A DNA stretch of 64,000 nucleotides, from contig JAEZTQ010000093.1 of NCBI GenBank assembly GCA_023443625.1, forward strand, positions 1-64,000. The letters are read 5' to 3'. The position numbers and the translations under genes were made by a program. Source of the stretch: Bacillota bacterium. GTDB lineage: Bacteria > Bacillota_A > Clostridia > Lachnospirales > Lachnospiraceae. The notes under the pieces were generated by a model. That model made no database searches and had not been told where the DNA came from. It saw nothing but the letters and a program-made list of their open reading frames with translations. This document shows positions 1-64,000 of the stretch, piece by piece. Each line of letters begins with the position of its first letter. The first letter of the stretch is position 1.

Positions 1-135
1 CTGTGGTTGGAGCCTTTCTGAAACCATCAAGTGGTAGGAGCAATGAACCAATCCACAGTGTCTCCAAAAGTATAGCATACAGTCCTTGGAGAGGGACTAT
101 AAATACTACTACTATATAATACGAGGACAATAAAA
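1..135. other. Upstream region of tnpB-like gene with an inverted repeat
   Basis: No complete gene fits here. An imperfect inverted repeat is visible: CTGTGGTTGG at 1-10 and CCAATCCACAG at 48-58, separated by about 37 bases. One plus-strand frame is open from the window edge to a stop at 117-119 and could be the tail of an upstream gene such as a tnpA-like recombinase. It shows no recombinase motif, so this is unproven. A good ribosome binding site (GAGGA) lies about 8 bases before the ATG at 136. Confidence 0.4.
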
Positions 136-1977
136 ATGATTACATCAGAAGCACTAATTCCCCTAGCAGGGTTATCCACAAACCTTAAGATACCAATGAA
201 TGTAACTTCAAATCCGAGTACGTTTATTGAATACCTTGATTTAGTTTCGTCGATAAACCGTATTGAATTTACCCATGGTGAAATTTACTTTACAGATGAT
301 AAGTGGGATTTCTCTCCTTATATTACAACTAACATATCACCATTAAAGGCAAAATTTAATTTTTTGTCAACTCCACCAATTTTTAAGAAAATACTCAAAT
401 ACTATATAATAAGCGAATTATATGCTAACAAACGTAAAATACAAACTCTTTGTGAGTATTTGAAATCGCTGAATCATTTTTTATCTTTTGCAGAAGAACA
501 AAGTTATTATGTTATTGAAGAATTTTCAGTTGATTTAATTCAAGATTATTTTGATTTTTATGATTTCTCGTCCCAAAGATGTTCTATTATTTCAAGTGCA
601 ATTAAATTATTCATGATTTTCTATGATTACAACTACAACAAAGTGATAACGGAATCTTTGATTAATTTTTTATCTTCAAAGAACAGAAAAAGTATCAGTA
701 AGACTCCTGATATTCCCGATGAATATTTTGATAATCTAGTCAAAACTGCAATTCACATTATTGATTCTTCAGACCCAGATGATCTGCCCTACAAAGGTAT
801 TGCTGCAATTATAATACTGTTAGGACAAACAGGATTAAGAGTTGGAGAAATATTAGCTATAGAAGAGCAGAACATTAAAGAAACAATCATCTTTAACAAC
901 CAAAAGGTCATGTATCTACAATACTATACTTGGAAGCGTGAACGTGGCAATAATAAGAGATCTTTAGTCGATACTTATTTGACCGAATTAGCTTGTAAAG
1001 CAATATCTTGTTTACTGGAAATATATAAAGATAAAAGAAAAAACCTAACTCATAAGTATTTATTCCTATTCGATGAGAACGGATTAAACAAACCCATATC
1101 TCCATGTAAATTTAATAAAATTACAAAACACTTTTATTTGTATATAAATAAATATTTTCCAACATTAAATCTACCACATACTAAATTTCCAGAGTTGTCT
1201 AGCACTTTTCTTACAAGTTTTAAAGGACCTTCAGAAAATTACAAGACGGATTATGTAGTCCATCCAACAGCTCATCAGTATCGTGTACATGTGAGTACTG
1301 AGCTTTATAACAAGGGGGTTCCTTTGGACTATATTCGTAGATTTTACGGACATCTATCATCATATATGCAAGGTTACTATGTCCGTCCAAAAAAAGCACA
1401 GCCACAAGAAGACATGAAATATTCTTTGGAAGTTCTAAAACAAATAGTAAAAGGTGATATAGAGCCTTTGGGAGGAAAAGATGGGCTTCAAGAGAAAATT
1501 AATGATTTTATCAAAAAAAATAAATACAATGTATCACAAGACCTCGATGAAATATGTGCAAAATTAGTGAGAATAATACCGATACGTCAAAAAACTGGCG
1601 GGGTTTGTATTAAGTCTTCTATGTTTAGAGAGTGCGGAAATGATGCACCAACAAATGAGTTTTACTGTGCATACAATATGTGTCCAAATATTTATCATTT
1701 TTATACAATGCTCCCTTTCACTTATAAACAAGCAAAAGACCTTGAGAAAAGCATAGATATTAATATGAAAAATGGTTTCAAGAAACAAGCTCAAAAAGAA
1801 ATGAATATGCTACATATTATCTCATCATCCCGCTTAACTTCTGAGATGCAATCAATGAAGAAGCTTATTACAAAAAATGGTGTTGACTATACATTAAGCC
1901 AACACCCTGAATTACTAAAGTTCATCAATGATTTTGATACAATTATGGAGGAAATAAAACAATGGACGATAAGATAG
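136..1977 (+). CDS. Tn554 TnpB-like tyrosine recombinase
   Basis: A 613-residue site-specific recombinase. The catalytic set of the tyrosine recombinase family is intact: Arg235 in GQTGLRVGE, HQYR at 380-383, His406 in YGHLSSY and Tyr414/415. An N-terminal core-binding segment precedes it. After the catalytic domain come about 190 residues with a cluster of cysteines (VCIK, FREC, YCAY, MCPN), possibly a metal-binding module. Tn554 TnpB is about this size and is likewise followed by a small tnpC. The downstream gene starts inside this one with a 16-base overlap, so the two are translationally coupled. In Tn554 a third recombinase, TnpA, lies upstream; here that would be outside the window. The family match is from motif layout and gene order, not a database search. 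Confidence 0.8.
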   Translation: MITSEALIPLAGLSTNLKIPMNVTSNPSTFIEYLDLVSSINRIEFTHGEIYFTDDKWDFSPYITTNISPLKAKFNFLSTPPIFKKILKYYIISELYANKRKIQTLCEYLKSLNHFLSFAEEQSYYVIEEFSVDLIQDYFDFYDFSSQRCSIISSAIKLFMIFYDYNYNKVITESLINFLSSKNRKSISKTPDIPDEYFDNLVKTAIHIIDSSDPDDLPYKGIAAIIILLGQTGLRVGEILAIEEQNIKETIIFNNQKVMYLQYYTWKRERGNNKRSLVDTYLTELACKAISCLLEIYKDKRKNLTHKYLFLFDENGLNKPISPCKFNKITKHFYLYINKYFPTLNLPHTKFPELSSTFLTSFKGPSENYKTDYVVHPTAHQYRVHVSTELYNKGVPLDYIRRFYGHLSSYMQGYYVRPKKAQPQEDMKYSLEVLKQIVKGDIEPLGGKDGLQEKINDFIKKNKYNVSQDLDEICAKLVRIIPIRQKTGGVCIKSSMFRECGNDAPTNEFYCAYNMCPNIYHFYTMLPFTYKQAKDLEKSIDINMKNGFKKQAQKEMNMLHIISSSRLTSEMQSMKKLITKNGVDYTLSQHPELLKFINDFDTIMEEIKQWTIR

Positions 1978-2426
1978 TTAATAGGTTTATCGAAATAGGT
2001 GAGGACTTTACCTCGTTAACACCCAAAGCAAAAGAAATAGCAATTAAAATAAATGATTTCTTTATAACGAAAAAAGAGGAACAAAATCTGTCTATTAACG
2101 TGCTACAAAACCCCTCTACTTCACTACTTAATCTAACAGAATCCATTGGCTGTTCCAGAACCACATTTTATACAAATACAGCACTCAAGAAATTATATGA
2201 GTATTTCATAACAGAATTAGAAAAAGATAATCCTTATGTATATATCAGAAAGCAAAAAGATGATATAAATGATATGCAAATGCAATTAAATAATTGTTAT
2301 GATAGAGATATAGATATTGAAAAACAGCGTATTGAAATAGAGACGCTTAATCGTTTAGTGCAATCAAAACACAAGGAAATTGAAACATTACGTCTTCGCA
2401 TAGCTAAATTGACCAATAACAAGTAA
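1962..2426 (+). CDS. Tn554 TnpC-like accessory protein
   Basis: A 154-residue protein with two parts. Residues about 40-85 resemble a helix-turn-helix (SIGCSRTTFYTN). Residues 95-150 form a strongly charged coiled coil (IEKQRIEIETLNRL, then KEIETLRLRIAKL). This layout, the size and the position directly after a large tyrosine recombinase match TnpC of Tn554-type elements, which in that system affects transposition frequency and orientation. The start overlaps the end of the upstream gene, and its ribosome binding site (TGGAGGA) lies within that gene. No cargo gene follows immediately. Confidence 0.75.
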   Translation: MDDKIVNRFIEIGEDFTSLTPKAKEIAIKINDFFITKKEEQNLSINVLQNPSTSLLNLTESIGCSRTTFYTNTALKKLYEYFITELEKDNPYVYIRKQKDDINDMQMQLNNCYDRDIDIEKQRIEIETLNRLVQSKHKEIETLRLRIAKLTNNK

Positions 2427-3008
2427 TCGTTCATTCGCAAATGCCTCGGATTGCGCCTTCCATGAATATTCTCATTCAAGGAAACCATAGTTCCGGAATA
2501 ATGGACAACAGGCTTCTTTTGATCGGAAACCGGCTTACTACTGCTTAATTACCTGGCACATGTTATTGGGTAAATTATCAATGCCTTACCGTTATTGCGG
2601 TGTGGAGCAGCCTTGATTATCTAATCGATAGCAAAGTAGACTAAATTAAGCAGAAAGCAGATTCTCTAATGCGGTTTCCCAAGTCCGGACAGCTGGTGTA
2701 ATTACCCGGAATATTCATACCACTTGTATTATTTCAATCAATAATTGGTTTATAATTAAGGTTACAAGGTCAGTTGATTAAACAATCAGTGAGAATAGCT
2801 ATAACAAGTGGAAATATACTTGCATCAAATTGATATATTCCCATGTTATCACGCTCCCATAATATTTTACTATACTCTTTAAAATACAATCTATTTAACT
2901 AATATCTGTTATCTGCAGTTTTACCTGTTTAGGCGTGTGGGTGTGGTAGCAAAGTCAGTATTCTTAAGGTAAATTTAGTATCTAATGTGATACAATAAAG
3001 TCGATATG
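2427..3008. other. Long non-coding stretch after tnpC
   Basis: About 580 bases with no convincing gene. A 35-codon plus-strand ORF begins at the ATG near 2441, but it has no ribosome binding site and no recognisable content. The first half is richer in G and C than the second. It may be a decayed remnant or part of the transposition region of the element. I looked for the missing 3' end of thyA here and did not find it. Confidence 0.5.
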
Positions 3009-3917
3009 TTATTCTGCACTTCGATCTCCAACAGCTAAAACGAAGTCTGCCATCGTCATGGCTGCATTCACAAACAATCGCGCGTGATGTTCTGCGATGT
3101 TAATGCGCTTGGCACCGACACCATGAGAATCGCTGCCCTTATTTCTCATTTCAGCAATAGCGGATAGAATTTTTTCGAGGCCAGAAAGCATTCCGTTGAT
3201 ACGCTTATCCATGTCCTTGTCCTGATGCATATCGTAAAGTTGCTTGACCTGATTGTAGAGTTTGCCAATATCGCCGCTCTCGGATGGCTTTTCGCCCTTC
3301 TTTTCAATCACATAGCAAAACACCTCTTCCAGCAACGTTCTGGACTTGGTAATAGCGCTATCGTAATTTCCGTCCATGACATCCTGCGTTGCCCGCTCGG
3401 ACAATTTCACTATGTAATCGCGGTCAATCATTTTTATTGCTAGAGCGGCAACTCTTACTGGTGCACCGAGCTTTTTTATTACTAAATGATCGCCACCCCT
3501 AACTAATTCATTGCCTCCAAAATATAAAATGCCGTTGATTTGATCGATAACAGTTTCAACAATTTCATTGTAAGCTAATTCTATAACTCTAGGTGTGTGC
3601 CCTCTTAGCTTTTGAGCAAACTGTCCTTTTGAGAACAAGAAAGTCAGCAAGTCCGATTCCCGATTATTTTTAATGCAGTGTACTAGCAAATCATCAAGAT
3701 ATGCCCATCTGCTCTGAGACCCATTCTGTCCGTAGATAACAGTCAAACCGAATCTGTTCGATATATTGCAAATATCGGGGCCGCTCAAATATGGCATAGA
3801 GGTCTTTATTTTTTCCTCTGTATCAGGCGTTCCTATTTCGCCAAAATCCATATCACCATCGAGAATGGCAAGAATACTTTTATCTCGGAGTAACTCCAAC
3901 AAATTCATTTCATCCAT
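3009..3917 (-). CDS. Abi-C family (abortive infection C-terminal domain) protein
   Basis: A 302-residue protein whose last 130 residues have the Abi-C pattern (PF14355 type): YDSAITKSRTLLEEVFCYVI, then EMRNKGSDSHGVG and a C-terminal helix with HHARLFVNAAMTMADFVL. The N-terminal half is not recognised. Proteins of this type occur in phage-defence loci, often between the hsdS and hsdR genes of type I restriction systems. Here the gene directly follows a remnant with an HsdS-like C-terminus, which fits that origin, but hsdM and hsdR are absent. The ATG at 3917 is supported by GAGGTGAG just upstream. Its likely promoter is the intact one in front of the broken regulator at 4157. Whether the protein still works without its partners is unknown. 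Confidence 0.75.
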   Translation of the reverse strand: MDEMNLLELLRDKSILAILDGDMDFGEIGTPDTEEKIKTSMPYLSGPDICNISNRFGLTVIYGQNGSQSRWAYLDDLLVHCIKNNRESDLLTFLFSKGQFAQKLRGHTPRVIELAYNEIVETVIDQINGILYFGGNELVRGGDHLVIKKLGAPVRVAALAIKMIDRDYIVKLSERATQDVMDGNYDSAITKSRTLLEEVFCYVIEKKGEKPSESGDIGKLYNQVKQLYDMHQDKDMDKRINGMLSGLEKILSAIAEMRNKGSDSHGVGAKRINIAEHHARLFVNAAMTMADFVLAVGDRSAE

Positions 3918-3926
3918 GCGCTCACC

Positions 3927-4157
3927 TCACTTTTTCAACTTCTCGCACAAAGGCAGGATTTCTTTCAATTTGGCCACAATGCGTTTCTGTTCAGCAAGCA
4001 TAGCGCATATTTTATCCAGAACAATCAGTATAACCTGCTAGTCCCGGAGCAGCTTAGTCATGGTGTTCAGGGATAATCCGAAATCTTTCAGAAGGTCAGC
4101 CTTACTCATTTTTTTGTCGACGAGCAATTTCCATAGTCTATGGTATGAAACAGCCAT
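3927..4157 (-). pseudogene. Broken Xre-type regulator fused to an HsdS-like tail
   Basis: Reading from the ATG at 4155-4157, the first 39 codons give a typical short Cro/C1-type helix-turn-helix start (MAVSYHRLWKLL, KKMSKADLLK, LSLNTMTKLLRD), ended by a TAG at 4038-4040. The same frame stays open beyond the stop. It continues with VLDKICAM, which is still regulator-like, and switches to LAEQKRIVAKLKEILPLCEK, which strongly resembles the conserved C-terminal segment of type I restriction specificity subunits. It ends at 3927-3929. I infer a deletion that joined the regulator to the end of an hsdS gene, plus a nonsense mutation. The next gene downstream is the Abi-C protein. Confidence 0.7.
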
Positions 4158-4187
4158 GATAAGCCCCCCTACTCCATATTTTATTAA

Positions 4188-4218
4188 ATTATATCATAAA
4201 ATTTGTAAATTCACAAAT
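4188..4218 (-). promoter_or_regulatory. Promoter and operator-like repeat of the broken regulator
   Basis: On the minus strand a -10 box TATAAT (4193-4188) lies 17 bases from a -35 box TTGTGA (4216-4211). The -35 overlaps an inverted repeat, ATTTGTAAATTCACAAAT (4201-4218), which could be the binding site of the former regulator. The promoter still reads through the broken gene into the Abi-C gene. Confidence 0.55.
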
Positions 4219-4528
4219 AAATATATACCGATTACAGTTTTTAGTCTCAACCCAACCATTCCTTTTAGGCCAAGGCTCCTTAAGAGGACTTTTTTTTGGC
4301 TTTTTTTATTATGCGGGAAACGTGAGAATTTAAGTTTTTATTCTACCTACCATGCTCATTCCAAGTAAGTATTCTACTTGCTATAAATCCAGATATTCAA
4401 ATGAAGAACAACTAGCACTTTTCTAATAAATCAATTGTATTATACAAGTGTTAATTGAAAAATGTAATATTATGGGGTAGAATATAAATATTATTTTCTA
4501 TTAAGAAATTACTGGGAGGATAGTGGCT
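4219..4528. other. AT-rich intergenic region
   Basis: About 310 bases between the leftward regulator remnant and the rightward gene at 4529. No gene is supported. It should hold the promoter of the downstream pair, but no single strong promoter stands out. The ribosome binding site GGGAGGA lies at its right end. Confidence 0.5.
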
Positions 4529-5437
4529 ATGGATTGGTCTGAAGCTTATAGAAGGCTTAGGGAGTCAAAAATCAATGGAGCATTTGTTAATAATGAAAGT
4601 ACAATTAATACCATACAAAAACTTAATGAATGGCACAGAGAAATGTTTATTAATTATTTTTATTCATTTTTAGAAAAAGGAAATCTTAAATCATTTAAAT
4701 CACATAGATATGCCATCTTATTCTTTTTGTCAAAACCAAGCATTAACGGTAAACCTTTTTCCATGATAACACAAATTGATTTAGATGATTTATTAACCGA
4801 GTTGATGAGCGATATCGGTTCGAAGTTTCAAAACAATCAAAATGCAATAAAAAATTACTTTACTTTCTATAAAGCTCAATTAAGTTTTGCACCTAAATTT
4901 ATTACAATATCAAAAAATGAAAAAACCTTAATAAATCCTGTTATTCCCATCACCTGCAAGGAGTTGGAAGAGATTCGCAAAATCATTAAAGAAGAACCTT
5001 ATCTACAATTTATATTTGAATTAGCCTATGAAAATCATATACGGTTTGAAGATTCAAAAAAATATAGCGAAAAGGCCTATGATAGAACCAATTTCAGATT
5101 TAAAACAAATAATAACAAGTACATAACTCTTTCTGATAAGTTAATAAATCTCGTCAAACAAATTGAGAATACAGATGAATTTAAGAATACTCGCTACAAA
5201 CACGGTTTTTCCAAAGAAGTTCTATTTGCAAAATTAGACGAAAACGGATTTAAACGAGCATTAAAATCTAGTGACGTAAATGAAGCATTAGAAAAAAGCA
5301 ATTCATTCAGATGTCCTGAATGCGGTCACATTTTTGAAGCAATTGCAGATAATTGGATCGTTAAGAGATATAATGAAGATGGTAACCTTTGGATTGTGTG
5401 CAAAGAATATTGTGGAGGAAACGATGGAGACATATAA
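4529..5437 (+). CDS. Unknown protein: integrase-like N-terminus plus zinc ribbon
   Basis: A 302-residue protein I cannot assign. Residues about 25-130 look like the helical core-binding domain of tyrosine recombinases (EMFINYFYSFLEKGNLKSFK). The following part resembles the start of a catalytic domain, but I see no HxxR box and no closing tyrosine, so it is unlikely to recombine DNA. The C-terminus carries a zinc-ribbon-like set: CPECGH, then a CKEYC about 25 residues later. The ATG at 4529 sits 9 bases after GGGAGGA; a GTG at 4523 is too close to that site. The stop lies 14 bases inside the next gene, so the two form an operon. Possible roles include DNA recognition in a defence or mobile module; this is inference. 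Confidence 0.55.
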   Translation: MDWSEAYRRLRESKINGAFVNNESTINTIQKLNEWHREMFINYFYSFLEKGNLKSFKSHRYAILFFLSKPSINGKPFSMITQIDLDDLLTELMSDIGSKFQNNQNAIKNYFTFYKAQLSFAPKFITISKNEKTLINPVIPITCKELEEIRKIIKEEPYLQFIFELAYENHIRFEDSKKYSEKAYDRTNFRFKTNNNKYITLSDKLINLVKQIENTDEFKNTRYKHGFSKEVLFAKLDENGFKRALKSSDVNEALEKSNSFRCPECGHIFEAIADNWIVKRYNEDGNLWIVCKEYCGGNDGDI

Positions 5438-6062
5438 CATAGCCGACATTTTACCTTTATATAATAACTTTAACAATAGTATGATTTTGCCCCCGAAGCA
5501 TGTCCAACCAAGAACCATAACGAATGCAAAATTGAAAACTCCTTATAATTCCTCATTTAGTGAAGATGAAATCGAATCAGATTTGAATGAATACCTGGAT
5601 ATTGACGATAATGAGTTTGTCAAACATAACATGGAACAAGGGCAATATGCAGAAGATTATGTAAAGAAAGTTATGGAGTTACAATACGGCAATTGTGAGA
5701 AGGTTAAAGCGAAAGAAGGATTTGATTTTAAAGTAATCATTAAAGATAGAGAAATTAAGCTTGAAGTCAAGTCATTACAAAATTACAACTCCCCTTTTCA
5801 TATTACTATAAACGAAATCAATCATGCAGTTGTATATAAAGATGATTACTTCTTATGTTTTGTTATTTTACCATCTATCCAAGTTGGTGTGAAAGATATT
5901 AAACTTTTGTCCGACCCAATTAGAAACCTTGATATTTCAATATCTACATTAAATAATATAGTATCAACCGAAAAATGCACTATTGTACCTGAGAAATTCT
6001 TAATAAAGCCCAAGAAAAATCTTATTAAATTGTTAAAAAGTAATTTTGAATATGAAAATTAG
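5424..6062 (+). CDS. DUF3883-like protein with PD-(D/E)XK-type core
   Basis: A 212-residue protein. The frame is open further upstream, but the ATG at 5424 follows a strong TGTGGAGGAA and is the likely start. Residues about 70-170 resemble the DUF3883 (NO VEIN C-terminal) domain: an initial QGQYAEDYVKKVME helix, then GFDFKVII and KLEVKS, which give the D...ExK arrangement of PD-(D/E)XK nuclease folds, and then FHITINEINHA and YFLCFVILPS. Such domains are frequent in restriction and phage-defence genes. The gene overlaps the upstream zinc-ribbon gene and is followed by a strong terminator, so the pair is a self-contained operon. Nuclease activity is inferred from the motif only. Confidence 0.6.
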   Translation: METYNIADILPLYNNFNNSMILPPKHVQPRTITNAKLKTPYNSSFSEDEIESDLNEYLDIDDNEFVKHNMEQGQYAEDYVKKVMELQYGNCEKVKAKEGFDFKVIIKDREIKLEVKSLQNYNSPFHITINEINHAVVYKDDYFLCFVILPSIQVGVKDIKLLSDPIRNLDISISTLNNIVSTEKCTIVPEKFLIKPKKNLIKLLKSNFEYEN

Positions 6063-6086
6063 TGTTCCTTCACGAATTTCATTAAC

Positions 6087-6122
6087 AATAAAAGTTCACG
6101 TTTCTACTCGTGAACTTTTATT
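6087..6122 (+). terminator. Terminator after the two-gene module
   Basis: A perfect 14-bp stem (AATAAAAGTTCACG with CGTGAACTTTTATT) around an 8-base loop lies 25 bases after the DUF3883-like stop. The A- and T-rich flanks allow it to work in both directions, so it could also end the thymidylate synthase transcript from the right. Confidence 0.8.
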
Positions 6123-6157
6123 AATTACTTTGTTGTTTTCATTAAAAAATAATCCTC

Positions 6158-6991
6158 TTAAACTGCAACTTCGATTTTTTCTTTAAATTCATGGGTTTGG
6201 TAATTGCTCACACTAAAGCTATCAACGGTAAATTGATAAAAATCTTTAATATTCTTGTCAATAACCACAGCAGGTGCATCCAACGGTTCCCTTTCGATTA
6301 TTTTCTTCACTAAGGGTATATGTCTATCATAAATATGAGCATCTGCAATAACATGGATAAATTCACCGACTTCAAAACCACTTGCTTGAGCCATCATCGC
6401 AAGTAGGGCAGAATATTGAAACTCATTGAATCCGCACCCTGCTGTAAGCATATCCTGACTCCTTTGATTCAACATGCCATTTAATTTGTTGCCTGTAACG
6501 TTAAAAGTCATAGAATAAGCACATGGCGCTAAAGCCATTTCGTTCAAATCGCTATGATTATATAAATTAGTAATTATTCTTCTTGATGATGGATTATTCT
6601 TTAAATCAAAAAGGACTCTATCAACTTGGTCAAATAATCCTTCCTTGTATTTATGTTTGACACCTAATTGATAACCATAGGCCTTTCCAATACTTCCTTC
6701 TTCATCCGCCCATGCATCCCAAATATGACTCTTTAAATCATTTACATTATTTGATTTCTTTTGCCATATCCATAAAATCTCGTCTATTGCAGACTTCCAT
6801 GCAGTCTTTCGTATGGTTGTCAGAGGAAATTCTTCCTGCAAGTTATACCTATGAACAACACCAAATTTTTTAATAGTATAAGCAGGTGTGCCATCTTCCC
6901 ATCTTGGTCTGACATCCATCCCCTTATCCCATACACCATTCTCTAAAATATCTTTGCATGTAGATATAAAATATTTATCTGCTAAACTCAC
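6158..6991 (-). CDS. thyA: Thymidylate synthase, complete copy
   Basis: A 277-residue ThyA that methylates dUMP to dTMP using methylene-tetrahydrofolate. Key parts are present: the nucleophile Cys157 in LAPCAYSM, the dUMP-binding NQRSQD (175-180), FNEFQYSALL for folate and substrate contact, and HIYDRH (219-224). PCAY replaces the more usual PCH, as in many clostridial ThyA proteins. Translation starts at GTG 6991 behind AAAGGGGGA. It lies just downstream of a truncated paralogue that is roughly three quarters identical by eye, so it is not a recent tandem duplicate. The best explanation is that this copy arrived with the island and replaces the damaged resident gene. Confidence 0.9.
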   Translation of the reverse strand: MSLADKYFISTCKDILENGVWDKGMDVRPRWEDGTPAYTIKKFGVVHRYNLQEEFPLTTIRKTAWKSAIDEILWIWQKKSNNVNDLKSHIWDAWADEEGSIGKAYGYQLGVKHKYKEGLFDQVDRVLFDLKNNPSSRRIITNLYNHSDLNEMALAPCAYSMTFNVTGNKLNGMLNQRSQDMLTAGCGFNEFQYSALLAMMAQASGFEVGEFIHVIADAHIYDRHIPLVKKIIEREPLDAPAVVIDKNIKDFYQFTVDSFSVSNYQTHEFKEKIEVAV

Positions 6992-7008
6992 TATTTCTTC
7001 CCCCTTTC

Positions 7009-7647
7009 CTATGCAACATTGTACATTAAAACTTCATTGTTTACTGTACAATCTTTAAAAGTATTATAACAATTATTAGCTGCTAAAATATCCTGAGAGC
7101 GCTGGTTTAGGATTGCATTAAGCACCAGTTTGTCCCTATCCTTTTTCTTTGTAACATTAAAGGTCATACTATAAGCACAGGGATAGAGATTCATCTCATG
7201 TAAATCCTGATGAACATAGATATTTGTCATGATCCTTCTGCTATAGGGATTGTTTTTCAAGTCATAGATAACTCGGTCAACCTGATCCATCTCACCTTCC
7301 TTGTACTTATGTTTGACACCCATCTGGTAACCATAAGCTTTGCCAATAGATCCCTTCTCATCAGCCCAACTATCCCATATATGACTATTTAGCTCATTAA
7401 CATTATTGGATTTCTTCTGCCAAATCCATAATATCTCATCTATACAGCTCTTTATTGCTGTCCTTCTTAGGGTCAGCGCCGGAAACTCCTTAGATAAGTC
7501 ATAGCGATTTACTACCCCAAACTTCTTTATTGTATATGCATAGGTGCCGTCCTCCCATTTAGGCCGTACCTTTTCTCCTTCAGTACTCACACCATTATCT
7601 AATATATCTTTACACATCTCAATAAAAATATTATCTGCTAAACTCAT
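7009..7647 (-). pseudogene. thyA: Thymidylate synthase, C-terminally truncated resident copy
   Basis: From ATG 7647 (site GGAGGATTGGAAT just before it) the frame gives about 192 residues of normal ThyA, including the catalytic cysteine in LYPCAYSM and NQRSQD. It then departs from the family after LAANN and ends after 20 unrelated residues. The missing part carries the folate-binding region and the HIYDRH box, so it should be inactive alone. The switch lies near 7071. It is probably the resident gene: nrdD, which also serves DNA precursor synthesis, lies just upstream on the same strand. An ATG five codons earlier (7662) is open but poorly spaced from a ribosome binding site. Confidence 0.8.
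7018..7052. repeat. Inverted repeat at the thyA breakpoint
   Basis: Perfect 8-bp arms ATTGTACA (7018-7025) and TGTACAAT (7045-7052) lie 20 bases from the place where the truncated thyA stops matching its family. The repeat could be a recombinase-binding site at the end of the inserted element. This is inference from position and symmetry. Confidence 0.4.
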
Positions 7648-7990
7648 ATTCCAATCCTCCATGTTCTTTTGGAGGATTTTCCTCCATGTTTTTTGGAGGA
7701 TTTACCTCCATGTTGTTTTGGAGGATTTACCTCCATGTCTTTGTTGGGGATTTTCCTCCATATACATATTAATGAATTCTCTTATATAACTATAAGCTAT
7801 ACCTTGTCTATAATTGTACCTCACGAAATCAGTCAAGGCAATATATAATTTACCCATCCCTTGGTTGATCTGATTAATACACCTTTTACACTCTAATCCT
7901 ATAACAGATAAAATATCCGTACAGGAATAAGTTAATAATAACCTTAACCATACGGATATCCTATGTATAAATATTATTTGCCGAAAGTTT
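7648..7990. other. Leader between nrdD and truncated thyA
   Basis: About 340 bases. The thyA-proximal third is a tandem repeat array, listed separately. The rest could encode a 51-residue minus-strand peptide (7857-7702, beginning MGKLYIALTDF), which runs into the repeats. Its only ribosome site abuts the ATG and I recognise nothing in it, so I do not call a gene. Confidence 0.4.
7657..7762 (-). repeat. Tandem 24-25 bp repeats containing GGAGG/CCTCC palindromes
   Basis: Slightly more than four units of the form CCTCCATGTTNTTTTGGAGGATTTA, starting at 7657, 7681, 7705, 7730 and 7755. Each junction gives a palindrome such as GGAGGATTTACCTCC. On the thyA-coding strand each unit supplies a Shine-Dalgarno-like GGAGG and an ATG, and the last unit is the actual ribosome binding site of thyA. 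The array may form alternating hairpins that expose or hide that site. Confidence 0.8.
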
Positions 7991-10363
7991 CTACAGACAA
8001 AGCAATTGCTCCTCTGCAAAACGCTTTATATTAGATGGGTTAACATATTTCTTAACAATACCCTCTTTAATTTCTACTAGGGTCGGAGCCTGCATAATAC
8101 TATATTCTCTTGCTAGATCAGGATTTTCCTCCGCATCAATAACTGCATAGGAGTTACCCTTTAGATATTCCTTAGCTATACCACAATTTGGACAAGTCTT
8201 TGTAATAAAGAGATACAAACCATCTGCCATACATAAAGTATCCTCTATGGTATTTACTCCTCCAACAAGATTATCTTCCTGCATCTCTCTAAATCTCTCT
8301 GGTTGATATATCTTTCGGTTTTTATATTCTTGAGTTTTTCCTTCATTCCAGTTCTGTACTGGACGATAATAACCAGTAATACGGCTATATACTTCTGCTT
8401 TTTCACCGCAGTGAGGACATGTAAATTGTTCTCCCACTAAATATCCATGGGTCTTGCATACGGAATAAGTAGGTGACATTGTATAGTAGGGTAGTTTATA
8501 ATTTTGCGCAATGATTTTTACCAACTTTGCTGCTGCTTCCCAAGAGGGAAGTTTCTCCCCAATAAAGGCGTGGAATACTGTTCCTGAGGTATACAAGGTC
8601 TGGAGTTCATCTTGAATATCCAAGGCTTCAAAGATATCCTCTGTATAACCCACAGGAAGATGGGAGCTGTTAGTATAGTATGGAGTGTCTCCTTCATTAC
8701 CAGCTGTCTTAATATCAGGCCAACGCTTTCTGTCATGCTTTGCAAGACGATAGGTAGTAGATTCTGCTGGTGTAGCTTCCAGATTATAGAGGTCACCATA
8801 AAGTTCCTGATAATCAGATAGACGATCCCTCATATGATTTAGAGTCTTAATAGCAAATTCTTTGGTCTTTGTGTCTGTCATATCCTTACCCAGCCATTGT
8901 GCATTCAAGCCAACTTCATTCATACCTATCAAACCAATGGTGGAAAAATGACTTTCAAAGGAACCAAGATAACGTTTTGTGTAAGGATATAAACCTTCAT
9001 TTAATAATTTTGTTATAACGCCTCTTTTTACCTTTAAGGAACGGGCGGAAATATCCATCATTCTATCTAAACGGTCAAAGAATTCAGTTTCATTAGCAGC
9101 CAAATATGCAATACGAGGCATATTGATTGTAACAACACCTACGGAACCTGTGCTTTCACCAGAACCAAAGAAACCACCCGTCTTCTTGCGCAATTCTCTA
9201 AGATCCAGACGTAGTCTGCAACACATGGAACGTACATCACTGGGCTCCATGTCACTGTTAATATAATTAGAGAAATATGGTGTACCATATTTTGCCGTCA
9301 TCTCAAAGAGTAAGCGATTATTCTCTGTATCAGACCAATCAAAATCTCTGGTTATACTATAAGTAGGAATTGGATATTGGAAACCTCTTCCATTAGCATC
9401 ACCTTCTATCATAATCTCGATAAAGGCTTTATTCACCATATCCATCTCTGTCTTACAATCCTTGTATTTAAAATTCACCTCTTTACCCCCGATAATACAA
9501 GGTAACTCAGCAAGATCATTTGGAACAGTCCAGTCTAAGGTAATATTAGAGAAAGGAGCCTGAGTTCCCCAACGACTTGGAGTATTAACCCCATAAACAA
9601 AGGATTGGATACACTGTTTTACTTCTCTATAGGTTAAATTATCAATCTTAACAAAGGGCGCTAGATATGTATCAAAGGAAGAAAAAGCCTGTGCTCCTGC
9701 CCATTCATTTTGCATAATTCCTAAGAAGTTTACCATCTGATTACATAGTGTTGATAAATGACTTGCAGGAGATGAAGTAATCTTGCCAGGGATACCTCCC
9801 AAGCCCTCTTTTATTAATTGCTTTAAGGACCAACCTGCACAATAACCCGTTAACATGGATAAATCGTGTAAATGAATATCCGCATTACGGTGGGCACTTG
9901 CTATCTCCTCATCATATATTTCAGATAGCCAGTAATTGGCTGTTATGGATCCTGAATTATGTAATATAAGTCCGCCTACTGAATAAGTAACTGTTGAATT
10001 CTCCTTAACCCTCCAGTCCTCTTCCTTCACATAACTATCAACAATTTCTTTATAATCTAGGATCGTTGATTTCATGTTACGGATTTTCTCTCTATTTTTA
10101 CGGTATAAAATATATGCCTTAGCAACATCAGTATATCCTGTTCGTTCCAGCACATTTTCTACACTATCTTGAATGTCCTCTACATGTACTGTTTCATCTT
10201 GAATCTTATTTTGAAAATCCGAAGTTACTCGAAGGGCTAATAAACTAATAATATCATCTGTATAAAATTTTTGAGTCGCTCTAAATGCCTTTGTAATTGC
10301 ATCGCTGATTTTCTTCAGGTCAAACTCAGCAACCTGTCCATCTCTTTTAACCACATTAATCAT
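7991..10363 (-). CDS. nrdD: Anaerobic (class III) ribonucleoside-triphosphate reductase with fused glutaredoxin-like domain
   Basis: A 790-residue glycyl-radical enzyme that makes dNTPs without oxygen. In order: an ATP-cone regulatory domain (1-95, VVKRDGQ), the catalytic ten-stranded barrel, a zinc site (CKTHG, then CPHCG) and the glycyl-radical loop SRITGYYRPV. After that come about 75 residues of a thioredoxin/glutaredoxin-like domain with the redox motif TCPNCG and a cis-proline APTL. The RITGYYR loop is typical of the NrdD branch that uses a glutaredoxin-like reductant rather than formate, and here the reductant seems fused. The activase gene nrdG is not seen beside it. A consensus promoter and the hflX terminator lie upstream, so it is its own transcription unit. 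ATG at 10363 has GGGAG 10 bases upstream. Confidence 0.93.
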   Translation of the reverse strand: MINVVKRDGQVAEFDLKKISDAITKAFRATQKFYTDDIISLLALRVTSDFQNKIQDETVHVEDIQDSVENVLERTGYTDVAKAYILYRKNREKIRNMKSTILDYKEIVDSYVKEEDWRVKENSTVTYSVGGLILHNSGSITANYWLSEIYDEEIASAHRNADIHLHDLSMLTGYCAGWSLKQLIKEGLGGIPGKITSSPASHLSTLCNQMVNFLGIMQNEWAGAQAFSSFDTYLAPFVKIDNLTYREVKQCIQSFVYGVNTPSRWGTQAPFSNITLDWTVPNDLAELPCIIGGKEVNFKYKDCKTEMDMVNKAFIEIMIEGDANGRGFQYPIPTYSITRDFDWSDTENNRLLFEMTAKYGTPYFSNYINSDMEPSDVRSMCCRLRLDLRELRKKTGGFFGSGESTGSVGVVTINMPRIAYLAANETEFFDRLDRMMDISARSLKVKRGVITKLLNEGLYPYTKRYLGSFESHFSTIGLIGMNEVGLNAQWLGKDMTDTKTKEFAIKTLNHMRDRLSDYQELYGDLYNLEATPAESTTYRLAKHDRKRWPDIKTAGNEGDTPYYTNSSHLPVGYTEDIFEALDIQDELQTLYTSGTVFHAFIGEKLPSWEAAAKLVKIIAQNYKLPYYTMSPTYSVCKTHGYLVGEQFTCPHCGEKAEVYSRITGYYRPVQNWNEGKTQEYKNRKIYQPERFREMQEDNLVGGVNTIEDTLCMADGLYLFITKTCPNCGIAKEYLKGNSYAVIDAEENPDLAREYSIMQAPTLVEIKEGIVKKYVNPSNIKRFAEEQLLCL

Positions 10364-10414
10364 ATGTAACTGACTCCCTTCCCAACACTCTTAATAAGAT
10401 AAATTCATAAATAA

Positions 10415-10443
10415 ATACTACCAGAAAGGCCCTTAATAGTCAA
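10415..10443 (-). promoter_or_regulatory. Promoter of nrdD
   Basis: On the minus strand TTGACT (10443-10438) and TAGTAT (10420-10415) are 17 bases apart, about 50 bases before the nrdD start codon and just after the hflX terminator. I saw no clear NrdR boxes around it. Confidence 0.6.
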
Positions 10444-10445
10444 TA

Positions 10446-10498
10446 CAAAAAATACTAGATATATGCAGTTAATTCATCACCTGCACAACATCTAGTAT
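10446..10498 (-). terminator. Terminator of hflX
   Basis: On the minus strand a hairpin with arms ATACTAGAT and ATCTAGTAT, extended inside by GTGCAG/CTGCAT, is followed directly by six T residues. It lies between the hflX stop and the nrdD promoter. Confidence 0.8.
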
Positions 10499-10563
10499 CA
10501 AATAGTTATAATGCCCTATATAGTTTTATTATATCATGCCGACACAAAGCATAAGTCCATACT

Positions 10564-11808
10564 CTATAGGTTATGGTATATATCCTTGGGCACATAAGCT
10601 CTAACAAAAATGCCTTCCTGCCTATATTCTTCTTCAAGCAACTGACCATATTTTCTGATGGTTTGTATTTTCCCTGCATCTTGATAAGAGAATTCCTTCT
10701 CCAGTAGAATCTTGCGTTCATTTAGAACTTTCTCGATTATTTCTAATAGTTTTCCTACCTCCGCTCCCGTTCTCGCAGAGATTTTAACAGTATAATCCGC
10801 CTTAAAATCTTTGATAATCTGGTCCGCCTCCAGCTTATCCTGTTTATTAAATGCAGTTATTATGGTCTTATCTTGAATGCCCAGTTTATTTAGGGTGTCA
10901 TAAACGATATGCATCTGACGATCCACATCCGGATTGGAGCTATCAACCACATGTAGGATAATATCCGCATATTTTGCTTCCTCCAAGGTACTGCGAAAGG
11001 AATCAATCAAATGATGGGGAAGCTTTCTTATAAATCCCACGGTATCTGTAAAAAGTATCTGCTGACCATTAGCCAATTCCAAATTTCTTGTGGTGGGATC
11101 TAAGGTTGCAAAGAGCTTATCTTCTTCTAAAACACCCGCTTCTGTTAAGTAATTTAATAAGGTAGACTTGCCAGCATTGGTATATCCCACAATAGCCACT
11201 ACCGGTATCTGGTTCTTACTTCTAAGACTTCTTGATACTTCTCTATTTTGCTTAACCTCTTCTAAATCCTGCTTCAAAAGAGATATTCTATCTTTAATTA
11301 AACGACGGTCAACCTCTAGTTTCTTCTCACCGGGTCCCCTGGTGCCAATGCCGCCACCAAGTCTGGAGAGTGAATTGCGTAGACCAATTAATCTTGTAGA
11401 ACGGTATCTGAGTTGGGCAAGTTCTACTTGTATTTTACCTTCTCTTGTTGATGCTCTGTTTGCAAAAATATCAAGAATGATTACCGTACGGTCAAGAACT
11501 TTCATCTCTAAAGCATTTTCCAAGTTTCTTAATTGAACAGGAGACAACTCATCATCACATACTACTCCAGTAGCCTCCATTTGTATTGCAAGCTCTTTTA
11601 CTTCATCAATCTTTCCTTTACCTATATAAGTACCAGGATGAATACTCTCTCTATTTTGAATGATCTTCCCTACAGTGATGGCTCCTGCAGTCGCAGCAAG
11701 TTCTTCTAGCTCATCTAAAGCTTCTACTGTATCATCGCTATCGGATGAAGCCACCGCTACAAGAACAAACCTCTCCTCCTGCTCCTTAACATCATACAAT
11801 TGCGCCAT
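10564..11808 (-). CDS. hflX: GTPase HflX, ribosome rescue/dissociation factor
   Basis: A 414-residue HflX. The family N-terminal domain (TVGKIIQNRES, GTYIGKGKIDE, DDELSPVQLRNLE) is followed by the glycine-rich linker SRLGGGIGTRGPGE and a GTPase domain: G1 GYTNAGKST, G3 DTVGFI, G4 FNKQDK. HflX binds the 50S subunit and splits stalled or stressed ribosomes. The ATG at 11808 is preceded by GTGGAGGTGAAA; an in-frame ATG ten codons earlier lacks such a site. The TPR lipoprotein gene lies 76 bases upstream on the same strand, so they may share a transcript. Confidence 0.95.
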   Translation of the reverse strand: MAQLYDVKEQEERFVLVAVASSDSDDTVEALDELEELAATAGAITVGKIIQNRESIHPGTYIGKGKIDEVKELAIQMEATGVVCDDELSPVQLRNLENALEMKVLDRTVIILDIFANRASTREGKIQVELAQLRYRSTRLIGLRNSLSRLGGGIGTRGPGEKKLEVDRRLIKDRISLLKQDLEEVKQNREVSRSLRSKNQIPVVAIVGYTNAGKSTLLNYLTEAGVLEEDKLFATLDPTTRNLELANGQQILFTDTVGFIRKLPHHLIDSFRSTLEEAKYADIILHVVDSSNPDVDRQMHIVYDTLNKLGIQDKTIITAFNKQDKLEADQIIKDFKADYTVKISARTGAEVGKLLEIIEKVLNERKILLEKEFSYQDAGKIQTIRKYGQLLEEEYRQEGIFVRAYVPKDIYHNL

Positions 11809-11884
11809 TTTCACCTCCACGATGCCCCATTCGGGCATCTACATCTCTCTCTTTCTTATCAAGGTCTTCCATTGACAGACATAC

Positions 11885-13072
11885 TTACTGCTCTCTTGTT
11901 ACCGCATTCATTGTTCTGGTCTTGATAAACTCAGCCTCCCGAAGGGCATCCTTATCCTGAGGGTACTTTGCTAAGTATTCCCCCATCTTCTCCTCTGCCG
12001 TCTTAAATTCACCCAACAACTCATATACTATGATTTCATTTTTCTTTAATACCTGTAATGTTCCTGAATCCTGAAATAGAATTCCCTTTTCCAGATATTT
12101 GGCTGCTTTTTTGTAATCCCCTGTTTTCATAAGACAAACTGCTGCCTGGTTATAAACATTTGATACTGATACTTTCTCAGTATCTATTAATTTATCATAA
12201 TAATATATTGCTTTACTATAATCTTTATTCATCTGATAGATTTCACCAATATAATAGTAGGCTTCATAAAAACCACTGTTAAAACTGCTTTCCAGTTCAG
12301 ACAAGGCCACATCATAGTTCTCTTGATAATAATGAAGCTTTGCCTGATTATATTTATCTTCCTCAGTCTCTGCTTTAATATCACCAGCCTGAGCCAGTAC
12401 TTCCTTGGCTTTTCCTTTATCATTAAAATCCTCTAGTAATAAATAATACTTCCCAAAATAATATTCATAATTATTTGGTTCCAGTAGGATTGCACTATCA
12501 TAATCAGCCAGACTCTGATCCATCATACCCATCTTGCGATAACAATATCCTCGATCTGCATAAGCCTGGGCCTTCTTACCTTTACCCGTAAGAATTTCAG
12601 TATAAGTCTTTAAAGCTTCCTCATAGGACCCAATTATCTTAAGAGAACTGCCCATATAATACAATATATCCCTATCAAGACTTGGTGATTTACTCACTAG
12701 AAGTGCATTATTAAACTCAGCAATGGCTTTGTCATAGTTTTGCATATTATAATAAACAATTCCTCTACCTCGAAATAATCGCTTATTATTCTTTTGAATG
12801 ACAGATAAGTCTTTATCCACATAAGCTTTGTCAAATTGTTTTAGGGCTTCTTCATAATTACCTAGAGCAGTTAAAGCTAAACCATAGTCAATATAGTAAT
12901 CCCCACGATTGGGATTTTTAATAATAGCTTTGCTAAAATTAACTGCCGCTTTATCATAATCTTCCTTTATAAAGTTCTTCTTTCCTTCTTTATAATAATT
13001 GGCTGCTGAGCTACAACCCGATAATAGGGCTACCATCATTAGAAGAAGCCCCATAGAAAGAAGTTTTTTCAT
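11885..13072 (-). CDS. TPR-repeat lipoprotein
   Basis: A 395-residue exported lipoprotein. It begins with a lipoprotein signal, MKKLLSMGLL...LLSGC, with Cys about 20 residues from the ATG at 13072. Tandem tetratricopeptide repeats follow (AAVNFSKAIIKNPN, ALKQFDKAYVD, AIAEFNNALLV, SLADYDSAILLEPN, AIYYYDKLID and others). Such proteins act as scaffolds at the membrane surface; no specific partner can be named. The frame is open 15 codons further upstream, but the chosen ATG has GGGAG before it and starts the signal peptide. Confidence 0.85.
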   Translation of the reverse strand: MKKLLSMGLLLMMVALLSGCSSAANYYKEGKKNFIKEDYDKAAVNFSKAIIKNPNRGDYYIDYGLALTALGNYEEALKQFDKAYVDKDLSVIQKNNKRLFRGRGIVYYNMQNYDKAIAEFNNALLVSKSPSLDRDILYYMGSSLKIIGSYEEALKTYTEILTGKGKKAQAYADRGYCYRKMGMMDQSLADYDSAILLEPNNYEYYFGKYYLLLEDFNDKGKAKEVLAQAGDIKAETEEDKYNQAKLHYYQENYDVALSELESSFNSGFYEAYYYIGEIYQMNKDYSKAIYYYDKLIDTEKVSVSNVYNQAAVCLMKTGDYKKAAKYLEKGILFQDSGTLQVLKKNEIIVYELLGEFKTAEEKMGEYLAKYPQDKDALREAEFIKTRTMNAVTREQ

Positions 13073-13189
13073 ATTATATTTCTCCCTTCTTTTAGAGAAA
13101 TTTCCACAATATATCACATCTAAAGAAATTATACTACATAATCCGTCGCTTTACAATAACGGTAGTTTGACAAATTGGATCCCCAAATT

Positions 13190-13224
13190 AAAACGGCATG
13201 AAGATTTTTAACATCTTCATGCCG
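13190..13224 (-). terminator. Terminator of hppA
   Basis: A 12-bp stem, CGGCATGAAGAT (13194-13205) with ATCTTCATGCCG (13213-13224), and a 7-base loop. On the minus strand it is followed by TTTTAATTT. It lies 20 bases after the hppA stop. Confidence 0.85.
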
Positions 13225-13244
13225 CCTAATTATAAAATTATTAT

Positions 13245-15368
13245 TTATCCAAATATAGAGAAGGAAAGGAATATAATTGCTGTTAAGGAAGCAACTAAGG
13301 ATACAACAGTTATCTGTGTATTGATGGATGGACCAGCAGTATCCTTGAAAGGATCACCTACAGTATCACCAACAACACCGGACTTATGTGCAATTGAATT
13401 CTTACCACCATTATGTCCTGCTTCAATATATTTTTTAGTATTATCCCATAGACCACCGGAGTTGGACATAAACAAAGCAAAGAGCAAACCACTGACAATA
13501 TTACCAGTAATAAAACCACCTACTGCATGAACACCTCCGATAAATCCTACTAAAAGTGTGGAGAGTATGGCAACTAAGCCTGCAGGAATTAGTTCCTTAA
13601 TAGCTCCTGTTGTTGCAATCTCAATACATTTATCGTATTCCGGCACAACACCTTCTTTGCCTTCCTTTAGTCCAGGTATCTCATCAAACTGACGATGGAT
13701 TTCAGCTACCATACGCTGTGCATTACGATCTACACCAAGCATAAGCATTGCGGAGAACAGAGCAGGAATAGCAGCTCCGAATAACAATCCAAAGAATACT
13801 ACAGGATCAATAATATCAAAGCCCTCGATATATCTAATACCCTCTTCTACAATACCTAATTCTACTGCTGCTGTATTAACCTCACTCATAAATGCACCTA
13901 ATAGGGCAATAACTGTGAGTCCTGCTGCTCCGATAGCGAAGCCTTTTGTAACAGCTTTAACTGTATTACCCGCACTATCAAGGGTGTCAGTGATTTCAAG
14001 GGCTTTATCACCCAAATCACCCATCTCAACCAGACCACGGGCATTGTCAACGATTGGACCATAGGCATCATTGGATATAATCATACCAACGATGGAAAGC
14101 ATACCAACAGCTGCCATGGAGATACCAAACATAGCGTACTCTACACTACCTCCGCCGATGGGATAGCATAATTTATATGCTGCAAGAGCAGATACTCCAA
14201 TACCGATCATAGAAGGCAGAGCACTCATAAGACCATAGGATATACCAGATAAAATAGTAAATGCCGGACCTGATTCGCAGGCTTTTGCAACAGCATGTAC
14301 TGGTGGCTTTCTATCGTCTGTAAAGTAATCACTTGCCAGACCAATAACTACACCAACTACTAGACCAATGGCACTAGCTCCCCAGATACGCCACTCAAAA
14401 TCAAATGCCCAGGTTGCGATTGCTGTTAAAATACCGTATAAAACTGTAGTTACATATGTATTGCTATTTAAAGCTCTGGTTGGATTGCCGCCTTCCTTCA
14501 TTCTAGCGGTTAATACACCAATAATGGATGCTAACAAACCAATGGCTGCATAGCAGAATACCATGGCTGAATTATTAACCTCCGGATTAGTTTTATCAAG
14601 AACTGCCGCCATAACGAGAGCAGCAGACATAGAAGCTACATTGGAGTCAAATAAATCGGCACCCATACCTGCAACATCACCAACATTATCACCAACATTA
14701 TCTGCGATAACTGCTGGATTTCTAGGATCATCCTCAGGAATACCAAGCTCAACCTTACCTACTAAGTCAGCACTGATATCTGCTGTCTTAGTGAAGATAC
14801 CACCACCTGCTTTTGCAAAAAGTGCCATAGAGCTTGCTCCAAAGCTAAAGCCAAGGAGCGCCGTGGTATTATCTGTTAATAAAAATACCAAGGTTACACC
14901 CAGTAAGCTGGAACCAACCACTGCCATACCCATTACTGCGCCGCCTCTAAAACCAGACATAAAGGACGGTTTAATTCCTTTGGTTGCTGCTTCTGCCGAC
15001 TTAACATTGGCTATGGTAGCAATACTGATACCAATCTTACCTGCAATTCCTGAAAATACTGTTCCAAATATATAAGAAACAGCCATTAAAATATTGTCCA
15101 AAACATCACCCTTCCATATGGGCGATGGGAGGAAAATTAGAATAACAATTGCTGCAACCGCGCAAAAGCGTGCCAGTGTCTTGTATTCTTTTGCAAGGAA
15201 GGTGTTAGCTCCATTACGAATCAGCTTACTTATTTCAGCAATTCGCTTATTGGAGGAAGGTTGTGATGCTACCCACTTGTAAAGCCATAGTGCAGCACCG
15301 AATGCTAAGACTGAGGTAATAATTGATGCAATTTGGAAAAATTGTAAATCAAAAGTCAAGAAGCTCAT
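13245..15368 (-). CDS. hppA: Membrane-bound, ion-pumping pyrophosphatase
   Basis: A 707-residue integral membrane enzyme that hydrolyses pyrophosphate to pump ions outward. About 15-16 hydrophobic segments are seen, with the substrate-binding EDDPRNPAVIADNVGDNVGD region and the second acidic motif DNTKKYIEAG. The subtype marker reads GNTVKAVTKG, with Lys471 and Thr474. In characterised enzymes Lys and Thr at these places mark K+-independent H+ pumps, while K+-dependent enzymes have Ala and Gly. The start is uncertain: the ATG at 15368 directly abuts the GGGAG, and the TTG three codons later is better spaced. It saves ATP in anaerobes by using biosynthetic pyrophosphate. Confidence 0.95.
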   Translation of the reverse strand: MSFLTFDLQFFQIASIITSVLAFGAALWLYKWVASQPSSNKRIAEISKLIRNGANTFLAKEYKTLARFCAVAAIVILIFLPSPIWKGDVLDNILMAVSYIFGTVFSGIAGKIGISIATIANVKSAEAATKGIKPSFMSGFRGGAVMGMAVVGSSLLGVTLVFLLTDNTTALLGFSFGASSMALFAKAGGGIFTKTADISADLVGKVELGIPEDDPRNPAVIADNVGDNVGDVAGMGADLFDSNVASMSAALVMAAVLDKTNPEVNNSAMVFCYAAIGLLASIIGVLTARMKEGGNPTRALNSNTYVTTVLYGILTAIATWAFDFEWRIWGASAIGLVVGVVIGLASDYFTDDRKPPVHAVAKACESGPAFTILSGISYGLMSALPSMIGIGVSALAAYKLCYPIGGGSVEYAMFGISMAAVGMLSIVGMIISNDAYGPIVDNARGLVEMGDLGDKALEITDTLDSAGNTVKAVTKGFAIGAAGLTVIALLGAFMSEVNTAAVELGIVEEGIRYIEGFDIIDPVVFFGLLFGAAIPALFSAMLMLGVDRNAQRMVAEIHRQFDEIPGLKEGKEGVVPEYDKCIEIATTGAIKELIPAGLVAILSTLLVGFIGGVHAVGGFITGNIVSGLLFALFMSNSGGLWDNTKKYIEAGHNGGKNSIAHKSGVVGDTVGDPFKDTAGPSINTQITVVSLVASLTAIIFLSFSIFG

Positions 15369-15853
15369 CTCCCTATCAATAAATTAAAGCAAAAAATCGC
15401 TTTGGTTCAAATACTACCACGTTTATCATTTTAGTGCAATAGAAAAGGAATAATTAATATATTTACGTCATTATGCACATCCTAATCCTATTTCTTTATA
15501 CAAAATTTACATCAATTTGTATATTTTGCACAACGAATTATTCGATAATTTGTGTATGTAATTATTTAACATTGGTTTTGGAAACCTTAGTAGATTATAG
15601 AAAGCAATATTATTATCATAGGTATTTTACTTTATCATGAAGCAGAACAAGAACTTCAAAAAATGATTTGAAATCTTACGAATCGGCATTGACATGCATA
15701 GCAAAAATGAGCTACAATTAAACGGATTTCATATACTTGTCATTTTACTAATGAATCTTTAATTAAAATACATAAAATGCGTATATTTATAACCATTATG
15801 CATTTTACGATATCATTCTAAAATGGCTAATCATGCTTAGGAGGGTTTTAACT
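15369..15853. other. Divergent intergenic region between hppA and oadB-like gene
   Basis: About 485 AT-rich bases without a supported gene. It holds the plus-strand promoter listed at 15689-15718 and should hold the hppA promoter, for which I see no clear consensus. An inverted repeat AAAATGC/GCATTTT lies near 15775-15812, downstream of the plus-strand promoter. Confidence 0.5.
15689..15718 (+). promoter_or_regulatory. Promoter for the decarboxylase beta-subunit gene
   Basis: TTGACA (15689-15694) and TACAAT (15713-15718) with 18-base spacing, about 135 bases before the start codon, leaving a long leader. Confidence 0.55.
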
Positions 15854-16996
15854 ATGGATTTTTTATTGTCAGGTCTGATGGCAATTACTTGGCAACAATG
15901 TGTAATGTATGCAGTAGGTGCTCTTTTAATTTATTTAGCAATAGCAAAAGAATTTGAGCCTTCTCTGTTACTTCCTATGGGTTTTGGTGCAATTCTTGTA
16001 AACCTGCCTCTATCCGGTGTTTTAGATCAAACCATTGGAGGAACCATCGAGACTCACGGTATTATTGAGTGGTTATTTAATGTAGGTATTGAGACTTCAG
16101 AAGCTCTGCCAATACTATTATTCATCGGTATAGGCGCCATGATTGACTTTGGTCCCCTACTCTCTAACCCTAAGATGTTCTTATTCGGAGGTGCAGCACA
16201 ATTTGGTATCTTCTTAACAATTTTACTTGCTGCAGTTTTAGGTTTTGATTTAAAAGACTCTGCTTCTATAGGTATTATTGGTGCAGCAGATGGTCCTACC
16301 TCAATTTTAGTATCTCAGATTTTGGATTCAAAATATATTGGTGCAATAGCCGTAGCCGCCTACTCTTATATGGCCTTAGTTCCAATTGTACAGCCTTTTG
16401 CTGTAAAGCTAGTTACCACTAAGAAGGAACGTTGCATTCGTATGGAATACAACCCCAAATCTGTAACTAAGTTAACAAGAATTATATTCCCTATTATTGT
16501 AACTATAGTTGCCGGGCTTATCGCTCCTCAATCCGTAGCTTTAGTAGGCTTCTTAATGTTTGGTAACTTAATCAGAGAATGTGGCGTGCTTGGCACTCTA
16601 TCTGATACAGCACAGAATAATCTTGCTAATCTGGTAACCTTATTGCTTGGTATCACCATATCCTTTAGTATGCAGGCTGAGGAATTTGTAGACAAGAATA
16701 CACTTATTATTATGCTGTTAGGTCTATTTGCCTTTGTATTTGATACCATTGCCGGTGTAGTATTTGCTAAGATCCTTAATCTCTTCCTTAAGAAGAAGAT
16801 CAACCCTATGGTGGGTGCTGCCGGTATCTCAGCATTCCCTATGTCAGCCCGTGTTATTCAGAAGATGGGTCTGAAAGAAGACCCTTCTAACCACCTATTA
16901 ATGCATGCTATTAGTGCTAACGTAGCTGGACAGATTGGTTCCGTGGTTGCAGGTGGTGTTGTAATTAATATTGTCACTCAACTTCTACAGAAGTAA
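15854..16996 (+). CDS. Na+-translocating decarboxylase, beta subunit (OadB/GcdB/MmdB family)
   Basis: A 380-residue polytopic membrane protein. In this family the beta subunit removes CO2 from carboxybiotin and drives Na+ export. Family signatures are present: GIGAMIDFGPLL near the N-terminus, IGIIGAADGPTSI with the membrane Asp, and near the end AAGISAFPMSARVIQKMG and NHLLMHAISANVAGQIGSV. The ATG at 15854 follows TAGGAGGG; an earlier in-frame ATG has no site. A 51-codon membrane protein follows after 16 bases. The carboxyltransferase alpha subunit and biotin carrier are not here, so the substrate (oxaloacetate, methylmalonyl-CoA or glutaconyl-CoA) cannot be decided. Confidence 0.9.
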   Translation: MDFLLSGLMAITWQQCVMYAVGALLIYLAIAKEFEPSLLLPMGFGAILVNLPLSGVLDQTIGGTIETHGIIEWLFNVGIETSEALPILLFIGIGAMIDFGPLLSNPKMFLFGGAAQFGIFLTILLAAVLGFDLKDSASIGIIGAADGPTSILVSQILDSKYIGAIAVAAYSYMALVPIVQPFAVKLVTTKKERCIRMEYNPKSVTKLTRIIFPIIVTIVAGLIAPQSVALVGFLMFGNLIRECGVLGTLSDTAQNNLANLVTLLLGITISFSMQAEEFVDKNTLIIMLLGLFAFVFDTIAGVVFAKILNLFLKKKINPMVGAAGISAFPMSARVIQKMGLKEDPSNHLLMHAISANVAGQIGSVVAGGVVINIVTQLLQK

Positions 16997-17012
16997 TTGA
17001 AAGGAGTACACT

Positions 17013-17168
17013 ATGAACGAACAAAATATTATGTATGCATTGGAGATAATGGGCAAAGGAATGTTAGCTATTTTTGTAGTTATCCTTATACTATATGCTA
17101 TTGTTCTTATTCTAGCAAAGGTAACAAACCTACCTATTTTCAACAAAGGAAATGATGCAGAGGAATAA
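17013..17168 (+). CDS. Small membrane protein, probable decarboxylase accessory (gamma-like) subunit
   Basis: A 51-residue protein with one hydrophobic helix (LAIFVVILILYAIVLILAKV) and a charged C-terminus ending GNDAEE. It begins 16 bases after the beta-subunit stop behind AAAGGAG and is followed by a terminator, so the two genes form a bicistronic operon. Na+-pumping decarboxylases have a small one-helix gamma (OadG-like) subunit that anchors the complex. Size, topology and position fit, but the sequence is too short to prove it. Confidence 0.7.
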   Translation: MNEQNIMYALEIMGKGMLAIFVVILILYAIVLILAKVTNLPIFNKGNDAEE

Positions 17169-17223
17169 AGAATCCTGTCCGTCGAATCTATGTAATTATT
17201 AATATAGAATAATTAATATAAGT

Positions 17224-17263
17224 AAGGCTGCTGTAGAACCAATAGGTTCTAACAACAGCCTTT
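17224..17263 (+). terminator. Terminator of the decarboxylase operon
   Basis: AAGGCTGCTGTAGAACC pairs with GGTTCTAACAACAGCCTT around a short loop and is followed by TTCTTGT. It lies 55 bases after the small-subunit stop. Confidence 0.8.
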
Positions 17264-17336
17264 CTTGTATTAATTATTAAACTACACAATATCTAACATT
17301 ATAAAACAGAAGCCTTTTCCTTAATAAATTTATTAT

Positions 17337-18659
17337 TTAGTTTATGTATCGAACTGCCTTGTAAGGCTGCCTGTAATTATAATTGGTAATTTGAATTCCT
17401 TTTGATCTGCTTCTAGCACTGATTACTTTTCCATTACCGATATAGATAGCCACATGGTTGATTGAGCCGTTTCTTGTATAAAAGACCAGATCTCCCTGAC
17501 GAAGATTACTGATAGAGACCCTTGATCCCCCTGAAGCTTGCGTTCTTGATGTTCTTGGAATACTGACACCAAAATGAGAAAAAACTGATTGAGTAAAACC
17601 AGAGCAATCGGCTCCTCTTGTAAGGCTCGTGCCTCCCCACACATAGGGATTACCTACAAACTGTGTTGCATAGGAAGCGATTCTTCCACCAAGTGAGGAG
17701 GAAGAGGAGTTGTCTGTGGAAGCACTACTAGATGCGCTACTGGATGAGCTACTGGATGAGCTGCTGGATGAGCTACTGGATGAGCTACTGGATGAGCTGT
17801 TGGATGAGCTACTGGATGAGCTGTTGGATGAGCTGCTGGATGAGCTATTGGATGAGCTTTTGGATGAGCTTTTTGGCGAAGTTCTACTTTGATTTGATGT
17901 GTCTTTTTGCTGACTTCTTGCCTCTTCTTCAAGTCTTGCCTGTTCCTCTTCAATTGAAACTGCTTTTTTATAAACTCTATTAAGATTTACATAATCCTTT
18001 GAAACAAACCCAGTCTCATCATCATTATAGGATATCTTCGTCCATGTATCCAATTCCTCAATGACCTTAAAGGTATCTCCTTGAGCAACTAAGGTAAGTA
18101 CCTGAGCATCAGTAGTTGGTTTATTTCTAACCCTAAGTGTAGTCGTTGTTACTTTTGCCACTTGACTGCCTACCTTTGTAGCAAGCTTAACAGCTTCTCC
18201 TCCGGTAATTAAATATTCCTCTTTTATGTAGCCTGTTACTGAGCCAGATTTGATCTTATACCAGCCTTTCTCCTTAGAAATAATGGTTGCCGCTGAGTTA
18301 TCATGTAGTTTTCCAATGATTTCACCGCTCAAACTTGCTTTACTTCTGATATTTACATAATTAGCAACCTGAGCAAAGGCAAGACCTTCATCCTTAGTTT
18401 CTTCATTCTCTTTCAGAAACTGTATGATTGCGGTATCAGCATTATCCTCACTATGAAAAAACTCATCCAGTGATAATATAATACCTGCAACTGGTTCCCC
18501 TGTTATTTTTAAAGAGTAGTCATTGGCTGCTTGTTCCTGCAAAGCCTGTGATGCTACTTTGGTCTCTATTTTGTCTTTCGTAAATGCTTTGGCTTCACTG
18601 CTGTTAAAAACCATTGCTCCAATGATGAAGATTGAAACAATCCTAGGTATTTTGTACAT
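17337..18659 (-). CDS. Secreted NlpC/P60 cell-wall hydrolase with SH3 domains and serine linker
   Basis: A 440-residue exported peptidoglycan peptidase. After a signal peptide (IPRIVSIFIIGAMVFNSS) come two bacterial SH3 domains (about 95-150, with NIRSKASLSGEIIGKL, and about 165-225, with TLRVRNKPTTDAQVLTLV), which probably bind the wall. A charged stretch and a linker of almost pure serine follow, then the NlpC/P60 catalytic domain with the nucleophile Cys in GADCSGFTQS and His in INHVAIYIGNG. This family cleaves D-gamma-glutamyl bonds in the stem peptide. The ATG at 18659 has GGAGG 6 bases before it; another ATG six codons upstream does not. Confidence 0.92.
   Translation of the reverse strand: MYKIPRIVSIFIIGAMVFNSSEAKAFTKDKIETKVASQALQEQAANDYSLKITGEPVAGIILSLDEFFHSEDNADTAIIQFLKENEETKDEGLAFAQVANYVNIRSKASLSGEIIGKLHDNSAATIISKEKGWYKIKSGSVTGYIKEEYLITGGEAVKLATKVGSQVAKVTTTTLRVRNKPTTDAQVLTLVAQGDTFKVIEELDTWTKISYNDDETGFVSKDYVNLNRVYKKAVSIEEEQARLEEEARSQQKDTSNQSRTSPKSSSKSSSNSSSSSSSNSSSSSSSNSSSSSSSSSSSSSSSSSSSSSASSSASTDNSSSSSLGGRIASYATQFVGNPYVWGGTSLTRGADCSGFTQSVFSHFGVSIPRTSRTQASGGSRVSISNLRQGDLVFYTRNGSINHVAIYIGNGKVISARSRSKGIQITNYNYRQPYKAVRYIN
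17697..17876 (-). repeat. Tandem repeat encoding the polyserine linker
   Basis: Short units of the type AGCTCATCCAGTAGC, in register 15 and 30 bases apart, encode a Ser/Asn/Ala run in the wall hydrolase. The units lack stops in other frames too, so long antisense frames (DELLDELL repeats) appear as artefacts. Repeat number could vary between strains and change linker length. Confidence 0.85.
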
Positions 18660-18932
18660 ATAATCCTCCGTGTTCAAACATAAGAAATAATATATCTCTC
18701 CTGTTTGTTATTTATTACAAATTTATTAAATTTGTTACACGTTTATTATATACTAGGATTATTAAAATTTCATGTAGTAAGTTATGGGAAATCCTATCCC
18801 CTATAATTCGATAATGTTTCTCGCATATAGCAATTCATTCAAAGATACACTTTTCTATTTAGATCCTTGGGATTTTTTGGGGGTAAACTAATTTCCGCAA
18901 ATTACTTATCATTGTTACAGGTTACAGCTTTT

Positions 18933-19349
18933 CTACTGATCCTTCTTAGTAATACACTCAGGACATTCTCCTACAAATTCCAAATTGTGCCCTGTAATAT
19001 GAAATCCTGTCTTACCTGCAAGTCTATCTCCTATTTCTTTTAGAGGGCACTCTTCAATAGGAACGCGCTTACGACATTCAGAACATACCAAGTAATGACT
19101 ATGATTGTGATTATTTATTTGAAAATAGGACTTACCATCCTCTCTAATACTTTTTAAAACAATCCCTTTTTCCGTTAATATGGATAAACTACGATATACA
19201 GTAGAGAAATTGAGAACATTCCTTTGCCTCGTCCTAATAAATATCTCATCGGCAGTTATGGGTTCCTTCGCATCTTCTATAACCTCTAGAATTAATTTCC
19301 TGTTATCTGTAATCCGTAAGCCTTTTTCCCTTAATATTTTCTCCTGCAT
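18933..19349 (-). CDS. zur: Fur-family regulator, probable zinc regulator Zur
   Basis: A 138-residue Fur-type repressor. A winged helix (KGLRITDNRKLILEVI, FSTVYRSLSIL) precedes the metal-binding half with HNHSHYLVCSECRK and the closing GECPECI, giving two CxxC pairs for structural zinc. The ATG at 19349 overlaps the znuB stop by one base (TAATG), with AGGGGGG upstream, so it is translationally coupled to znuB. That position and the palindromic operators at znuA make zinc the likely effector. Manganese or iron remain possible. Confidence 0.85.
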   Translation of the reverse strand: MQEKILREKGLRITDNRKLILEVIEDAKEPITADEIFIRTRQRNVLNFSTVYRSLSILTEKGIVLKSIREDGKSYFQINNHNHSHYLVCSECRKRVPIEECPLKEIGDRLAGKTGFHITGHNLEFVGECPECITKKDQ

Positions 19350-20173
19350 TAACCACACCCCCCTGCTTTAAGTTTAACCAAAGTATGTCCCCTCTTTATG
19401 ATGATAACAAGTAATAACATCACTACGGATACAACCGCAGTAAATCCTCCCGGTGCCACATTTAAATAATATGAAAGAAATAATCCTGTCATAATATCAA
19501 CTATACTAAATATTATAGAGGCTATTAATGTAATCTTAAAGCCCTTCTCCAGTTGTATAGCTGTTGCAACGGGCAGAGCAATCATTGAACTTAACACCAA
19601 TACACCTACCACCCGTACCGAGGCTGCAATGGTAGAAGCAACTAATAATGAAAAGATATAATTAATCAGCCTGACTTTAATTCCAGCTACTTTGGCTGCT
19701 TCCTCATCAAAGGAGATATAGAGTAACTGATGATACAAAAAGATTAAGACCAATAAAGATATAATGCTTAATATAAATATAGTAATCATATCTGTCTTTG
19801 TTACTGTCAGTATACTACCAAACATATATGATTCCGCATTGGTACTTAATTTCCCTGAGCTAATGATGGATATGGCAATACCAACACTTAAGGAAAGAAC
19901 AATGGACAGAATTAAATCTGTATATTTTTTAAAATAAGTTCTTAAAAATTCTATCAAGGCTCCACAAATCGAGGTAAATATGAAGGCCCCAAGTATAGGA
20001 TTTTGCTTGAATAATAAACCCAGTGATATTCCTGCCAAAGAAGAATGGGACAGAGTATCTCCTATCATTGAATAACGCCTAACAACAAGAAATACACCAA
20101 TACAGGGACAAAGTATGGCTATCATGAAGGAGATAAGAATCGCATTACGCATAAAGTCATATTGTAAAAGCAT
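19349..20173 (-). CDS. znuB: Zinc ABC transporter, permease
   Basis: A 274-residue ABC-3 family permease with about eight membrane helices and the family's RRYSMIGDTLSHSSLAGI loop, which contacts the ATPase. It imports the metal delivered by the binding protein at 21068. The frame is open 20 codons further, inside the ATPase gene; ATG 20173 with AAAGGA upstream is preferred and still overlaps nothing essential. Order on the minus strand is znuC, znuB, zur, all closely packed. Confidence 0.88.
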   Translation of the reverse strand: MLLQYDFMRNAILISFMIAILCPCIGVFLVVRRYSMIGDTLSHSSLAGISLGLLFKQNPILGAFIFTSICGALIEFLRTYFKKYTDLILSIVLSLSVGIAISIISSGKLSTNAESYMFGSILTVTKTDMITIFILSIISLLVLIFLYHQLLYISFDEEAAKVAGIKVRLINYIFSLLVASTIAASVRVVGVLVLSSMIALPVATAIQLEKGFKITLIASIIFSIVDIMTGLFLSYYLNVAPGGFTAVVSVVMLLLVIIIKRGHTLVKLKAGGCG

Positions 20174-20190
20174 ATCATCTGTCCTTTCTC

Positions 20191-20844
20191 TTATAGTTTT
20201 AGATATTCCGTTGTATACTGGTTTGGACTGCATAGATGCCCATGTCCATTCTGAATATGAAATATCTCCGTTGAATTTGCAATGACCGCCTCCAGATTAT
20301 GCTCTACTGCCAGAATTGTTTTCGTCTGATTTCTACACATGCCCTTTAGTAGTCCATATATTTCTTTTTGACTATCTATATCCACCCCGGTGGAGGGCTC
20401 GTCCAAGATTAACAATTTGGGGTCTCCTAAGAGTGACCGTGCAATCAATACTTTTTGCATCTGTCCACCAGATAGATTAGAAATTAAAGTATTCTTATAA
20501 CCTTCCATTCCCACCTGCTTTAATACCCTTATAATTTCAGATTTGTCTTTTTGCTTAAGTAGTTTTGCATAAGATAATAAAACCTCATGCACGGTAATGG
20601 GAAAATTGTTATTGACAAAATCCTTCATTTGCGGAACATATCCTATACGCTTCGTATCTATGGAAACACTCCCTTTTGTCGGCTTCAAAAAGTCCAGCAG
20701 AATTCGAACTAGGGTTGTCTTGCCACTTCCGTTGTCTCCTAAGATTGAAATATAGCTTCCATCCTTTATCTCAAGATTGATATCCTGCAAAATATATGGA
20801 GCAAATCCTGTATAAGAGAACCATAAATGCTCAATATTAACCAT
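20191..20844 (-). CDS. znuC: Zinc ABC transporter, ATP-binding protein
   Basis: A 217-residue ATPase with Walker A GDNGSGKTT, Q-loop YVPQMKDF, signature LSGGQMQK, Walker B LLILDEPS and the switch His in VEHN. It energises import by the adjacent permease. It starts about 120 bases from a Zur-like operator and is divergent from znuA, so one control region probably serves both directions. Confidence 0.9.
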   Translation of the reverse strand: MVNIEHLWFSYTGFAPYILQDINLEIKDGSYISILGDNGSGKTTLVRILLDFLKPTKGSVSIDTKRIGYVPQMKDFVNNNFPITVHEVLLSYAKLLKQKDKSEIIRVLKQVGMEGYKNTLISNLSGGQMQKVLIARSLLGDPKLLILDEPSTGVDIDSQKEIYGLLKGMCRNQTKTILAVEHNLEAVIANSTEIFHIQNGHGHLCSPNQYTTEYLKL

Positions 20845-20966
20845 AACCCTCTCCCATTCTTAATTTATACTTATTTACACAGGAATGTCCTAACTTCCCA
20901 TGCTTTTATAAAGACTATTATCTCTTTGACGATTGTAATCCAAATTTTCTACTTTGTAAATAGCAA

Positions 20967-20983
20967 ATGCAAATCATTTGCAT
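20967..20983. promoter_or_regulatory. Zur-type operator 1
   Basis: ATGCAAATCATTTGCAT is a 17-base palindrome, perfect except for the central base. It lies upstream of the znuA -35 box, between the divergent znuC and znuA genes, where a Fur-family repressor would block both promoters. Confidence 0.75.
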
Positions 20984-20990
20984 AAAGCTA

Positions 20991-21018
20991 TTGACAAACA
21001 ATACCATTTTGATATATT
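20991..21018 (+). promoter_or_regulatory. Promoter of znuA
   Basis: TTGACA (20991-20996) and TATATT (21013-21018) with 16-base spacing, flanked on both sides by Zur-type palindromes. Confidence 0.7.
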
Positions 21019-21025
21019 ATTGCAA

Positions 21026-21042
21026 ATGCAAACCACTTGCAT
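21026..21042. promoter_or_regulatory. Zur-type operator 2
   Basis: ATGCAAACCACTTGCAT, a slightly imperfect copy of operator 1, placed just downstream of the -10 box of znuA. The two sites are 59 bases apart. Confidence 0.7.
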
Positions 21043-21067
21043 ATAACAGTCTAGGAGGACTTTAATA

Positions 21068-22057
21068 ATGAAAAAAGTAATTGTAATATCATTATGGCTA
21101 TTCATGACAATATTATTTGGCGCCTGTAATAACAAGAATGCCTACCAGGATGATAATAAACTTCAAGTATCTGTAACCTTTAACGCAATGGCTGAATTAG
21201 CCCAGGCTGTAGGACAGGATAAAATAGAAGTATCAACCATCATACCTGCTGGCTCAGAACCCCATAACTTCGAGCCTAAGGCTTTAGATATTACAAAACT
21301 TAGTAAAGGGCAAATATTCATTTATCAAGGTCTGGGAATGGAACCCTGGGTAGAGGAAACCATTGCAGCTGCTAATAATCCTTCCTTGATTGTAGTAGAA
21401 GCCTCTAAAGGTGCTACACCTATTACTAGTTCAGAAGAAGAAAGTCATAGCAATACTTCCATGGAGGCAGATGCTTCTAAGGATGGACATACCCAGGAGG
21501 ATGAACATACCCAGGAGGAAGAAAGCAGCCATGATCACAGCCACGGTGAATATGACCCCCATCTATGGTTAAGTATCAAAGGGGCACAAATTATCGTAAA
21601 CAATATTGCAGATGCTTTGGTAGAAGCAGACCAGGCAAATAAAGACTTTTATCTTGCCAATGCAAGTGACTATAATGCAGAATTAGAGAATTTATATACA
21701 GAATACAGCGAAAAATTCGAAAGCCTGGAGAATAAGAATTTCGTTACTGGACATGCTGCCTTTGGATATTTTTGCAAGGATTTCTCTTTAGTGCAAAACA
21801 GTGTTGCCAATGTCTTTGCAGAAGGAGAGCCTAGTACCAAACAATTAGCTTCACTTGTTGATTATTGCAAAGAGAATAAGGTTAAAACCATCTTTGCCGA
21901 GAAGATGGCTAACCCTGAGATATCCCAGACTCTGGCTACGGAAATCAATGCTACCGTTACCACCATCTACACCATGGAAGGGCCTGAGGATAATTTAAAT
22001 TATATGGAACGCATACGTAGCAATTGTGAAAATGTATATAATAGCCTCAAGCAATAG
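21068..22057 (+). CDS. znuA: Zinc-binding lipoprotein of the ABC importer
   Basis: A 329-residue cluster A-I metal-binding protein. A lipoprotein signal ends in FGAC. Metal ligands typical of ZnuA are present: His in SEPHNFEP, DPHLW after the flexible loop, and His in TGHAAFGYFC. The loop (about 120-160) is rich in His, Asp and Glu (DGHTQEDEHTQ, SSHDHSHGEYD), a hallmark of zinc rather than manganese proteins. It is transcribed away from znuCB-zur under the same operators. AGGAGG lies 9 bases before the ATG. Confidence 0.93.
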   Translation: MKKVIVISLWLFMTILFGACNNKNAYQDDNKLQVSVTFNAMAELAQAVGQDKIEVSTIIPAGSEPHNFEPKALDITKLSKGQIFIYQGLGMEPWVEETIAAANNPSLIVVEASKGATPITSSEEESHSNTSMEADASKDGHTQEDEHTQEEESSHDHSHGEYDPHLWLSIKGAQIIVNNIADALVEADQANKDFYLANASDYNAELENLYTEYSEKFESLENKNFVTGHAAFGYFCKDFSLVQNSVANVFAEGEPSTKQLASLVDYCKENKVKTIFAEKMANPEISQTLATEINATVTTIYTMEGPEDNLNYMERIRSNCENVYNSLKQ

Positions 22058-22065
22058 AGCCAAAA

Positions 22066-22125
22066 AATCCAAGACCATCTCCTTCTTCCTGTTCTTTGCC
22101 AGTAAGACTACGATGGTCTTGGATT
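22066..22125. terminator. Bidirectional terminator between znuA and the dehydrogenase gene
   Basis: Perfect 14-bp arms AATCCAAGACCATC (22066-22079) and GATGGTCTTGGATT (22112-22125) lie between two convergent genes, with A-rich and T-rich flanks. The loop is long (32 bases). Confidence 0.7.
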
Positions 22126-22131
22126 ATATTA

Positions 22132-23082
22132 TTATAGCTTATTCTTTGGTTCTCTTCCTTCAAATATATCAATAAGTGCCTGTGCCGTAGCCAGGGATGT
22201 CTCTTCACAATTCTCATAGGTCTCTGCACAGGTATGGGGTGTTGCAACAAAATGTTTGGATGCAAACAATGGATGGGAAAGGGATACGGGCTCCTTTTCA
22301 AATACATCCGTTGCAAAACCAGCAATTTTACCACAATCTAATGCCTGAGCCACTGCATGTTCATCTACGATACTGCCTCTGGCAGTATTAATTAGGTACA
22401 CACCATCCTTCATCTTTGCGATAGAGTCTTGGGATATCAAATGATAGGTATCTTCTACTGCAGGCAGATGTATGGATAGGATGTCACTGTAAGCAATTAC
22501 CTCCTCTAAGGACAATAACTCTACCTTAAGCTGACTTGCCTTTTCTTGATTTGGGTATTTATCATATGCAATAATTTCAGCTCCAAAAGCTGATAACATA
22601 AGGGCAACCTTCTGAGCAATGGCTCCAAAGCCCAATAACCCTACCCTTTGACTTTTTAATTCATGAGCCATAGGACGAACCCAATTGCCTTTACGCACTT
22701 CTTCATTGAGATAAGTGATCTTGCGGGTCAGACTAAGGAGTAAAGCCATAGTTTGTTCTGCAACTGCTGAGGTATTAATTCCCGGACAATTACATACCGT
22801 AATATGATGCTCTTTTGCTGATTTAATATCAATATTATCAACACCTACACCAAAACGTGCAATTCCTTTTAGTCTGGCAGCTTTTTGAAAGACATCCTCA
22901 TCCCAGGTATCTACACCGCATACCACCCCATCTATATCATCTACAAGTTCTAAGAGCTCTTCTCTTGTATAGGGTCTATTATGTGGATTTTCAATGATAT
23001 TACAGCCGTACTTAAGCAAAAGCTCCTTGCCGGGCTTACAGTATTTCGAATAATTGGTAGCTGTTACTAAGACATTCATCAT
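22132..23082 (-). CDS. D-isomer-specific 2-hydroxyacid dehydrogenase (phosphoglycerate dehydrogenase-like)
   Basis: A 316-residue NAD-dependent dehydrogenase. It shows the Rossmann motif GLLGFGAIAQ and the catalytic trio: Arg in NTARGS, Glu in DVFEKEP and His in TPHTCAET. Substrates of the family include 3-phosphoglycerate and many 2-keto acids. It is the last gene of a minus-strand cluster with a YhcH-like protein, a DapA-family aldolase and a glycosidase, so a role in sugar-acid breakdown is more likely than serine synthesis. The ACT domain of long SerA proteins is absent. Two adjacent ATGs compete for the start. Confidence 0.85.
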   Translation of the reverse strand: MMNVLVTATNYSKYCKPGKELLLKYGCNIIENPHNRPYTREELLELVDDIDGVVCGVDTWDEDVFQKAARLKGIARFGVGVDNIDIKSAKEHHITVCNCPGINTSAVAEQTMALLLSLTRKITYLNEEVRKGNWVRPMAHELKSQRVGLLGFGAIAQKVALMLSAFGAEIIAYDKYPNQEKASQLKVELLSLEEVIAYSDILSIHLPAVEDTYHLISQDSIAKMKDGVYLINTARGSIVDEHAVAQALDCGKIAGFATDVFEKEPVSLSHPLFASKHFVATPHTCAETYENCEETSLATAQALIDIFEGREPKNKL

Positions 23083-23097
23083 CCCTATTACCCATCC

Positions 23098-23285
23098 TTT
23101 ATGTTTTTCTTTATGTTTTCTTTATGCTTTCATCTTGCTTTTCATTTGCTTTTCATTTGCTTTTCATTTGCTTTTCATTTCACTTTTCTTAATGCTTTTC
23201 TTTACGTTTTTCTTAATGCTTTTCTTTACGTTTTCTTTATGTTTTTCTTTTTGCTTTCTATTTGTTTTTCTATTTGTTTTACTTA
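23098..23285 (-). repeat. Purine-rich (coding strand) tandem repeat spacer
   Basis: The plus strand reads as repeated TTTTCATTTGC and TTTTCTTTACG/TTAATGC units over about 190 bases; the coding strand is therefore almost pure A and G with ATG interruptions. It separates the YhcH-like gene from the dehydrogenase gene and encodes no credible protein. Confidence 0.75.
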
Positions 23286-23740
23286 TGTAATTTTATCTTA
23301 AAGACTATCTTTTCTACAGCTTTTGCACCTTCTATCTGACAGCAGGGCATGTGAGCATCAGAAGGTAAAAGGTAGACAAACATGTCTTCTTTCAGATGAA
23401 TTCCAATCTCTTCATTACAGGGCTCAAAAAAACCAATATCGTTTTGCTCAAACTTATCTTCTGCAATTGTCAAATCCTCAGCAAAAGCACAGTAAAACAT
23501 CTCTTCTCCAGAAAGCATATACTGTAAATCAATATATTTTCTATGGGATTCCATACGACTTGTTTTTTTCTCCCTGGTTTCATATCTTTGTACCAAAGCA
23601 AATAGGTCCTCTCCTTGAAGCTCATATTTTCCATCGGGCAAGTTTTCTTCTTTCACCTTACCAATAAAATCTTTGATGAGTTTAGCACTATCTCTTAGCT
23701 CTGGGTAGCTTTCCATGCGCTTTATCTTATCTGCTATCAT
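23279..23740 (-). CDS. YhcH/YjgK/YiaL family protein
   Basis: A 153-residue cupin-like protein of the family that includes EbgC and NanQ, which act as sugar anomerases or accessory subunits. Typical parts are ETREKKTSRMESHRKYIDLQ, the DIGFFEPCNEEIGIH strand and MFVYLLPSDAHMP, which hold the metal and substrate residues. It lies between a DapA-family lyase and a dehydrogenase, as in several sialic-acid and sugar-acid operons. ATG with AAGGAG just upstream. Confidence 0.85.
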   Translation of the reverse strand: MIADKIKRMESYPELRDSAKLIKDFIGKVKEENLPDGKYELQGEDLFALVQRYETREKKTSRMESHRKYIDLQYMLSGEEMFYCAFAEDLTIAEDKFEQNDIGFFEPCNEEIGIHLKEDMFVYLLPSDAHMPCCQIEGAKAVEKIVFKIKLHK

Positions 23741-23822
23741 AGGTTCTCCTTATGGATTATTTTATTTAAGTATATGGGACCATCCATTTCCTGTATGGTC
23801 CCATAGGTCTATTCTTTTAAAT

Positions 23823-24746
23823 TTAATGAAAGAACTTCTGTGTAAAAGATTCTGTTAGTCTTTTTAAAGCTTCTACTTCCGTTTTAGCTGTTTTATTTAA
23901 TAAATCAGCACTCTTTACTCTGGTATGAATGGTATCAAAATTACCTAGTAATTGTTGATAATATTTTGCATTTACAGGATATACCTGGCGTTCTATCATG
24001 GAAACAGTGGTTAAGAAATCACTTACTTCCTTTGCCTTCTCTTTATCCATATCATAATTTCCTGTAAGCCATACATATAAATCCGGATGGAAGTTAGCCA
24101 TTACTCCACTAAATCCATTCCCGCCAAGCTCTAAGGATTCTAATAAGGTTGAGGTATTGGCATTAAAGAATTTTAACTGGGAACCCTTTATAGCATCAAT
24201 CTTCTCCTTAATTTCATCGATATCGCAGCTGGTGTCCTTGGTAAAATAAAATCTTCCTGTCTTGGCACACCACTTTAATTGTTCTGGTGTAATAAGTCTT
24301 TTGTATGGATAAGGGCATTCATAGAAGCCAAGGGGAACATCCTCTGGCAAAAGGCTCATGAGTTCTTGTAAATTCTTTAGCCAAACCTCATCACTTTCCT
24401 CTTCCTTAGCCAAACGATTGGTTATTAATATCACCGCATCTGCCCCTGTCTTTGCAATGGCATTTAACTCTTTGGCTTGATCCTCTATGGAATCTGATAT
24501 GTGGCCGGAGGCAATTACCGGAACTCTACCCCCTGCTCTTTTCACAATAAACTCTGTTACTTTAACTCTCTCTTCTATTGAGAGGAAGAACATCTCACTA
24601 GACTGACACACGGCAAACAAACCTGCTACTTGGTTGTCGATATACCAATCTGTTAATAGTCCCAAAGCTTCATAATCAACATGATTTTCACTTGTAAAAG
24701 GTGTTAGCATCACTGGATATACACCATTTAAAAATTTATCCTTCAT
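23823..24746 (-). CDS. DapA/NanA-family aldolase
   Basis: A 307-residue TIM-barrel lyase of the dihydrodipicolinate synthase/N-acetylneuraminate lyase superfamily. The Schiff-base lysine is in FYFTKDTSCD and the partner tyrosine in GFYECPYPY. The GTTGE-like segment of the true DapA is replaced by VCQSSEMFFLS, so it probably does not make dihydrodipicolinate. Beside a glycosidase, a YhcH protein and a dehydrogenase, a 2-keto-3-deoxy sugar acid or sialic-acid-like substrate is plausible, but it cannot be named. Confidence 0.85.
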   Translation of the reverse strand: MKDKFLNGVYPVMLTPFTSENHVDYEALGLLTDWYIDNQVAGLFAVCQSSEMFFLSIEERVKVTEFIVKRAGGRVPVIASGHISDSIEDQAKELNAIAKTGADAVILITNRLAKEEESDEVWLKNLQELMSLLPEDVPLGFYECPYPYKRLITPEQLKWCAKTGRFYFTKDTSCDIDEIKEKIDAIKGSQLKFFNANTSTLLESLELGGNGFSGVMANFHPDLYVWLTGNYDMDKEKAKEVSDFLTTVSMIERQVYPVNAKYYQQLLGNFDTIHTRVKSADLLNKTAKTEVEALKRLTESFTQKFFH

Positions 24747-24765
24747 CCTAAGACTCTCCTTAATC

Positions 24766-24882
24766 GCTCTATTTAGCTCATTTCAGCTCTTTTAGCTCAT
24801 TTCAACTCTTTTTAGCTCTGTTTTAGCTCTTTTCAGCTCTTTTAGCTCGCTTCAACTCTTTTTAGCTCTATTTAGCTCTTTT
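24766..24882 (-). repeat. Tandem repeat spacer built on TTTAGCTC
   Basis: About twelve copies of TTTAGCTC/TTTCAGCTC/TTTCAACTC in 115 bases between the glycosidase and the aldolase genes. On the coding strand this reads GAGCTAAAAGAGCTGAAA. No protein is encoded. It resembles in kind the repeats at 23098 and 54265, but the unit differs. Confidence 0.8.
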
Positions 24883-24908
24883 AATGTTCTTTCACTTGTT
24901 CAAAATAA

Positions 24909-27900
24909 TTATTTCGCTATCCAGTATCTTGGAGTGGTTAATACACCCATCTCCTGTAACTGATATTCATAGCTCCATTTATTATCCGTTGTTCGCCAAA
25001 TGTTCGGTCCATACCAGCTTTCAGAAGCGTCTGCATTATGTACCGCTCCAAAGGCATTAATTCGATTGCCAAAGATTTTAATACTTACTTTGTGCTTTCC
25101 TTGGCTAACCTTGCCACAGTTTAATACGTATGGTGCAAGAACGATATTACCTTTCTTCTCCCCATCCACAAATGCCTGTACCAGGGCTCCTCTATAATGA
25201 GAAGTTTCAATATGTAATTCTCCTTCCTCACACTCTAGATAGGTATGATAGGTTAAATTACCTGCATAGAAGGGAAGTCCCTGGTGTACAAAATTACCGT
25301 AGTGAATGACCTCTGGTAAAGCGATGATCTTCTTCTCTTTGCCCCTTACATCCACTCCAAAGCTTCCTAATAGATAACACCATTCCACATTGGTCTTTGG
25401 TCCAAAAGGAATATCCAAGATAATGATATTGGTTCCTTTTCTTAGAGTTGGTAATGCAAGGGTTTGTATTGCCTCATCCACGTACCATCCCGTGATATCA
25501 TTGGTCACAGCTTGATTGTTTACTGTAATTTGAACATTCTGAGGATTTTCCATCGCCAGTAGTGCATCTTTTACTTCAATCTCTGATTCTATGGTAAACT
25601 TTAAGTGCAATACATGGTTGATTTCTTCTTTGCTCTGGTTTGTCCAAGGTTGGGCCAAAGCCTCCATTCTTAATGGATATCCCAGCTTACGTCTAAATAA
25701 ATTATCGATCCTTAATAGCTCTTCCTGGGATTCATAAGCTTCGTCATCAAATGCATATTCCCCCATATCCAGCAAGAACACATTAGGTTCTTCTAAAGTG
25801 TAGGAATCAGGGCTAGGCAGATAAGATTTCATTCCTGATTTTTTAAATTCGCCCTTAAACTCATATTTTACTCCTGTTCCTCTTTTCTTTAAGGAAAGCA
25901 GTAAGCTGTCATGCTGGGAGCAATAATGCTCTATTATGGTCTTACCCTGTTCATAGGTTGCTTTTATCCCATGAATTTCTCCTGTTAAGGTATCATATGC
26001 CACAGGCTCCCATTCGCCTTCAATAGATATTCTCCATTTTTCTGTATGAGCAATATGCTCATTTTCCATCTTATTTACATGACAGATAAAGAGCCATCGA
26101 TCCTCTTTATCCTCTCTCATCTGATAGAAAAGGTTGTTGGCACGAACGCCTTCTTCCACATGCTTAATCTTCGTATGATCTTCTCCATCCACTGCTTCTA
26201 CTAGGATATCAACATCACGGTAGTCTTCTAAAGCATCTAGTATCTGAGAGTAGGAGTAGGGTACTTTTTTGCATCTATCTGCTAGTTCTAAGGCTCTGTT
26301 ACTTTCTTTTGCATCCACATACTTTGGAATATCACCTGCAAAGATTACCTGACCACCTTGATTAGCAAAAGCTTCTAATTTATCTAAGGTGCTTTCTCTG
26401 ATGGTATGGCATCCTGGTACCAGTACTACTTCGTAATTCATGGCACCCATGACAAACTTCTTCCCTTCACTCTTTGTCTTATCCTCTGCTAGTAAGGATT
26501 CGGAGATAAAGTCAAAATCAATGAGACCATAAAGGAGCCAATCAATGATTTTAGTGAAGTTTTCTTCTAATTCCTGCCTTATAACTGATGTTTGCTTTTG
26601 GTTGCCCCAATATAACCAGTAGGATTCAATGGGGTGGATGACACCCACACGTACATGGGGGTTACCTCGGGTTAAAGCTGTATTTAATCTAGCGAAATGA
26701 TCTTCTATATAGGAGTATTCCTTATACCAAGGGGATTGATATCCGATACTTGCAGGATAATCACGTTTTCCTTCTCCTTCCATGGATACCCAGGACAGAT
26801 GAGGAACGCGAACGGTAATTCCTAAGGCTGCCTGCCAATCTCCCGCAATCTTATGGTTTCTAAAATCAAAGGCCCAGCTGGTCACACCATATATCTCACT
26901 CATAACGCCCTCTCGCGCAAACTGATGGGCTACACTGGTAGCCTGCTTTGCTGTGGATAATTCTCTTCTATCACAAAGCATATCAATACCTGGAAGACCA
27001 AATTCCTTCATAGGTCTCATTGCTTCTCCCATAGTAAGGGTTTGAGAATAAAGGGTCCATTCACTCATCATATGTCCAGTCAGGTGAATCTCATGGTCCT
27101 CACACCACTTACCCACATTATCGCAAAATGCCTCAGAAAATCTCTCACATACATGGCAGTGATAGTGATAACGAATGCTGGACACTTCGCCTTTCTTCTC
27201 CCAGATTAATTCTGGCAGATGATCTAAGATGGAACTATTATATTCCGCCTTGAAAGTTGCATCAAAATCATCTGTAAAGGGAAGGATAATGGGCTTTCTC
27301 TCACTAGGTGTGCGAAGAACTTCTTTATGACTGGTCTGAGGCTCATCGGTAAAGAAGGAAGGGACACTAGTTCCAAAATCCTCTTTTAATTCCTCATAAT
27401 ATTTCTCATAGGTTGTTTCAATAAAACGATTAATGGCTGCTTTGTCTAAGGTATTTACATAAGCCTCATTATTAAACCAAGGGGTGGAACCAGAAATCTC
27501 TAAGTAAGCTTCCCAAATAGTCTCATCTACGGGGGTATCCTCCGCCACTCTATCATAAGAAATCAAATATCCCTCTTCATCCAGTATCACTCGATATTTG
27601 GCTAGATAGTTTTTATTTTTACTACGAATGGCCTTCGCAGCTGCCATATAGGCCTCTTCTTCTTCCTCTTCTTTATAGTCCGCTGGAACAAAAACCATAA
27701 ACCTGGAGCGATACTTTTCCTCTTTGGTTACAATGCCCCCAGCACTTCCGGAAGGCCATCTATCCTCGTCATATAACCAGCAAAGCATCTCTCTTTTCTT
27801 TGCTTCCTCATTACAGCTTTTTACTAATTTAAAGAACTCTTCTCCTAGATATTCTGTGTCCAGACCTACACGACAATGAATATGAAATCCACCCATTCCC

Positions 27901-28049
27901 ATCTCTTGCAACTGGCCAATCTGTCTTAATAATTGGTCTTCCTTCAGTTTACAATTCCATGCCCAAAAGGGGGTCCCACGATATTCGCTGGTAGGGTTTT
28001 GAAATAAGCTTTGCTCTAATTGATCTTTTTTTGACTTGTTATAAAGCAT
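24909..28049 (-). CDS. Large glycoside hydrolase, GH106 (alpha-L-rhamnosidase)-like
   Basis: A 1046-residue cytoplasmic protein without a signal peptide. Its N-terminus has the signature of GH106-type enzymes: GTPFWAWNCKL, MGGFHIHCRVGLDTEYL and MLCWLYDEDRWPSGSAGG. Later come the barrel segments VPSFFTDEP and HLTGHMMSEWTL, and a C-terminal galactose-binding-like beta domain. Characterised GH106 members release alpha-L-rhamnose, but much of this group is untested. It starts 11 bases inside the end of the response-regulator gene, so it is translationally linked to it, and it should act on the oligosaccharide imported by the ABC system upstream. Confidence 0.75.
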   Translation of the reverse strand: MLYNKSKKDQLEQSLFQNPTSEYRGTPFWAWNCKLKEDQLLRQIGQLQEMGMGGFHIHCRVGLDTEYLGEEFFKLVKSCNEEAKKREMLCWLYDEDRWPSGSAGGIVTKEEKYRSRFMVFVPADYKEEEEEEAYMAAAKAIRSKNKNYLAKYRVILDEEGYLISYDRVAEDTPVDETIWEAYLEISGSTPWFNNEAYVNTLDKAAINRFIETTYEKYYEELKEDFGTSVPSFFTDEPQTSHKEVLRTPSERKPIILPFTDDFDATFKAEYNSSILDHLPELIWEKKGEVSSIRYHYHCHVCERFSEAFCDNVGKWCEDHEIHLTGHMMSEWTLYSQTLTMGEAMRPMKEFGLPGIDMLCDRRELSTAKQATSVAHQFAREGVMSEIYGVTSWAFDFRNHKIAGDWQAALGITVRVPHLSWVSMEGEGKRDYPASIGYQSPWYKEYSYIEDHFARLNTALTRGNPHVRVGVIHPIESYWLYWGNQKQTSVIRQELEENFTKIIDWLLYGLIDFDFISESLLAEDKTKSEGKKFVMGAMNYEVVLVPGCHTIRESTLDKLEAFANQGGQVIFAGDIPKYVDAKESNRALELADRCKKVPYSYSQILDALEDYRDVDILVEAVDGEDHTKIKHVEEGVRANNLFYQMREDKEDRWLFICHVNKMENEHIAHTEKWRISIEGEWEPVAYDTLTGEIHGIKATYEQGKTIIEHYCSQHDSLLLSLKKRGTGVKYEFKGEFKKSGMKSYLPSPDSYTLEEPNVFLLDMGEYAFDDEAYESQEELLRIDNLFRRKLGYPLRMEALAQPWTNQSKEEINHVLHLKFTIESEIEVKDALLAMENPQNVQITVNNQAVTNDITGWYVDEAIQTLALPTLRKGTNIIILDIPFGPKTNVEWCYLLGSFGVDVRGKEKKIIALPEVIHYGNFVHQGLPFYAGNLTYHTYLECEEGELHIETSHYRGALVQAFVDGEKKGNIVLAPYVLNCGKVSQGKHKVSIKIFGNRINAFGAVHNADASESWYGPNIWRTTDNKWSYEYQLQEMGVLTTPRYWIAK

Positions 28050-29595
28050 ATTTGTTGCCTCCTTTGTGTCTACTACGGTATTCTGCCGGGGTGTAACCTG
28101 TTGTTTTTTTAAAAATCTTAAAGAAATACTTTGGGTTCATATAACCTATTTCACCAGAAATATGATCTATCGCTATATTGGTTTCTGATAAAAGTTTTTT
28201 TGCCTTTTCTATTCTAATTTTTGTGATGAATTCACTAAAGTTACCTTCCCCAATCTGTTTTAATTGACTGCTGCACTGGCTAGAGGAAATATAAAATTCA
28301 GAAGCTATTGTTTGCAATGTCATCTTCTTATTATAATTTTTGATGACGTACTCCTTAATCAGAGTGGTAAGGTTTGCCTCTACTTCAGTGGTATCGTCCC
28401 CAATTGCACGGATTATTCCTAGGGTATACTCAGTGATATCTTCTTCTATCTTCCTCATGTCATCACAAAATAAATATCTTTTTAAAAATACCTCCATAAT
28501 CTCATCAACATCTATTCCATTCTGTAATCCATATTGATTGATTTTCTCTACCAATGAGCGGCAAGTTTTCTCTATCATATCGAAGTTATGATTTTCCCTG
28601 TCAAACTTGGCAAAGAACTCTTTTAAGATAGCGCTTGCATTATTTGGATAGTATTTCAAACTTAAAAATATCTTATTAATCTCTTCTTCCTCATAAATAC
28701 ACTCTGCAGGAGGTTGATAGAATTTTTCATATAAGATTACTTTCTTGTCTGAAAGTTTTATGGATTTTAGCATTTTCTCTGCTACTTTATAGCTTTTATG
28801 AAGTAATGTAAAATCATCCAAAACCTTACTGATACAAAGGTAGGATTTCCCTTCGTTTTGTTTTTGCAGGTGTAGAGCAATATGCTCTGCCTTTATTTCC
28901 ATTTTGGATTTTAATTCTTCCTTATGAGTATACATAAGAAAAAACAGCTGATTTTTATCTAAAGAATTCCTAATCACTTTATAATTGATATCTGTCAAGA
29001 TGGAACTTCCCAATTCTTTTACTCTTTGAGCACTCTTTTCTTCCCTCGAATGGATCGTAATCAAAACTGCCGGATTAGAAGCATCATAGCCATGCTCAGC
29101 TAAATTATTACCATTAGTATTATCCCAGGGATTTAATATGGTTGATAAAAGACATTCATTTGCTTTTGTCTGGTCCAAAGAATCTGCCTTTTTTGACATA
29201 TCAGATATACTCTTTTGCTGCTCTACAAATTCTACAGCTTTTTTCAATTGCTTCTCTATCTCTTCTGTTGAAAATGGTTTTAGTACATAACCAATGGCTC
29301 TGCTCTCAATGGCTTTGCTCATATACTCAAAGTCTTTATAACTACTGACTACAATTACAGCTTTGTCCTTATATTGGGCACGAATTCTTTCTAAAAATTC
29401 CACACCATTCATTTTGCTCATCTTCATATCCGAAATAATAATATCTGGGTTTTTTTCCTCTATTAATTTTAGGCCTACTATTCCGTTTGGTGCTTCTCCA
29501 ACACAAGTTAGTTCCAACGAAGTTATACTACTTACTTTTTTCATTAATCCTTTTCGTATAATTACTTCATCATCTACAATGATATAGCTGTACAT
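28039..29595 (-). CDS. YesN-type response regulator, AraC family
   Basis: A 518-residue regulator. The receiver domain (1-120) has the phosphorylated Asp in IIISDMKMSKMNG and the signalling Lys in VLKPFS. A middle region of about 280 residues follows, then a C-terminal AraC/XylS pair of helix-turn-helices (TLQTIASEFYISSSQ and IGYMNPKYFFKIFKKTTG). It works with the kinase gene 17 bases upstream and probably activates the adjacent ABC-transporter and glycosidase genes. ATG 29595 is chosen for its spacing from AAAGGA; an ATG four codons earlier is too close. Confidence 0.92.
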   Translation of the reverse strand: MYSYIIVDDEVIIRKGLMKKVSSITSLELTCVGEAPNGIVGLKLIEEKNPDIIISDMKMSKMNGVEFLERIRAQYKDKAVIVVSSYKDFEYMSKAIESRAIGYVLKPFSTEEIEKQLKKAVEFVEQQKSISDMSKKADSLDQTKANECLLSTILNPWDNTNGNNLAEHGYDASNPAVLITIHSREEKSAQRVKELGSSILTDINYKVIRNSLDKNQLFFLMYTHKEELKSKMEIKAEHIALHLQKQNEGKSYLCISKVLDDFTLLHKSYKVAEKMLKSIKLSDKKVILYEKFYQPPAECIYEEEEINKIFLSLKYYPNNASAILKEFFAKFDRENHNFDMIEKTCRSLVEKINQYGLQNGIDVDEIMEVFLKRYLFCDDMRKIEEDITEYTLGIIRAIGDDTTEVEANLTTLIKEYVIKNYNKKMTLQTIASEFYISSSQCSSQLKQIGEGNFSEFITKIRIEKAKKLLSETNIAIDHISGEIGYMNPKYFFKIFKKTTGYTPAEYRSRHKGGNKYAL

Positions 29596-29612
29596 AAAAA
29601 GTTCCATCCTTT

Positions 29613-31379
29613 CTATGATTTAGCAGGTAAGCAAATCATGACTTTTACTCCATGCGGTTTGCTTTGATGTACCTCCAAGCCAAATGCATGGGAATAAAGC
29701 AGCTGAATTCTTTTATGGATATTTGAAATCCCAACACTCTTGTCACGCTTATCCTTGACGATTTCCTCCGAGTGATATAGATAATTTCTAAGTTGCGCAA
29801 GCTTTTCCTGACTTAATCCGATCCCATTATCCTCAATGGTGATTACTAAGGTATCTTCCATCTTTTGGGCTTTAAGTCTTATAACCCAAGGGGCTTCTAC
29901 ATCGATAAATCCATGCTCGATGGAATTTTCGATAATAGGTTGTAACATAAATTTTAATACTCTATACTCTAATAATTCCTCTTCTACTTCAATCTCAAGT
30001 TGAATTTTATTGTCAAATCTAATCTCTTGGATGGCAATATATTTCCTTATGTGGTCAATCTCTGCTTGAAGGGTTTCTTCATCATAATCATACTCAATGC
30101 TGTAGTGAAGCATATCTCCAAGGGATTTTGACATAACGGCTATATTTTTATTTTCTTCTAATTCTGCCAGACAATTAATATTCTCTAAGGTATTGAATAT
30201 AAAATGGGAATTGATTTGTGACATCAAACTTTGCATTTTTAGTTTTAAAAATTCAATCTCACTAATATATTTATCTTCAATTAATCGATTCATCTCTTGC
30301 ATCATTCTTTGATAGCAACGATAAAGTATTCCTACTTCATCCTCGCGCTTTAGGTATCTACTTCGGAATTCATTCTGATCAATAGAGGTTCTTGCCATAA
30401 TTCCTGATAACTTAACAATAGGTCGTATAATTGATACAAGAGTGATATAAGAAACAACGGTGATTAACAGAACACTTAATACAAGGATTCCAATCAAGGA
30501 TAGGGTATTACTCTTATGAAGCTCTCTATAAGGCTCCATGGATATTTCATTGATAACATACCAACGATTCATCATGGGCTTACTATAGAGAAAAACCTGC
30601 TTCCCATCATTATCCATAAGGATCCCTTTCTTGCTTGAAACAAGATCCTTTAACTGCTTTTGCTCTAATTGTTTTAGCATCTTGTTTCCATAGATAATAT
30701 TGCCCTTACCATCAGCAATATAGCTTTGATTCCAGGAACGATTATTAGCTATATTCTTAAAGAGATTATCATTACATACTACTGCGATCACACCAGTTAC
30801 ATCACCTGTTTGGTTAATAAAGCGTCTTGCTACTACAACCCTTTTTTCCGGTACTTTCATACTTATAGTATGGTACATCTCTATCACTTGGTAAGTTTCA
30901 CTTTTTTCCAGATTCTTGTACCAGTCTGTGTTTTTATAATCTATCTCTAATCCAAATTCATAGGTTTTATTATAGGAATAGGTATAACCACTAGTATTAA
31001 ATAAATATACTGCATCCACATATTCACTGTTAGCAATGAGATTATTCGTTATATAACTATATTTTCTATAGTTTTGTAGTCTGTCATAAGTAGTAATGTC
31101 TTTTTTCTTACTCTCTTGTTCACATATGGACAAAATACCGCTTTCTCCATCATACTGACTAAATATCAGGGAATTCAGAAGAGATTCTACTCTCTCAAGA
31201 TTATTTTCCACACTAATCTTGGTTTGATTTACCTCATTGATACTTTCCATGGTCACCTGGTTGTTGTAAAAGCTAGTATTCTTTTGCAGAGTAAAGAAAA
31301 ACATTATTAGTATTGGTACAATTGTGGTCAGGAGTAGGTACACCCATACTTTCAGACTCATGCTTTTCCATAATTTCAT
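29613..31379 (-). CDS. YesM-type sensor histidine kinase
   Basis: A 588-residue membrane kinase. It has a first helix near residues 10-30, a large extracellular Cache-like sensor to about 270, a second helix (LIGILVLSVLLITVVSYI), a HAMP segment, then the His_kinase domain with its phosphorylated His in SQINSHFIFNTLENI and an ATPase domain with ENSIEHGF and EDNGIGLS. This LytS/YesM type pairs with AraC-type regulators and senses extracellular sugars, often through a solute-binding protein. The ATG at 31379 has GAGGAGGTG upstream; the longer open frame does not. Confidence 0.92.
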   Translation of the reverse strand: MKLWKSMSLKVWVYLLLTTIVPILIMFFFTLQKNTSFYNNQVTMESINEVNQTKISVENNLERVESLLNSLIFSQYDGESGILSICEQESKKKDITTYDRLQNYRKYSYITNNLIANSEYVDAVYLFNTSGYTYSYNKTYEFGLEIDYKNTDWYKNLEKSETYQVIEMYHTISMKVPEKRVVVARRFINQTGDVTGVIAVVCNDNLFKNIANNRSWNQSYIADGKGNIIYGNKMLKQLEQKQLKDLVSSKKGILMDNDGKQVFLYSKPMMNRWYVINEISMEPYRELHKSNTLSLIGILVLSVLLITVVSYITLVSIIRPIVKLSGIMARTSIDQNEFRSRYLKREDEVGILYRCYQRMMQEMNRLIEDKYISEIEFLKLKMQSLMSQINSHFIFNTLENINCLAELEENKNIAVMSKSLGDMLHYSIEYDYDEETLQAEIDHIRKYIAIQEIRFDNKIQLEIEVEEELLEYRVLKFMLQPIIENSIEHGFIDVEAPWVIRLKAQKMEDTLVITIEDNGIGLSQEKLAQLRNYLYHSEEIVKDKRDKSVGISNIHKRIQLLYSHAFGLEVHQSKPHGVKVMICLPAKS

Positions 31380-31439
31380 CAGACGCACCTCCTCAACCAT
31401 TATAACAGCATACGAATAATCAAACAACCTACACCTAGC

Positions 31440-32279
31440 CTAGCCTTTTACTGCTCCAACAGTTAGTCCACCTACAAACTGCTTTTGTAAAAATCCATAG
31501 ATAATTAGGATTGGAATTGCACTTAAGAAACAAGCTGCAAATAACATATTCCATTGGGTAGCATTCTCCATATCACCAATAAAGTTAAGCATTACCAAAG
31601 GTAGGGTTTTTTGTTCTGGTGCGGATAAGAATAACATGGTAAAGAAGAAATCATTCCAAATGGGCACACCCTGGGTGATAATAATGGAAGCTAGTGCTGG
31701 TTTGGTTAATGGCATAACAATTCTAACATAGGTTTTAATGGTCCCTGCACCATCAATTCTCGCCGCTTCCTCCAAGCTAAAAGGTACACCAGATTTAATA
31801 AAACTAATGTACAAAAATATGGAGAAGGATAGAGAAGAGGTTGCATATAGGATAACAGGGGATGCCATGGTATTACTTAAACCCAAAGTTCTCATGATGT
31901 TATACATTGGGATAATAGACATTTGTGCTGATACAATCATACCCGCCATGAAAAACACCTGAAAGAAATTTCCAAGTTTTCCTTTTAATCTAGCAATAGC
32001 ATATCCTGCAATAGAACATGTTATTAACAAAATTATAATACTTAAGGAAGTCACGATTATGCTGTTTTTCAAGGATCTAAAATAGTACATCTTGCTATAA
32101 GCCATTTTATAGCTTTCTAAGCTGAATGTTTTGAATATTTCCAGATAGGAGGTAGTATCCTTTAAACCACGAAAGGAACCTGATAATGCAATTAAAATTG
32201 GAGATAAGTAAATAGCAAAGAAGATAAATATTCCTATTGTTGCTATAATCTCTATTCGTGTGCTTTTCTTCATTTTCAT
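31440..32279 (-). CDS. ABC sugar transporter permease (LplC/MsmG type)
   Basis: A 279-residue inner-membrane permease with six helices and the ATPase-contact loop EEAARIDGAGTIKTYVRIVMP. It forms the channel with the permease encoded just upstream; the genes overlap by one base (TAATG). No ATPase is encoded in the cluster, so a shared MsmK-type ATPase from elsewhere is expected, as in other carbohydrate uptake type 1 systems. Confidence 0.92.
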   Translation of the reverse strand: MKMKKSTRIEIIATIGIFIFFAIYLSPILIALSGSFRGLKDTTSYLEIFKTFSLESYKMAYSKMYYFRSLKNSIIVTSLSIIILLITCSIAGYAIARLKGKLGNFFQVFFMAGMIVSAQMSIIPMYNIMRTLGLSNTMASPVILYATSSLSFSIFLYISFIKSGVPFSLEEAARIDGAGTIKTYVRIVMPLTKPALASIIITQGVPIWNDFFFTMLFLSAPEQKTLPLVMLNFIGDMENATQWNMLFAACFLSAIPILIIYGFLQKQFVGGLTVGAVKG

Positions 32280-33154
32280 TAGGCTTCTAACTCCTTTCGT
32301 TTCATAATGAATAATACAATAACAGAAACTACTAATATTAATACAAAGGCTGCAGCTGCTAAGGCCTCTGCCATACCATATTGCCCTTCAATAAAGGCCA
32401 TCTTGTATACGGAATACATCAAGGTACTGGTTGAGCTTCCAGGACCACCACCAGTGAGAGCGAATATGTAATCAAAGGCTTTGAATCCTGAGATTAATCC
32501 TAACATAACATTTACTGTAATTGTGTTAGCCAACATAGGAATTTTAATGTGTCTTATAGTTCTGAATGCATTACATCCATCAATCTTTGCTGATTCAAGG
32601 ACTTCTTCCGGAATATTTTGAAGACCTGCAAGATAGATTAAAGTCATAGCACCCGATGCTTTCCACTTCTCAACAAAAGCTGTGGCAAAGAGCGCTGTGG
32701 AACTATTACCAAGGAGATTTGGTACATAATCGCTACCAAAGGCGCCAACCACTTCCGACATCATTCCATAATAAGGAGCATATACATAGCTCCAGATAAA
32801 GGCTACTACGATGGTACTAAATAGGGCTGGTATATAAAATACGGTTCTAAAGAAGCCCTTTGCCTTTAACTTCATGTTAAGTATCATGGCGATAATTAAG
32901 GCTTGCACATTCCCATAAATAACGGAGAATATTGCATATTTTACTGTATTACTTAATGAATTGGTTAAGGTCCCATCACGAAGTAGGTACTTAAAATTCT
33001 TGAATCCTATATAATCATAAGTTCCTACACCTTTCCAGTTTGTTAAGCCATAGTAAAATGACATTAATACGGGAAGTATCCAAAAAATCACATACATGAT
33101 CAGTGCAGGAGCGATGAATGCCAATAACACATTCCTTCTTTTATGGCCAAACAT
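32279..33154 (-). CDS. ABC sugar transporter permease (LplB/UgpA type)
   Basis: A 291-residue permease with six predicted helices and the loop EEVLESAKIDGCNAFRTIRH. The ATG at 33154 is preceded by GAAGGAGG; the frame is open nine codons further. It is the partner of the permease at 31440 and lies after the binding-protein gene, separated by a hairpin. Confidence 0.92.
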   Translation of the reverse strand: MFGHKRRNVLLAFIAPALIMYVIFWILPVLMSFYYGLTNWKGVGTYDYIGFKNFKYLLRDGTLTNSLSNTVKYAIFSVIYGNVQALIIAMILNMKLKAKGFFRTVFYIPALFSTIVVAFIWSYVYAPYYGMMSEVVGAFGSDYVPNLLGNSSTALFATAFVEKWKASGAMTLIYLAGLQNIPEEVLESAKIDGCNAFRTIRHIKIPMLANTITVNVMLGLISGFKAFDYIFALTGGGPGSSTSTLMYSVYKMAFIEGQYGMAEALAAAAFVLILVVSVIVLFIMKRKELEA

Positions 33155-33175
33155 AAGTTGTCCTCCTTCAAATAT

Positions 33176-33213
33176 GGGCATTTACAATAGGTATTCTCCT
33201 ATCGCAAATGCCC
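33176..33213 (-). promoter_or_regulatory. Intercistronic hairpin between binding protein and permease
   Basis: GGGCATTT (33176-33183) pairs with AAATGCCC (33206-33213), with an inner ATAGG/CCTAT. It has no T-run, so it probably stabilises the upstream mRNA or partly stops transcription, giving more binding protein than permease. Confidence 0.6.
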
Positions 33214-33236
33214 TACTTCTTACTTTACTCTATTGC

Positions 33237-34589
33237 TTAATTAGAAGTTAATTGTTCGAATTTGTCTTGCATTGCTTTTGTAACATCTTCAGCAGTAGCA
33301 CTACCAGCAATTACTTCTTGGAATTTAGTACATAAAACATCACTTACACCTTCTGGCCAAGCATTGTTAAGGTTATAGATGTTTTTATAATCTTTATATC
33401 TAAGTAAGTATTCGTTAATTAAATCTCTAGAGTCTTCAACACCTTCATAACAGGAGATGTTGTCGTTCTTCTCTACCCACTTATTAAATAGCTCTGTTCC
33501 TTCTGTGAACCATAATTCTAATACTTTATCAATTGCTTCTTGTTTATCAGAATTAGCACTAACAAAAAGACCATTGGATGGAGTTAAGTTGTAAACAAAT
33601 TCTTCACCTGCTGCATTAGAAGGAATACATAACATACCTTTTTCAAATTCTACAGCACCATTTTGTGTTAAAGCATCATAACCAAAGCTTCCGTCAAATA
33701 CCATAGCTGCTTTACCATCTAAGAATGCCTGACGGCTTTGTTCTTGGGAAAGTCCTAAGGAATTTTCAATTACATAACCTTGATCATAAAGATATTTGTA
33801 TTTTTCGATTGTATCTACCCACTGAGGATCTGTAAATTTAGTTTCGCCAGTATAAAGTTGATTATCAAAATTCATATTGTCAGCATAAATTGTAGATGCA
33901 CCAATCTGGTATGTACCAAACTGAATAACAAAGGATTGCTTATCACCCATGGTAATTGGTGTATAGCCTGCTGCTTTTAATTTAGCACAAGCATCTACAA
34001 ATTCATCCCAGTTTGCAGGAAGCGTACTGATACCAGCTGCTTCAAATGCATCTTTATTGTACCAAGTTGTTAAGAAGCTAAGTCCTAAAGGAATAGCATA
34101 AGCTTGGTCATCAAAAGCATAAGAATTAACGATATCTTCTCTGAATTTACCTAATTGAGAGAAATCACTCATGTTCCTTACATAGCCAGCATCCACTAAA
34201 GATTTTGCTTGTTGTCCTGCCCACCAAGTAAAGATGTCAGGGCCTTGTCCGCTAGCAAATTTCATCTTAACAGTTGACTTATATTGGTCAGTTGGAAGTT
34301 GTTCTACCTGAATATTAATATGTGGGTATTCCTTCTTAACTAACTCAGGAAGCCAATCCAAATAAAAGTCTTTGTCGTCTGTTGTAGGTCTTGTAGTTAC
34401 CATTAAAGATAAAGTAACTTCTTCTTCTGTTGTCTTAGCTGGTTCTTTTGTATCATCCTGAACAGTATCTGTTTTAGCTCCTGTGTCTTCGCTTTTATCT
34501 GCATTTGAATCAGATTTTGCACAAGCTGCTAGAGGTAATAGCATCATTGCCACAAGAAACAAACTAACTATTTTTTTAATTTTTTTCAT
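33237..34589 (-). CDS. ABC sugar transporter, substrate-binding lipoprotein
   Basis: A 450-residue family 1 extracellular solute-binding protein. The lipoprotein signal ends LPLAAC (Cys about 23) and an acidic, Thr-rich linker follows. Fold landmarks include GPDIFTWWAGQQ, YAIPLGLSFLTTWYNKDAFE and AMVFDGSFGYDAL. It captures the oligosaccharide for the two permeases downstream and may present it to the adjacent YesM-type sensor. GGAGGG precedes the ATG. Confidence 0.92.
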   Translation of the reverse strand: MKKIKKIVSLFLVAMMLLPLAACAKSDSNADKSEDTGAKTDTVQDDTKEPAKTTEEEVTLSLMVTTRPTTDDKDFYLDWLPELVKKEYPHINIQVEQLPTDQYKSTVKMKFASGQGPDIFTWWAGQQAKSLVDAGYVRNMSDFSQLGKFREDIVNSYAFDDQAYAIPLGLSFLTTWYNKDAFEAAGISTLPANWDEFVDACAKLKAAGYTPITMGDKQSFVIQFGTYQIGASTIYADNMNFDNQLYTGETKFTDPQWVDTIEKYKYLYDQGYVIENSLGLSQEQSRQAFLDGKAAMVFDGSFGYDALTQNGAVEFEKGMLCIPSNAAGEEFVYNLTPSNGLFVSANSDKQEAIDKVLELWFTEGTELFNKWVEKNDNISCYEGVEDSRDLINEYLLRYKDYKNIYNLNNAWPEGVSDVLCTKFQEVIAGSATAEDVTKAMQDKFEQLTSN

Positions 34590-34998
34590 GTTGTACCCTC
34601 CACATTTTATAATTTAGTTACACAAAAATTTCTGCAGTCATCTTTGTTATGATTAAATATTAACATAAAGAAAGTAACTTTTTTCACTTTTGTTAGTAAC
34701 TTTTTCAGTATTAAAAGTATAATAACTCTATATCTTTAATTATATTCACAAGATAGTATCCATAAATTTCAATCATTAATATAATATTTACAAACACCAA
34801 CAAACCTTTGATAGCTTCAGCTGTAATATCTGAAAAATATTTCCCTTCCCTAAAAACGAAGCTATTGCGATTACACACGCCATAGCCTCTTTACTAAGAT
34901 TAACAATGGATACGATAAGATTTATCAAAGATAAAACTACTGCAAATCTAAAAATGGAGTGTATCATCAACTAATACACTCCACCAACTTTATTTTTA
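34590..34998. other. Upstream region of the ABC operon
   Basis: About 410 AT-rich bases. It must contain the promoter of the long minus-strand cluster. Repeated AAAGTAACTTTTTTCACTTTTG-like words near 34668-34700 could be regulator sites. A 60-codon minus-strand ORF at 34788-34970 has no ribosome binding site and is not called. The hairpin at 34956 lies at its right end. Confidence 0.4.
34956..34982 (-). terminator. Hairpin terminator upstream of the ABC operon
   Basis: GGAGTGTAT (34956-34964) pairs with ATACACTCC (34974-34982). T-rich tracts follow on both strands (ATTTTTAG on minus). It lies just after the coding remnant at 34999 and probably ended that former gene or the subtilase transcript. 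Confidence 0.6.
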
Positions 34999-35209
34999 TT
35001 ATTGATTATACGATCCCTTTGATTGAACTAGCTTAGCCGTATAACGATTGCATGCTGCAGCATTACCGTTATTACTCTTTACAATTGACATTGCGTAGTT
35101 ATAAGACCCAGCTTCAATATGTATTATGCCGGAAATTCTAGGGGTTTTTCTATAGATACAACTTACTCTCAAATGATACCCCGTCCTATGGTTGGAGATA
35201 ATATTATCT
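34999..35209 (-). pseudogene. C-terminal coding remnant, unidentified
   Basis: On the minus strand a frame of about 69 codons ends at TAA 34999-35001. It has protein-like content (TGYHLRVSCIYRKTPRISG, then SYNYAMSIVKSNNGNAAACN) but no start codon and is closed upstream by two stops near 35210. A terminator-like hairpin follows it. I read it as the decayed end of a lost gene; the family is not recognised. Confidence 0.4.
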
Positions 35210-35244
35210 TATTATCCTAACTTCCTATTTACAATTTGCTTATA

Positions 35245-36981
35245 TCATATCATATACCGAAAGGTATCTTCCAGACACAAGGCTCCATATCCCAATGTCC
35301 TATTGGGATATACACTCTCTATCCTAAGATGCCTGGCTCCATTGATTAAATTAGCCTTTAGGCTCTCCCCATAAAGATAAGGATCATTACCCTTTACAAT
35401 ACCCCATTCCATTAAAAGCGCTGCACTTCCGGTCACAAAAGGGGTTGCCATGGACGTTCCGGAACGTATGCTATAACCACCTCCAGGAGCACAGGAGTTT
35501 ATATCCACCCCTGGCGCCACCAGCTCCGGTTTAATGATTAGATTTCTTGTAAAGCCTCTCCCTGAAAATGGTGCATAACTATCAGTGTAGGCATTGTAAG
35601 CACCTACACTGATGGCATTATAGGCAGTAGATGGGATGGTTAGAGTGGTATATTCTGAAGGTTCTAAAAATCTTGTCTCCGGACTCTTTGCACCCCCTGC
35701 AGGCAGCCACATATCATAGTTGCCTGTAACAATTCTTCTTGGCACCAATTCCAATCGCCATATTCCTGAATTAATATATCTACCTAGAGGTACTAATTCC
35801 ATATAGATTTCCTGCTCCCTATTTAAGGGTGTGGGGTCTCCATAATATAAAAGGATTTGGGTCTGGGCAATATTAAATTGCTGTTTTCCCAAAATTCTAG
35901 GTATGGGCCCCACCCTGGTACCATTGGGTGCAATGATTGTTATATCAAAATGGTCATAATAATTCTTCCATATTTGAATATTTAAGGAGAATTCAAAATT
36001 ACTGACTGCCAAATCTACAACTTCTGTCCTTCCCATCTGTAATATCCCTTGAGCATGATTGCCCGAGGCCCCTTCATTGCCACTACCTATGACAATACTG
36101 GCCTTCCAGATGAAGGCCACATCATTGATATAACTTTCCAGCAGGGATCTACCCGTATGGGAACCATAATTGTTGCCAAAACTAATATTAATTGCCAAGG
36201 GGCGACCCTGAGCTATGGCATAACGGATACTAAAATCAATCCCCTGCATAAGTTGAGAAGTCTGGGGAAAGGAGTTCCCTGCGGAAGCTCCTAGCTTAAT
36301 AATAAGTAACTCACTCAGGGAGGCTACTCCCCGATATAGCCCATTACTGGCCCTACCATTCCCTGCTGCAATTCCTGTTACATGGGTCCCATGTCCCGAT
36401 AAATCAGTACTTGGAACTATATTCAACCGTTCTGGCATAGGAGTCTTTAATGCTTCATTTATCTGTTCTCTGCTATATAAGGTGCCAATGTCATAGCCTG
36501 GTGGCGGTGAGCCTTTGATAGTCTGATCCCATAAAGCAGCAATGCGGGTAGTTCCATCCTCATTTCTAAAATCCGGATGAGAATAGTCAATGCCTGAATC
36601 AATAACTGCAATCAATACACCTTGGCCAAACAGATTAAAATTTGTCGTCTGCAAGGGATTGATACAGGATGCAGTACGACCATTATTTACTTCAAAAAAT
36701 AAACGCTTAGGACTTTCGATAAATTCAATCTCTTCATAATCAGAGAGACGGTCAATCTGATTCTCAGGTACTGTAAGGATGGCATACCCGCTCAGGAGCT
36801 CCACTGCTGATATACCCAATTCCTGGCGTACTCTCTCTAAGCTTCCACTGTATTTTACAATTAATTCCCAGGTATTTGTCTCCGGTGAATATCCCACACC
36901 TAAGCTTCCCGTCTTCTCCCTCGTTGCCTCGGGAACCTCCAGTGACAGATTTAATTGATCATCTATTTTACCATCCTGCAT
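35245..36981 (-). CDS. Subtilisin-like serine protease, Csp-like
   Basis: A 578-residue S8 peptidase with all three catalytic residues: Asp in AVIDSGIDYSHP, His in SGHGTHVTG and Ser in SGTSMATPF, plus the oxyanion Asn in GSGNEGAS. There is no signal peptide, and a short N-terminal prodomain-like segment precedes the catalytic core. A long insertion (about 340-470) separates the oxyanion Asn from the serine. This layout matches clostridial Csp-type proteases, some of which process germination enzymes in spores. That function is only a family suggestion. TTTTGGAGGATATTTC gives a strong ribosome binding site before the ATG. Confidence 0.85.
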   Translation of the reverse strand: MQDGKIDDQLNLSLEVPEATREKTGSLGVGYSPETNTWELIVKYSGSLERVRQELGISAVELLSGYAILTVPENQIDRLSDYEEIEFIESPKRLFFEVNNGRTASCINPLQTTNFNLFGQGVLIAVIDSGIDYSHPDFRNEDGTTRIAALWDQTIKGSPPPGYDIGTLYSREQINEALKTPMPERLNIVPSTDLSGHGTHVTGIAAGNGRASNGLYRGVASLSELLIIKLGASAGNSFPQTSQLMQGIDFSIRYAIAQGRPLAINISFGNNYGSHTGRSLLESYINDVAFIWKASIVIGSGNEGASGNHAQGILQMGRTEVVDLAVSNFEFSLNIQIWKNYYDHFDITIIAPNGTRVGPIPRILGKQQFNIAQTQILLYYGDPTPLNREQEIYMELVPLGRYINSGIWRLELVPRRIVTGNYDMWLPAGGAKSPETRFLEPSEYTTLTIPSTAYNAISVGAYNAYTDSYAPFSGRGFTRNLIIKPELVAPGVDINSCAPGGGYSIRSGTSMATPFVTGSAALLMEWGIVKGNDPYLYGESLKANLINGARHLRIESVYPNRTLGYGALCLEDTFRYMI

Positions 36982-37300
36982 GAAATATCCTCCAAAAAAC
37001 TTAGCTTATAGTATTATATGCTAAGTCTTCTGATCACCATGCATGAAGTATACTGTTTCTTCATTATAACATTGAATAAAAGTTTGGCTTTTTATGCGAA
37101 AAAGGTGGGACTATATAGCTACTGAAACGACAGCCCCGCTGCCTCCGGGATCCCCGGTCAATAACTCTTTAGTACCACCTAAACTCTTATAATATTCAGT
37201 TACTATAGTTAATAACGAAGCTTACTTATACTATATCCTTAACAATGGATAGACTGACCATAGAAAAGCTCAGCAAGTCTTATGACAAATTAAGTAAATG
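36982..37300. other. Intergenic region with a GC-rich structured element
   Basis: About 320 bases between the end of the atp operon and the subtilase gene. Most is AT-rich, but 37104-37185 is a compact GC-rich folded element listed separately. A second short repeat, TAGCTTATA/TATATGCTA, lies near 37001-37023, just before the protease ribosome site. Confidence 0.5.
37104..37185 (-). ncRNA. GC-rich folded element, complex terminator or unidentified RNA
   Basis: On the minus strand AGGTGGTACT pairs with AGTCCCACCT, enclosing about 60 bases with smaller hairpins (CCGGGGATCCCGG and AGCGGGGCT) and followed by CTTTTTCG. The core is far richer in G+C than its surroundings. It is about 115 bases downstream of atpC and could end the atp operon. 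The enclosed hairpins go beyond a plain terminator. The TGGTAC word recalls a T-box, but stem I and the full T-box sequence are missing. Confidence 0.4.
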
Positions 37301-37714
37301 TTATTTGTTATTATCTACCACTTTTAATCGTGTATTAGCACGAGCTAATTTACTCTTTCCCAGGTCTCGATTATAATCACTGCTATCGCCAGAGGCAAGA
37401 ATGCTCTCTGCACGCTCTTTCGCTCTGGTTGCACGTTCATAATCTATATCCTGGGCCCATTCAAATGTTGTAGCCGCAATCAAAACCATTTCCTTTGAAA
37501 CACTTACAAATCCACCGATACAGGCAGCACGCCTAGGTTTCTCTCCATTGATTTCATAGACTCGGCATTCACCTACACCGATAGCAGTTACATAGGGTAT
37601 ATGACCTGCCCTTATTGATATGTCCCCATCTATAGTGCGTAGGGAAACTTGATTAACCTCGTCATCAAAAAACTTTCCATCCAATGATACGATTTGAAGA
37701 TGAAAACTATTCAT
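37301..37714 (-). CDS. atpC: ATP synthase epsilon subunit
   Basis: A 137-residue F1 subunit of the central stalk and intrinsic inhibitor. The beta-sandwich N-terminus (FHLQIVSLDGKFF, DGDISIRAGHIPYVTAIG) and the helical C-terminus (YERATRAKERAESIL) are both present. It begins three bases after the atpD stop and is the last gene of the operon. Confidence 0.95.
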   Translation of the reverse strand: MNSFHLQIVSLDGKFFDDEVNQVSLRTIDGDISIRAGHIPYVTAIGVGECRVYEINGEKPRRAACIGGFVSVSKEMVLIAATTFEWAQDIDYERATRAKERAESILASGDSSDYNRDLGKSKLARANTRLKVVDNNK

Positions 37715-37717
37715 AGG

Positions 37718-39133
<1,416 letters not shown>

Positions 39134-39994
39134 TTATAAGCCACTTCCTGCAACAATTTCCGTTATTTCCTGGGTGATAGAGCCTTGACGGGCTCTGTTA
39201 TATCTTCGGCTTAAATCGTCAATCATATCTTCCGCATTCTGTGTAGCCGATTCCATAGCTGTTCGACGGGCTCCAAACTCACTGGTGATACTTTCACAAA
39301 CAGCTCCCCACAACATACCAGAAACATAGCTTGGTGCCATAGCATCCAACACAGCAGCACTGGGCTCAAATAGAATAAAACCTTTTTTCATCTCCAGAGC
39401 CTTATCTTGATTCTGTGCAAAGGTATCATCTAGAGGAAGCAGCTTCATAATTTTTGGCTGTTGATTTAAGACGGAAATGAAATTAGTATATACAATATAA
39501 ATCTCATCAAATTCTTCCTTAATAAAACAATCCGTAAGCAAGGTACCAATTCCATGGCAACTACCAATATTAATATCCTCAATAGAGGAGAACTCTTCCG
39601 TAAGAATTTCACAACCCAATCGGCGATAATGCTCTATGGTTTTCTTACCTATTGGAAGAATGCAAACCTGCTTTTTTCGTATCTCTTCATCGGCCAAGCG
39701 AAACACATTGCTATTATATCCTCCCGCTAATCCTCTATCACCACCGATGATTACATAACAAGATTTTTTAACCTTACGAGGAATAAAGTATGCAGAGCTG
39801 GTATCTATATTTCGTGCAGCGATATCACACATTGCAGAGTAGACAACGGAATGAAAGAGCCGACTTTTTTCAATTCGTTCCTTCGCCTTTGTTAATTTAG
39901 AGGTAGCGACCAACTCCATTGCTTTTGTTATTTGCTTGGTACTCTTAATACTCTTTATTCTTATATTTATGTCCTTCATTGAAGATTCAGCCAA
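39134..39994 (-). CDS. atpG: ATP synthase gamma subunit
   Basis: A 286-residue rotor shaft. The two long terminal helices are clear: INIRIKSIKSTKQITKAMEL at the N-terminus and SATQNAEDMIDDLSRRYNRA at the C-terminus. The start appears to be TTG 39994, about 8 bases after AAGGGGGG; an ATG five codons later is possible. Confidence 0.95.
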   Translation of the reverse strand: MAESSMKDINIRIKSIKSTKQITKAMELVATSKLTKAKERIEKSRLFHSVVYSAMCDIAARNIDTSSAYFIPRKVKKSCYVIIGGDRGLAGGYNSNVFRLADEEIRKKQVCILPIGKKTIEHYRRLGCEILTEEFSSIEDINIGSCHGIGTLLTDCFIKEEFDEIYIVYTNFISVLNQQPKIMKLLPLDDTFAQNQDKALEMKKGFILFEPSAAVLDAMAPSYVSGMLWGAVCESITSEFGARRTAMESATQNAEDMIDDLSRRYNRARQGSITQEITEIVAGSGL

Positions 39995-40017
39995 AATGTT
40001 CGCCCCCCTTATTCCAA

Positions 40018-41526
40018 TTAGTGGCCTAGTACAAACTTTTCATTAAACTTTTTCAGCGCCTCGTCTAGTTTTGCTTTATTCGTATCATCTAAGCTTTCTC
40101 CACGACGAATCACTTCAAGTAAGTCTTCATAATAGGATGTCAACTCAAAGAACAATTCTTTTTCATATTCTTTAATATCATTTACTTTAATATTGCTCAA
40201 ATAATTATTTACTACAGCATATATAATTGCCACTTGGAGTTCTACTGGGACAGGAGAATTTCTATCCTGCTTTAATACCTCCACAATTCTTGCTCCTTGT
40301 TCCAGACGCGCTTTGGTATCTTTGTCTAAGTCAGAGCCAAACTGTGCAAAGCTTTGGAGTTCCCGATACTGGGAATACATAAGCTTTAACTGGCCAGAAA
40401 CCTGCTTCATTGCCTTTATTTGCGCTGCACCGCCTACACGGCTAACGGAAATTCCCGGATTTACCGCTGGCATAATACCTGCATTAAAAAGTTCGCTTTC
40501 TAAGAAAATCTGACCATCTGTTATGGAGATAACATTGGTTGGAATATAGGCAGATACATCACCCTCCTGTGTTTCAATAATTGGCAACGCAGTAAGGGAT
40601 CCTCCTCCACATTCAGGAGTAAGGCGGGCTGCACGCTCCAAAAGACGGCTGTGTAAATAGAAAACATCGCCAGGGTAAGCTTCTCGGCCCGGTGGGCGTC
40701 GAATTAATAGGGACAATGTTCTATAAGCCACTGCATGCTTTGATAAATCATCATATACAATTAAAACATCCCTTCCCTTTGCCATAAAATATTCACCCAT
40801 GGTACATCCTGCATAGGGTGCGATATATTGTAAAGGTGCCAGATCACTAGCTGTAGAACTTACAACAATGGTATAATCCATGGCCCCAGCCCGGGTTAAG
40901 TTCTCTACCAATTGGGATACCGTAGAATTTTTTTGACCTATTGCTACATAGATACAAATTACATCCTTTCCTTTTTGATTAATAATCGTATCCGTCGCTA
41001 TCACCGTTTTGCCTGTTTGTCTATCACCAATTATGAGTTCTCGCTGCCCTCTTCCAATGGGAATCATACTATCGATGGCTTTAATTCCTGTTTGAAGGGG
41101 TACACTCACGGATTTTCTATCAATAATCCCAGCAGCTTCTGCTTCAATTGGCTTTTTCTCACTGGTCTGTATCGGTCCTCTGCCATCAATGGGTTGTCCC
41201 AATGCATTCACAACACGACCGATAAGAGCTTCACCAACTGGAACGGAGACAACTTGACCTGTACGTTTCACTAGGTCGCCTTCCTTAACCCCTATATCGC
41301 TACCCAAAAGTACTATGGAGACAAACTCTTCTTCAAGATTAAGTGCCATCCCATAAAGTCCATTGGGAAATTCAATAAGTTCATTGGATACACAATTTTC
41401 CAAGCCATATGCCTTGGCAATTCCATCACCTACAGTGACAATCGTACCCGTTTCACACAGTTGTGTTTTATTATCATAATTTTTAATTTGTGCCTTTAAC
41501 AGGCTGCTGATTTCTTCTATATTCAT
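40018..41526 (-). CDS. atpA: ATP synthase alpha subunit
   Basis: A 502-residue regulatory nucleotide-binding F1 subunit. P-loop [10 protein letters not shown], the [11 protein letters not shown]alker B and the arginine finger region [12 protein letters not shown] are present. GGAGGT overlaps the atpH stop and sits 7 bases before the ATG, so the two genes are coupled. Confidence 0.97.
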
Positions 41527-41529
41527 CCA

Positions 41530-42081
41530 TCAGACCTCCGCTTGTGAATAGTCTGCATTCTTAATGTCTTGCTGCAGTTTTTTGAATCTATTTTTAATAC
41601 TTGCGTCAATCATATAACCCGGATATTCTAGACGAATACCACCGATGCAGGTTTTATCAACTTTGTTAACCAACATGATAGTCTTGTGCATTGACCTCTC
41701 CATATTATCAATGATTCTCTGCCTCTGATTATCATTTAATAAAACCGCACTAATTGCTGTAACTCGTATTATATTTTTTTCTTTATAATATTTGTTTTGA
41801 TACTCCTTATAACATAAGGGTATCAAGGAAGCTTCTCTCTTTTTCGTAAGTATTTTCATAAAAGATAGTAGATAAGAATGTATCTTTCCTCCAAATACAT
41901 CTTCCAAAATTATAATACGCTCTGAAATAGGAATCCTTGGATTTGATAGTAGTTTTACAAAGTCATGATTACTTTCTAATACAAAAGCAATTTCACCTAA
42001 CTCTTTATCAATCTCTTTCTCAAGTCCTTCCTCAGCAGCCAGTTCATATAATGCATATCCGTATTCTATGGCTTTACTCAT
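41530..42081 (-). CDS. atpH: ATP synthase delta subunit
   Basis: A 183-residue peripheral-stalk subunit joining F1 to the b subunits. The helical N-terminal domain (EYGYALYELAAEEG, LLSNPRIPISER) and the C-terminal TCIGGIRLEYPGYMIDASI segment are typical. It overlaps atpF by four bases (ATGA). Confidence 0.93.
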   Translation of the reverse strand: MSKAIEYGYALYELAAEEGLEKEIDKELGEIAFVLESNHDFVKLLSNPRIPISERIIILEDVFGGKIHSYLLSFMKILTKKREASLIPLCYKEYQNKYYKEKNIIRVTAISAVLLNDNQRQRIIDNMERSMHKTIMLVNKVDKTCIGGIRLEYPGYMIDASIKNRFKKLQQDIKNADYSQAEV

Positions 42082-42584
42082 AGGCTCTCACCCAGTTCTG
42101 TGATTGCTTCATCAATCAGCATCTCATGAACATCTGTATTTATTTCCTTTTCTATGACCTGTTGTGCCAAGTCAAAGACCATCTCGCTAATATGATCTTT
42201 CATATCATCGACTGCCTTTTTCTTAGAAAGAGCGATGTCAGTTTCTGCCTTTTGTTTACGATTTTCCGCTTCTACAGTAGCATCTCTTATAATTTCATCT
42301 CCACGCTGCTGTGCTCGTTCCATGGCTGTCTTAATCATGAAATCAGTTTCAGCCTTTGCATTTTTTAACCTTTCTTCATAGGTATCCTTGCTTACCTGCG
42401 CTTCTGTACGTATCTCATCTGCATCAGAATAGATTTTGTCTATCTCTTCTGCTCTTTTATTAAGAATATTATTAACCGGCTTAAACAAGAATTTTTTAAC
42501 TATAAGAAAAAGAATCAATAAGTTTCCAATCGCTATGAAGGTTTGCCAAAAATTAACAGATAAAAATTCTAATGTTTCAGGCAT
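42078..42584 (-). CDS. atpF: ATP synthase b subunit
   Basis: A 168-residue peripheral stalk protein: one N-terminal membrane helix (FIAIGNLLILFLIVKKFLF), then a long charged coiled coil with the usual alanine and lysine pattern (QKAETDIALSKKKAVDDMKD). Only one b-type gene is present, so a homodimer is expected. Confidence 0.95.
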   Translation of the reverse strand: MPETLEFLSVNFWQTFIAIGNLLILFLIVKKFLFKPVNNILNKRAEEIDKIYSDADEIRTEAQVSKDTYEERLKNAKAETDFMIKTAMERAQQRGDEIIRDATVEAENRKQKAETDIALSKKKAVDDMKDHISEMVFDLAQQVIEKEINTDVHEMLIDEAITELGESL

Positions 42585-42662
42585 TCTTTAATCCTCTTTT
42601 CTCAACTTTAATAACAAATATACAAAAGCCCCTAGGTTATACCAGCTCTCTTGTGTAATTAA

Positions 42663-42938
<276 letters not shown>

Positions 42939-42983
42939 TTAATAAATTTTTATCATATCTTAATTTTATATCATAACTAATTT

Positions 42984-43715
42984 TTAATCCTTACTTGCTG
43001 CAGACGCCACATAAAGCATCGTTAAAATACAAAATATAAAGGCTTGTAACACACTGGAGAACAAATCAAAATAAACTGATAATATAGCTGGAAGACCAAT
43101 TTGTAATAGTGGAATATCCGCTAATGTTCCAGGCAACCATTGTAAAACGATTGAACTAAGCCAAGCTAGAGCCGCATATAAAAGGGTAGAAATTACAACA
43201 CCAGAAGAAGCATTACCAAATAAACGAAAAGACATGGAAATTGGCGTTGAGAATTCGCCGATAATATTAAAAGGCGTCAAGACTGGTATTGGTTCTGTAA
43301 GACCTTTAAGATACCCTAAAACACCATTTGTCTTAATCTTAAAATACATAATCATAAAAAATACCAAAATCGCCCAACCAAGAGTTGTATTTAGATCAGC
43401 CGTTGGCGGATACATTCCTACCAAACTGGACAAACCACAGAACATAACCAAGGAAAATAATGCTGCGATAAAAGGTGCAAAATTCTTAAATGCCTCACCC
43501 ATATTCTCCTTCACAAATTTATTAACAAGATTAACAAGAAATTCAGCAATAACCTGCCTTCTCCCTGCAGGCTTTATTTGTAAATTGTGTGTTAGCCACT
43601 TACATAACAAAGCAATCACCAATATTAGTATCCACATGTTAACTTGTGTTTCCGTAATTACGATACCAAAAGGTAATCTAAATAATATCTTTGCTCCCGT
43701 TATCTCCACACCCAT
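42984..43715 (-). CDS. atpB: ATP synthase a subunit
   Basis: A 243-residue membrane stator with five or six helices. The essential Arg164 lies in SMSFRLFGNASSG, which faces the c ring. The C-terminal helix pair (LSVYFDLFSSVLQAFIFCIL) completes the half channels. It sits between atpI and atpE in standard order. Confidence 0.95.
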   Translation of the reverse strand: MGVEITGAKILFRLPFGIVITETQVNMWILILVIALLCKWLTHNLQIKPAGRRQVIAEFLVNLVNKFVKENMGEAFKNFAPFIAALFSLVMFCGLSSLVGMYPPTADLNTTLGWAILVFFMIMYFKIKTNGVLGYLKGLTEPIPVLTPFNIIGEFSTPISMSFRLFGNASSGVVISTLLYAALAWLSSIVLQWLPGTLADIPLLQIGLPAILSVYFDLFSSVLQAFIFCILTMLYVASAASKD

Positions 43716-43726
43716 GCTGCATCACC

Positions 43727-44131
43727 TCACTTTGTTTTCTTTTTCTTCTTTGAAATTCCGACAAATCCAATTGTCACTCTGGGATAGATAACAGCAAGTA
43801 GGATCGGTAACCAGTGAAAGATCTTATAATTTACTGCAATATACATTCCAGCACCAATAAATAATAAAAGTCCAAGCTGGCGTAGGGAATATGAAAATTG
43901 CATTTTCTTTTTTGCCAAATTGGGATTATCAGTCTGCGTTACACTTTGAACCGTAAGACCCATCAAGAAAAAATTAAGAAGGACAATAAGACCTCCATAA
44001 ATGGAGCCGAGAAGTACTGCCAAGCTATACTGTTTACAGATGGCAAACACAAGCTGGGTAATGATGCTACACACCAGTATCCCCCAGGCAATATTTATTG
44101 TTTCTTTTTTTACTACTTTATTAACTTTCAT
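43727..44131 (-). CDS. atpI: ATP synthase protein I-like membrane protein
   Basis: A 134-residue protein with four hydrophobic segments and a lysine-rich C-terminus (ISKKKKKTK). It is the first gene of the atp operon, where AtpI, a c-ring assembly helper, is normally found. The ATG at 44131 has GGAAGGA about 11 bases upstream; an open frame continues 18 codons further without a site. Confidence 0.8.
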   Translation of the reverse strand: MKVNKVVKKETINIAWGILVCSIITQLVFAICKQYSLAVLLGSIYGGLIVLLNFFLMGLTVQSVTQTDNPNLAKKKMQFSYSLRQLGLLLFIGAGMYIAVNYKIFHWLPILLAVIYPRVTIGFVGISKKKKKTK

Positions 44132-44630
44132 AAGATAATTATCCTTCCATAATACATAATTTTTACGTATTTTCATTGAATGCAATAATATGTAATTAAG
44201 AATACCTTAAGCCTTGAAATTCCATTTATAAAGATACGATTTCCCAACTCTTTAAACACTCTCATTTTTAAAAAGTAGAGGCTTGAAAATAATATAGTAT
44301 ATCCATATTATTTTTAATTAAGTCTCTACTTTATTCTAATTTATTATACAAGTTATAAAAAGGGTGAAAACTTCATTTAAGAAGCTCCTCACCCTTGAGC
44401 TCAATCCCTAATTTAGTTCAGTATATCTTGTTTACCAGTAAAGCTATATTATATAATCTTTTCATTTAAAATATCACATTTTATGCCATAAGTCAACGTA
44501 AAATACCAAAACACACCTCTTTTGAATAACCTATTAGAGATGTCCTTTTATCCCAGACAGAAGTTATTCTAAATCCTTTGTTTTATATTCCTTATTTTAT
44601 ATCCTTATTTTGTATCCTTTTTTATATCCC
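44132..44630. other. Region upstream of the atp operon
   Basis: About 500 bases without a gene. It contains the terminator listed at 44356 and a second long inverted repeat: AAAGTAGAG (44272-44280) with CTCTACTTT (44324-44332), enclosing AAAATAATAT/ATATTATTTT. The latter may be part of the atp leader or another terminator. The atp promoter must lie here, but AT-richness hides it. Confidence 0.5.
44356..44396 (-). terminator. Terminator of the corrinoid activator gene
   Basis: On the minus strand AAGGGTGA (44396-44389) pairs with TCACCCTT (44367-44360), extended inside by GAAG/CTTC-type pairs, and is followed by a T-run. It lies about 240 bases after the activator stop. Confidence 0.7.
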
Positions 44631-46223
44631 TTATTCTACTTCAAAATACATATAATCTACATATAATTCGTTAAAATCCTTATCGTTGGATAGATTAATC
44701 TCTGTTGAATTTTCAATAATGTATTTCATCCTGCTATGAGCTTCTACATCATATGCATATCTTATGGCACCACCTAAAGAGCTATTACCAATCGCTGTAA
44801 TTTTATTGGATAGCTCTTGGGGTAACAATCCAACATCAATGGCCTTCTCTATATTCATTTTATAGCCAAAACCACCAGCCAGATATACAGTATCAATCTC
44901 TTCATAGGTAATTCCATAACGACAAATCAGAAGTTCTACTCCTGCTCGAACTGCAGCCTTGGCAAGCTGGATTTCCCTTACATCCTTCTGGGTAAAGGTG
45001 ATTGCCTTGCCCATAAGGTCCTCGGCAATTTTATATCCATCTTCAAAGTAATCTTCGTCTAATAATCCTGTCTCATCCACTAAATTAGCCTTTACCAGCT
45101 CAGAGACTATCTCAATAACACCTGTACCACAGATTCCAACAGGGGCACTGTCACCAATTGTCTTATATTTAAGCTCATCCTTATCAATATCTATATTACA
45201 GATTGCTCCAGGGATACTGCCTACACCGCAGGAGATATTCCCGCCTTCAAAGGCCGGTCCTGCTGCTGTTGAAGTCACAATGATTCTATCCTTATTACCG
45301 ATTGCCATCTCTCCGTTGGTTCCTAAGTCGATAAGAAGACAAGGCTCTTTCTTCTTATCAAAATCACAGACCAGAAGTCCTGCTGCTATATCTCCTCCCA
45401 CAAAGGTAGAGATACCCGGAAGTAATATTATAGGAATCTGCAAATAATCGCTACCTAGTACCTCTTCAAAAGAAAGGGTGATTTCAGAAATATCCACCGG
45501 TGTAAAGGGGAATACTCCCAAGGTCTCACAGGAAAAGCCCAAAAGCAGATGTCCCATAGTTGTATTACAAGCAATGGTTATCTTCTTAATTTGCTCTTTT
45601 AAAACACCCGTTTTCTTTATTACCTCTTTAATACCGTGAAGAAGGTCCTTTTGGATACTCTCTCGTAACTCCTCCTTCTTTCCACTATTTGATGCCAGAA
45701 TTCTTGCTATAACATCTGCTCCATAGGCTCTTTGCTTATTTACTGTAGAATAAGTGTCTAGAGTATCTCCCCTTGCCACATCAATCAGGCTTATGGCAAT
45801 GGTCGTTGTTCCAATATCAATTCCCATGGCATAGTTTCCGTCTTTATCTACATTAGCCCTTGAAGCATTCTGATACTTTGTTACTACTTCAAAATCATCC
45901 TCATTTCCTGTTAATAGCTTTATCTTACAATCCCCAATGGGATATGCCTTGCAAGAGAGTCTATAACCTTTCTCTAATTCAGCTTTAGATAGTTTTGCTC
46001 TATCATAGGTTGTAATTTCAAGGTCACCCTCCACTAGCTGCAGGGTACATTTACCACAGGTTCCTCTTCCACCGCAAGCTGCACTCATGTAGATTCCCTG
46101 TCTAACCATGGCATCTAATAGACTTTCCTCTTGTCTACATTCTATGTGATGCACCAGATTATCTCCTATCACTGATATTTTATAACATGTCCCATCCTGC
46201 CCTGCTCTCTTGTTATCCTCCAT
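44631..46223 (-). CDS. ATP-dependent reductive activator of corrinoid enzymes (RACE/RamA-like)
   Basis: A 530-residue iron-sulfur ATPase. The N-terminus is a plant-type [2Fe-2S] ferredoxin domain with CGGRGTCGKC and a fourth Cys in RLSCKAYP. The ASKHA-like ATPase part has MGIDIGTTTIAIS, LIDLGTNGEMAIG and AGGFGYKMN. Proteins of this type (PF14574 group) reduce inactive Co(II) corrinoids to Co(I) in methyltransferase systems. No corrinoid protein or methyltransferase gene is adjacent, so the client is unknown. The ATG at 46223 is better spaced from GAGG than the ATG two codons earlier. Confidence 0.87.
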   Translation of the reverse strand: MEDNKRAGQDGTCYKISVIGDNLVHHIECRQEESLLDAMVRQGIYMSAACGGRGTCGKCTLQLVEGDLEITTYDRAKLSKAELEKGYRLSCKAYPIGDCKIKLLTGNEDDFEVVTKYQNASRANVDKDGNYAMGIDIGTTTIAISLIDVARGDTLDTYSTVNKQRAYGADVIARILASNSGKKEELRESIQKDLLHGIKEVIKKTGVLKEQIKKITIACNTTMGHLLLGFSCETLGVFPFTPVDISEITLSFEEVLGSDYLQIPIILLPGISTFVGGDIAAGLLVCDFDKKKEPCLLIDLGTNGEMAIGNKDRIIVTSTAAGPAFEGGNISCGVGSIPGAICNIDIDKDELKYKTIGDSAPVGICGTGVIEIVSELVKANLVDETGLLDEDYFEDGYKIAEDLMGKAITFTQKDVREIQLAKAAVRAGVELLICRYGITYEEIDTVYLAGGFGYKMNIEKAIDVGLLPQELSNKITAIGNSSLGGAIRYAYDVEAHSRMKYIIENSTEINLSNDKDFNELYVDYMYFEVE

Positions 46224-46600
46224 GGTCATTTCCTCTACTTTCTATAAAAATTATAATAATTCACCAAAAAATATTATTTCTACATCATAAAAGTTGTGAT
46301 AATTTATTATTAACATCTATTGCTTACCCTGTCAATTCATTATTTTAATTGTAACATTCATTATATCAATCTTATACTATAAACAGAGAATATCCTTTAA
46401 TTATTCCTACTACATCTTAGCTTTAATATGTGTTTTCAAATAAATATGACATAGATTCGCTAACATACTACATTGATAAGGGAAAATAAAATATGCTATA
46501 TTGATTAATAGTATTGCTATCTAGTCATATAGGAATAAATTCCCATATGACCAAAAAACAAGGGAGGAGATATTCCTCCTAAGAAACAAGGAGGAATAGG
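46224..46600. other. Divergent promoter region with leader hairpins
   Basis: About 380 AT-rich bases between divergent genes. Near the rightward gene an inverted repeat GTCATAT...ATATGAC spans 46524-46551, followed by the ribosome-site hairpins listed separately. No gene is supported. Confidence 0.5.
46563..46595 (+). promoter_or_regulatory. Competing hairpins over a ribosome binding site
   Basis: GGAGGA (46563-46568), TCCTCC(T) (46574-46580) and AGGAGGA (46589-46595) are arranged so that the middle element can pair with either outer one. The last element is the Shine-Dalgarno site, 5 bases before the ATG at 46601. Pairing with the first frees the site; pairing with the last hides it in a 7-bp stem. 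Confidence 0.6.
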
Positions 46601-48052
46601 ATGAGCAACGAATTAAAGGCATATTCACTAGAAATGGGACCTGCCAAATGCAGCGTTGACCTAAGTGTTGGTAGTGAAAGAGGTTTTTACGTAAATCAAG
46701 ATTACATTCTTCATAAACTGGGCAGACCCCACAGAGCAATTAATTTAATGTATTGCTATTATCCCCTAGATGAGGGTTGGCCAGTACGCGCCAGTATAGC
46801 CCATGCAAGTGATACAGTTTCCTTTGCCTGGGATTATCCCTATGATGATTATTTTACATATAAAGGCGGATTAAATGGCAATTTACAGGATGAGCCTTTT
46901 ACCTATATGAGGGATGTAAGAAAGCATGGACAGGACGTCCTATTAACCCTTACCATAGATCCTAATGTCAGCGATGAACATTTAATTGCCATAGCAAAGG
47001 ATTTATCTACCTTTGGTCGCATGTTCCTTCGTATTAATCATGAAGCTACAGGCGATTGGTTCTCCTTTAACAAACGCTGCTCTTATCAGGAGGTTGCTGA
47101 TTTCTTTATCCGCTTCCACAAGATTATTAAAGAGCATGCTCCCCAGATCTTAACTATCCTTTGCATCGGTGGTATCGAAAAGCTAGAAAAGGAAGAGATG
47201 GAGAAAGAAAAAGAGTTTACTGAAGCGGTTCGACATACCGATATCTGGTCGGTAGACAAATATATGTCCCTCCATTGGGGATGGCCCTATGATGTTGCGG
47301 AAAAAGGCGGCAAAACCCACAAGAGAGATACAGTAGAGAAAACCTACCAGATGACTAAGCGTAGCTTTGAACGCTTCTCTTATCTTTGCGATGGAGCTAA
47401 AAAGCCCATGGTTATGTCCGAATTTAATGCAGATGGGGATGTTACAGGTCCTTACGATCAGGTTAAAATGATTAGACAGTTCTGCGAAATGCTAAAGGAA
47501 GAGCCTGCTGACTGGTTCTCCGGTTTTACCTTCTACCAATTTAGAGATGATGGGCGCCTGGGACTTGAGATAACAGATCCTAATAATAAAGAGGTAGGAA
47601 TTGAACAGCCGGCCTTAAAGGCTTATAAAGAAATTATCCATGAGGAATATTTTAGCCCTAGTTTTCAAGTAAAGGAGGAAGTTTCCTTCCCTCTAACCTT
47701 AAGATGGGGTGGTTCTGAGGATGCCACTGGTCTATCCATACCATTACATTTTCATAAGGATCCTGTCTTTGCAGAAGTTAATTTTGATGATGAGATTAAG
47801 GATTTAAACCTTATGATGGAGCTTAACGGGCATTGGTTTTACAAAGCGCCTGGCGTCAAGACCATAGATTTGATGCCCGCCTTCTTTGAAAAGCCTTTAA
47901 CCGGTCCTTGTGATATCAATATGAAACTCTTTGCACCACCGGCTACGGGAGAGAACGACCCTTCCCAGGGAGATGACTGGACCATAAATTACTATGCAGT
48001 TATTAAGAAATTACCAAGCTTCCGCTTAAGATTTGAACCAATTGAATTATAA
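46601..48052 (+). CDS. GH26-like cytoplasmic glycosidase
   Basis: A 483-residue protein without a signal peptide. The first 330 residues fit a TIM-barrel clan A glycosidase close to GH26: the proposed acid/base Glu148 in FLRINHEATGDWF and nucleophile Glu274 in KPMVMSEFNADGD. The remaining 150 residues look like a beta-sandwich domain. GH26 enzymes mainly cut beta-mannans, and a mannan locus lies 7 kb to the right, but the substrate here is not established. It is monocistronic, with a strong ribosome site in a hairpin and a terminator behind. Confidence 0.7.
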   Translation: MSNELKAYSLEMGPAKCSVDLSVGSERGFYVNQDYILHKLGRPHRAINLMYCYYPLDEGWPVRASIAHASDTVSFAWDYPYDDYFTYKGGLNGNLQDEPFTYMRDVRKHGQDVLLTLTIDPNVSDEHLIAIAKDLSTFGRMFLRINHEATGDWFSFNKRCSYQEVADFFIRFHKIIKEHAPQILTILCIGGIEKLEKEEMEKEKEFTEAVRHTDIWSVDKYMSLHWGWPYDVAEKGGKTHKRDTVEKTYQMTKRSFERFSYLCDGAKKPMVMSEFNADGDVTGPYDQVKMIRQFCEMLKEEPADWFSGFTFYQFRDDGRLGLEITDPNNKEVGIEQPALKAYKEIIHEEYFSPSFQVKEEVSFPLTLRWGGSEDATGLSIPLHFHKDPVFAEVNFDDEIKDLNLMMELNGHWFYKAPGVKTIDLMPAFFEKPLTGPCDINMKLFAPPATGENDPSQGDDWTINYYAVIKKLPSFRLRFEPIEL

Positions 48053-48114
48053 AGAATAATATTGCTGCTTTTCATTAGTATAAGCAAGAGTTTTTAAAAT
48101 ATAAGTATATAAGA

Positions 48115-48179
48115 ATGAGCTGTTTCATAAATCCCCTCCTGGTTGCTACAAGGGAGCATTTAATGAGAAACAGCTCATT
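48115..48179 (+). terminator. Large hairpin after the GH26-like gene
   Basis: Perfect 13-bp arms AATGAGCTGTTTC (48115-48127) and GAAACAGCTCATT (48167-48179) enclose 39 bases with a smaller stem CTCC/GGAG. TTATATGTC follows. It lies between convergent genes and could serve both; its size also fits a small inverted-repeat element. Confidence 0.6.
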
Positions 48180-48267
48180 TATATGTCTTTTTATATATCC
48201 TATTATAGATAGTGAGAACTCTCAATAATTCTATTATACTAAAATATTATTACGAAACAACTCTTGC

Positions 48268-49902
48268 TTATGAGTTGCTTGAATTACTCTGAATTAGCTC
48301 TGCTCGTTTTAATGCCTCCTCTATATTACTACAGAAATTATCCTCTCCAACCTTCTTATCAAAACCAGCTTTTTGCATCATACGCAGGGGCTGTTCCTGT
48401 ACATGGGATAAAATTAAGTCTATATTCCTTTTATTGCAGGCCTTCCAGACATTATTTAATGCTCGTAGGGCATTAATATCCATTGCCGTAGCACTTCTCA
48501 TTCTCAAGATTACAACTTTTATATTAGAATCCATTGATATATTCATAAATTTGTCAGCCACAGCAAAAAACATGGGTCCATTGATTTCATAGACTAAAGT
48601 GTGTTTTGGTACCAGCAAATCCTCTTCTTCCTCAGGATTTTTCCAGCTCTGAATATCTGCCACATCTGCCATCCTTTTCATAAATAGTAAAGCAGCCATA
48701 AGAATGCCCACTTCAATTGCAATTACCAAATCAAAAAGGACAGTAAGAATAAAGGTGAATGCAAGAACTGCAATATCACTCTTAGGTGAAATCTTAATTA
48801 GTTTAACAAATTCTCTCCATCCACTCATATTATATGCTACCACAAAGAGAATAGCAGCAATGGCTGGCATGGGTATTAAGGCCGCATAAGGCATAAGTAG
48901 TACAAGAACCAGTAGAAGGACCACAGCATGAACCATTCCGGCTATGGGTGTCCTTCCCCCGTTTTTAACATTAGCAGCCGTTCTCGCTATGGCTCCCGTC
49001 GCAGGGATTCCTCCAAAAAGACTGGAACAAACATTACCAACACCCTGAGCTATCAACTCCATATTAGATCGATGCTTGCTTCCAATCATACCATCTGCAA
49101 CCACACAGGAAAGTAAAGATTCGATACCGGCCAAAATTGCAATGGAGATAGCATCGGGTAAAAGTGTCCTTATCATTGTAATATTCATCTTAGGCACTTC
49201 TAAGGCAGGTGCTTTTGATGAAATATCAAAAAGGCTTCCTATGGTATTAACATCCATCTTAAATAATTTAACAAGGGCCGCTGCTACAAGGACAGCAATT
49301 AAAGAGCCAGGAATTCTAGCATTTATTTTAGGCCATAGAATTAATATGATTAAGGAAATGGCTCCGATCAGTAGAGCCTGATAATTTATTGTTGAGATGT
49401 ATGTAAAGCAGGCAACCAATTTGTCTAAGGTTTCTACCGGCTTTGTTACATAAGATAATCCTAGAAAATCTTTCAACTGACCAATAAAAATTGTAACTGC
49501 AATACCAAAGGTAAATCCTGTTGTTATAGTGTGGGGTATAAACCTGAGCAGGCGTCCAAATTTAAATATACCCATCAAGATCAGCAGGACACCAGCCATA
49601 ATCGTAGCTACTGCTAAACCTTCCATTCCATTTCTAGCAACAATTCCAGCTACAATCGATGCAAAAGCCGCTGTTGGTCCTGATATTTGAACTCTACTAC
49701 CGCCAAGGAAGGAAATCACAAATCCAGCAACGATGGCTGTATATAGACCTCTCTCTGGAGTTACGCCAGAGGCCAGAGCTAAAGCGATTGACAGAGGTAA
49801 GGCAATAATTGCTACGATTATTCCTGCAATAATGTCCTTTATAAACTGTTCCTTAGAATAGGTTTTCATTACCGAAAAAAGCTTAGGCTTTAATTTTTCC
49901 AT
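48268..49902 (-). CDS. SulP-family anion transporter with STAS domain
   Basis: A 544-residue membrane carrier. The transmembrane domain has ten to fourteen helices and the SulP marks LPLSIALALASGVTPERGLYTAIVAG (first 20 positions typical) and GSRVQISGPTAAFASIVAG; the STAS domain begins around residue 440 (LVYEINGPMFFAVADKF). Family members carry sulfate, bicarbonate or other anions, and the substrate cannot be read from sequence. The ATG at 49902 follows GGAGGAAGAA. It is monocistronic. Confidence 0.9.
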   Translation of the reverse strand: MEKLKPKLFSVMKTYSKEQFIKDIIAGIIVAIIALPLSIALALASGVTPERGLYTAIVAGFVISFLGGSRVQISGPTAAFASIVAGIVARNGMEGLAVATIMAGVLLILMGIFKFGRLLRFIPHTITTGFTFGIAVTIFIGQLKDFLGLSYVTKPVETLDKLVACFTYISTINYQALLIGAISLIILILWPKINARIPGSLIAVLVAAALVKLFKMDVNTIGSLFDISSKAPALEVPKMNITMIRTLLPDAISIAILAGIESLLSCVVADGMIGSKHRSNMELIAQGVGNVCSSLFGGIPATGAIARTAANVKNGGRTPIAGMVHAVVLLLVLVLLMPYAALIPMPAIAAILFVVAYNMSGWREFVKLIKISPKSDIAVLAFTFILTVLFDLVIAIEVGILMAALLFMKRMADVADIQSWKNPEEEEDLLVPKHTLVYEINGPMFFAVADKFMNISMDSNIKVVILRMRSATAMDINALRALNNVWKACNKRNIDLILSHVQEQPLRMMQKAGFDKKVGEDNFCSNIEEALKRAELIQSNSSNS

Positions 49903-50254
49903 TTCATTTCTTCCTCCAAACACCTTATATTATAATTTTAAACCATTTACTCATCTCAAAATATCATAGACTTGTTTATCCTATTATTCAAGGGAAAATA
50001 TTAAATTTTTATAAAAGTAATGAAAAAAGTCTTCCATAAAGCCAAGAAACCTGGCCTACAACCCCCATAAAGCCTGAAAATCCTACATTCCTTTATACTT
50101 AAGATCAAAAGACTTTCCAGTTTTTCTTCCTAGATTTAATAGGAAAACGCTGTTACAATGGTTTAGGAGTATATGTAAGCTATTTACTTATAATGGATGC
50201 CCTGTAAAAAAATAGATTTTTAACATGGCTTCTGCTGAATGGAGGATTTATATA
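49903..50254. other. Divergent intergenic region
   Basis: About 350 bases between sulP and the ftsH-like gene. Apart from the ribosome binding sites at each end I see no gene, clear promoter or riboswitch. Confidence 0.5.
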
Positions 50255-52045
50255 ATGAAACGAAGGATTTTGATTGTACTATCCTGCCTAATACTACTTT
50301 GTATTGGTGTGATCGGTAATCAAATATATGAGGATAGGGATTGGATTAAAAACCCTCTAAACATTTTACAGAAGGATAAGGAACTGTCCTACCCCTCTTT
50401 TCTGGAAGGTGTTAATCAAGGACAGATTGAAGAGGTCATATTCAATTCCAATAGCAACGAGTTTAAGGCAAAATATTTAAATGATGACATAGAATATGTT
50501 GTTCCAAATCCAAAAACGGAAACCTTTACGGAATTTCTACTGCTTAATAATATCAAAGTAAGCTACAGTGATGGAAGTACCACCTCCACCATCTTTAAGG
50601 TGCTACTCCTAGGGGGCATTGTTGGCGGTATCTTTTGGTATACCAAAAGCGGACAAAATGCAAACAACCTAATAAAAAATGCAAATAAAAAGAAGCAAAG
50701 GTATAGACTTCATACAAATACATTCAATAAGGAAAATCAAACTCCTGTAACTACCCTGGCACAGGTTGCTGGTAATGCTGAAGCAAAGTCCATGGTTGAG
50801 GATATTATCACCTTTATCAAGAATCCTGATAAATATAGCGTCGTTGGCGCTCGTATGCCAAAGGGTCTTCTACTTTATGGGCCTCCTGGAACAGGAAAGA
50901 CCTTAATGGCTAAAGCTATTGCCGGTGAAGCAGGCGTTCCCTTCTATGCCATGAGCGGTTCAGACTTTGTTCAGATGTATGTTGGTGTAGGAGCAAGCCG
51001 AATCAGAAACCTCTTTAATAAAGCAAAGAAAAGCGAGAAAGCTGTTATATTTATCGATGAGATTGATGCCATCGGTAAGAAGAGAGCTAGAAATGCCTCT
51101 GCTAGTAATGATGAACGAGATCAGACACTCAATGCTCTTTTAACAGAAATGTCCGGCTTTCATGATAATCAGGGTATCATTGTGATTGGTGCTACAAACC
51201 GTCTAGATACCTTAGATGAAGCACTCCTTCGCCCCGGTCGTTTTGATCGTCATATAGAAATCGGCTTACCCGATGTGAATGCAAGAAAGCACATTCTATC
51301 CCTGTATGCCAATAAAAAACCTTTGGCAGATGATGTGAATTTAGAAGAATTAGCGAAATCCACTGTATATTTCAGTGGTGCTATGCTGGAAAATCTCATT
51401 AACGAAGCTGCAATTACTGCTGCCAATAGTATGGATGAGGTGATTAACAAAGATCATATAGATAAAGCCTTTTATACTGTAATTGCTGGAGCTCCAAAAA
51501 CTGACCGCAGCTATATAACTGAGAAAGACCGCCAGATTACTGCCTATCATGAGGCTGGACATGCCCTTACTACCACCTTATTAATGCCAGATCACTATAT
51601 CTCCAAGGTGACCATAATCCCCAGTGTAAAAGGGGCTGGTGGCTTTAATCTAAGTATTCCTAAGGATACTATGTTCCAAAGTCTAAAGCAGATGAAATCA
51701 AACATTCAGGTTTTACTTGCAGGTCGGGCTGCTGAAGAGATTATCTTTGGTGCGGAGGAAGTTACCACCGGTGCCAGCAATGATATACAAAAAGCTTCTC
51801 GCATGGTGGCTGATTTTCTTGATAAATACGGTATGGATAAAGAATTAGGACTATTTAGCGTTGAAGCTCTGGAAGAGAACAAGGACAATCAGCTAATCTC
51901 AAAATGTCGATTACTTATGAATGAACTTTATGAGGAGACTAAGATACTCTTAGAAGATAATCTACCCCTCCTAGAGAATATCACAAAAGAACTCTTAGAT
52001 AAAGAATCCCTAAGCGGCAAAGATATTGATCGCATCTGTGCATAA
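50255..52045 (+). CDS. FtsH-type ATP-dependent membrane metalloprotease
   Basis: A 596-residue FtsH homologue. Two N-terminal membrane helices (ILIVLSCLILLCIGVIG and FKVLLLGGIVGGIFW) flank the extracytoplasmic domain. The AAA+ module has Walker A GPPGTGKT, the pore loop YVGVGASRIRN and Walker B FIDEIDAIG; the protease zinc site is HEAGH with the third ligand in NDIQKAS. It extracts and degrades membrane and short-lived proteins. It is shorter and lacks the long C-terminal tail of many housekeeping FtsH proteins, so it may be a second, specialised copy. ATG 50255 has TGGAGGA before it. Confidence 0.9.
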   Translation: MKRRILIVLSCLILLCIGVIGNQIYEDRDWIKNPLNILQKDKELSYPSFLEGVNQGQIEEVIFNSNSNEFKAKYLNDDIEYVVPNPKTETFTEFLLLNNIKVSYSDGSTTSTIFKVLLLGGIVGGIFWYTKSGQNANNLIKNANKKKQRYRLHTNTFNKENQTPVTTLAQVAGNAEAKSMVEDIITFIKNPDKYSVVGARMPKGLLLYGPPGTGKTLMAKAIAGEAGVPFYAMSGSDFVQMYVGVGASRIRNLFNKAKKSEKAVIFIDEIDAIGKKRARNASASNDERDQTLNALLTEMSGFHDNQGIIVIGATNRLDTLDEALLRPGRFDRHIEIGLPDVNARKHILSLYANKKPLADDVNLEELAKSTVYFSGAMLENLINEAAITAANSMDEVINKDHIDKAFYTVIAGAPKTDRSYITEKDRQITAYHEAGHALTTTLLMPDHYISKVTIIPSVKGAGGFNLSIPKDTMFQSLKQMKSNIQVLLAGRAAEEIIFGAEEVTTGASNDIQKASRMVADFLDKYGMDKELGLFSVEALEENKDNQLISKCRLLMNELYEETKILLEDNLPLLENITKELLDKESLSGKDIDRICA

Positions 52046-52072
52046 ATTGCAAGTCTATTTATAAACAAATAT

Positions 52073-52175
52073 AAGGTTGTCTTAAAAGATATTTCATGTG
52101 TCAGCAAGCTAACACTTTCATGCAATGGAAGATGTATATAGCAGCTTTTTCTTAGTGAAACTTTAAGACAACCTT
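52073..52175. repeat. 103-bp inverted-repeat element (terminator or MITE-like)
   Basis: Perfect 14-bp terminal arms AAGGTTGTCTTAAA (52073-52086) and TTTAAGACAACCTT (52162-52175) between convergent genes. The interior has a small stem GTGT/ACAC. A terminator role is possible, but arms this far apart and sharing the GGTTGTCT word with ends of some insertion sequences also fit a miniature transposable element. The right arm touches the stop of the sulfatase gene. Confidence 0.55.
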
Positions 52176-54187
52176 TAATACCCATTCAAACTATAATACC
52201 TCCTTAGCTTGTCCACCTCATCCAGTGCATTATTATAGCCAATATACTGATATTCCTTTATTCGTTGAGAAATCATACTATCCTCCGAGTATTTATATAA
52301 GGCTCTATTCTTATCCATATAATACAAGGCAGTGATTACAGGTATTTCCTCATACATATCCATTAAATACTTATTATATGCACTGCCTACTAAGCCCGCC
52401 CTTTCTATCAAAAAGGAGGATAGATAATTCACACTCATATCACTTATTGTATCCTCGGGGATCTCATAATTAGCCCATAGTACAAAAGGTACCAGGTATT
52501 TACGTCTTAAGGCATCCTCCTGGGACAATTCTTCTTCCCTCTCAAGGAAATCATGAATTTGCGAGTAAGCAATTGGCTGATGATCTCCGAAGAGGAGAAT
52601 AATGGTTTCCTCTGATTGTTTTGAAAAATAATCTATGAGATAGGAAAATGCTTCATCGGACTTTTTCAGTAAGCTTAAATATTGTTCTGTAATTCCAAAG
52701 CCTGTCTCATCAGTAAAACGAATTGTTTCATCATCGGGAAAAAGCTGACTGTCAGAATATCCCCCATGATTTTGCATGGTCACATTAAAAACAAATAAAG
52801 GGCTGTCCTTTTCTTTCTTCTCATAGACTTCGATAATCTTATCATAACTCTCCCTATCACTGACAAAGGATCTGATAAGTGATGGCTGATGAAAATCCTC
52901 GATGGATAAAAAATCATCAAAGCCCAATAAAGGATATACTAAGTCCCTTTTATAACCACTGCCTGCATAAGGGTGAAGGGCTACATTATAATAACCCTGC
53001 TCTTTTAAGGTTGCTGCCAGAGAATTGGTTGGCTCTGTAATAAATTGCTGATATGGCACACTGTTTTGTGGCATAACAGCCATACTGTTCCCTGTTAAAA
53101 ACTCATATTCCGTATTACTTGTAGCTCCACCATATACAGAGACATGTAAATTCCCATGAACAGTATTTTCCTCCATTGACCTGATAAAGGGCAGATAATC
53201 CATATTGGTGCTAAAATCTCCAATTAGACTTAAATCTGAGAAGGCTTCATTCATGATAACAATGATATTGGGTTTATGGCTATTAGGAGTTATCTCCTTC
53301 TCCTCTTCTGCCTCCTGGAGTATCTCCTCTATCCTTTGTAGGGAATATCCTTCAGGAGCATTGGTTTCCATGGCTTGGACATTAGCCACAAAACCAAAGA
53401 CTGTACCATAGGAGCAATAAGTATATTTGGGTGCAAAGAAATCAATTACACGGATTTTAGACTTTATTAAATCTGTTTCAAAAAAAGCATTATAAACCAC
53501 AAGCCAGAATCCAATAAAACTTCCCATAACCAGGACACGATTAATCAGAGTTGGCTTCTTCTTAATTCCCTCTAATTGAAATGCAAGGGTAAAGAGGATA
53601 AACATAAGTAAAGTAGATATTAAAAAACCTTGAGTAAAACGAATCTCATAGCTAGAGGCTACACTCATTCCCGTCCTCCAGGCCAGTAAATCACTGGGTA
53701 GAATAGGGTTCCCCCGAAACAAATACACAAAATAATTCACCAAAGAAGCTATATAAATAGAGATATTACAAAGGATAATAGTAACCTTAGAGCTTCGAAT
53801 GATAGTAAAAGCAAAGTAGTATATGGCTATATACCAAATAAGGTTATAGCTGCTGTAAGACTTAAACATGTCCATATTAAAATTGCTGACCATAGTCTCA
53901 ACCATCAAAAATGAAACGATGGGAGAAAGGACCAGCAATATGGCATCAAACCATATCTTCCTCTTTCTATAAAATTCTCTGATCCTCTCCACCTCAAGCA
54001 GAGCAAGAAAAGTAAACAAAAGCCAAAGTATTATAATGACATAAGTAGAAGGCTTATTTAATCTTTGCGCCCCCTCCTCTTTTATGTAAATGAAAATGAC
54101 AAAGAAGAAATACAGCATAAATAAATAAAGGGGTATCCCCTTCACTTCCTTCCATTTCAACATCCAAATTCCCTTTTCACTCTTCAT
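52175..54187 (-). CDS. LTA synthase-like membrane sulfatase
   Basis: A 670-residue protein of the lipoteichoic acid synthase/alkaline phosphatase superfamily. Five or six N-terminal membrane helices precede an extracellular sulfatase-type domain from about residue 300 (NIIVIMNEAFSDLSLIG, then the probable nucleophile Thr in YGGATSNTEYEFLTGNS, LFVFNVTMQNHGGY and IILLFGDHQP). Such enzymes add glycerol phosphate or related groups to cell-surface polymers. The start is either 54187 or the ATG eight codons in (54163); both have weak upstream sites. It is monocistronic. Confidence 0.85.
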   Translation of the reverse strand: MKSEKGIWMLKWKEVKGIPLYLFMLYFFFVIFIYIKEEGAQRLNKPSTYVIIILWLLFTFLALLEVERIREFYRKRKIWFDAILLVLSPIVSFLMVETMVSNFNMDMFKSYSSYNLIWYIAIYYFAFTIIRSSKVTIILCNISIYIASLVNYFVYLFRGNPILPSDLLAWRTGMSVASSYEIRFTQGFLISTLLMFILFTLAFQLEGIKKKPTLINRVLVMGSFIGFWLVVYNAFFETDLIKSKIRVIDFFAPKYTYCSYGTVFGFVANVQAMETNAPEGYSLQRIEEILQEAEEEKEITPNSHKPNIIVIMNEAFSDLSLIGDFSTNMDYLPFIRSMEENTVHGNLHVSVYGGATSNTEYEFLTGNSMAVMPQNSVPYQQFITEPTNSLAATLKEQGYYNVALHPYAGSGYKRDLVYPLLGFDDFLSIEDFHQPSLIRSFVSDRESYDKIIEVYEKKEKDSPLFVFNVTMQNHGGYSDSQLFPDDETIRFTDETGFGITEQYLSLLKKSDEAFSYLIDYFSKQSEETIILLFGDHQPIAYSQIHDFLEREEELSQEDALRRKYLVPFVLWANYEIPEDTISDMSVNYLSSFLIERAGLVGSAYNKYLMDMYEEIPVITALYYMDKNRALYKYSEDSMISQRIKEYQYIGYNNALDEVDKLRRYYSLNGY

Positions 54188-54567
54188 AATCTTATAACCT
54201 CGATATCATCAATCCACTATCAATCCATCATCATCCAGAGACAATTCGTCATCAGTCCGTCATCATCTGTCCTATCTGTCCTTATCTGTCCTTATCTGTC
54301 CTTATCTGTCCTTATCTGTCCTTATCTGTCCTTATCTGTCCTCAATCTGTCCTCAATCTGTCCTTATCTGTCCTTATCTGTCCTCAATCTGTCCTTATCT
54401 GTCCTCAATCTGTCCTTATCTATCAGACAAATAACATATAAATCATTACTTAAAATATATAGAAATATCCTTGCTCTGTCAATCATACAAATTTATACAA
54501 ATCATTGTGTGAAATTATAATTAAATCCTTAAAAGCCCATAATGCATATCGTCTTATATAAATAAAC
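54188..54567. other. Intergenic region dominated by a tandem repeat
   Basis: About 380 bases between the GH2 gene and the downstream sulfatase gene, both on the minus strand. Nearly half is the CTGTCCTTAT repeat listed separately, preceded by looser CATCA/GTC(C)GTCATC words. No gene is supported. Confidence 0.6.
54265..54421 (-). repeat. Tandem repeat of CTGTCCTTAT
   Basis: About fifteen units of CTGTCCTTAT, with some 11-base CTGTCCTCAAT variants, in 155 bases. On the coding strand the unit reads ATAAGGACAG, supplying an AAGGA word each time. It lies 80 bases before the sulfatase start codon and 145 bases after the GH2 stop. Confidence 0.85.
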
Positions 54568-56358
54568 TTATTCCATATGAACAGGTGTCACCTTACAAAC
54601 CCTTCTATCGTAAGTCAGAAGACCGTTCACCTCATCCTCTACATCAGAAAGCTGGGTAAAGACTGCTGCCGATAAGCCCTGTGTAATAAATCCCTTAATC
54701 TCTTTTTCCAGAAGCTTATGATAGGCTTTATTATAGTCTTCCTTGGTTAAAAAGATACGGTATCCGTAAATCTGATGGGAATAGGAATGCTGGTTGATAT
54801 AGCAGGCATAGCCCCCATATTCGGAGATAATGATTGCCCTCTTCTTCATAATCACTCTCAAAGGATGAAAATAATTATGGATACTTTCAAAATCACCGCA
54901 TTCCTGGTCAAACCATCCACTAGCATGATCTACCAGCCTGGTTGTATCCAGCTCCCTGATCATATGGTAGGCTTTCTCAGCATCAAATTGTCCCCAACCT
55001 TCATTAAAGGGTACCCATACTATAATAGAAGGGCTATTATAAAGATGTAAGATGGTATCCTTGCATTCCTTAATCCATTCCCTCCTACCTTCCTCACTTT
55101 TTCTACCAAACATACTATATTTGTTGTCCTTGATACGACTTGCAAGCTTTGGAAAGAGGGTTGGTAGATATCCCACCAAAAGCATATTATACTTCTCTCC
55201 ACCATTAATCATATCCTGCCAGACTAACATACCTAAACGGTCACAATGGTAATACCAGCGCAGAGGTTCAATCTTAATATGCTTTCGAATCATATTAAAG
55301 CCCAGTTCCTTTGATTTTTGTATATCATATATAAAAGCTTCATCACTGGGGGGTGTATAAAGACCCTCGGGCCAGTACCCCTGATCTAAAATACCATTTT
55401 GAAAATAGAATTTATTATTTAAATATATCCTTGGCATTCCCTTCTCATCTATCTTAATCTCAACCTTGCGCATGGCAAAATAACTCTCTACCCTGTCCTC
55501 CCCCGCTGTGATTACCAAATCATATAGATTAGGTTCTTCGGGACTCCAGAAAGAGAATTCTTTAAGGCTAAAGGTTATAAACTGCAACTTACTTTCTGTC
55601 TTGACTATTAAATTCCCTTGTTCATACACTTCTATCAAAAAGACCGTATCTATAGCCTTATCTTTGTTAAAATCATCATTTACAAAGATATCAACACAGA
55701 CTTCTCCTTGGTCAACAATCGGTGTTATTCTAAGAGAAGTTATATAAAGATCAGGAACCCATTCCAACCATACTGTCTGCCAGATTCCGCTTTGAGCTGT
55801 ATAAAACATACCACCCCGTTTTAATTTTTGTTTACCTCTACTATGATAGGAGGTATCACTTACATCCTGGACCTGGACCGTCAAGATATTCTCTCCCTGC
55901 TTAATGTAGGAAGTGATATCCACAGAAAAGGGAAGATAACCACCCCTATGCTCTGTCACTTGATGATGATTAATATAGACCTGGCAGAATTGGTCCACTG
56001 CACCAAAATGAAGAAGGCATCTTCTGTCTCTGGGCATCTCCTCTATCAATAAAGACCTCTCGTACCATAAGTATTCCTTTGGCTTAAGCTGTCTATTTAC
56101 ACCTGATAGTACACTTTCCGGCGAAAAAGGAACCAGAATTCTTCCCTCATACATTGGCGGAAAACTCTCCTCCTGAGAAAAGCAATAATTCCAATAACCA
56201 TTGAGGATGGTATAATTATCTCTTCTCATCTGAGGTCTAGGATATTCCTTTAGCACATGTTCAGGATCTAAATCCTCTCCCCACTTGGTATAGAGCTGAT
56301 TATTTCCTGGTAATTTACCCTTAAAACGTAGGGTGCGAACAGCGTCCTTCAGATTCAT
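54568..56358 (-). CDS. GH2 family glycosidase
   Basis: About 596 residues. A sugar-binding beta domain (YWNYCFSQEESFPP, LLHFGAVDQFCQVYINHH) and an immunoglobulin-like domain precede the TIM barrel, with acid/base Glu in VPFNEGWGQFD and nucleophile Glu in IISEYGGYACY. WQDMINGG is also typical. GH2 covers beta-galactosidases, beta-mannosidases and beta-glucuronidases; in this mannan locus beta-mannosidase or a side-chain galactosidase is reasonable. There is no signal peptide. The start is unclear: several ATGs between 56418 and 56358 are open and none is ideally spaced; a hairpin covers the first. Confidence 0.83.
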   Translation of the reverse strand: MNLKDAVRTLRFKGKLPGNNQLYTKWGEDLDPEHVLKEYPRPQMRRDNYTILNGYWNYCFSQEESFPPMYEGRILVPFSPESVLSGVNRQLKPKEYLWYERSLLIEEMPRDRRCLLHFGAVDQFCQVYINHHQVTEHRGGYLPFSVDITSYIKQGENILTVQVQDVSDTSYHSRGKQKLKRGGMFYTAQSGIWQTVWLEWVPDLYITSLRITPIVDQGEVCVDIFVNDDFNKDKAIDTVFLIEVYEQGNLIVKTESKLQFITFSLKEFSFWSPEEPNLYDLVITAGEDRVESYFAMRKVEIKIDEKGMPRIYLNNKFYFQNGILDQGYWPEGLYTPPSDEAFIYDIQKSKELGFNMIRKHIKIEPLRWYYHCDRLGMLVWQDMINGGEKYNMLLVGYLPTLFPKLASRIKDNKYSMFGRKSEEGRREWIKECKDTILHLYNSPSIIVWVPFNEGWGQFDAEKAYHMIRELDTTRLVDHASGWFDQECGDFESIHNYFHPLRVIMKKRAIIISEYGGYACYINQHSYSHQIYGYRIFLTKEDYNKAYHKLLEKEIKGFITQGLSAAVFTQLSDVEDEVNGLLTYDRRVCKVTPVHME

Positions 56359-56416
56359 ACTAATAACCATGCCTTTCCGTAACCTGCAATTTCTGGCTGC
56401 AGGCACAAATTTACCC

Positions 56417-56441
56417 ATTGAAAAATCTGCGATTTTTCAAT
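56417..56441. promoter_or_regulatory. Hairpin upstream of the GH2 gene
   Basis: ATTGAAAAATC (56417-56427) pairs with GATTTTTCAAT (56431-56441) around TGC. It covers the farthest possible ATG of the GH2 gene, arguing for a later start, and may be a terminator or attenuator in the leader. Confidence 0.5.
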
Positions 56442-56628
56442 CTAACCTCCCAAAACCTATATTAAAACATTCCTTAATTCAAACTATATCAGGTACATTT
56501 TCTGATGAACTAAACTTCCTTGAAACTATATATATCTTATTCCATTTACCCATACAATTCAAGACAATACCTATATTACAAGCCGTAAAAAAGTAAGGAG
56601 GGAATGCGCCGATCCTAGGCTTTGTCTT

Positions 56629-56856
56629 CTACAAGCTCGGCGGCTCAAGTGAAGCTGATTCCTCAGATTTATTATTGCTTTCCTCATCTCTTCCTACAAG
56701 ATACAAATTAAATAAGTCCATAACATCATTATCAATCATATTTTGAAAATATTTTTTTTGATAAGAGGAGGTTGCAAATACCTGCATCTGGCTATAATGA
56801 CATATTTCCTTGATTAATTTATGTATTACCTCTTTTGCCTTGAAATCATCCACCAT
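56629..56856 (-). CDS. Small conserved-looking hypothetical protein
   Basis: A 75-residue soluble protein beginning MVDDFKAKEVIHKLIKEIC, mostly helical and ending in an acidic, Ser/Glu-rich tail. It is not recognised. The ATG at 56856 follows GGGAGGT by six bases, which makes it a credible gene; a longer frame upstream has no such site. It lies between GH113 and GH2 in the mannan locus, but there is no evidence that it takes part. Confidence 0.55.
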   Translation of the reverse strand: MVDDFKAKEVIHKLIKEICHYSQMQVFATSSYQKKYFQNMIDNDVMDLFNLYLVGRDEESNNKSEESASLEPPSL

Positions 56857-57099
56857 TAAAATACCTCCCACTTTATGAATAGGTAAAGTCTTTGTATTAA
56901 GCATTTAAATAGGTACAATAATTTATATCAAGGTTTTTATAATATTATTACTAAAAAACTTTAGTCCACCACAAATTCAATGTATATAGAATCTATGGCG
57001 GACCCATTATAATTTATGCAAACTTCACAGTTATACATTTGCTACTGCTTGATAGTATCAATATTTTCGTATCTAGAAAAAGCATGAATTATCATATTA

Positions 57100-58077
57100 T
57101 TAATCCAGGGTTTCAATTGCATACCATTCTTTTAATACCTGTTCAGCTTTTTTCAGATGAATATTAAATCCTTTATCCATCTTCGCTTCTTCGGTAGTCT
57201 CATATATTTCTACACTCCAGTCCCACCAAAAGGCGCCCGCAAACCACGGCTCATCATGACATACACTGAGACATGAATCATAAAAATCAGATTGTTCCTC
57301 TTCACTCCAGGGAAGTTCCTTATGGGTAAAATCCCAAGGCATCATGGCACATCCCTTGGCACTGCGACAGCCTATCTCCATAAAGATAACTTCTTTGTTA
57401 AACTTCTTACTTAGTTGCTGCATCTTTTCAGAAACCTTCCTCCAGGATAGTATCATATCCTCCTTCGTAACGTTAGGCTTCTTTGCAACTTTATAATAAG
57501 CACTGGTACCTATATAATCAACAGCATCAAACCAAGCCACATCACCTTCTCTGCCGTGATTAGCATTATATACAAGAGGTCCCTGATAGATCGTTCTTAT
57601 TTTAGCAATTAAATCTCTCCAATGCTTCTCTTTTCTCTCCGTACCGCTCATCTCACATCCGATGCATAACATCTCACAACCAGTATCCTGGGCAATCTCT
57701 GCATAGTGACAAAGGAAGGCACTATAGTGATCAAACCATTCATTCCAGTAACAGTCCTCTTCAAACATATTCATGTCCGGAAAATTAATCAGTGCCCGCC
57801 ACATCCCATCAGAGCAATTAATGACTGGCTTTAAGCATACTTTCACTCCGCGTTCATGGGCTCTATTTATGGCAAATACAAGATCTTTCTCTGTAATCGT
57901 AGTACGGTAATCAAAATATATCTCTGTCGAAGAGAAGCTTTTCTGATTAACATGAAAAGCCAGACACATCCAATTTATTCCCAAATCAAAGAGCAAATCC
58001 TGGGACTTTATTGCCTTCTTGGTACGATAAGCTCCCCTTTTTGACATCCATCCATAGGTAAATCCTTTAATCCACAT
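57100..58077 (-). CDS. GH113-like beta-mannanase/mannosidase
   Basis: A 325-residue TIM-barrel glycosidase. The opening KGFTYGWMSKRGAYR, the acid/base Glu in LCIGCEMSGTE and the nucleophile Glu in VIFMEIGCRS, together with FAGAFWWDWS, match GH113, a clan A family of beta-1,4-mannanases. No signal peptide is present, so it should cut imported manno-oligosaccharides in the cytoplasm. The start codon has only a weak AAAGG upstream. Neighbours are a GH130 phosphorylase, GH26 mannanase and esterases. Confidence 0.82.
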   Translation of the reverse strand: MWIKGFTYGWMSKRGAYRTKKAIKSQDLLFDLGINWMCLAFHVNQKSFSSTEIYFDYRTTITEKDLVFAINRAHERGVKVCLKPVINCSDGMWRALINFPDMNMFEEDCYWNEWFDHYSAFLCHYAEIAQDTGCEMLCIGCEMSGTERKEKHWRDLIAKIRTIYQGPLVYNANHGREGDVAWFDAVDYIGTSAYYKVAKKPNVTKEDMILSWRKVSEKMQQLSKKFNKEVIFMEIGCRSAKGCAMMPWDFTHKELPWSEEEQSDFYDSCLSVCHDEPWFAGAFWWDWSVEIYETTEEAKMDKGFNIHLKKAEQVLKEWYAIETLD

Positions 58078-58211
58078 ATTTTAACCCATACCTTTCACAA
58101 GCTTCTAAACTAGTTTATCCATCCTCTTGATACATAGTTTTAATCTTGTTCAGCCCCAAGAGTAACATTCCCTTGCCATACATTCCAATAACAAGCATAT
58201 CAATATGATTA

Positions 58212-59339
58212 TTATGCTGTTATCACAGAAGCCAGATAAAACTCCTTATCCTTAATAGCCTCTGTAATAATTATTTCCACCCTATGTTTACCGGGAGGGC
58301 CATCGATCATAATATCCTGAAGGAATAGTTTGTCTCCCCAGGTCTCATCAAAGTTGGCATCTAAAATAACTATATTATTCTCATCCCCATCAATAATAGC
58401 TTTTGCAATGGGAGCTGGATGCTCTGCATATTTACGATATTGTACTGCTATCATAGTCCCTTCTACTTCAAATCGGATTAAGCTGCCCGCCTCCAAGGCA
58501 GACCAGCCATAGCAAAATACATCCCATACTCCCTGTTTTTCTCTTTCATCCTTATAAAAACCTTTTAAAAAGGGATTGGAATTTAAGCAATATCTGCGAG
58601 AGGAGGAAATAAAGCGATTTTTCGTCAATGGTTCAACTTTCACTGTATAAATATCCATAGGAGCATTCTCTATAATTGTGAAATAAATCTTATCAAGAAG
58701 ATTTGTGATTACCCCAGCTAATAATTTATGTCCATAATCATTAGGATGTAAATTATCCCCACTGATCTCCTCCTTTAGCATAATACCTGTTTCAATCATA
58801 TGATAAATACTATCCTTCATGCTTACGATTGGTAAATCATAGTATACACCAATAGGATTATGTATCCCTTGGGCATTATCACCGCTGTCATAACACACAT
58901 TATTAAACATAAATAATGCAGGTTCATTGGGATAAAGGAGTATCTTTCGAATAAGCCCTTCAAAGGTCTCTTCAAAGAGCTTATTGTCCTCATCATTAAC
59001 ACTAAATTCTACAAAGACCATATCAGGTTCATATATAAGAACATCCTGTTCTACTCTGGCTATTCCAAACTTAGAAGTAGTGGCTCCCACACCGGCATTA
59101 AGATATTCTATGCTACTCTTTGGAAATCTCTTTTTCCACCACTCATATACTTGGTAGGCATAACAGGTAGATGGCATGGAAGACGCCGCACCGGCGGTTA
59201 TAGAACCGCCGATGAATGCAACCTTAATAGTTTTTCCAGACAATGCCTTGTCCATAACACCTTTCATTCGGGATAGATTACCGACATGAATTATACCTCT
59301 GTCATATACTTCCTGCAATTTAATAGAATCCAAGTTCAT
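58212..59339 (-). CDS. SGNH/GDSL-type carbohydrate esterase
   Basis: A 375-residue esterase with the four SGNH blocks: Ser in FIGGSITAGA, Gly in NAGVGATTS, Asn in EFSVNDED and Asp/His in DNLHPNDYGH. A C-terminal beta domain of about 130 residues follows. No signal peptide is seen. In a mannan locus the likely job is removing acetyl groups from manno-oligosaccharides, but the substrate is inferred from context only. Confidence 0.82.
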   Translation of the reverse strand: MNLDSIKLQEVYDRGIIHVGNLSRMKGVMDKALSGKTIKVAFIGGSITAGAASSMPSTCYAYQVYEWWKKRFPKSSIEYLNAGVGATTSKFGIARVEQDVLIYEPDMVFVEFSVNDEDNKLFEETFEGLIRKILLYPNEPALFMFNNVCYDSGDNAQGIHNPIGVYYDLPIVSMKDSIYHMIETGIMLKEEISGDNLHPNDYGHKLLAGVITNLLDKIYFTIIENAPMDIYTVKVEPLTKNRFISSSRRYCLNSNPFLKGFYKDEREKQGVWDVFCYGWSALEAGSLIRFEVEGTMIAVQYRKYAEHPAPIAKAIIDGDENNIVILDANFDETWGDKLFLQDIMIDGPPGKHRVEIIITEAIKDKEFYLASVITA

Positions 59340-59419
59340 GCCACCTTAATCCTCCATTGTAATAATTTTAGTATATGGAAAGCAACTATCAGCCCTCTAA
59401 TGGGGAATGCCTTACTTTC

Positions 59420-60442
59420 CTATAGCAATCCTATTGATTTATCGTCATCATAGGAGAAGTCATTTGTCTTAATATATGTAACTATCTCGTCAATTGTTGT
59501 AAAGGCTAAACCAACATAACTATCTGCTGCGCCATAATAGATTGCTATTCTACCTGTATCTGCATCAGTAAGAGCCGCACATGGGAATACAACATTTGGT
59601 ACAAAACCTCTTTCCTCATACCAAGCCTCTGGAGTCAGTATAAAGTTACCACATCTGTATTTAACCACAGAAGGATTATCCTTATCTAAAATACATGCTC
59701 CCATACTATATACATAGCCATTACAGGTTCCACTTACACCGTGATAGAATAATAGCCAGCCTTCACTTGTCTCAATAGGAGCAGCTCCTCCCCCTATCTT
59801 AAGAGATTGCCACCACTGATGATAGCCCCTACTCATAACATGTCTGTGTTTGCCCCAGTAGGTTAAATCAGGGCTTTCACTAATAAATACATCACCAAAA
59901 GGTGTATGTCCGCTATCACTTGGTCTTGATATCAGTATAAAATTATTATTAATCTTCTTAGGGAAGAACACGCCATTTCTATTAAATGGAAGGAAAGGAT
60001 TCTCAAGTCGTACAAACTTTTTAAAATCCGTAGTTTTTGCTAAGCCAAGAGCTGCTCCATAAAAATCAGTACACCAGATAATATAGTAGGTATCCTCTAC
60101 TTTAATTAATCTTGGGTCATAAGCATATCGAGGCATATATGGCTCCCCTTTTTCATTTTCAAAAGGTATCTTCTCTAAATCGTAATTCCAAGAGATTCCA
60201 TCCTTACTATAACCTAGATAAAGATGGGGAACACCATCTGTTTGCTCTCCACGAAAAACTCCAATAAACTCTCCATTATATGGTAATACAGCGCTGTTAA
60301 AAATTCGTGCCACACCCGGCATAGGATTTCTATCTATAATAGGGTTGTTTTGATATCTCCAAACAGGTCCTATACAATCCGCAGGTTTCTCCTGCCAAGG
60401 TATATTTGGTAAATTGCCTTCTAAAATCTGAAATTCGCTCAT
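59420..60442 (-). CDS. GH130 mannoside phosphorylase
   Basis: A 340-residue five-bladed beta-propeller enzyme. GH130 phosphorylases use phosphate to split beta-mannosides and give mannose 1-phosphate. Landmarks: GVARIFNSAVLPYNGEF, the catalytic Asp in PRYAYDPRLIK, and the phosphate-binding area with SRPSDSGHTPFGDV and WWQSLKIGGGAAPI. The sequence resembles the GH130 branch acting on mannosylglucose or manno-oligosaccharides; which one cannot be decided by eye. AAAGGAG precedes the ATG; it lies 25 bases after the mannanase gene. Confidence 0.88.
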   Translation of the reverse strand: MSEFQILEGNLPNIPWQEKPADCIGPVWRYQNNPIIDRNPMPGVARIFNSAVLPYNGEFIGVFRGEQTDGVPHLYLGYSKDGISWNYDLEKIPFENEKGEPYMPRYAYDPRLIKVEDTYYIIWCTDFYGAALGLAKTTDFKKFVRLENPFLPFNRNGVFFPKKINNNFILISRPSDSGHTPFGDVFISESPDLTYWGKHRHVMSRGYHQWWQSLKIGGGAAPIETSEGWLLFYHGVSGTCNGYVYSMGACILDKDNPSVVKYRCGNFILTPEAWYEERGFVPNVVFPCAALTDADTGRIAIYYGAADSYVGLAFTTIDEIVTYIKTNDFSYDDDKSIGLL

Positions 60443-60467
60443 TCCTTCTCTCCTTTAAACTAATTAT

Positions 60468-62117
60468 TTAATTTCCATAGGTTTTTAGATCTGGTAGTTC
60501 ATCTAATGTTATTACTCTATCGCTAGTGTATACCTTCTTTAACATATCAGCCTCTGTATATTGCTCAGATAAAGTATAGGTACCGTTCACCGTTACAAAG
60601 TCCCCCTCCCATGTTCCAAAATAAGACCACATTGCATTATCACGAACTGCTAATTCCGGATCAAAGAGACAACTATTTTCGGTCAATGCTATCATCTTCT
60701 TACTACTCTGCCACTCTGATAATTCATGAAATTTGGCAGCTTGTGAAGTATAAACCTTTTCACCGGGATAAATATCCATACCAACAATATCCACATATTC
60801 ATCCCCTGGATACCAATCTTTATTCTGCCCATTCCAGACCCAAATCAGATTGTGCAAATTATGATAATTTGTTAGCCGATCATAAAGTAACTGGTAGAGC
60901 TTAATATAAGCCTCTGCCCCTGATGCTCCCCACCAGAACCAACCTCCGCTGGCCTCATGAAGAGGGCGCCACAAAATGGGAATGTCTGCTTTCTGAAGTC
61001 TCAAAAGCTGAACCGCAATTGCATCTATATCCCTTACTAACAGATCATATCCTTCCTGATCTTCACCCTTCATAATCTTATCCAGATTTATGGTAGTGCT
61101 GTCTGCATAAAAGCCTTTCCACCAGGGACTTCTATCACTATTGATTAGATAGGGTTCCGGTGCATTCCAGTGCCAGCAGAAGGTTACAATCCCACCCTTT
61201 TTATCAAAAACCAAGGCATAATCCACGTCATATCCTATGGAACCATTGGCAGCTCTAGAGGGTGTATATTCTATTAAGTCTAAACCTAGCATTGCAGGAT
61301 ACTTGCCTGTAGCTTCTTTGATAGCTTTAAATTCAGATCCATGGATTCCTAAATCTCCGTATTGGCCGGATATTATATATTCCCCATACATATCCGTTAG
61401 ATATTTCATTAAGCCTTTAGCCCGATCCGTTGCCATAGGATCAGATAATTCATAGGATACCTCATATATGGATGTATCCATAGGCGCAGAAGCAGTTATT
61501 ATTAATTTATCTACCAATACCCACCCCCAACTCTTCGTCATCTGTATCTCATGCTCCCCACTTGTAAGATATACATTACGCAACATGGAATCAGTAAAAT
61601 CATCTTTATCAACAATGGATAGGCCAATATTTTCTCCATCCAAAAGAACATTATTTTCTTTATATTCTGTATTGGCTGCACTGACAAAATTGAGGTCATA
61701 GGCACCGTTACCAGGGACAGTAACCCGAAAGGTAATCGTATCCTTATCCGTTTCAATTCCTGTTAAATAACCTGTCCCGGAAAAGCCCTCCTTTGTACCT
61801 TCCACTTTAATATTGCCCGTAAATTCTGCCTCTTCAGCTTCTATTACTACTTTAAAGTTCGGGTCATAATTAACATCTGTTTCTTGCGCTGGTAATTTCT
61901 TAACCTTATTATCACTTGCCTCCATATTCGAGGTAATCGAAGGAAGAATTGTAACCTGATCTCCAATATCACCAGCTTTATCCTCCTCTGATTTATTTCC
62001 AGTAATAGTGTTCGATATATTCTCTGTAATCTTGTCATCCCCAGCTTTACTACAGCCTGATAGGGAAAAAACAGTTAAGAAAGATAGAATGATTATTGTT
62101 AATACTAGTTTTCTCAC
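60468..62117 (-). CDS. Secreted CBM35-GH26 beta-mannanase lipoprotein
   Basis: A 549-residue lipoprotein: signal ending FSLSGC (Cys about 22), a Ser/Thr/Glu linker, a CBM35-like binding module at about 88-210 (FKVVIEAEEAEFTG, then GEHEIQMTKSWGWVLVDKLI), and a GH26 catalytic domain with acid/base Glu in LWRPLHEASGGWFWWG and nucleophile Glu in IALTENSCLFDP. It cuts mannan or glucomannan at the cell surface. Translation starts at GTG 62117, five bases after GGAGG. It shares a short control region with the divergent CE2-like esterase. Confidence 0.92.
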   Translation of the reverse strand: MRKLVLTIIILSFLTVFSLSGCSKAGDDKITENISNTITGNKSEEDKAGDIGDQVTILPSITSNMEASDNKVKKLPAQETDVNYDPNFKVVIEAEEAEFTGNIKVEGTKEGFSGTGYLTGIETDKDTITFRVTVPGNGAYDLNFVSAANTEYKENNVLLDGENIGLSIVDKDDFTDSMLRNVYLTSGEHEIQMTKSWGWVLVDKLIITASAPMDTSIYEVSYELSDPMATDRAKGLMKYLTDMYGEYIISGQYGDLGIHGSEFKAIKEATGKYPAMLGLDLIEYTPSRAANGSIGYDVDYALVFDKKGGIVTFCWHWNAPEPYLINSDRSPWWKGFYADSTTINLDKIMKGEDQEGYDLLVRDIDAIAVQLLRLQKADIPILWRPLHEASGGWFWWGASGAEAYIKLYQLLYDRLTNYHNLHNLIWVWNGQNKDWYPGDEYVDIVGMDIYPGEKVYTSQAAKFHELSEWQSSKKMIALTENSCLFDPELAVRDNAMWSYFGTWEGDFVTVNGTYTLSEQYTEADMLKKVYTSDRVITLDELPDLKTYGN

Positions 62118-62177
62118 AGCAGCCTCCTTAAGTAATTTTTTTATTTCTTGTAACTAAATGTAAATTTTGTTGTATAA

Positions 62178-62206
62178 TTGACAAACCATATTTTTCTTAA
62201 TATACT
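62178..62206 (+). promoter_or_regulatory. Promoter of the CE2-like esterase gene
   Basis: TTGACA (62178-62183) and TATACT (62201-62206) separated by exactly 17 bases, the best consensus promoter in the window, about 38 bases before the start codon. The mannanase gene diverges from the same 126-base region. Confidence 0.7.
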
Positions 62207-62243
62207 CTGTTTAATATTAATTAAGGAAAAGGAAGTATATGCC

Positions 62244-63320
62244 ATGACGTCTTTTGATTTAAATAGGAATGAACAATTTATATCACCTGAGCATACCGGC
62301 TTAGTTTATACAGGAAGAATTGATTTCTCTAATCCCATTACTCCCTGCTTTGTATATGCAGGTAGTCAGGTTCGTTTTCGTTTTCGAGGTAGTGACTTTA
62401 AAATTATCGCTCGTAATTATCATTCTTACTTTGATAATTATCTTGGTTATGTAATTGATAATACCCATGAAGGTAAAATCAAACTAGAACAATCGGATGC
62501 AATATCCCTATTGTCCATCTCGACTCAGTTAGAGGACAAAGAGCATGATGTCATATTATTTAAAAGACAGGATGCCTGTCATTATTTTGACTTTCTTGGT
62601 TTAGTAATAGACAAGTCCGCTGCTATGTTAGATAGTCCCCAAAAACCTATCAGACGTATGGAAAGCTATGGGGATTCTGTAACTGCAGGTGAAATCAGTG
62701 AAGCTGTTGATTACGTTGGTAAGGCTGATCCTGAGCATAATGGCGAGTTCTCCAATTCCTGGTACTCCTATGCTTCAATAACAGCTAGAAATCTGGGTGC
62801 CCAGCTACATAATAATAGTCAAGGCGGTATTGCACTCCTAGATGGTAGTGGTTACTTTCATGGACCGAACTATGTGGGTCTGGAAAGTACTTACGATAAA
62901 ATACGGTATAACACTCAACTTGGTCCCTTTACTCCATGGGATTTTGCTTCCTATACCCCCCATGTGGTTCTTGTAGCCGTGGGACAAAATGACCATCATC
63001 CAGAGGATTATATGGGTAAGGATCTTCAAAAAAGCAATCACTGGAAAGCTCACTATAAAGCATTTATCTTAAGATTACGAATGCTATATCCAAAGGCACT
63101 GATTATATTAAAAACCACTATATTAAACCACTCTCCAGCATGGGATGCTGCAATTGAAGAAGTAACTATAGGTCTTAGGGATCCCAAAATTGTACATTTC
63201 CTCTATTCCAACAATGGTTCAGGTACACCTGGTCATATAAGAATTCCAGAGGCCCAGAAGATGGCAGAGGAATTAACAGAATTTATAAATTCCTTTGGTG
63301 AAGCTATTTGGATGGATTAA
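62244..63320 (+). CDS. CE2-like acetyl esterase
   Basis: A 358-residue protein with an N-terminal jelly-roll domain (VYTGRIDFSNPITPCFVYAG, VRFRFRGSDFKI) and a C-terminal SGNH esterase domain: Ser in SYGDSVTAGE, GGIALLDG, Asn in VAVGQNDHHP and His in GHIRIPEAQ. This two-domain order is typical of CE2 acetyl esterases, which prefer acetyl groups on mannose or glucose units. The ATG at 62244 is behind GGAAG; a frame open 22 codons earlier overlaps the promoter. No signal peptide is seen, so intracellular deacetylation is suggested. Confidence 0.85.
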   Translation: MTSFDLNRNEQFISPEHTGLVYTGRIDFSNPITPCFVYAGSQVRFRFRGSDFKIIARNYHSYFDNYLGYVIDNTHEGKIKLEQSDAISLLSISTQLEDKEHDVILFKRQDACHYFDFLGLVIDKSAAMLDSPQKPIRRMESYGDSVTAGEISEAVDYVGKADPEHNGEFSNSWYSYASITARNLGAQLHNNSQGGIALLDGSGYFHGPNYVGLESTYDKIRYNTQLGPFTPWDFASYTPHVVLVAVGQNDHHPEDYMGKDLQKSNHWKAHYKAFILRLRMLYPKALIILKTTILNHSPAWDAAIEEVTIGLRDPKIVHFLYSNNGSGTPGHIRIPEAQKMAEELTEFINSFGEAIWMD

Positions 63321-63339
63321 CACCAAGGGCTGCTATGGC

Positions 63340-63376
63340 TCCCACATAGATTTATATAATATAAATCTATGTGGGA
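63340..63376. terminator. Bidirectional terminator
   Basis: A perfect 16-bp stem (TCCCACATAGATTTAT paired with ATAAATCTATGTGGGA) with a 5-base loop lies 20 bases after the CE2 stop and about 70 bases after the stop of the convergent binding-protein gene. Confidence 0.8.
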
Positions 63377-63443
63377 ATATCATTTACAGCCTTTTATAGT
63401 TTAAAAGTGAAGCATTGATATACTCATCTTGTATTTTTCTAGT

Positions 63444-64000
63444 TTATTCGGCCTCATATAAGATATCTAAAGCGTTCTGTAATACAGGCTTTGAGGATTC
63501 CACTGCTTGGGCTACTGTATGGGTCTTATCAACACAAAGGGGCATAAATACAGTCTGACCAAAGTCATAGTAAGGAGTTAAGGCTCCCCACATATCAAAG
63601 ACTAAATTCTCATAGGTTTTGAACGCAAGATCCACATCCTCTTGTGTTTGGAAACAGCTTTCAAACCAAGTAGGATCATCTCTAAATGTAGTATCACCAC
63701 GATACCAATTGAAATATTCTTCCATGACTTGAAGTACCTGACCAGGTTCTTCAACGCCAACAGGAATCATATAATGCTCACCACCGGCAGGACTATAAAC
63801 TTTGCCATCTCCGCTAGGTCCTGCAGGGTAGGGTACTACATGAAATTCAAAGGGTAACTCTGTACCATTCTTAATAGCAGTTTCAATTTCCTGTCTATTT
63901 AACCATGCCTGACCATTCCAGAACATAACCTTACCAGAAGACCAAGCAAGTAAGTTGTCATCCCAGCTCTCTGTATTCCATGGTCTGGCAGACTTGTCAA
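63444..64000 (-). CDS. ABC sugar transporter substrate-binding protein (5' part outside window)
   Basis: The last 185 or so residues of a solute-binding protein. The frame stays open to the window edge, and NTESWDDNLLAWSSGKVMFW precedes the apparent internal ATG at 63926, so the real start is beyond 64000. Landmarks are HVVPYPAGPSGDGKVYSP and GGEHYMIPVGV, a common pattern in extracellular sugar-binding proteins. It probably belongs to the importer for manno-oligosaccharides made by the adjacent mannanase. Confidence 0.85.
   Translation of the reverse strand, partial: DKSARPWNTESWDDNLLAWSSGKVMFWNGQAWLNRQEIETAIKNGTELPFEFHVVPYPAGPSGDGKVYSPAGGEHYMIPVGVEEPGQVLQVMEEYFNWYRGDTTFRDDPTWFESCFQTQEDVDLAFKTYENLVFDMWGALTPYYDFGQTVFMPLCVDKTHTVAQAVESSKPVLQNALDILYEAE

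Follow-up and report, generated by a model that had tools for sequence, protein, structure and literature searches.

The analysed DNA, a stretch of 64 kb (hereafter the window), raises the question of how a truncated thymidylate synthase gene (thyA) came to lie directly beside a second, full-length thyA. A first-pass annotation had proposed a Tn554-like element that targets thyA and carries defence cargo, and the gene order that it gave, i.e., recombinase, tnpC-like gene, Abi-C protein, two-gene module, replacement thyA and breakpoint, was found complete and in that order (Table 1). We consider it quite probable that positions 136–7070 represent the cargo side of an element with site-specific tyrosine recombinases, and that this element splits thyA and carries a rescue copy of the gene. 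The window itself shows genes three and four of the element; the first two of its four recombination genes would lie to the left, and for the left end the relatives were consulted.

Table 1. Features of the putative element and of its target gene in the window.
Feature	Position	Strand	Evidence or remark
Third recombination gene, IntB/TnpB-type tyrosine recombinase, 613 aa	136..1977	+	Pfam Phage_integrase 1.7e-12
Fourth recombination gene, small HTH/coiled-coil protein, 154 aa, TnpC/Srap/GinD-type by position	1962..2426	+	Alignment, 8 elements
AbiJ-like abortive-infection gene, cargo	3009..3917	-	PADLOC AbiJ 1.5e-80; Pfam Abi_C 6.1e-21
Putative HTH regulator relic with in-frame stop, cargo	3918..4157	-	HTH name from reading of the translation
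Cargo gene, first of two-gene module	4523..5437	+	Four homologues besides itself
NOV_C-domain cargo gene, second of two-gene module	5424..6062	+	Pfam NOV_C 1.7e-8
Replacement thyA, full length, foreign to host clade	6158..6991	-	Pfam ThyA profile 2-264 of 266
Right (recombinase-distal) element end, TGTAC motifs (7018-7025, 7045-7052)	6992..7070	.	Sequence
Resident thyA, N-part only	7071..7662	-	Frame continues into element to stop at 7009

The split thyA gene and its neighbours

The open reading frame at 7009–7662 matches only positions 2–179 of the 266 in the ThyA profile (Pfam), and all of the best 120 of its 7985 scored homologues have at least 276 aa. Among the matches listed, the closest intact homologues (those with names belonging to Herbinix, Anaerocolumna and Mobilitalea) showed 89–93% identity over about 88% of the frame. 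The frame thus lacks the last quarter of thyA, and its tail does not belong to this gene. The truncated product is 71% identical to the full-length ThyA of the window over 198 columns; the latter can be aligned from residue 3 to residue 276 with ThyA structures of the B. subtilis type and is presumably an active enzyme. In the thyA tree, the window's thyA grouped with Lachnospiraceae; the resident genes of the two thyA elements were placed inside their own host clades (100/99 and 100/96) and the replacements outside them.

The second of these elements was found in an Oscillospiraceae metagenome-assembled genome (G001), where one contig bears a thyA N-part with a full thyA behind the break. The proposal that thyA is the target held, as the resident gene of the window ends at the element boundary with the same ANN|W codon break as in G001. 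The missing end (residues 188–276), which the first-pass annotation had named as the thing to look for, was located on a second G001 contig, beside a DHFR-like gene; the two halves thus lie on separate contigs of the assembly, and genes that we cannot explain are placed between the thyA C-part and the contig end. At the two element ends of G001, GTTATCATTACT and TGTACC recur with the same spacing; the junction cores differ, and the strict duplication there is only 1 bp. In the genus of G001, thyA residues 1–187 form part of one 276–321-aa frame in 21 of 26 genomes, and the ANNWNV motif is present in all 13 intact thyA genes read. The search of G001 yielded no second complete ThyA and no ThyX (0 of 3 genomes searched; the control was found in 6 of 14). 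Two other candidates, P0121 and P0122, taken at first as fusions of an N-part with a second ThyA, were rejected, as in them a normal ThyA is repeated internally in tandem, probably through an artefact of assembly.

The 8-bp inverted repeat which the first-pass annotation placed at the breakpoint does exist. Taken alone it is at chance level, and it was dropped as evidence because the 64-kb window contains 98 inverted repeats with 8-bp arms and a spacer of up to 30; its TGTAC cores sit where other element ends bear TGTAC or GTTCA motifs. The right element end (6992–7070) also contains the ribosome-binding site of the replacement thyA, and a scan for promoter consensus sequences in the element end gave 4 sites, with 5.1 expected in shuffles. 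As for the defence cargo, a family match upheld the AbiJ-like gene, and the assignment of the two-gene module to defence was a guess. The product of 4523–5437 matched no Pfam family above the cut-off; its weak structural model (pLDDT 69.8), with tyrosine recombinases as the best Foldseek matches at E 2e-3 and none at 1e-3, points to a possible integrase-like fold with a C-terminal zinc ribbon. The product of 5424–6062 gave a partial PADLOC match to TmtA (7.2e-10).

Recombination genes and the class of the element

Ten related elements carry four recombination genes encoding a tyrosine recombinase (YR), a YR-like protein, a large YR and a small HTH protein; the first three products have about 435–479, 578–896 and 586–695 aa, respectively (one gene-1 frame of 335 aa sits at a contig end). 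The R, HxxR, H and Y residues of gene 1 are invariant in eight relatives, and gene 2 retains R524, R576, H603 and Y613, with the H of HxxR lost in nine relatives. In the window IntB, R235, H380, R383, H406 and Y414/Y415 occupy the positions of the catalytic set, and the protein is 32–42% identical to its counterparts in nine of ten compared elements and 31% identical to that of E. faecium. The 154-aa protein shows 23–33% identity to the small HTH/coiled-coil fourth proteins of related elements and, in an hhalign profile comparison, matches a TnpC-type protein with DUF6262 (probability 72%, E 3.4e-5).

The element probably works like Tn554, and its layout is nearer to that of the SE and GInt elements. 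From the label of a Tn554-like element, we retain the mechanism class and the placing of recombination genes at one end followed by cargo; membership was abandoned, as Tn554 has three recombination genes (tnpA, tnpB and tnpC) and the ten relatives have four. Tn554 is reportedly an element of Staphylococcus with radC as its target, and we know of no case in which it replaces its own target. Tn554 is described as a site-specific transposon that uses tyrosine recombinases, a small protein of the TnpC type and a brought-in 6-bp spacer (PMC10214605). Our element would resemble it in these respects; here the insertion within a gene is plain, and the 6–7-bp cores common to both junctions in relatives may correspond to such a spacer.

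The same source reports SEs (strand-biased circularizing integrative elements) only from Gammaproteobacteria, whereas the carriers found here are mostly Bacillota; it lists imperfect terminal inverted repeats, a 6-bp spacer and target specificity among their features, and the passages considered describe no target-gene replacement (PMC10214605). By this layout description, SEs share the order YR, YR-like protein without the full motif, large YR and small protein (PMC10214605), which was found in the relatives and which window genes 3 and 4 fit, the motif being present in gene 3. GInts, also reported from Firmicutes, combine a four-gene ginABCD operon at one end with cargo, an AT-rich far end and imperfect repeats; an operon end of this type, cargo, an AT-rich far end and imperfect flanking repeats were all found in the window and its relatives. 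In GInts, GinC lacks the first catalytic arginine and GinB is complete, whereas here gene 2 is incomplete and gene 3 has R235; GInts are said to insert at gene ends or in intergenic regions, probably without fully inactivating their targets, and no replacement gene is described in the passages considered. RIT elements, with three tyrosine recombinases of 315–410 aa and 34-bp terminal repeats, do not agree with the protein sizes in the relatives. The gamma-mobile-trio (GmtY, GmtZ and GmtX), whose cargo is rich in defence genes, is matched only weakly and far below the curated NCBIfam cut-offs by gene 1 (GmtY, 42 of 340 bits) and gene 3 (GmtZ, 19 of 600 bits).

A true three-gene Tn554-family transposon (TnpA, TnpB, TnpC), with tnpA just left of the window, would suit the two visible genes in both their location and their length; furthermore, the IntB family is matched by hhalign to the second recombinase of a staphylococcal Tn554-type element (96%, E 5e-9) that has the same split-gene-plus-homologue layout. 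This assignment is nevertheless hardly credible, as the ten related elements have an extra recombinase-like gene (578–896 aa) between the first and the third, and their IntBs are far closer to the window IntB than the staphylococcal TnpB is.

Target-gene replacement has a staphylococcal precedent in Tn552-II, a tnpABC/tgl/blaZ array of S. aureus (Wan et al. 2025, PMC12486829), which has a look-alike on the S. epidermidis plasmid pSP01 (NZ_KR230047). It likewise is a transposon inside a gene which bears a homologue of the same gene, and rescue of a disrupted yolD-like gene has already been proposed for one Tn554-like element (2025, PMC12486829). On pSP01 we found two minus-strand YolD frames, a piece of 94 aa at the end with the recombinases and one of 136 aa on the opposite side. 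Tn552-II differs in having three recombination genes and a small yolD-like target outside core metabolism; its homologue is separated from the end by a resistance cassette, and its recombinases are only distantly related to those of the window. Our full-text literature search, with most subscription papers outside its coverage, found this yolD-like precedent and none for thyA, nadE or rtcB.

Related elements in other genes

Searching genome contigs with the IntB profile confirmed 7 of 13 pattern stretches, and further searches confirmed 2 of 397, 1 of 391, 1 of 300, 4 of 392, 1 of 8 and 5 of 229, mostly carriers already known. The named carriers were mostly Bacillota, with one contig filed under Anaerobiospirillum; a profile scan of viral contigs revealed no relative of the element, and phage records contained no match to it. 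Altogether, 14 element copies were seen, and the target was readable in seven; it was not in G002 contig C208 (where only genes 2 and 3 were recognised), G003, G007, G1430, G1471, G1621 and G1659. The count of seven omits near-identical E. faecium plasmids. In the readable elements, the cargo held the same gene as the target in four cases, a gene of the same function in two, and neither in one.

The complete chromosome of Anaerocolumna sp. AGMB13025 (G004) contains a split nadE with a full nadE at the corresponding position, with the 6-bp repeat ATCTGC at both junctions and the element terminal sequences GTATGACACATTTCAAATATGT and ATATGGTACATTTTAAATATGT. This full nadE is the sole intact match in the 6.8-Mb genome; in 12 of 14 other genomes of the genus there is a single nadE frame of 641–681 aa. 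In an Anaerobium genome (G006), rtcB is broken at PDVH|EGYGFP, and GTACAC is common to both junctions; the full rtcB is 88% identical to the rtcB C-part and runs opposite to the N-part. Two further elements split hsdM and bring a type I R-M system, and in one of them (G1364) two other reading frames separate the hsdM N-part from the replacement R-M genes. An element in a symporter gene (G002) is bordered at each junction by the same 7-bp repeat and, alone among the seven, has no replacement gene.

Both junctions could be read in four relatives, and where the core is common to both sides (nadE, rtcB and symporter) it comprises 6–7 bp. The replacement copies differed from the native target core in four of four cases; this was dropped as proof of immunity to re-insertion, since a divergence of about 30% would give it by chance. 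IntB identity was 40% between the two thyA elements and 42% to the hsdM element of G1364; the thyA-element IntBs are thus not closer to each other than to the latter, so it cannot be claimed that target choice follows descent. Taken together, the relatives with other split housekeeping genes suggest a strategy in which a single insertion event both harms the host and repairs it.

Two other explanations have to be weighed against this. The thyA cargo could have entered by homologous recombination with the resident gene, or arisen by tandem duplication, with no site-specific targeting of thyA; the two copies are indeed the same gene, side by side, with 71.7% of bases in common over 554 aligned positions. 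We find this very improbable, as the break falls at the identical codon in two distant hosts, the thyA copies show no sign of being hybrids of one another, recent duplication does not account for the replacement, and unrelated genes (nadE, rtcB, symporter) show the same anatomy with common cores and matching terminal sequences, the repeat at both symporter junctions being present even though no homologous cargo is carried. Somewhat less remote, yet still unlikely, is that the insertion is real and the carried thyA, rather than a rescue copy, is common cargo under a promoter of its own (e.g., a nucleotide gene derived from a phage or a stray gene of host type). Phages and islands do carry thyA, and the reversed rtcB and the symporter element without a replacement would agree with this view; against it, four of the seven readable elements bear the gene that they split, beside the same end, and two more a gene of the same function. 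Given the few cargo genes per element, such a match of target and cargo would presumably be very unlikely by chance.

Proposed insertion and rescue, and their possible consequences

Under the targeted insertion and rescue that we favour, the element would be mobile, and its recombinases would exchange strands over a spacer of about 6 bp within conserved-motif codons of a housekeeping gene, cutting thyA in two at ANN|WNV. The loss would be made good by a full-length homologue of the target from another lineage, carried just inside the far end. In both thyA elements, as in the nadE element, the replacement has the orientation of the target and starts 17–22 bases past the stop of the truncated gene (for nadE, 22 or 43 bases by the start chosen), and for this reason we infer that the captured resident promoter drives the replacement, which would be expressed once the element is in place at its proper site; as the rtcB copy is reversed, such a drive does not hold in G006. 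The host would then live on the copy provided by the element.

To a wider reading we give about an even chance: that these elements form a class of self-complementing transposons which is rare but widely distributed in Bacillota, with essential genes as landing sites, a foreign substitute switched on by a promoter, addiction, and replacement of core genes. The landing sites would be catalytic-motif codons of the essential genes thyA, nadE, rtcB and hsdM, and correct insertion would be the moment at which the resident promoter turns on the full-length foreign substitute. The host would swap its own enzyme for that of the element, and since it would depend on this enzyme, losing the element in any way except by precise excision would be lethal.

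Gene-targeting elements usually strike gene ends or restore a short tail. Targeting the conserved core of a housekeeping gene would offer a site in nearly every host, the carried substitute paying the cost, and a truncated housekeeping gene followed directly by a full, diverged copy may serve as a search rule for unnoticed elements. If this reading is true, it would explain how disruptive insertion into essential genes can spread, the essential gene acting as selection for correct insertion and as an addiction module that needs no toxin, and it would provide a concrete route of horizontal replacement, in which foreign versions take the place of core genes, thyA and nadE among them.

Resident and replacement thyA genes

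The 26-row ThyA tree grouped the truncated thyA of the window with Lachnospiraceae ThyA proteins (a 12-row set, support 100/99), and, as judged from the sequence, this gene is therefore the host's own. The complete thyA of the window fell outside that set (highest identity 76%); the two genes share 71% identity over their common part, and among the 120 matches listed every intact homologue of the truncated gene has at least 276 aa. In an Oscillospiraceae MAG (G001), four recombination genes precede a full thyA, and a thyA N-part comes after it. The same tree placed the resident thyA of G001 inside a 12-row set (100/96) and its replacement outside it, on a long branch of unsure position. The location of the replacements outside the resident clades in both genomes argues against a recent origin of the full copies by duplication of the residents.

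The ThyA search of the G001 genome pointed to three places, i.e., the full copy, the N-part (residues 1-192) and residues 188-276 on another contig, where the C-part adjoins a gene that we read as DHFR-like; the evidence is thus spread over two contigs, as it is in the rtcB carrier Anaerobium acetethylicum (G006). Matches were found in 24 of the 26 searched genomes of the G001 genus: 21 besides G001 hold residues 1-187 in one 276-321-aa frame, and two matches are partial. ANNWNV was present at the site in all intact thyA genes read (13/13). On the coding strand, the N-part of G001 keeps GCCAATAACT and continues with GTTATCATTACTTTAAGAAATGTACC, whereas GGTACAAAAAGCATAGTAATGATAACGAG stands before the C-part, which itself continues TGGAATGTGG; both element ends have GTTATCATTACT and TGTACC, equally spaced and in inverted orientation. 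The same codon is broken in the window N-part, which reads GCTAATAATTG up to the break and TTATAATACTTTTAAAGATTGTACAG after it.

Between the thyA C-part of G001 and the contig end (L039, 8104-12852), a transglutaminase/LRR protein gene and a frame resembling a sigma factor are present, which may be either element cargo or a further rearrangement.

The window genes from the recombinase to the truncated thyA are summarized in the table. The HTH relic is possibly a decayed partner or regulator. For the first protein of the two-gene module, four homologues in all were found, and modeling weakly suggests that it is perhaps a non-catalytic integrase-like fold with a zinc ribbon; the pair may act as a small unit in defence or regulation. 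Immediately upstream of the resident thyA (7665-7745), several consecutive copies of TGGAGGATTTnCCTCCA were noticed, three of which score as terminator-like hairpins vs. 0.3 expected from shuffles; the N-terminus of the homologue P0201 carries the related reading IHGGRNPPKIHGG.

Window genes from the recombinase to the truncated thyA and parts of the split nadE of Anaerocolumna sp. AGMB13025 (G004)
Source	Feature	Position	Strand	Remarks
Window	Tyrosine recombinase, 613 aa	136-1977		
Window	Small protein, 154 aa	1962-2426		Overlaps the recombinase gene
Window	AbiJ-like gene	3009-3917	minus	PADLOC 1.5e-80
Window	HTH-gene relic	3918-4157		Next to the AbiJ-like gene on its upstream side; 39 codons, then an in-frame stop
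Window	Two-gene module	4523-5437 and 5424-6062		Second is a NOV_C protein
Window	Complete thyA	6158-6991	minus	Covers the Pfam ThyA profile end to end
Window	Truncated thyA	7071-7662	minus	Pfam ThyA match ends at 179/266; frame continues to stop at 7009
G004	nadE N-part	17075-17683		CN_hydrolase
G004	nadE C-part	4673-6103		NAD_synthase

Related elements and their targets

The window recombinase, compared with 5.8 billion proteins, gave 196 matches at 1e-10 (the best 120 listed), and an alignment of 39 of these proteins was used in the DNA search for relatives. It revealed seven loci in genome_contigs, three further ones in a phylum sample, another two in an order sample and a second copy in G002. 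Four consecutive recombination genes are present in ten elements (G001, G002 contig C202, G004, G005, G006, G1364, G1430, G1471, G1621 and an Enterococcus faecium plasmid); those of G003, G007 and G1659 are interrupted by contig ends, and on G002 contig C208 only the second and third genes were recognised. Among seven elements with readable targets, a small sample obtained with close recombinase kin, four carry the same gene, two the same function and one neither; seven further copies have no readable target.

In the complete chromosome of G004, the NAD synthetase gene nadE is interrupted by an element with four recombination genes plus a few cargo genes, and directly inside the far end of this element sits an intact nadE that encodes 669 aa with both domains. 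ATCTGC occurs at both junctions, and the ends, read inwards, are GTATGACACATTTCAAATATGTAC and ATATGGTACATTTTAAATATGTTC. Twelve of 14 other genomes of the genus have one 641-681-aa nadE frame (no match in two). The search of G004 with the C-part yielded this part and the full copy only, so the nadE of the element is the sole intact copy found.

In G006, the rtcB C-part adjoins the recombinase end on one contig, and on the second contig are the N-part, which breaks at PDVH|EGYGFP, and a complete rtcB of 480 aa that spans the profile (1-426/426) and is 88% identical to the C-part; GTACAC is common to both junctions. A piece of a second archease-like frame (archease by our reading) adjoins the full rtcB.

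HsdM residues 3-168 and 168-478 (62% and 52% identical to intact HsdM) flank the element of a Solobacterium MAG (G005), in which an HsdR, HsdM and HsdS set of a different type adjoins the N-part. The G1364 element likewise carries HsdRMS, separated by two other frames from an HsdM N-part that breaks off at GEFY; no C-part was found. The HsdM carried by G1364 (L070, 2078-5938) is of the type split in G005 (L023, 7747-8259; 62% and 52% identity), and by sequence the cargo of one element is thus the target of another. On contig C202 of G002, TGCTTTA stands at both junctions of a split sodium:solute symporter gene, and the contig showed no other symporter gene. The E. faecium locus (L001, nine near-identical records) places the module on large, mostly conjugative enterococcal plasmids, adjoining the C-terminal piece of an HsdM together with type I R-M genes; positions 3554-3841 hold what remains of another gene-2 homologue.

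Proposed insertion and expression of the replacement

Gene 1 has the full tyrosine-recombinase catalytic set, gene 2 lacks the first histidine, gene 3 has the catalytic set and gene 4 encodes a small HTH protein. If these elements act like SEs, GInts and Tn554, a circular intermediate would undergo strand exchange over a spacer of ~6 bp; mobility is deduced from sequence, and the left end of the window's element lies outside the window. Insertion falls in codons of highly conserved motifs (ThyA ANNW, NadE ICEDLW, RtcB PDxHEGYGFP and HsdM GEFYTP), so that a single site would suit many hosts.

The stop of the truncated frame is separated from the replacement start by 17 bases in the window and by 22 in G001 and G004 (43 with a second possible start in G004), with both genes on the same strand. 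The simplest reading of this arrangement is that the resident promoter would transcribe the replacement. However, the full rtcB of G006 faces the N-part and departs from this rule, and a promoter inside the roughly 80-110 bases of the element end could conceivably drive the replacement instead.

Precedents and novelty

Four-gene modules are known in GInts (PMC5385486) and SEs (PMC10214605), but the sections of these papers available to us do not describe replacement of the target gene. The accessible part of the Tn552-II report (PMC12486829) presents tgl, a target-gene-like gene, for which its authors suggested rescue. The same arrangement occurs in a Tn554-type three-gene element of the Staphylococcus epidermidis plasmid pSP01 (L076, 4507-10366), with a split YolD-like gene at the left and a full one at the right. 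Its recombinases are only distant kin of the present ones (hhalign 96-99% for genes 1 and 3, 72% for gene 4), profile-match E-values at such distance reflecting a common fold and not membership. The replacement principle thus has, as far as the consulted part of the Tn552-II report goes, a single published precedent, for a three-gene element whose target is a minor gene (PMC12486829). Apparently new are the four-gene lineage in Bacillota, core metabolic genes as targets, the substitute placed behind the cut gene and the target-plus-substitute pattern recurring over unrelated targets.
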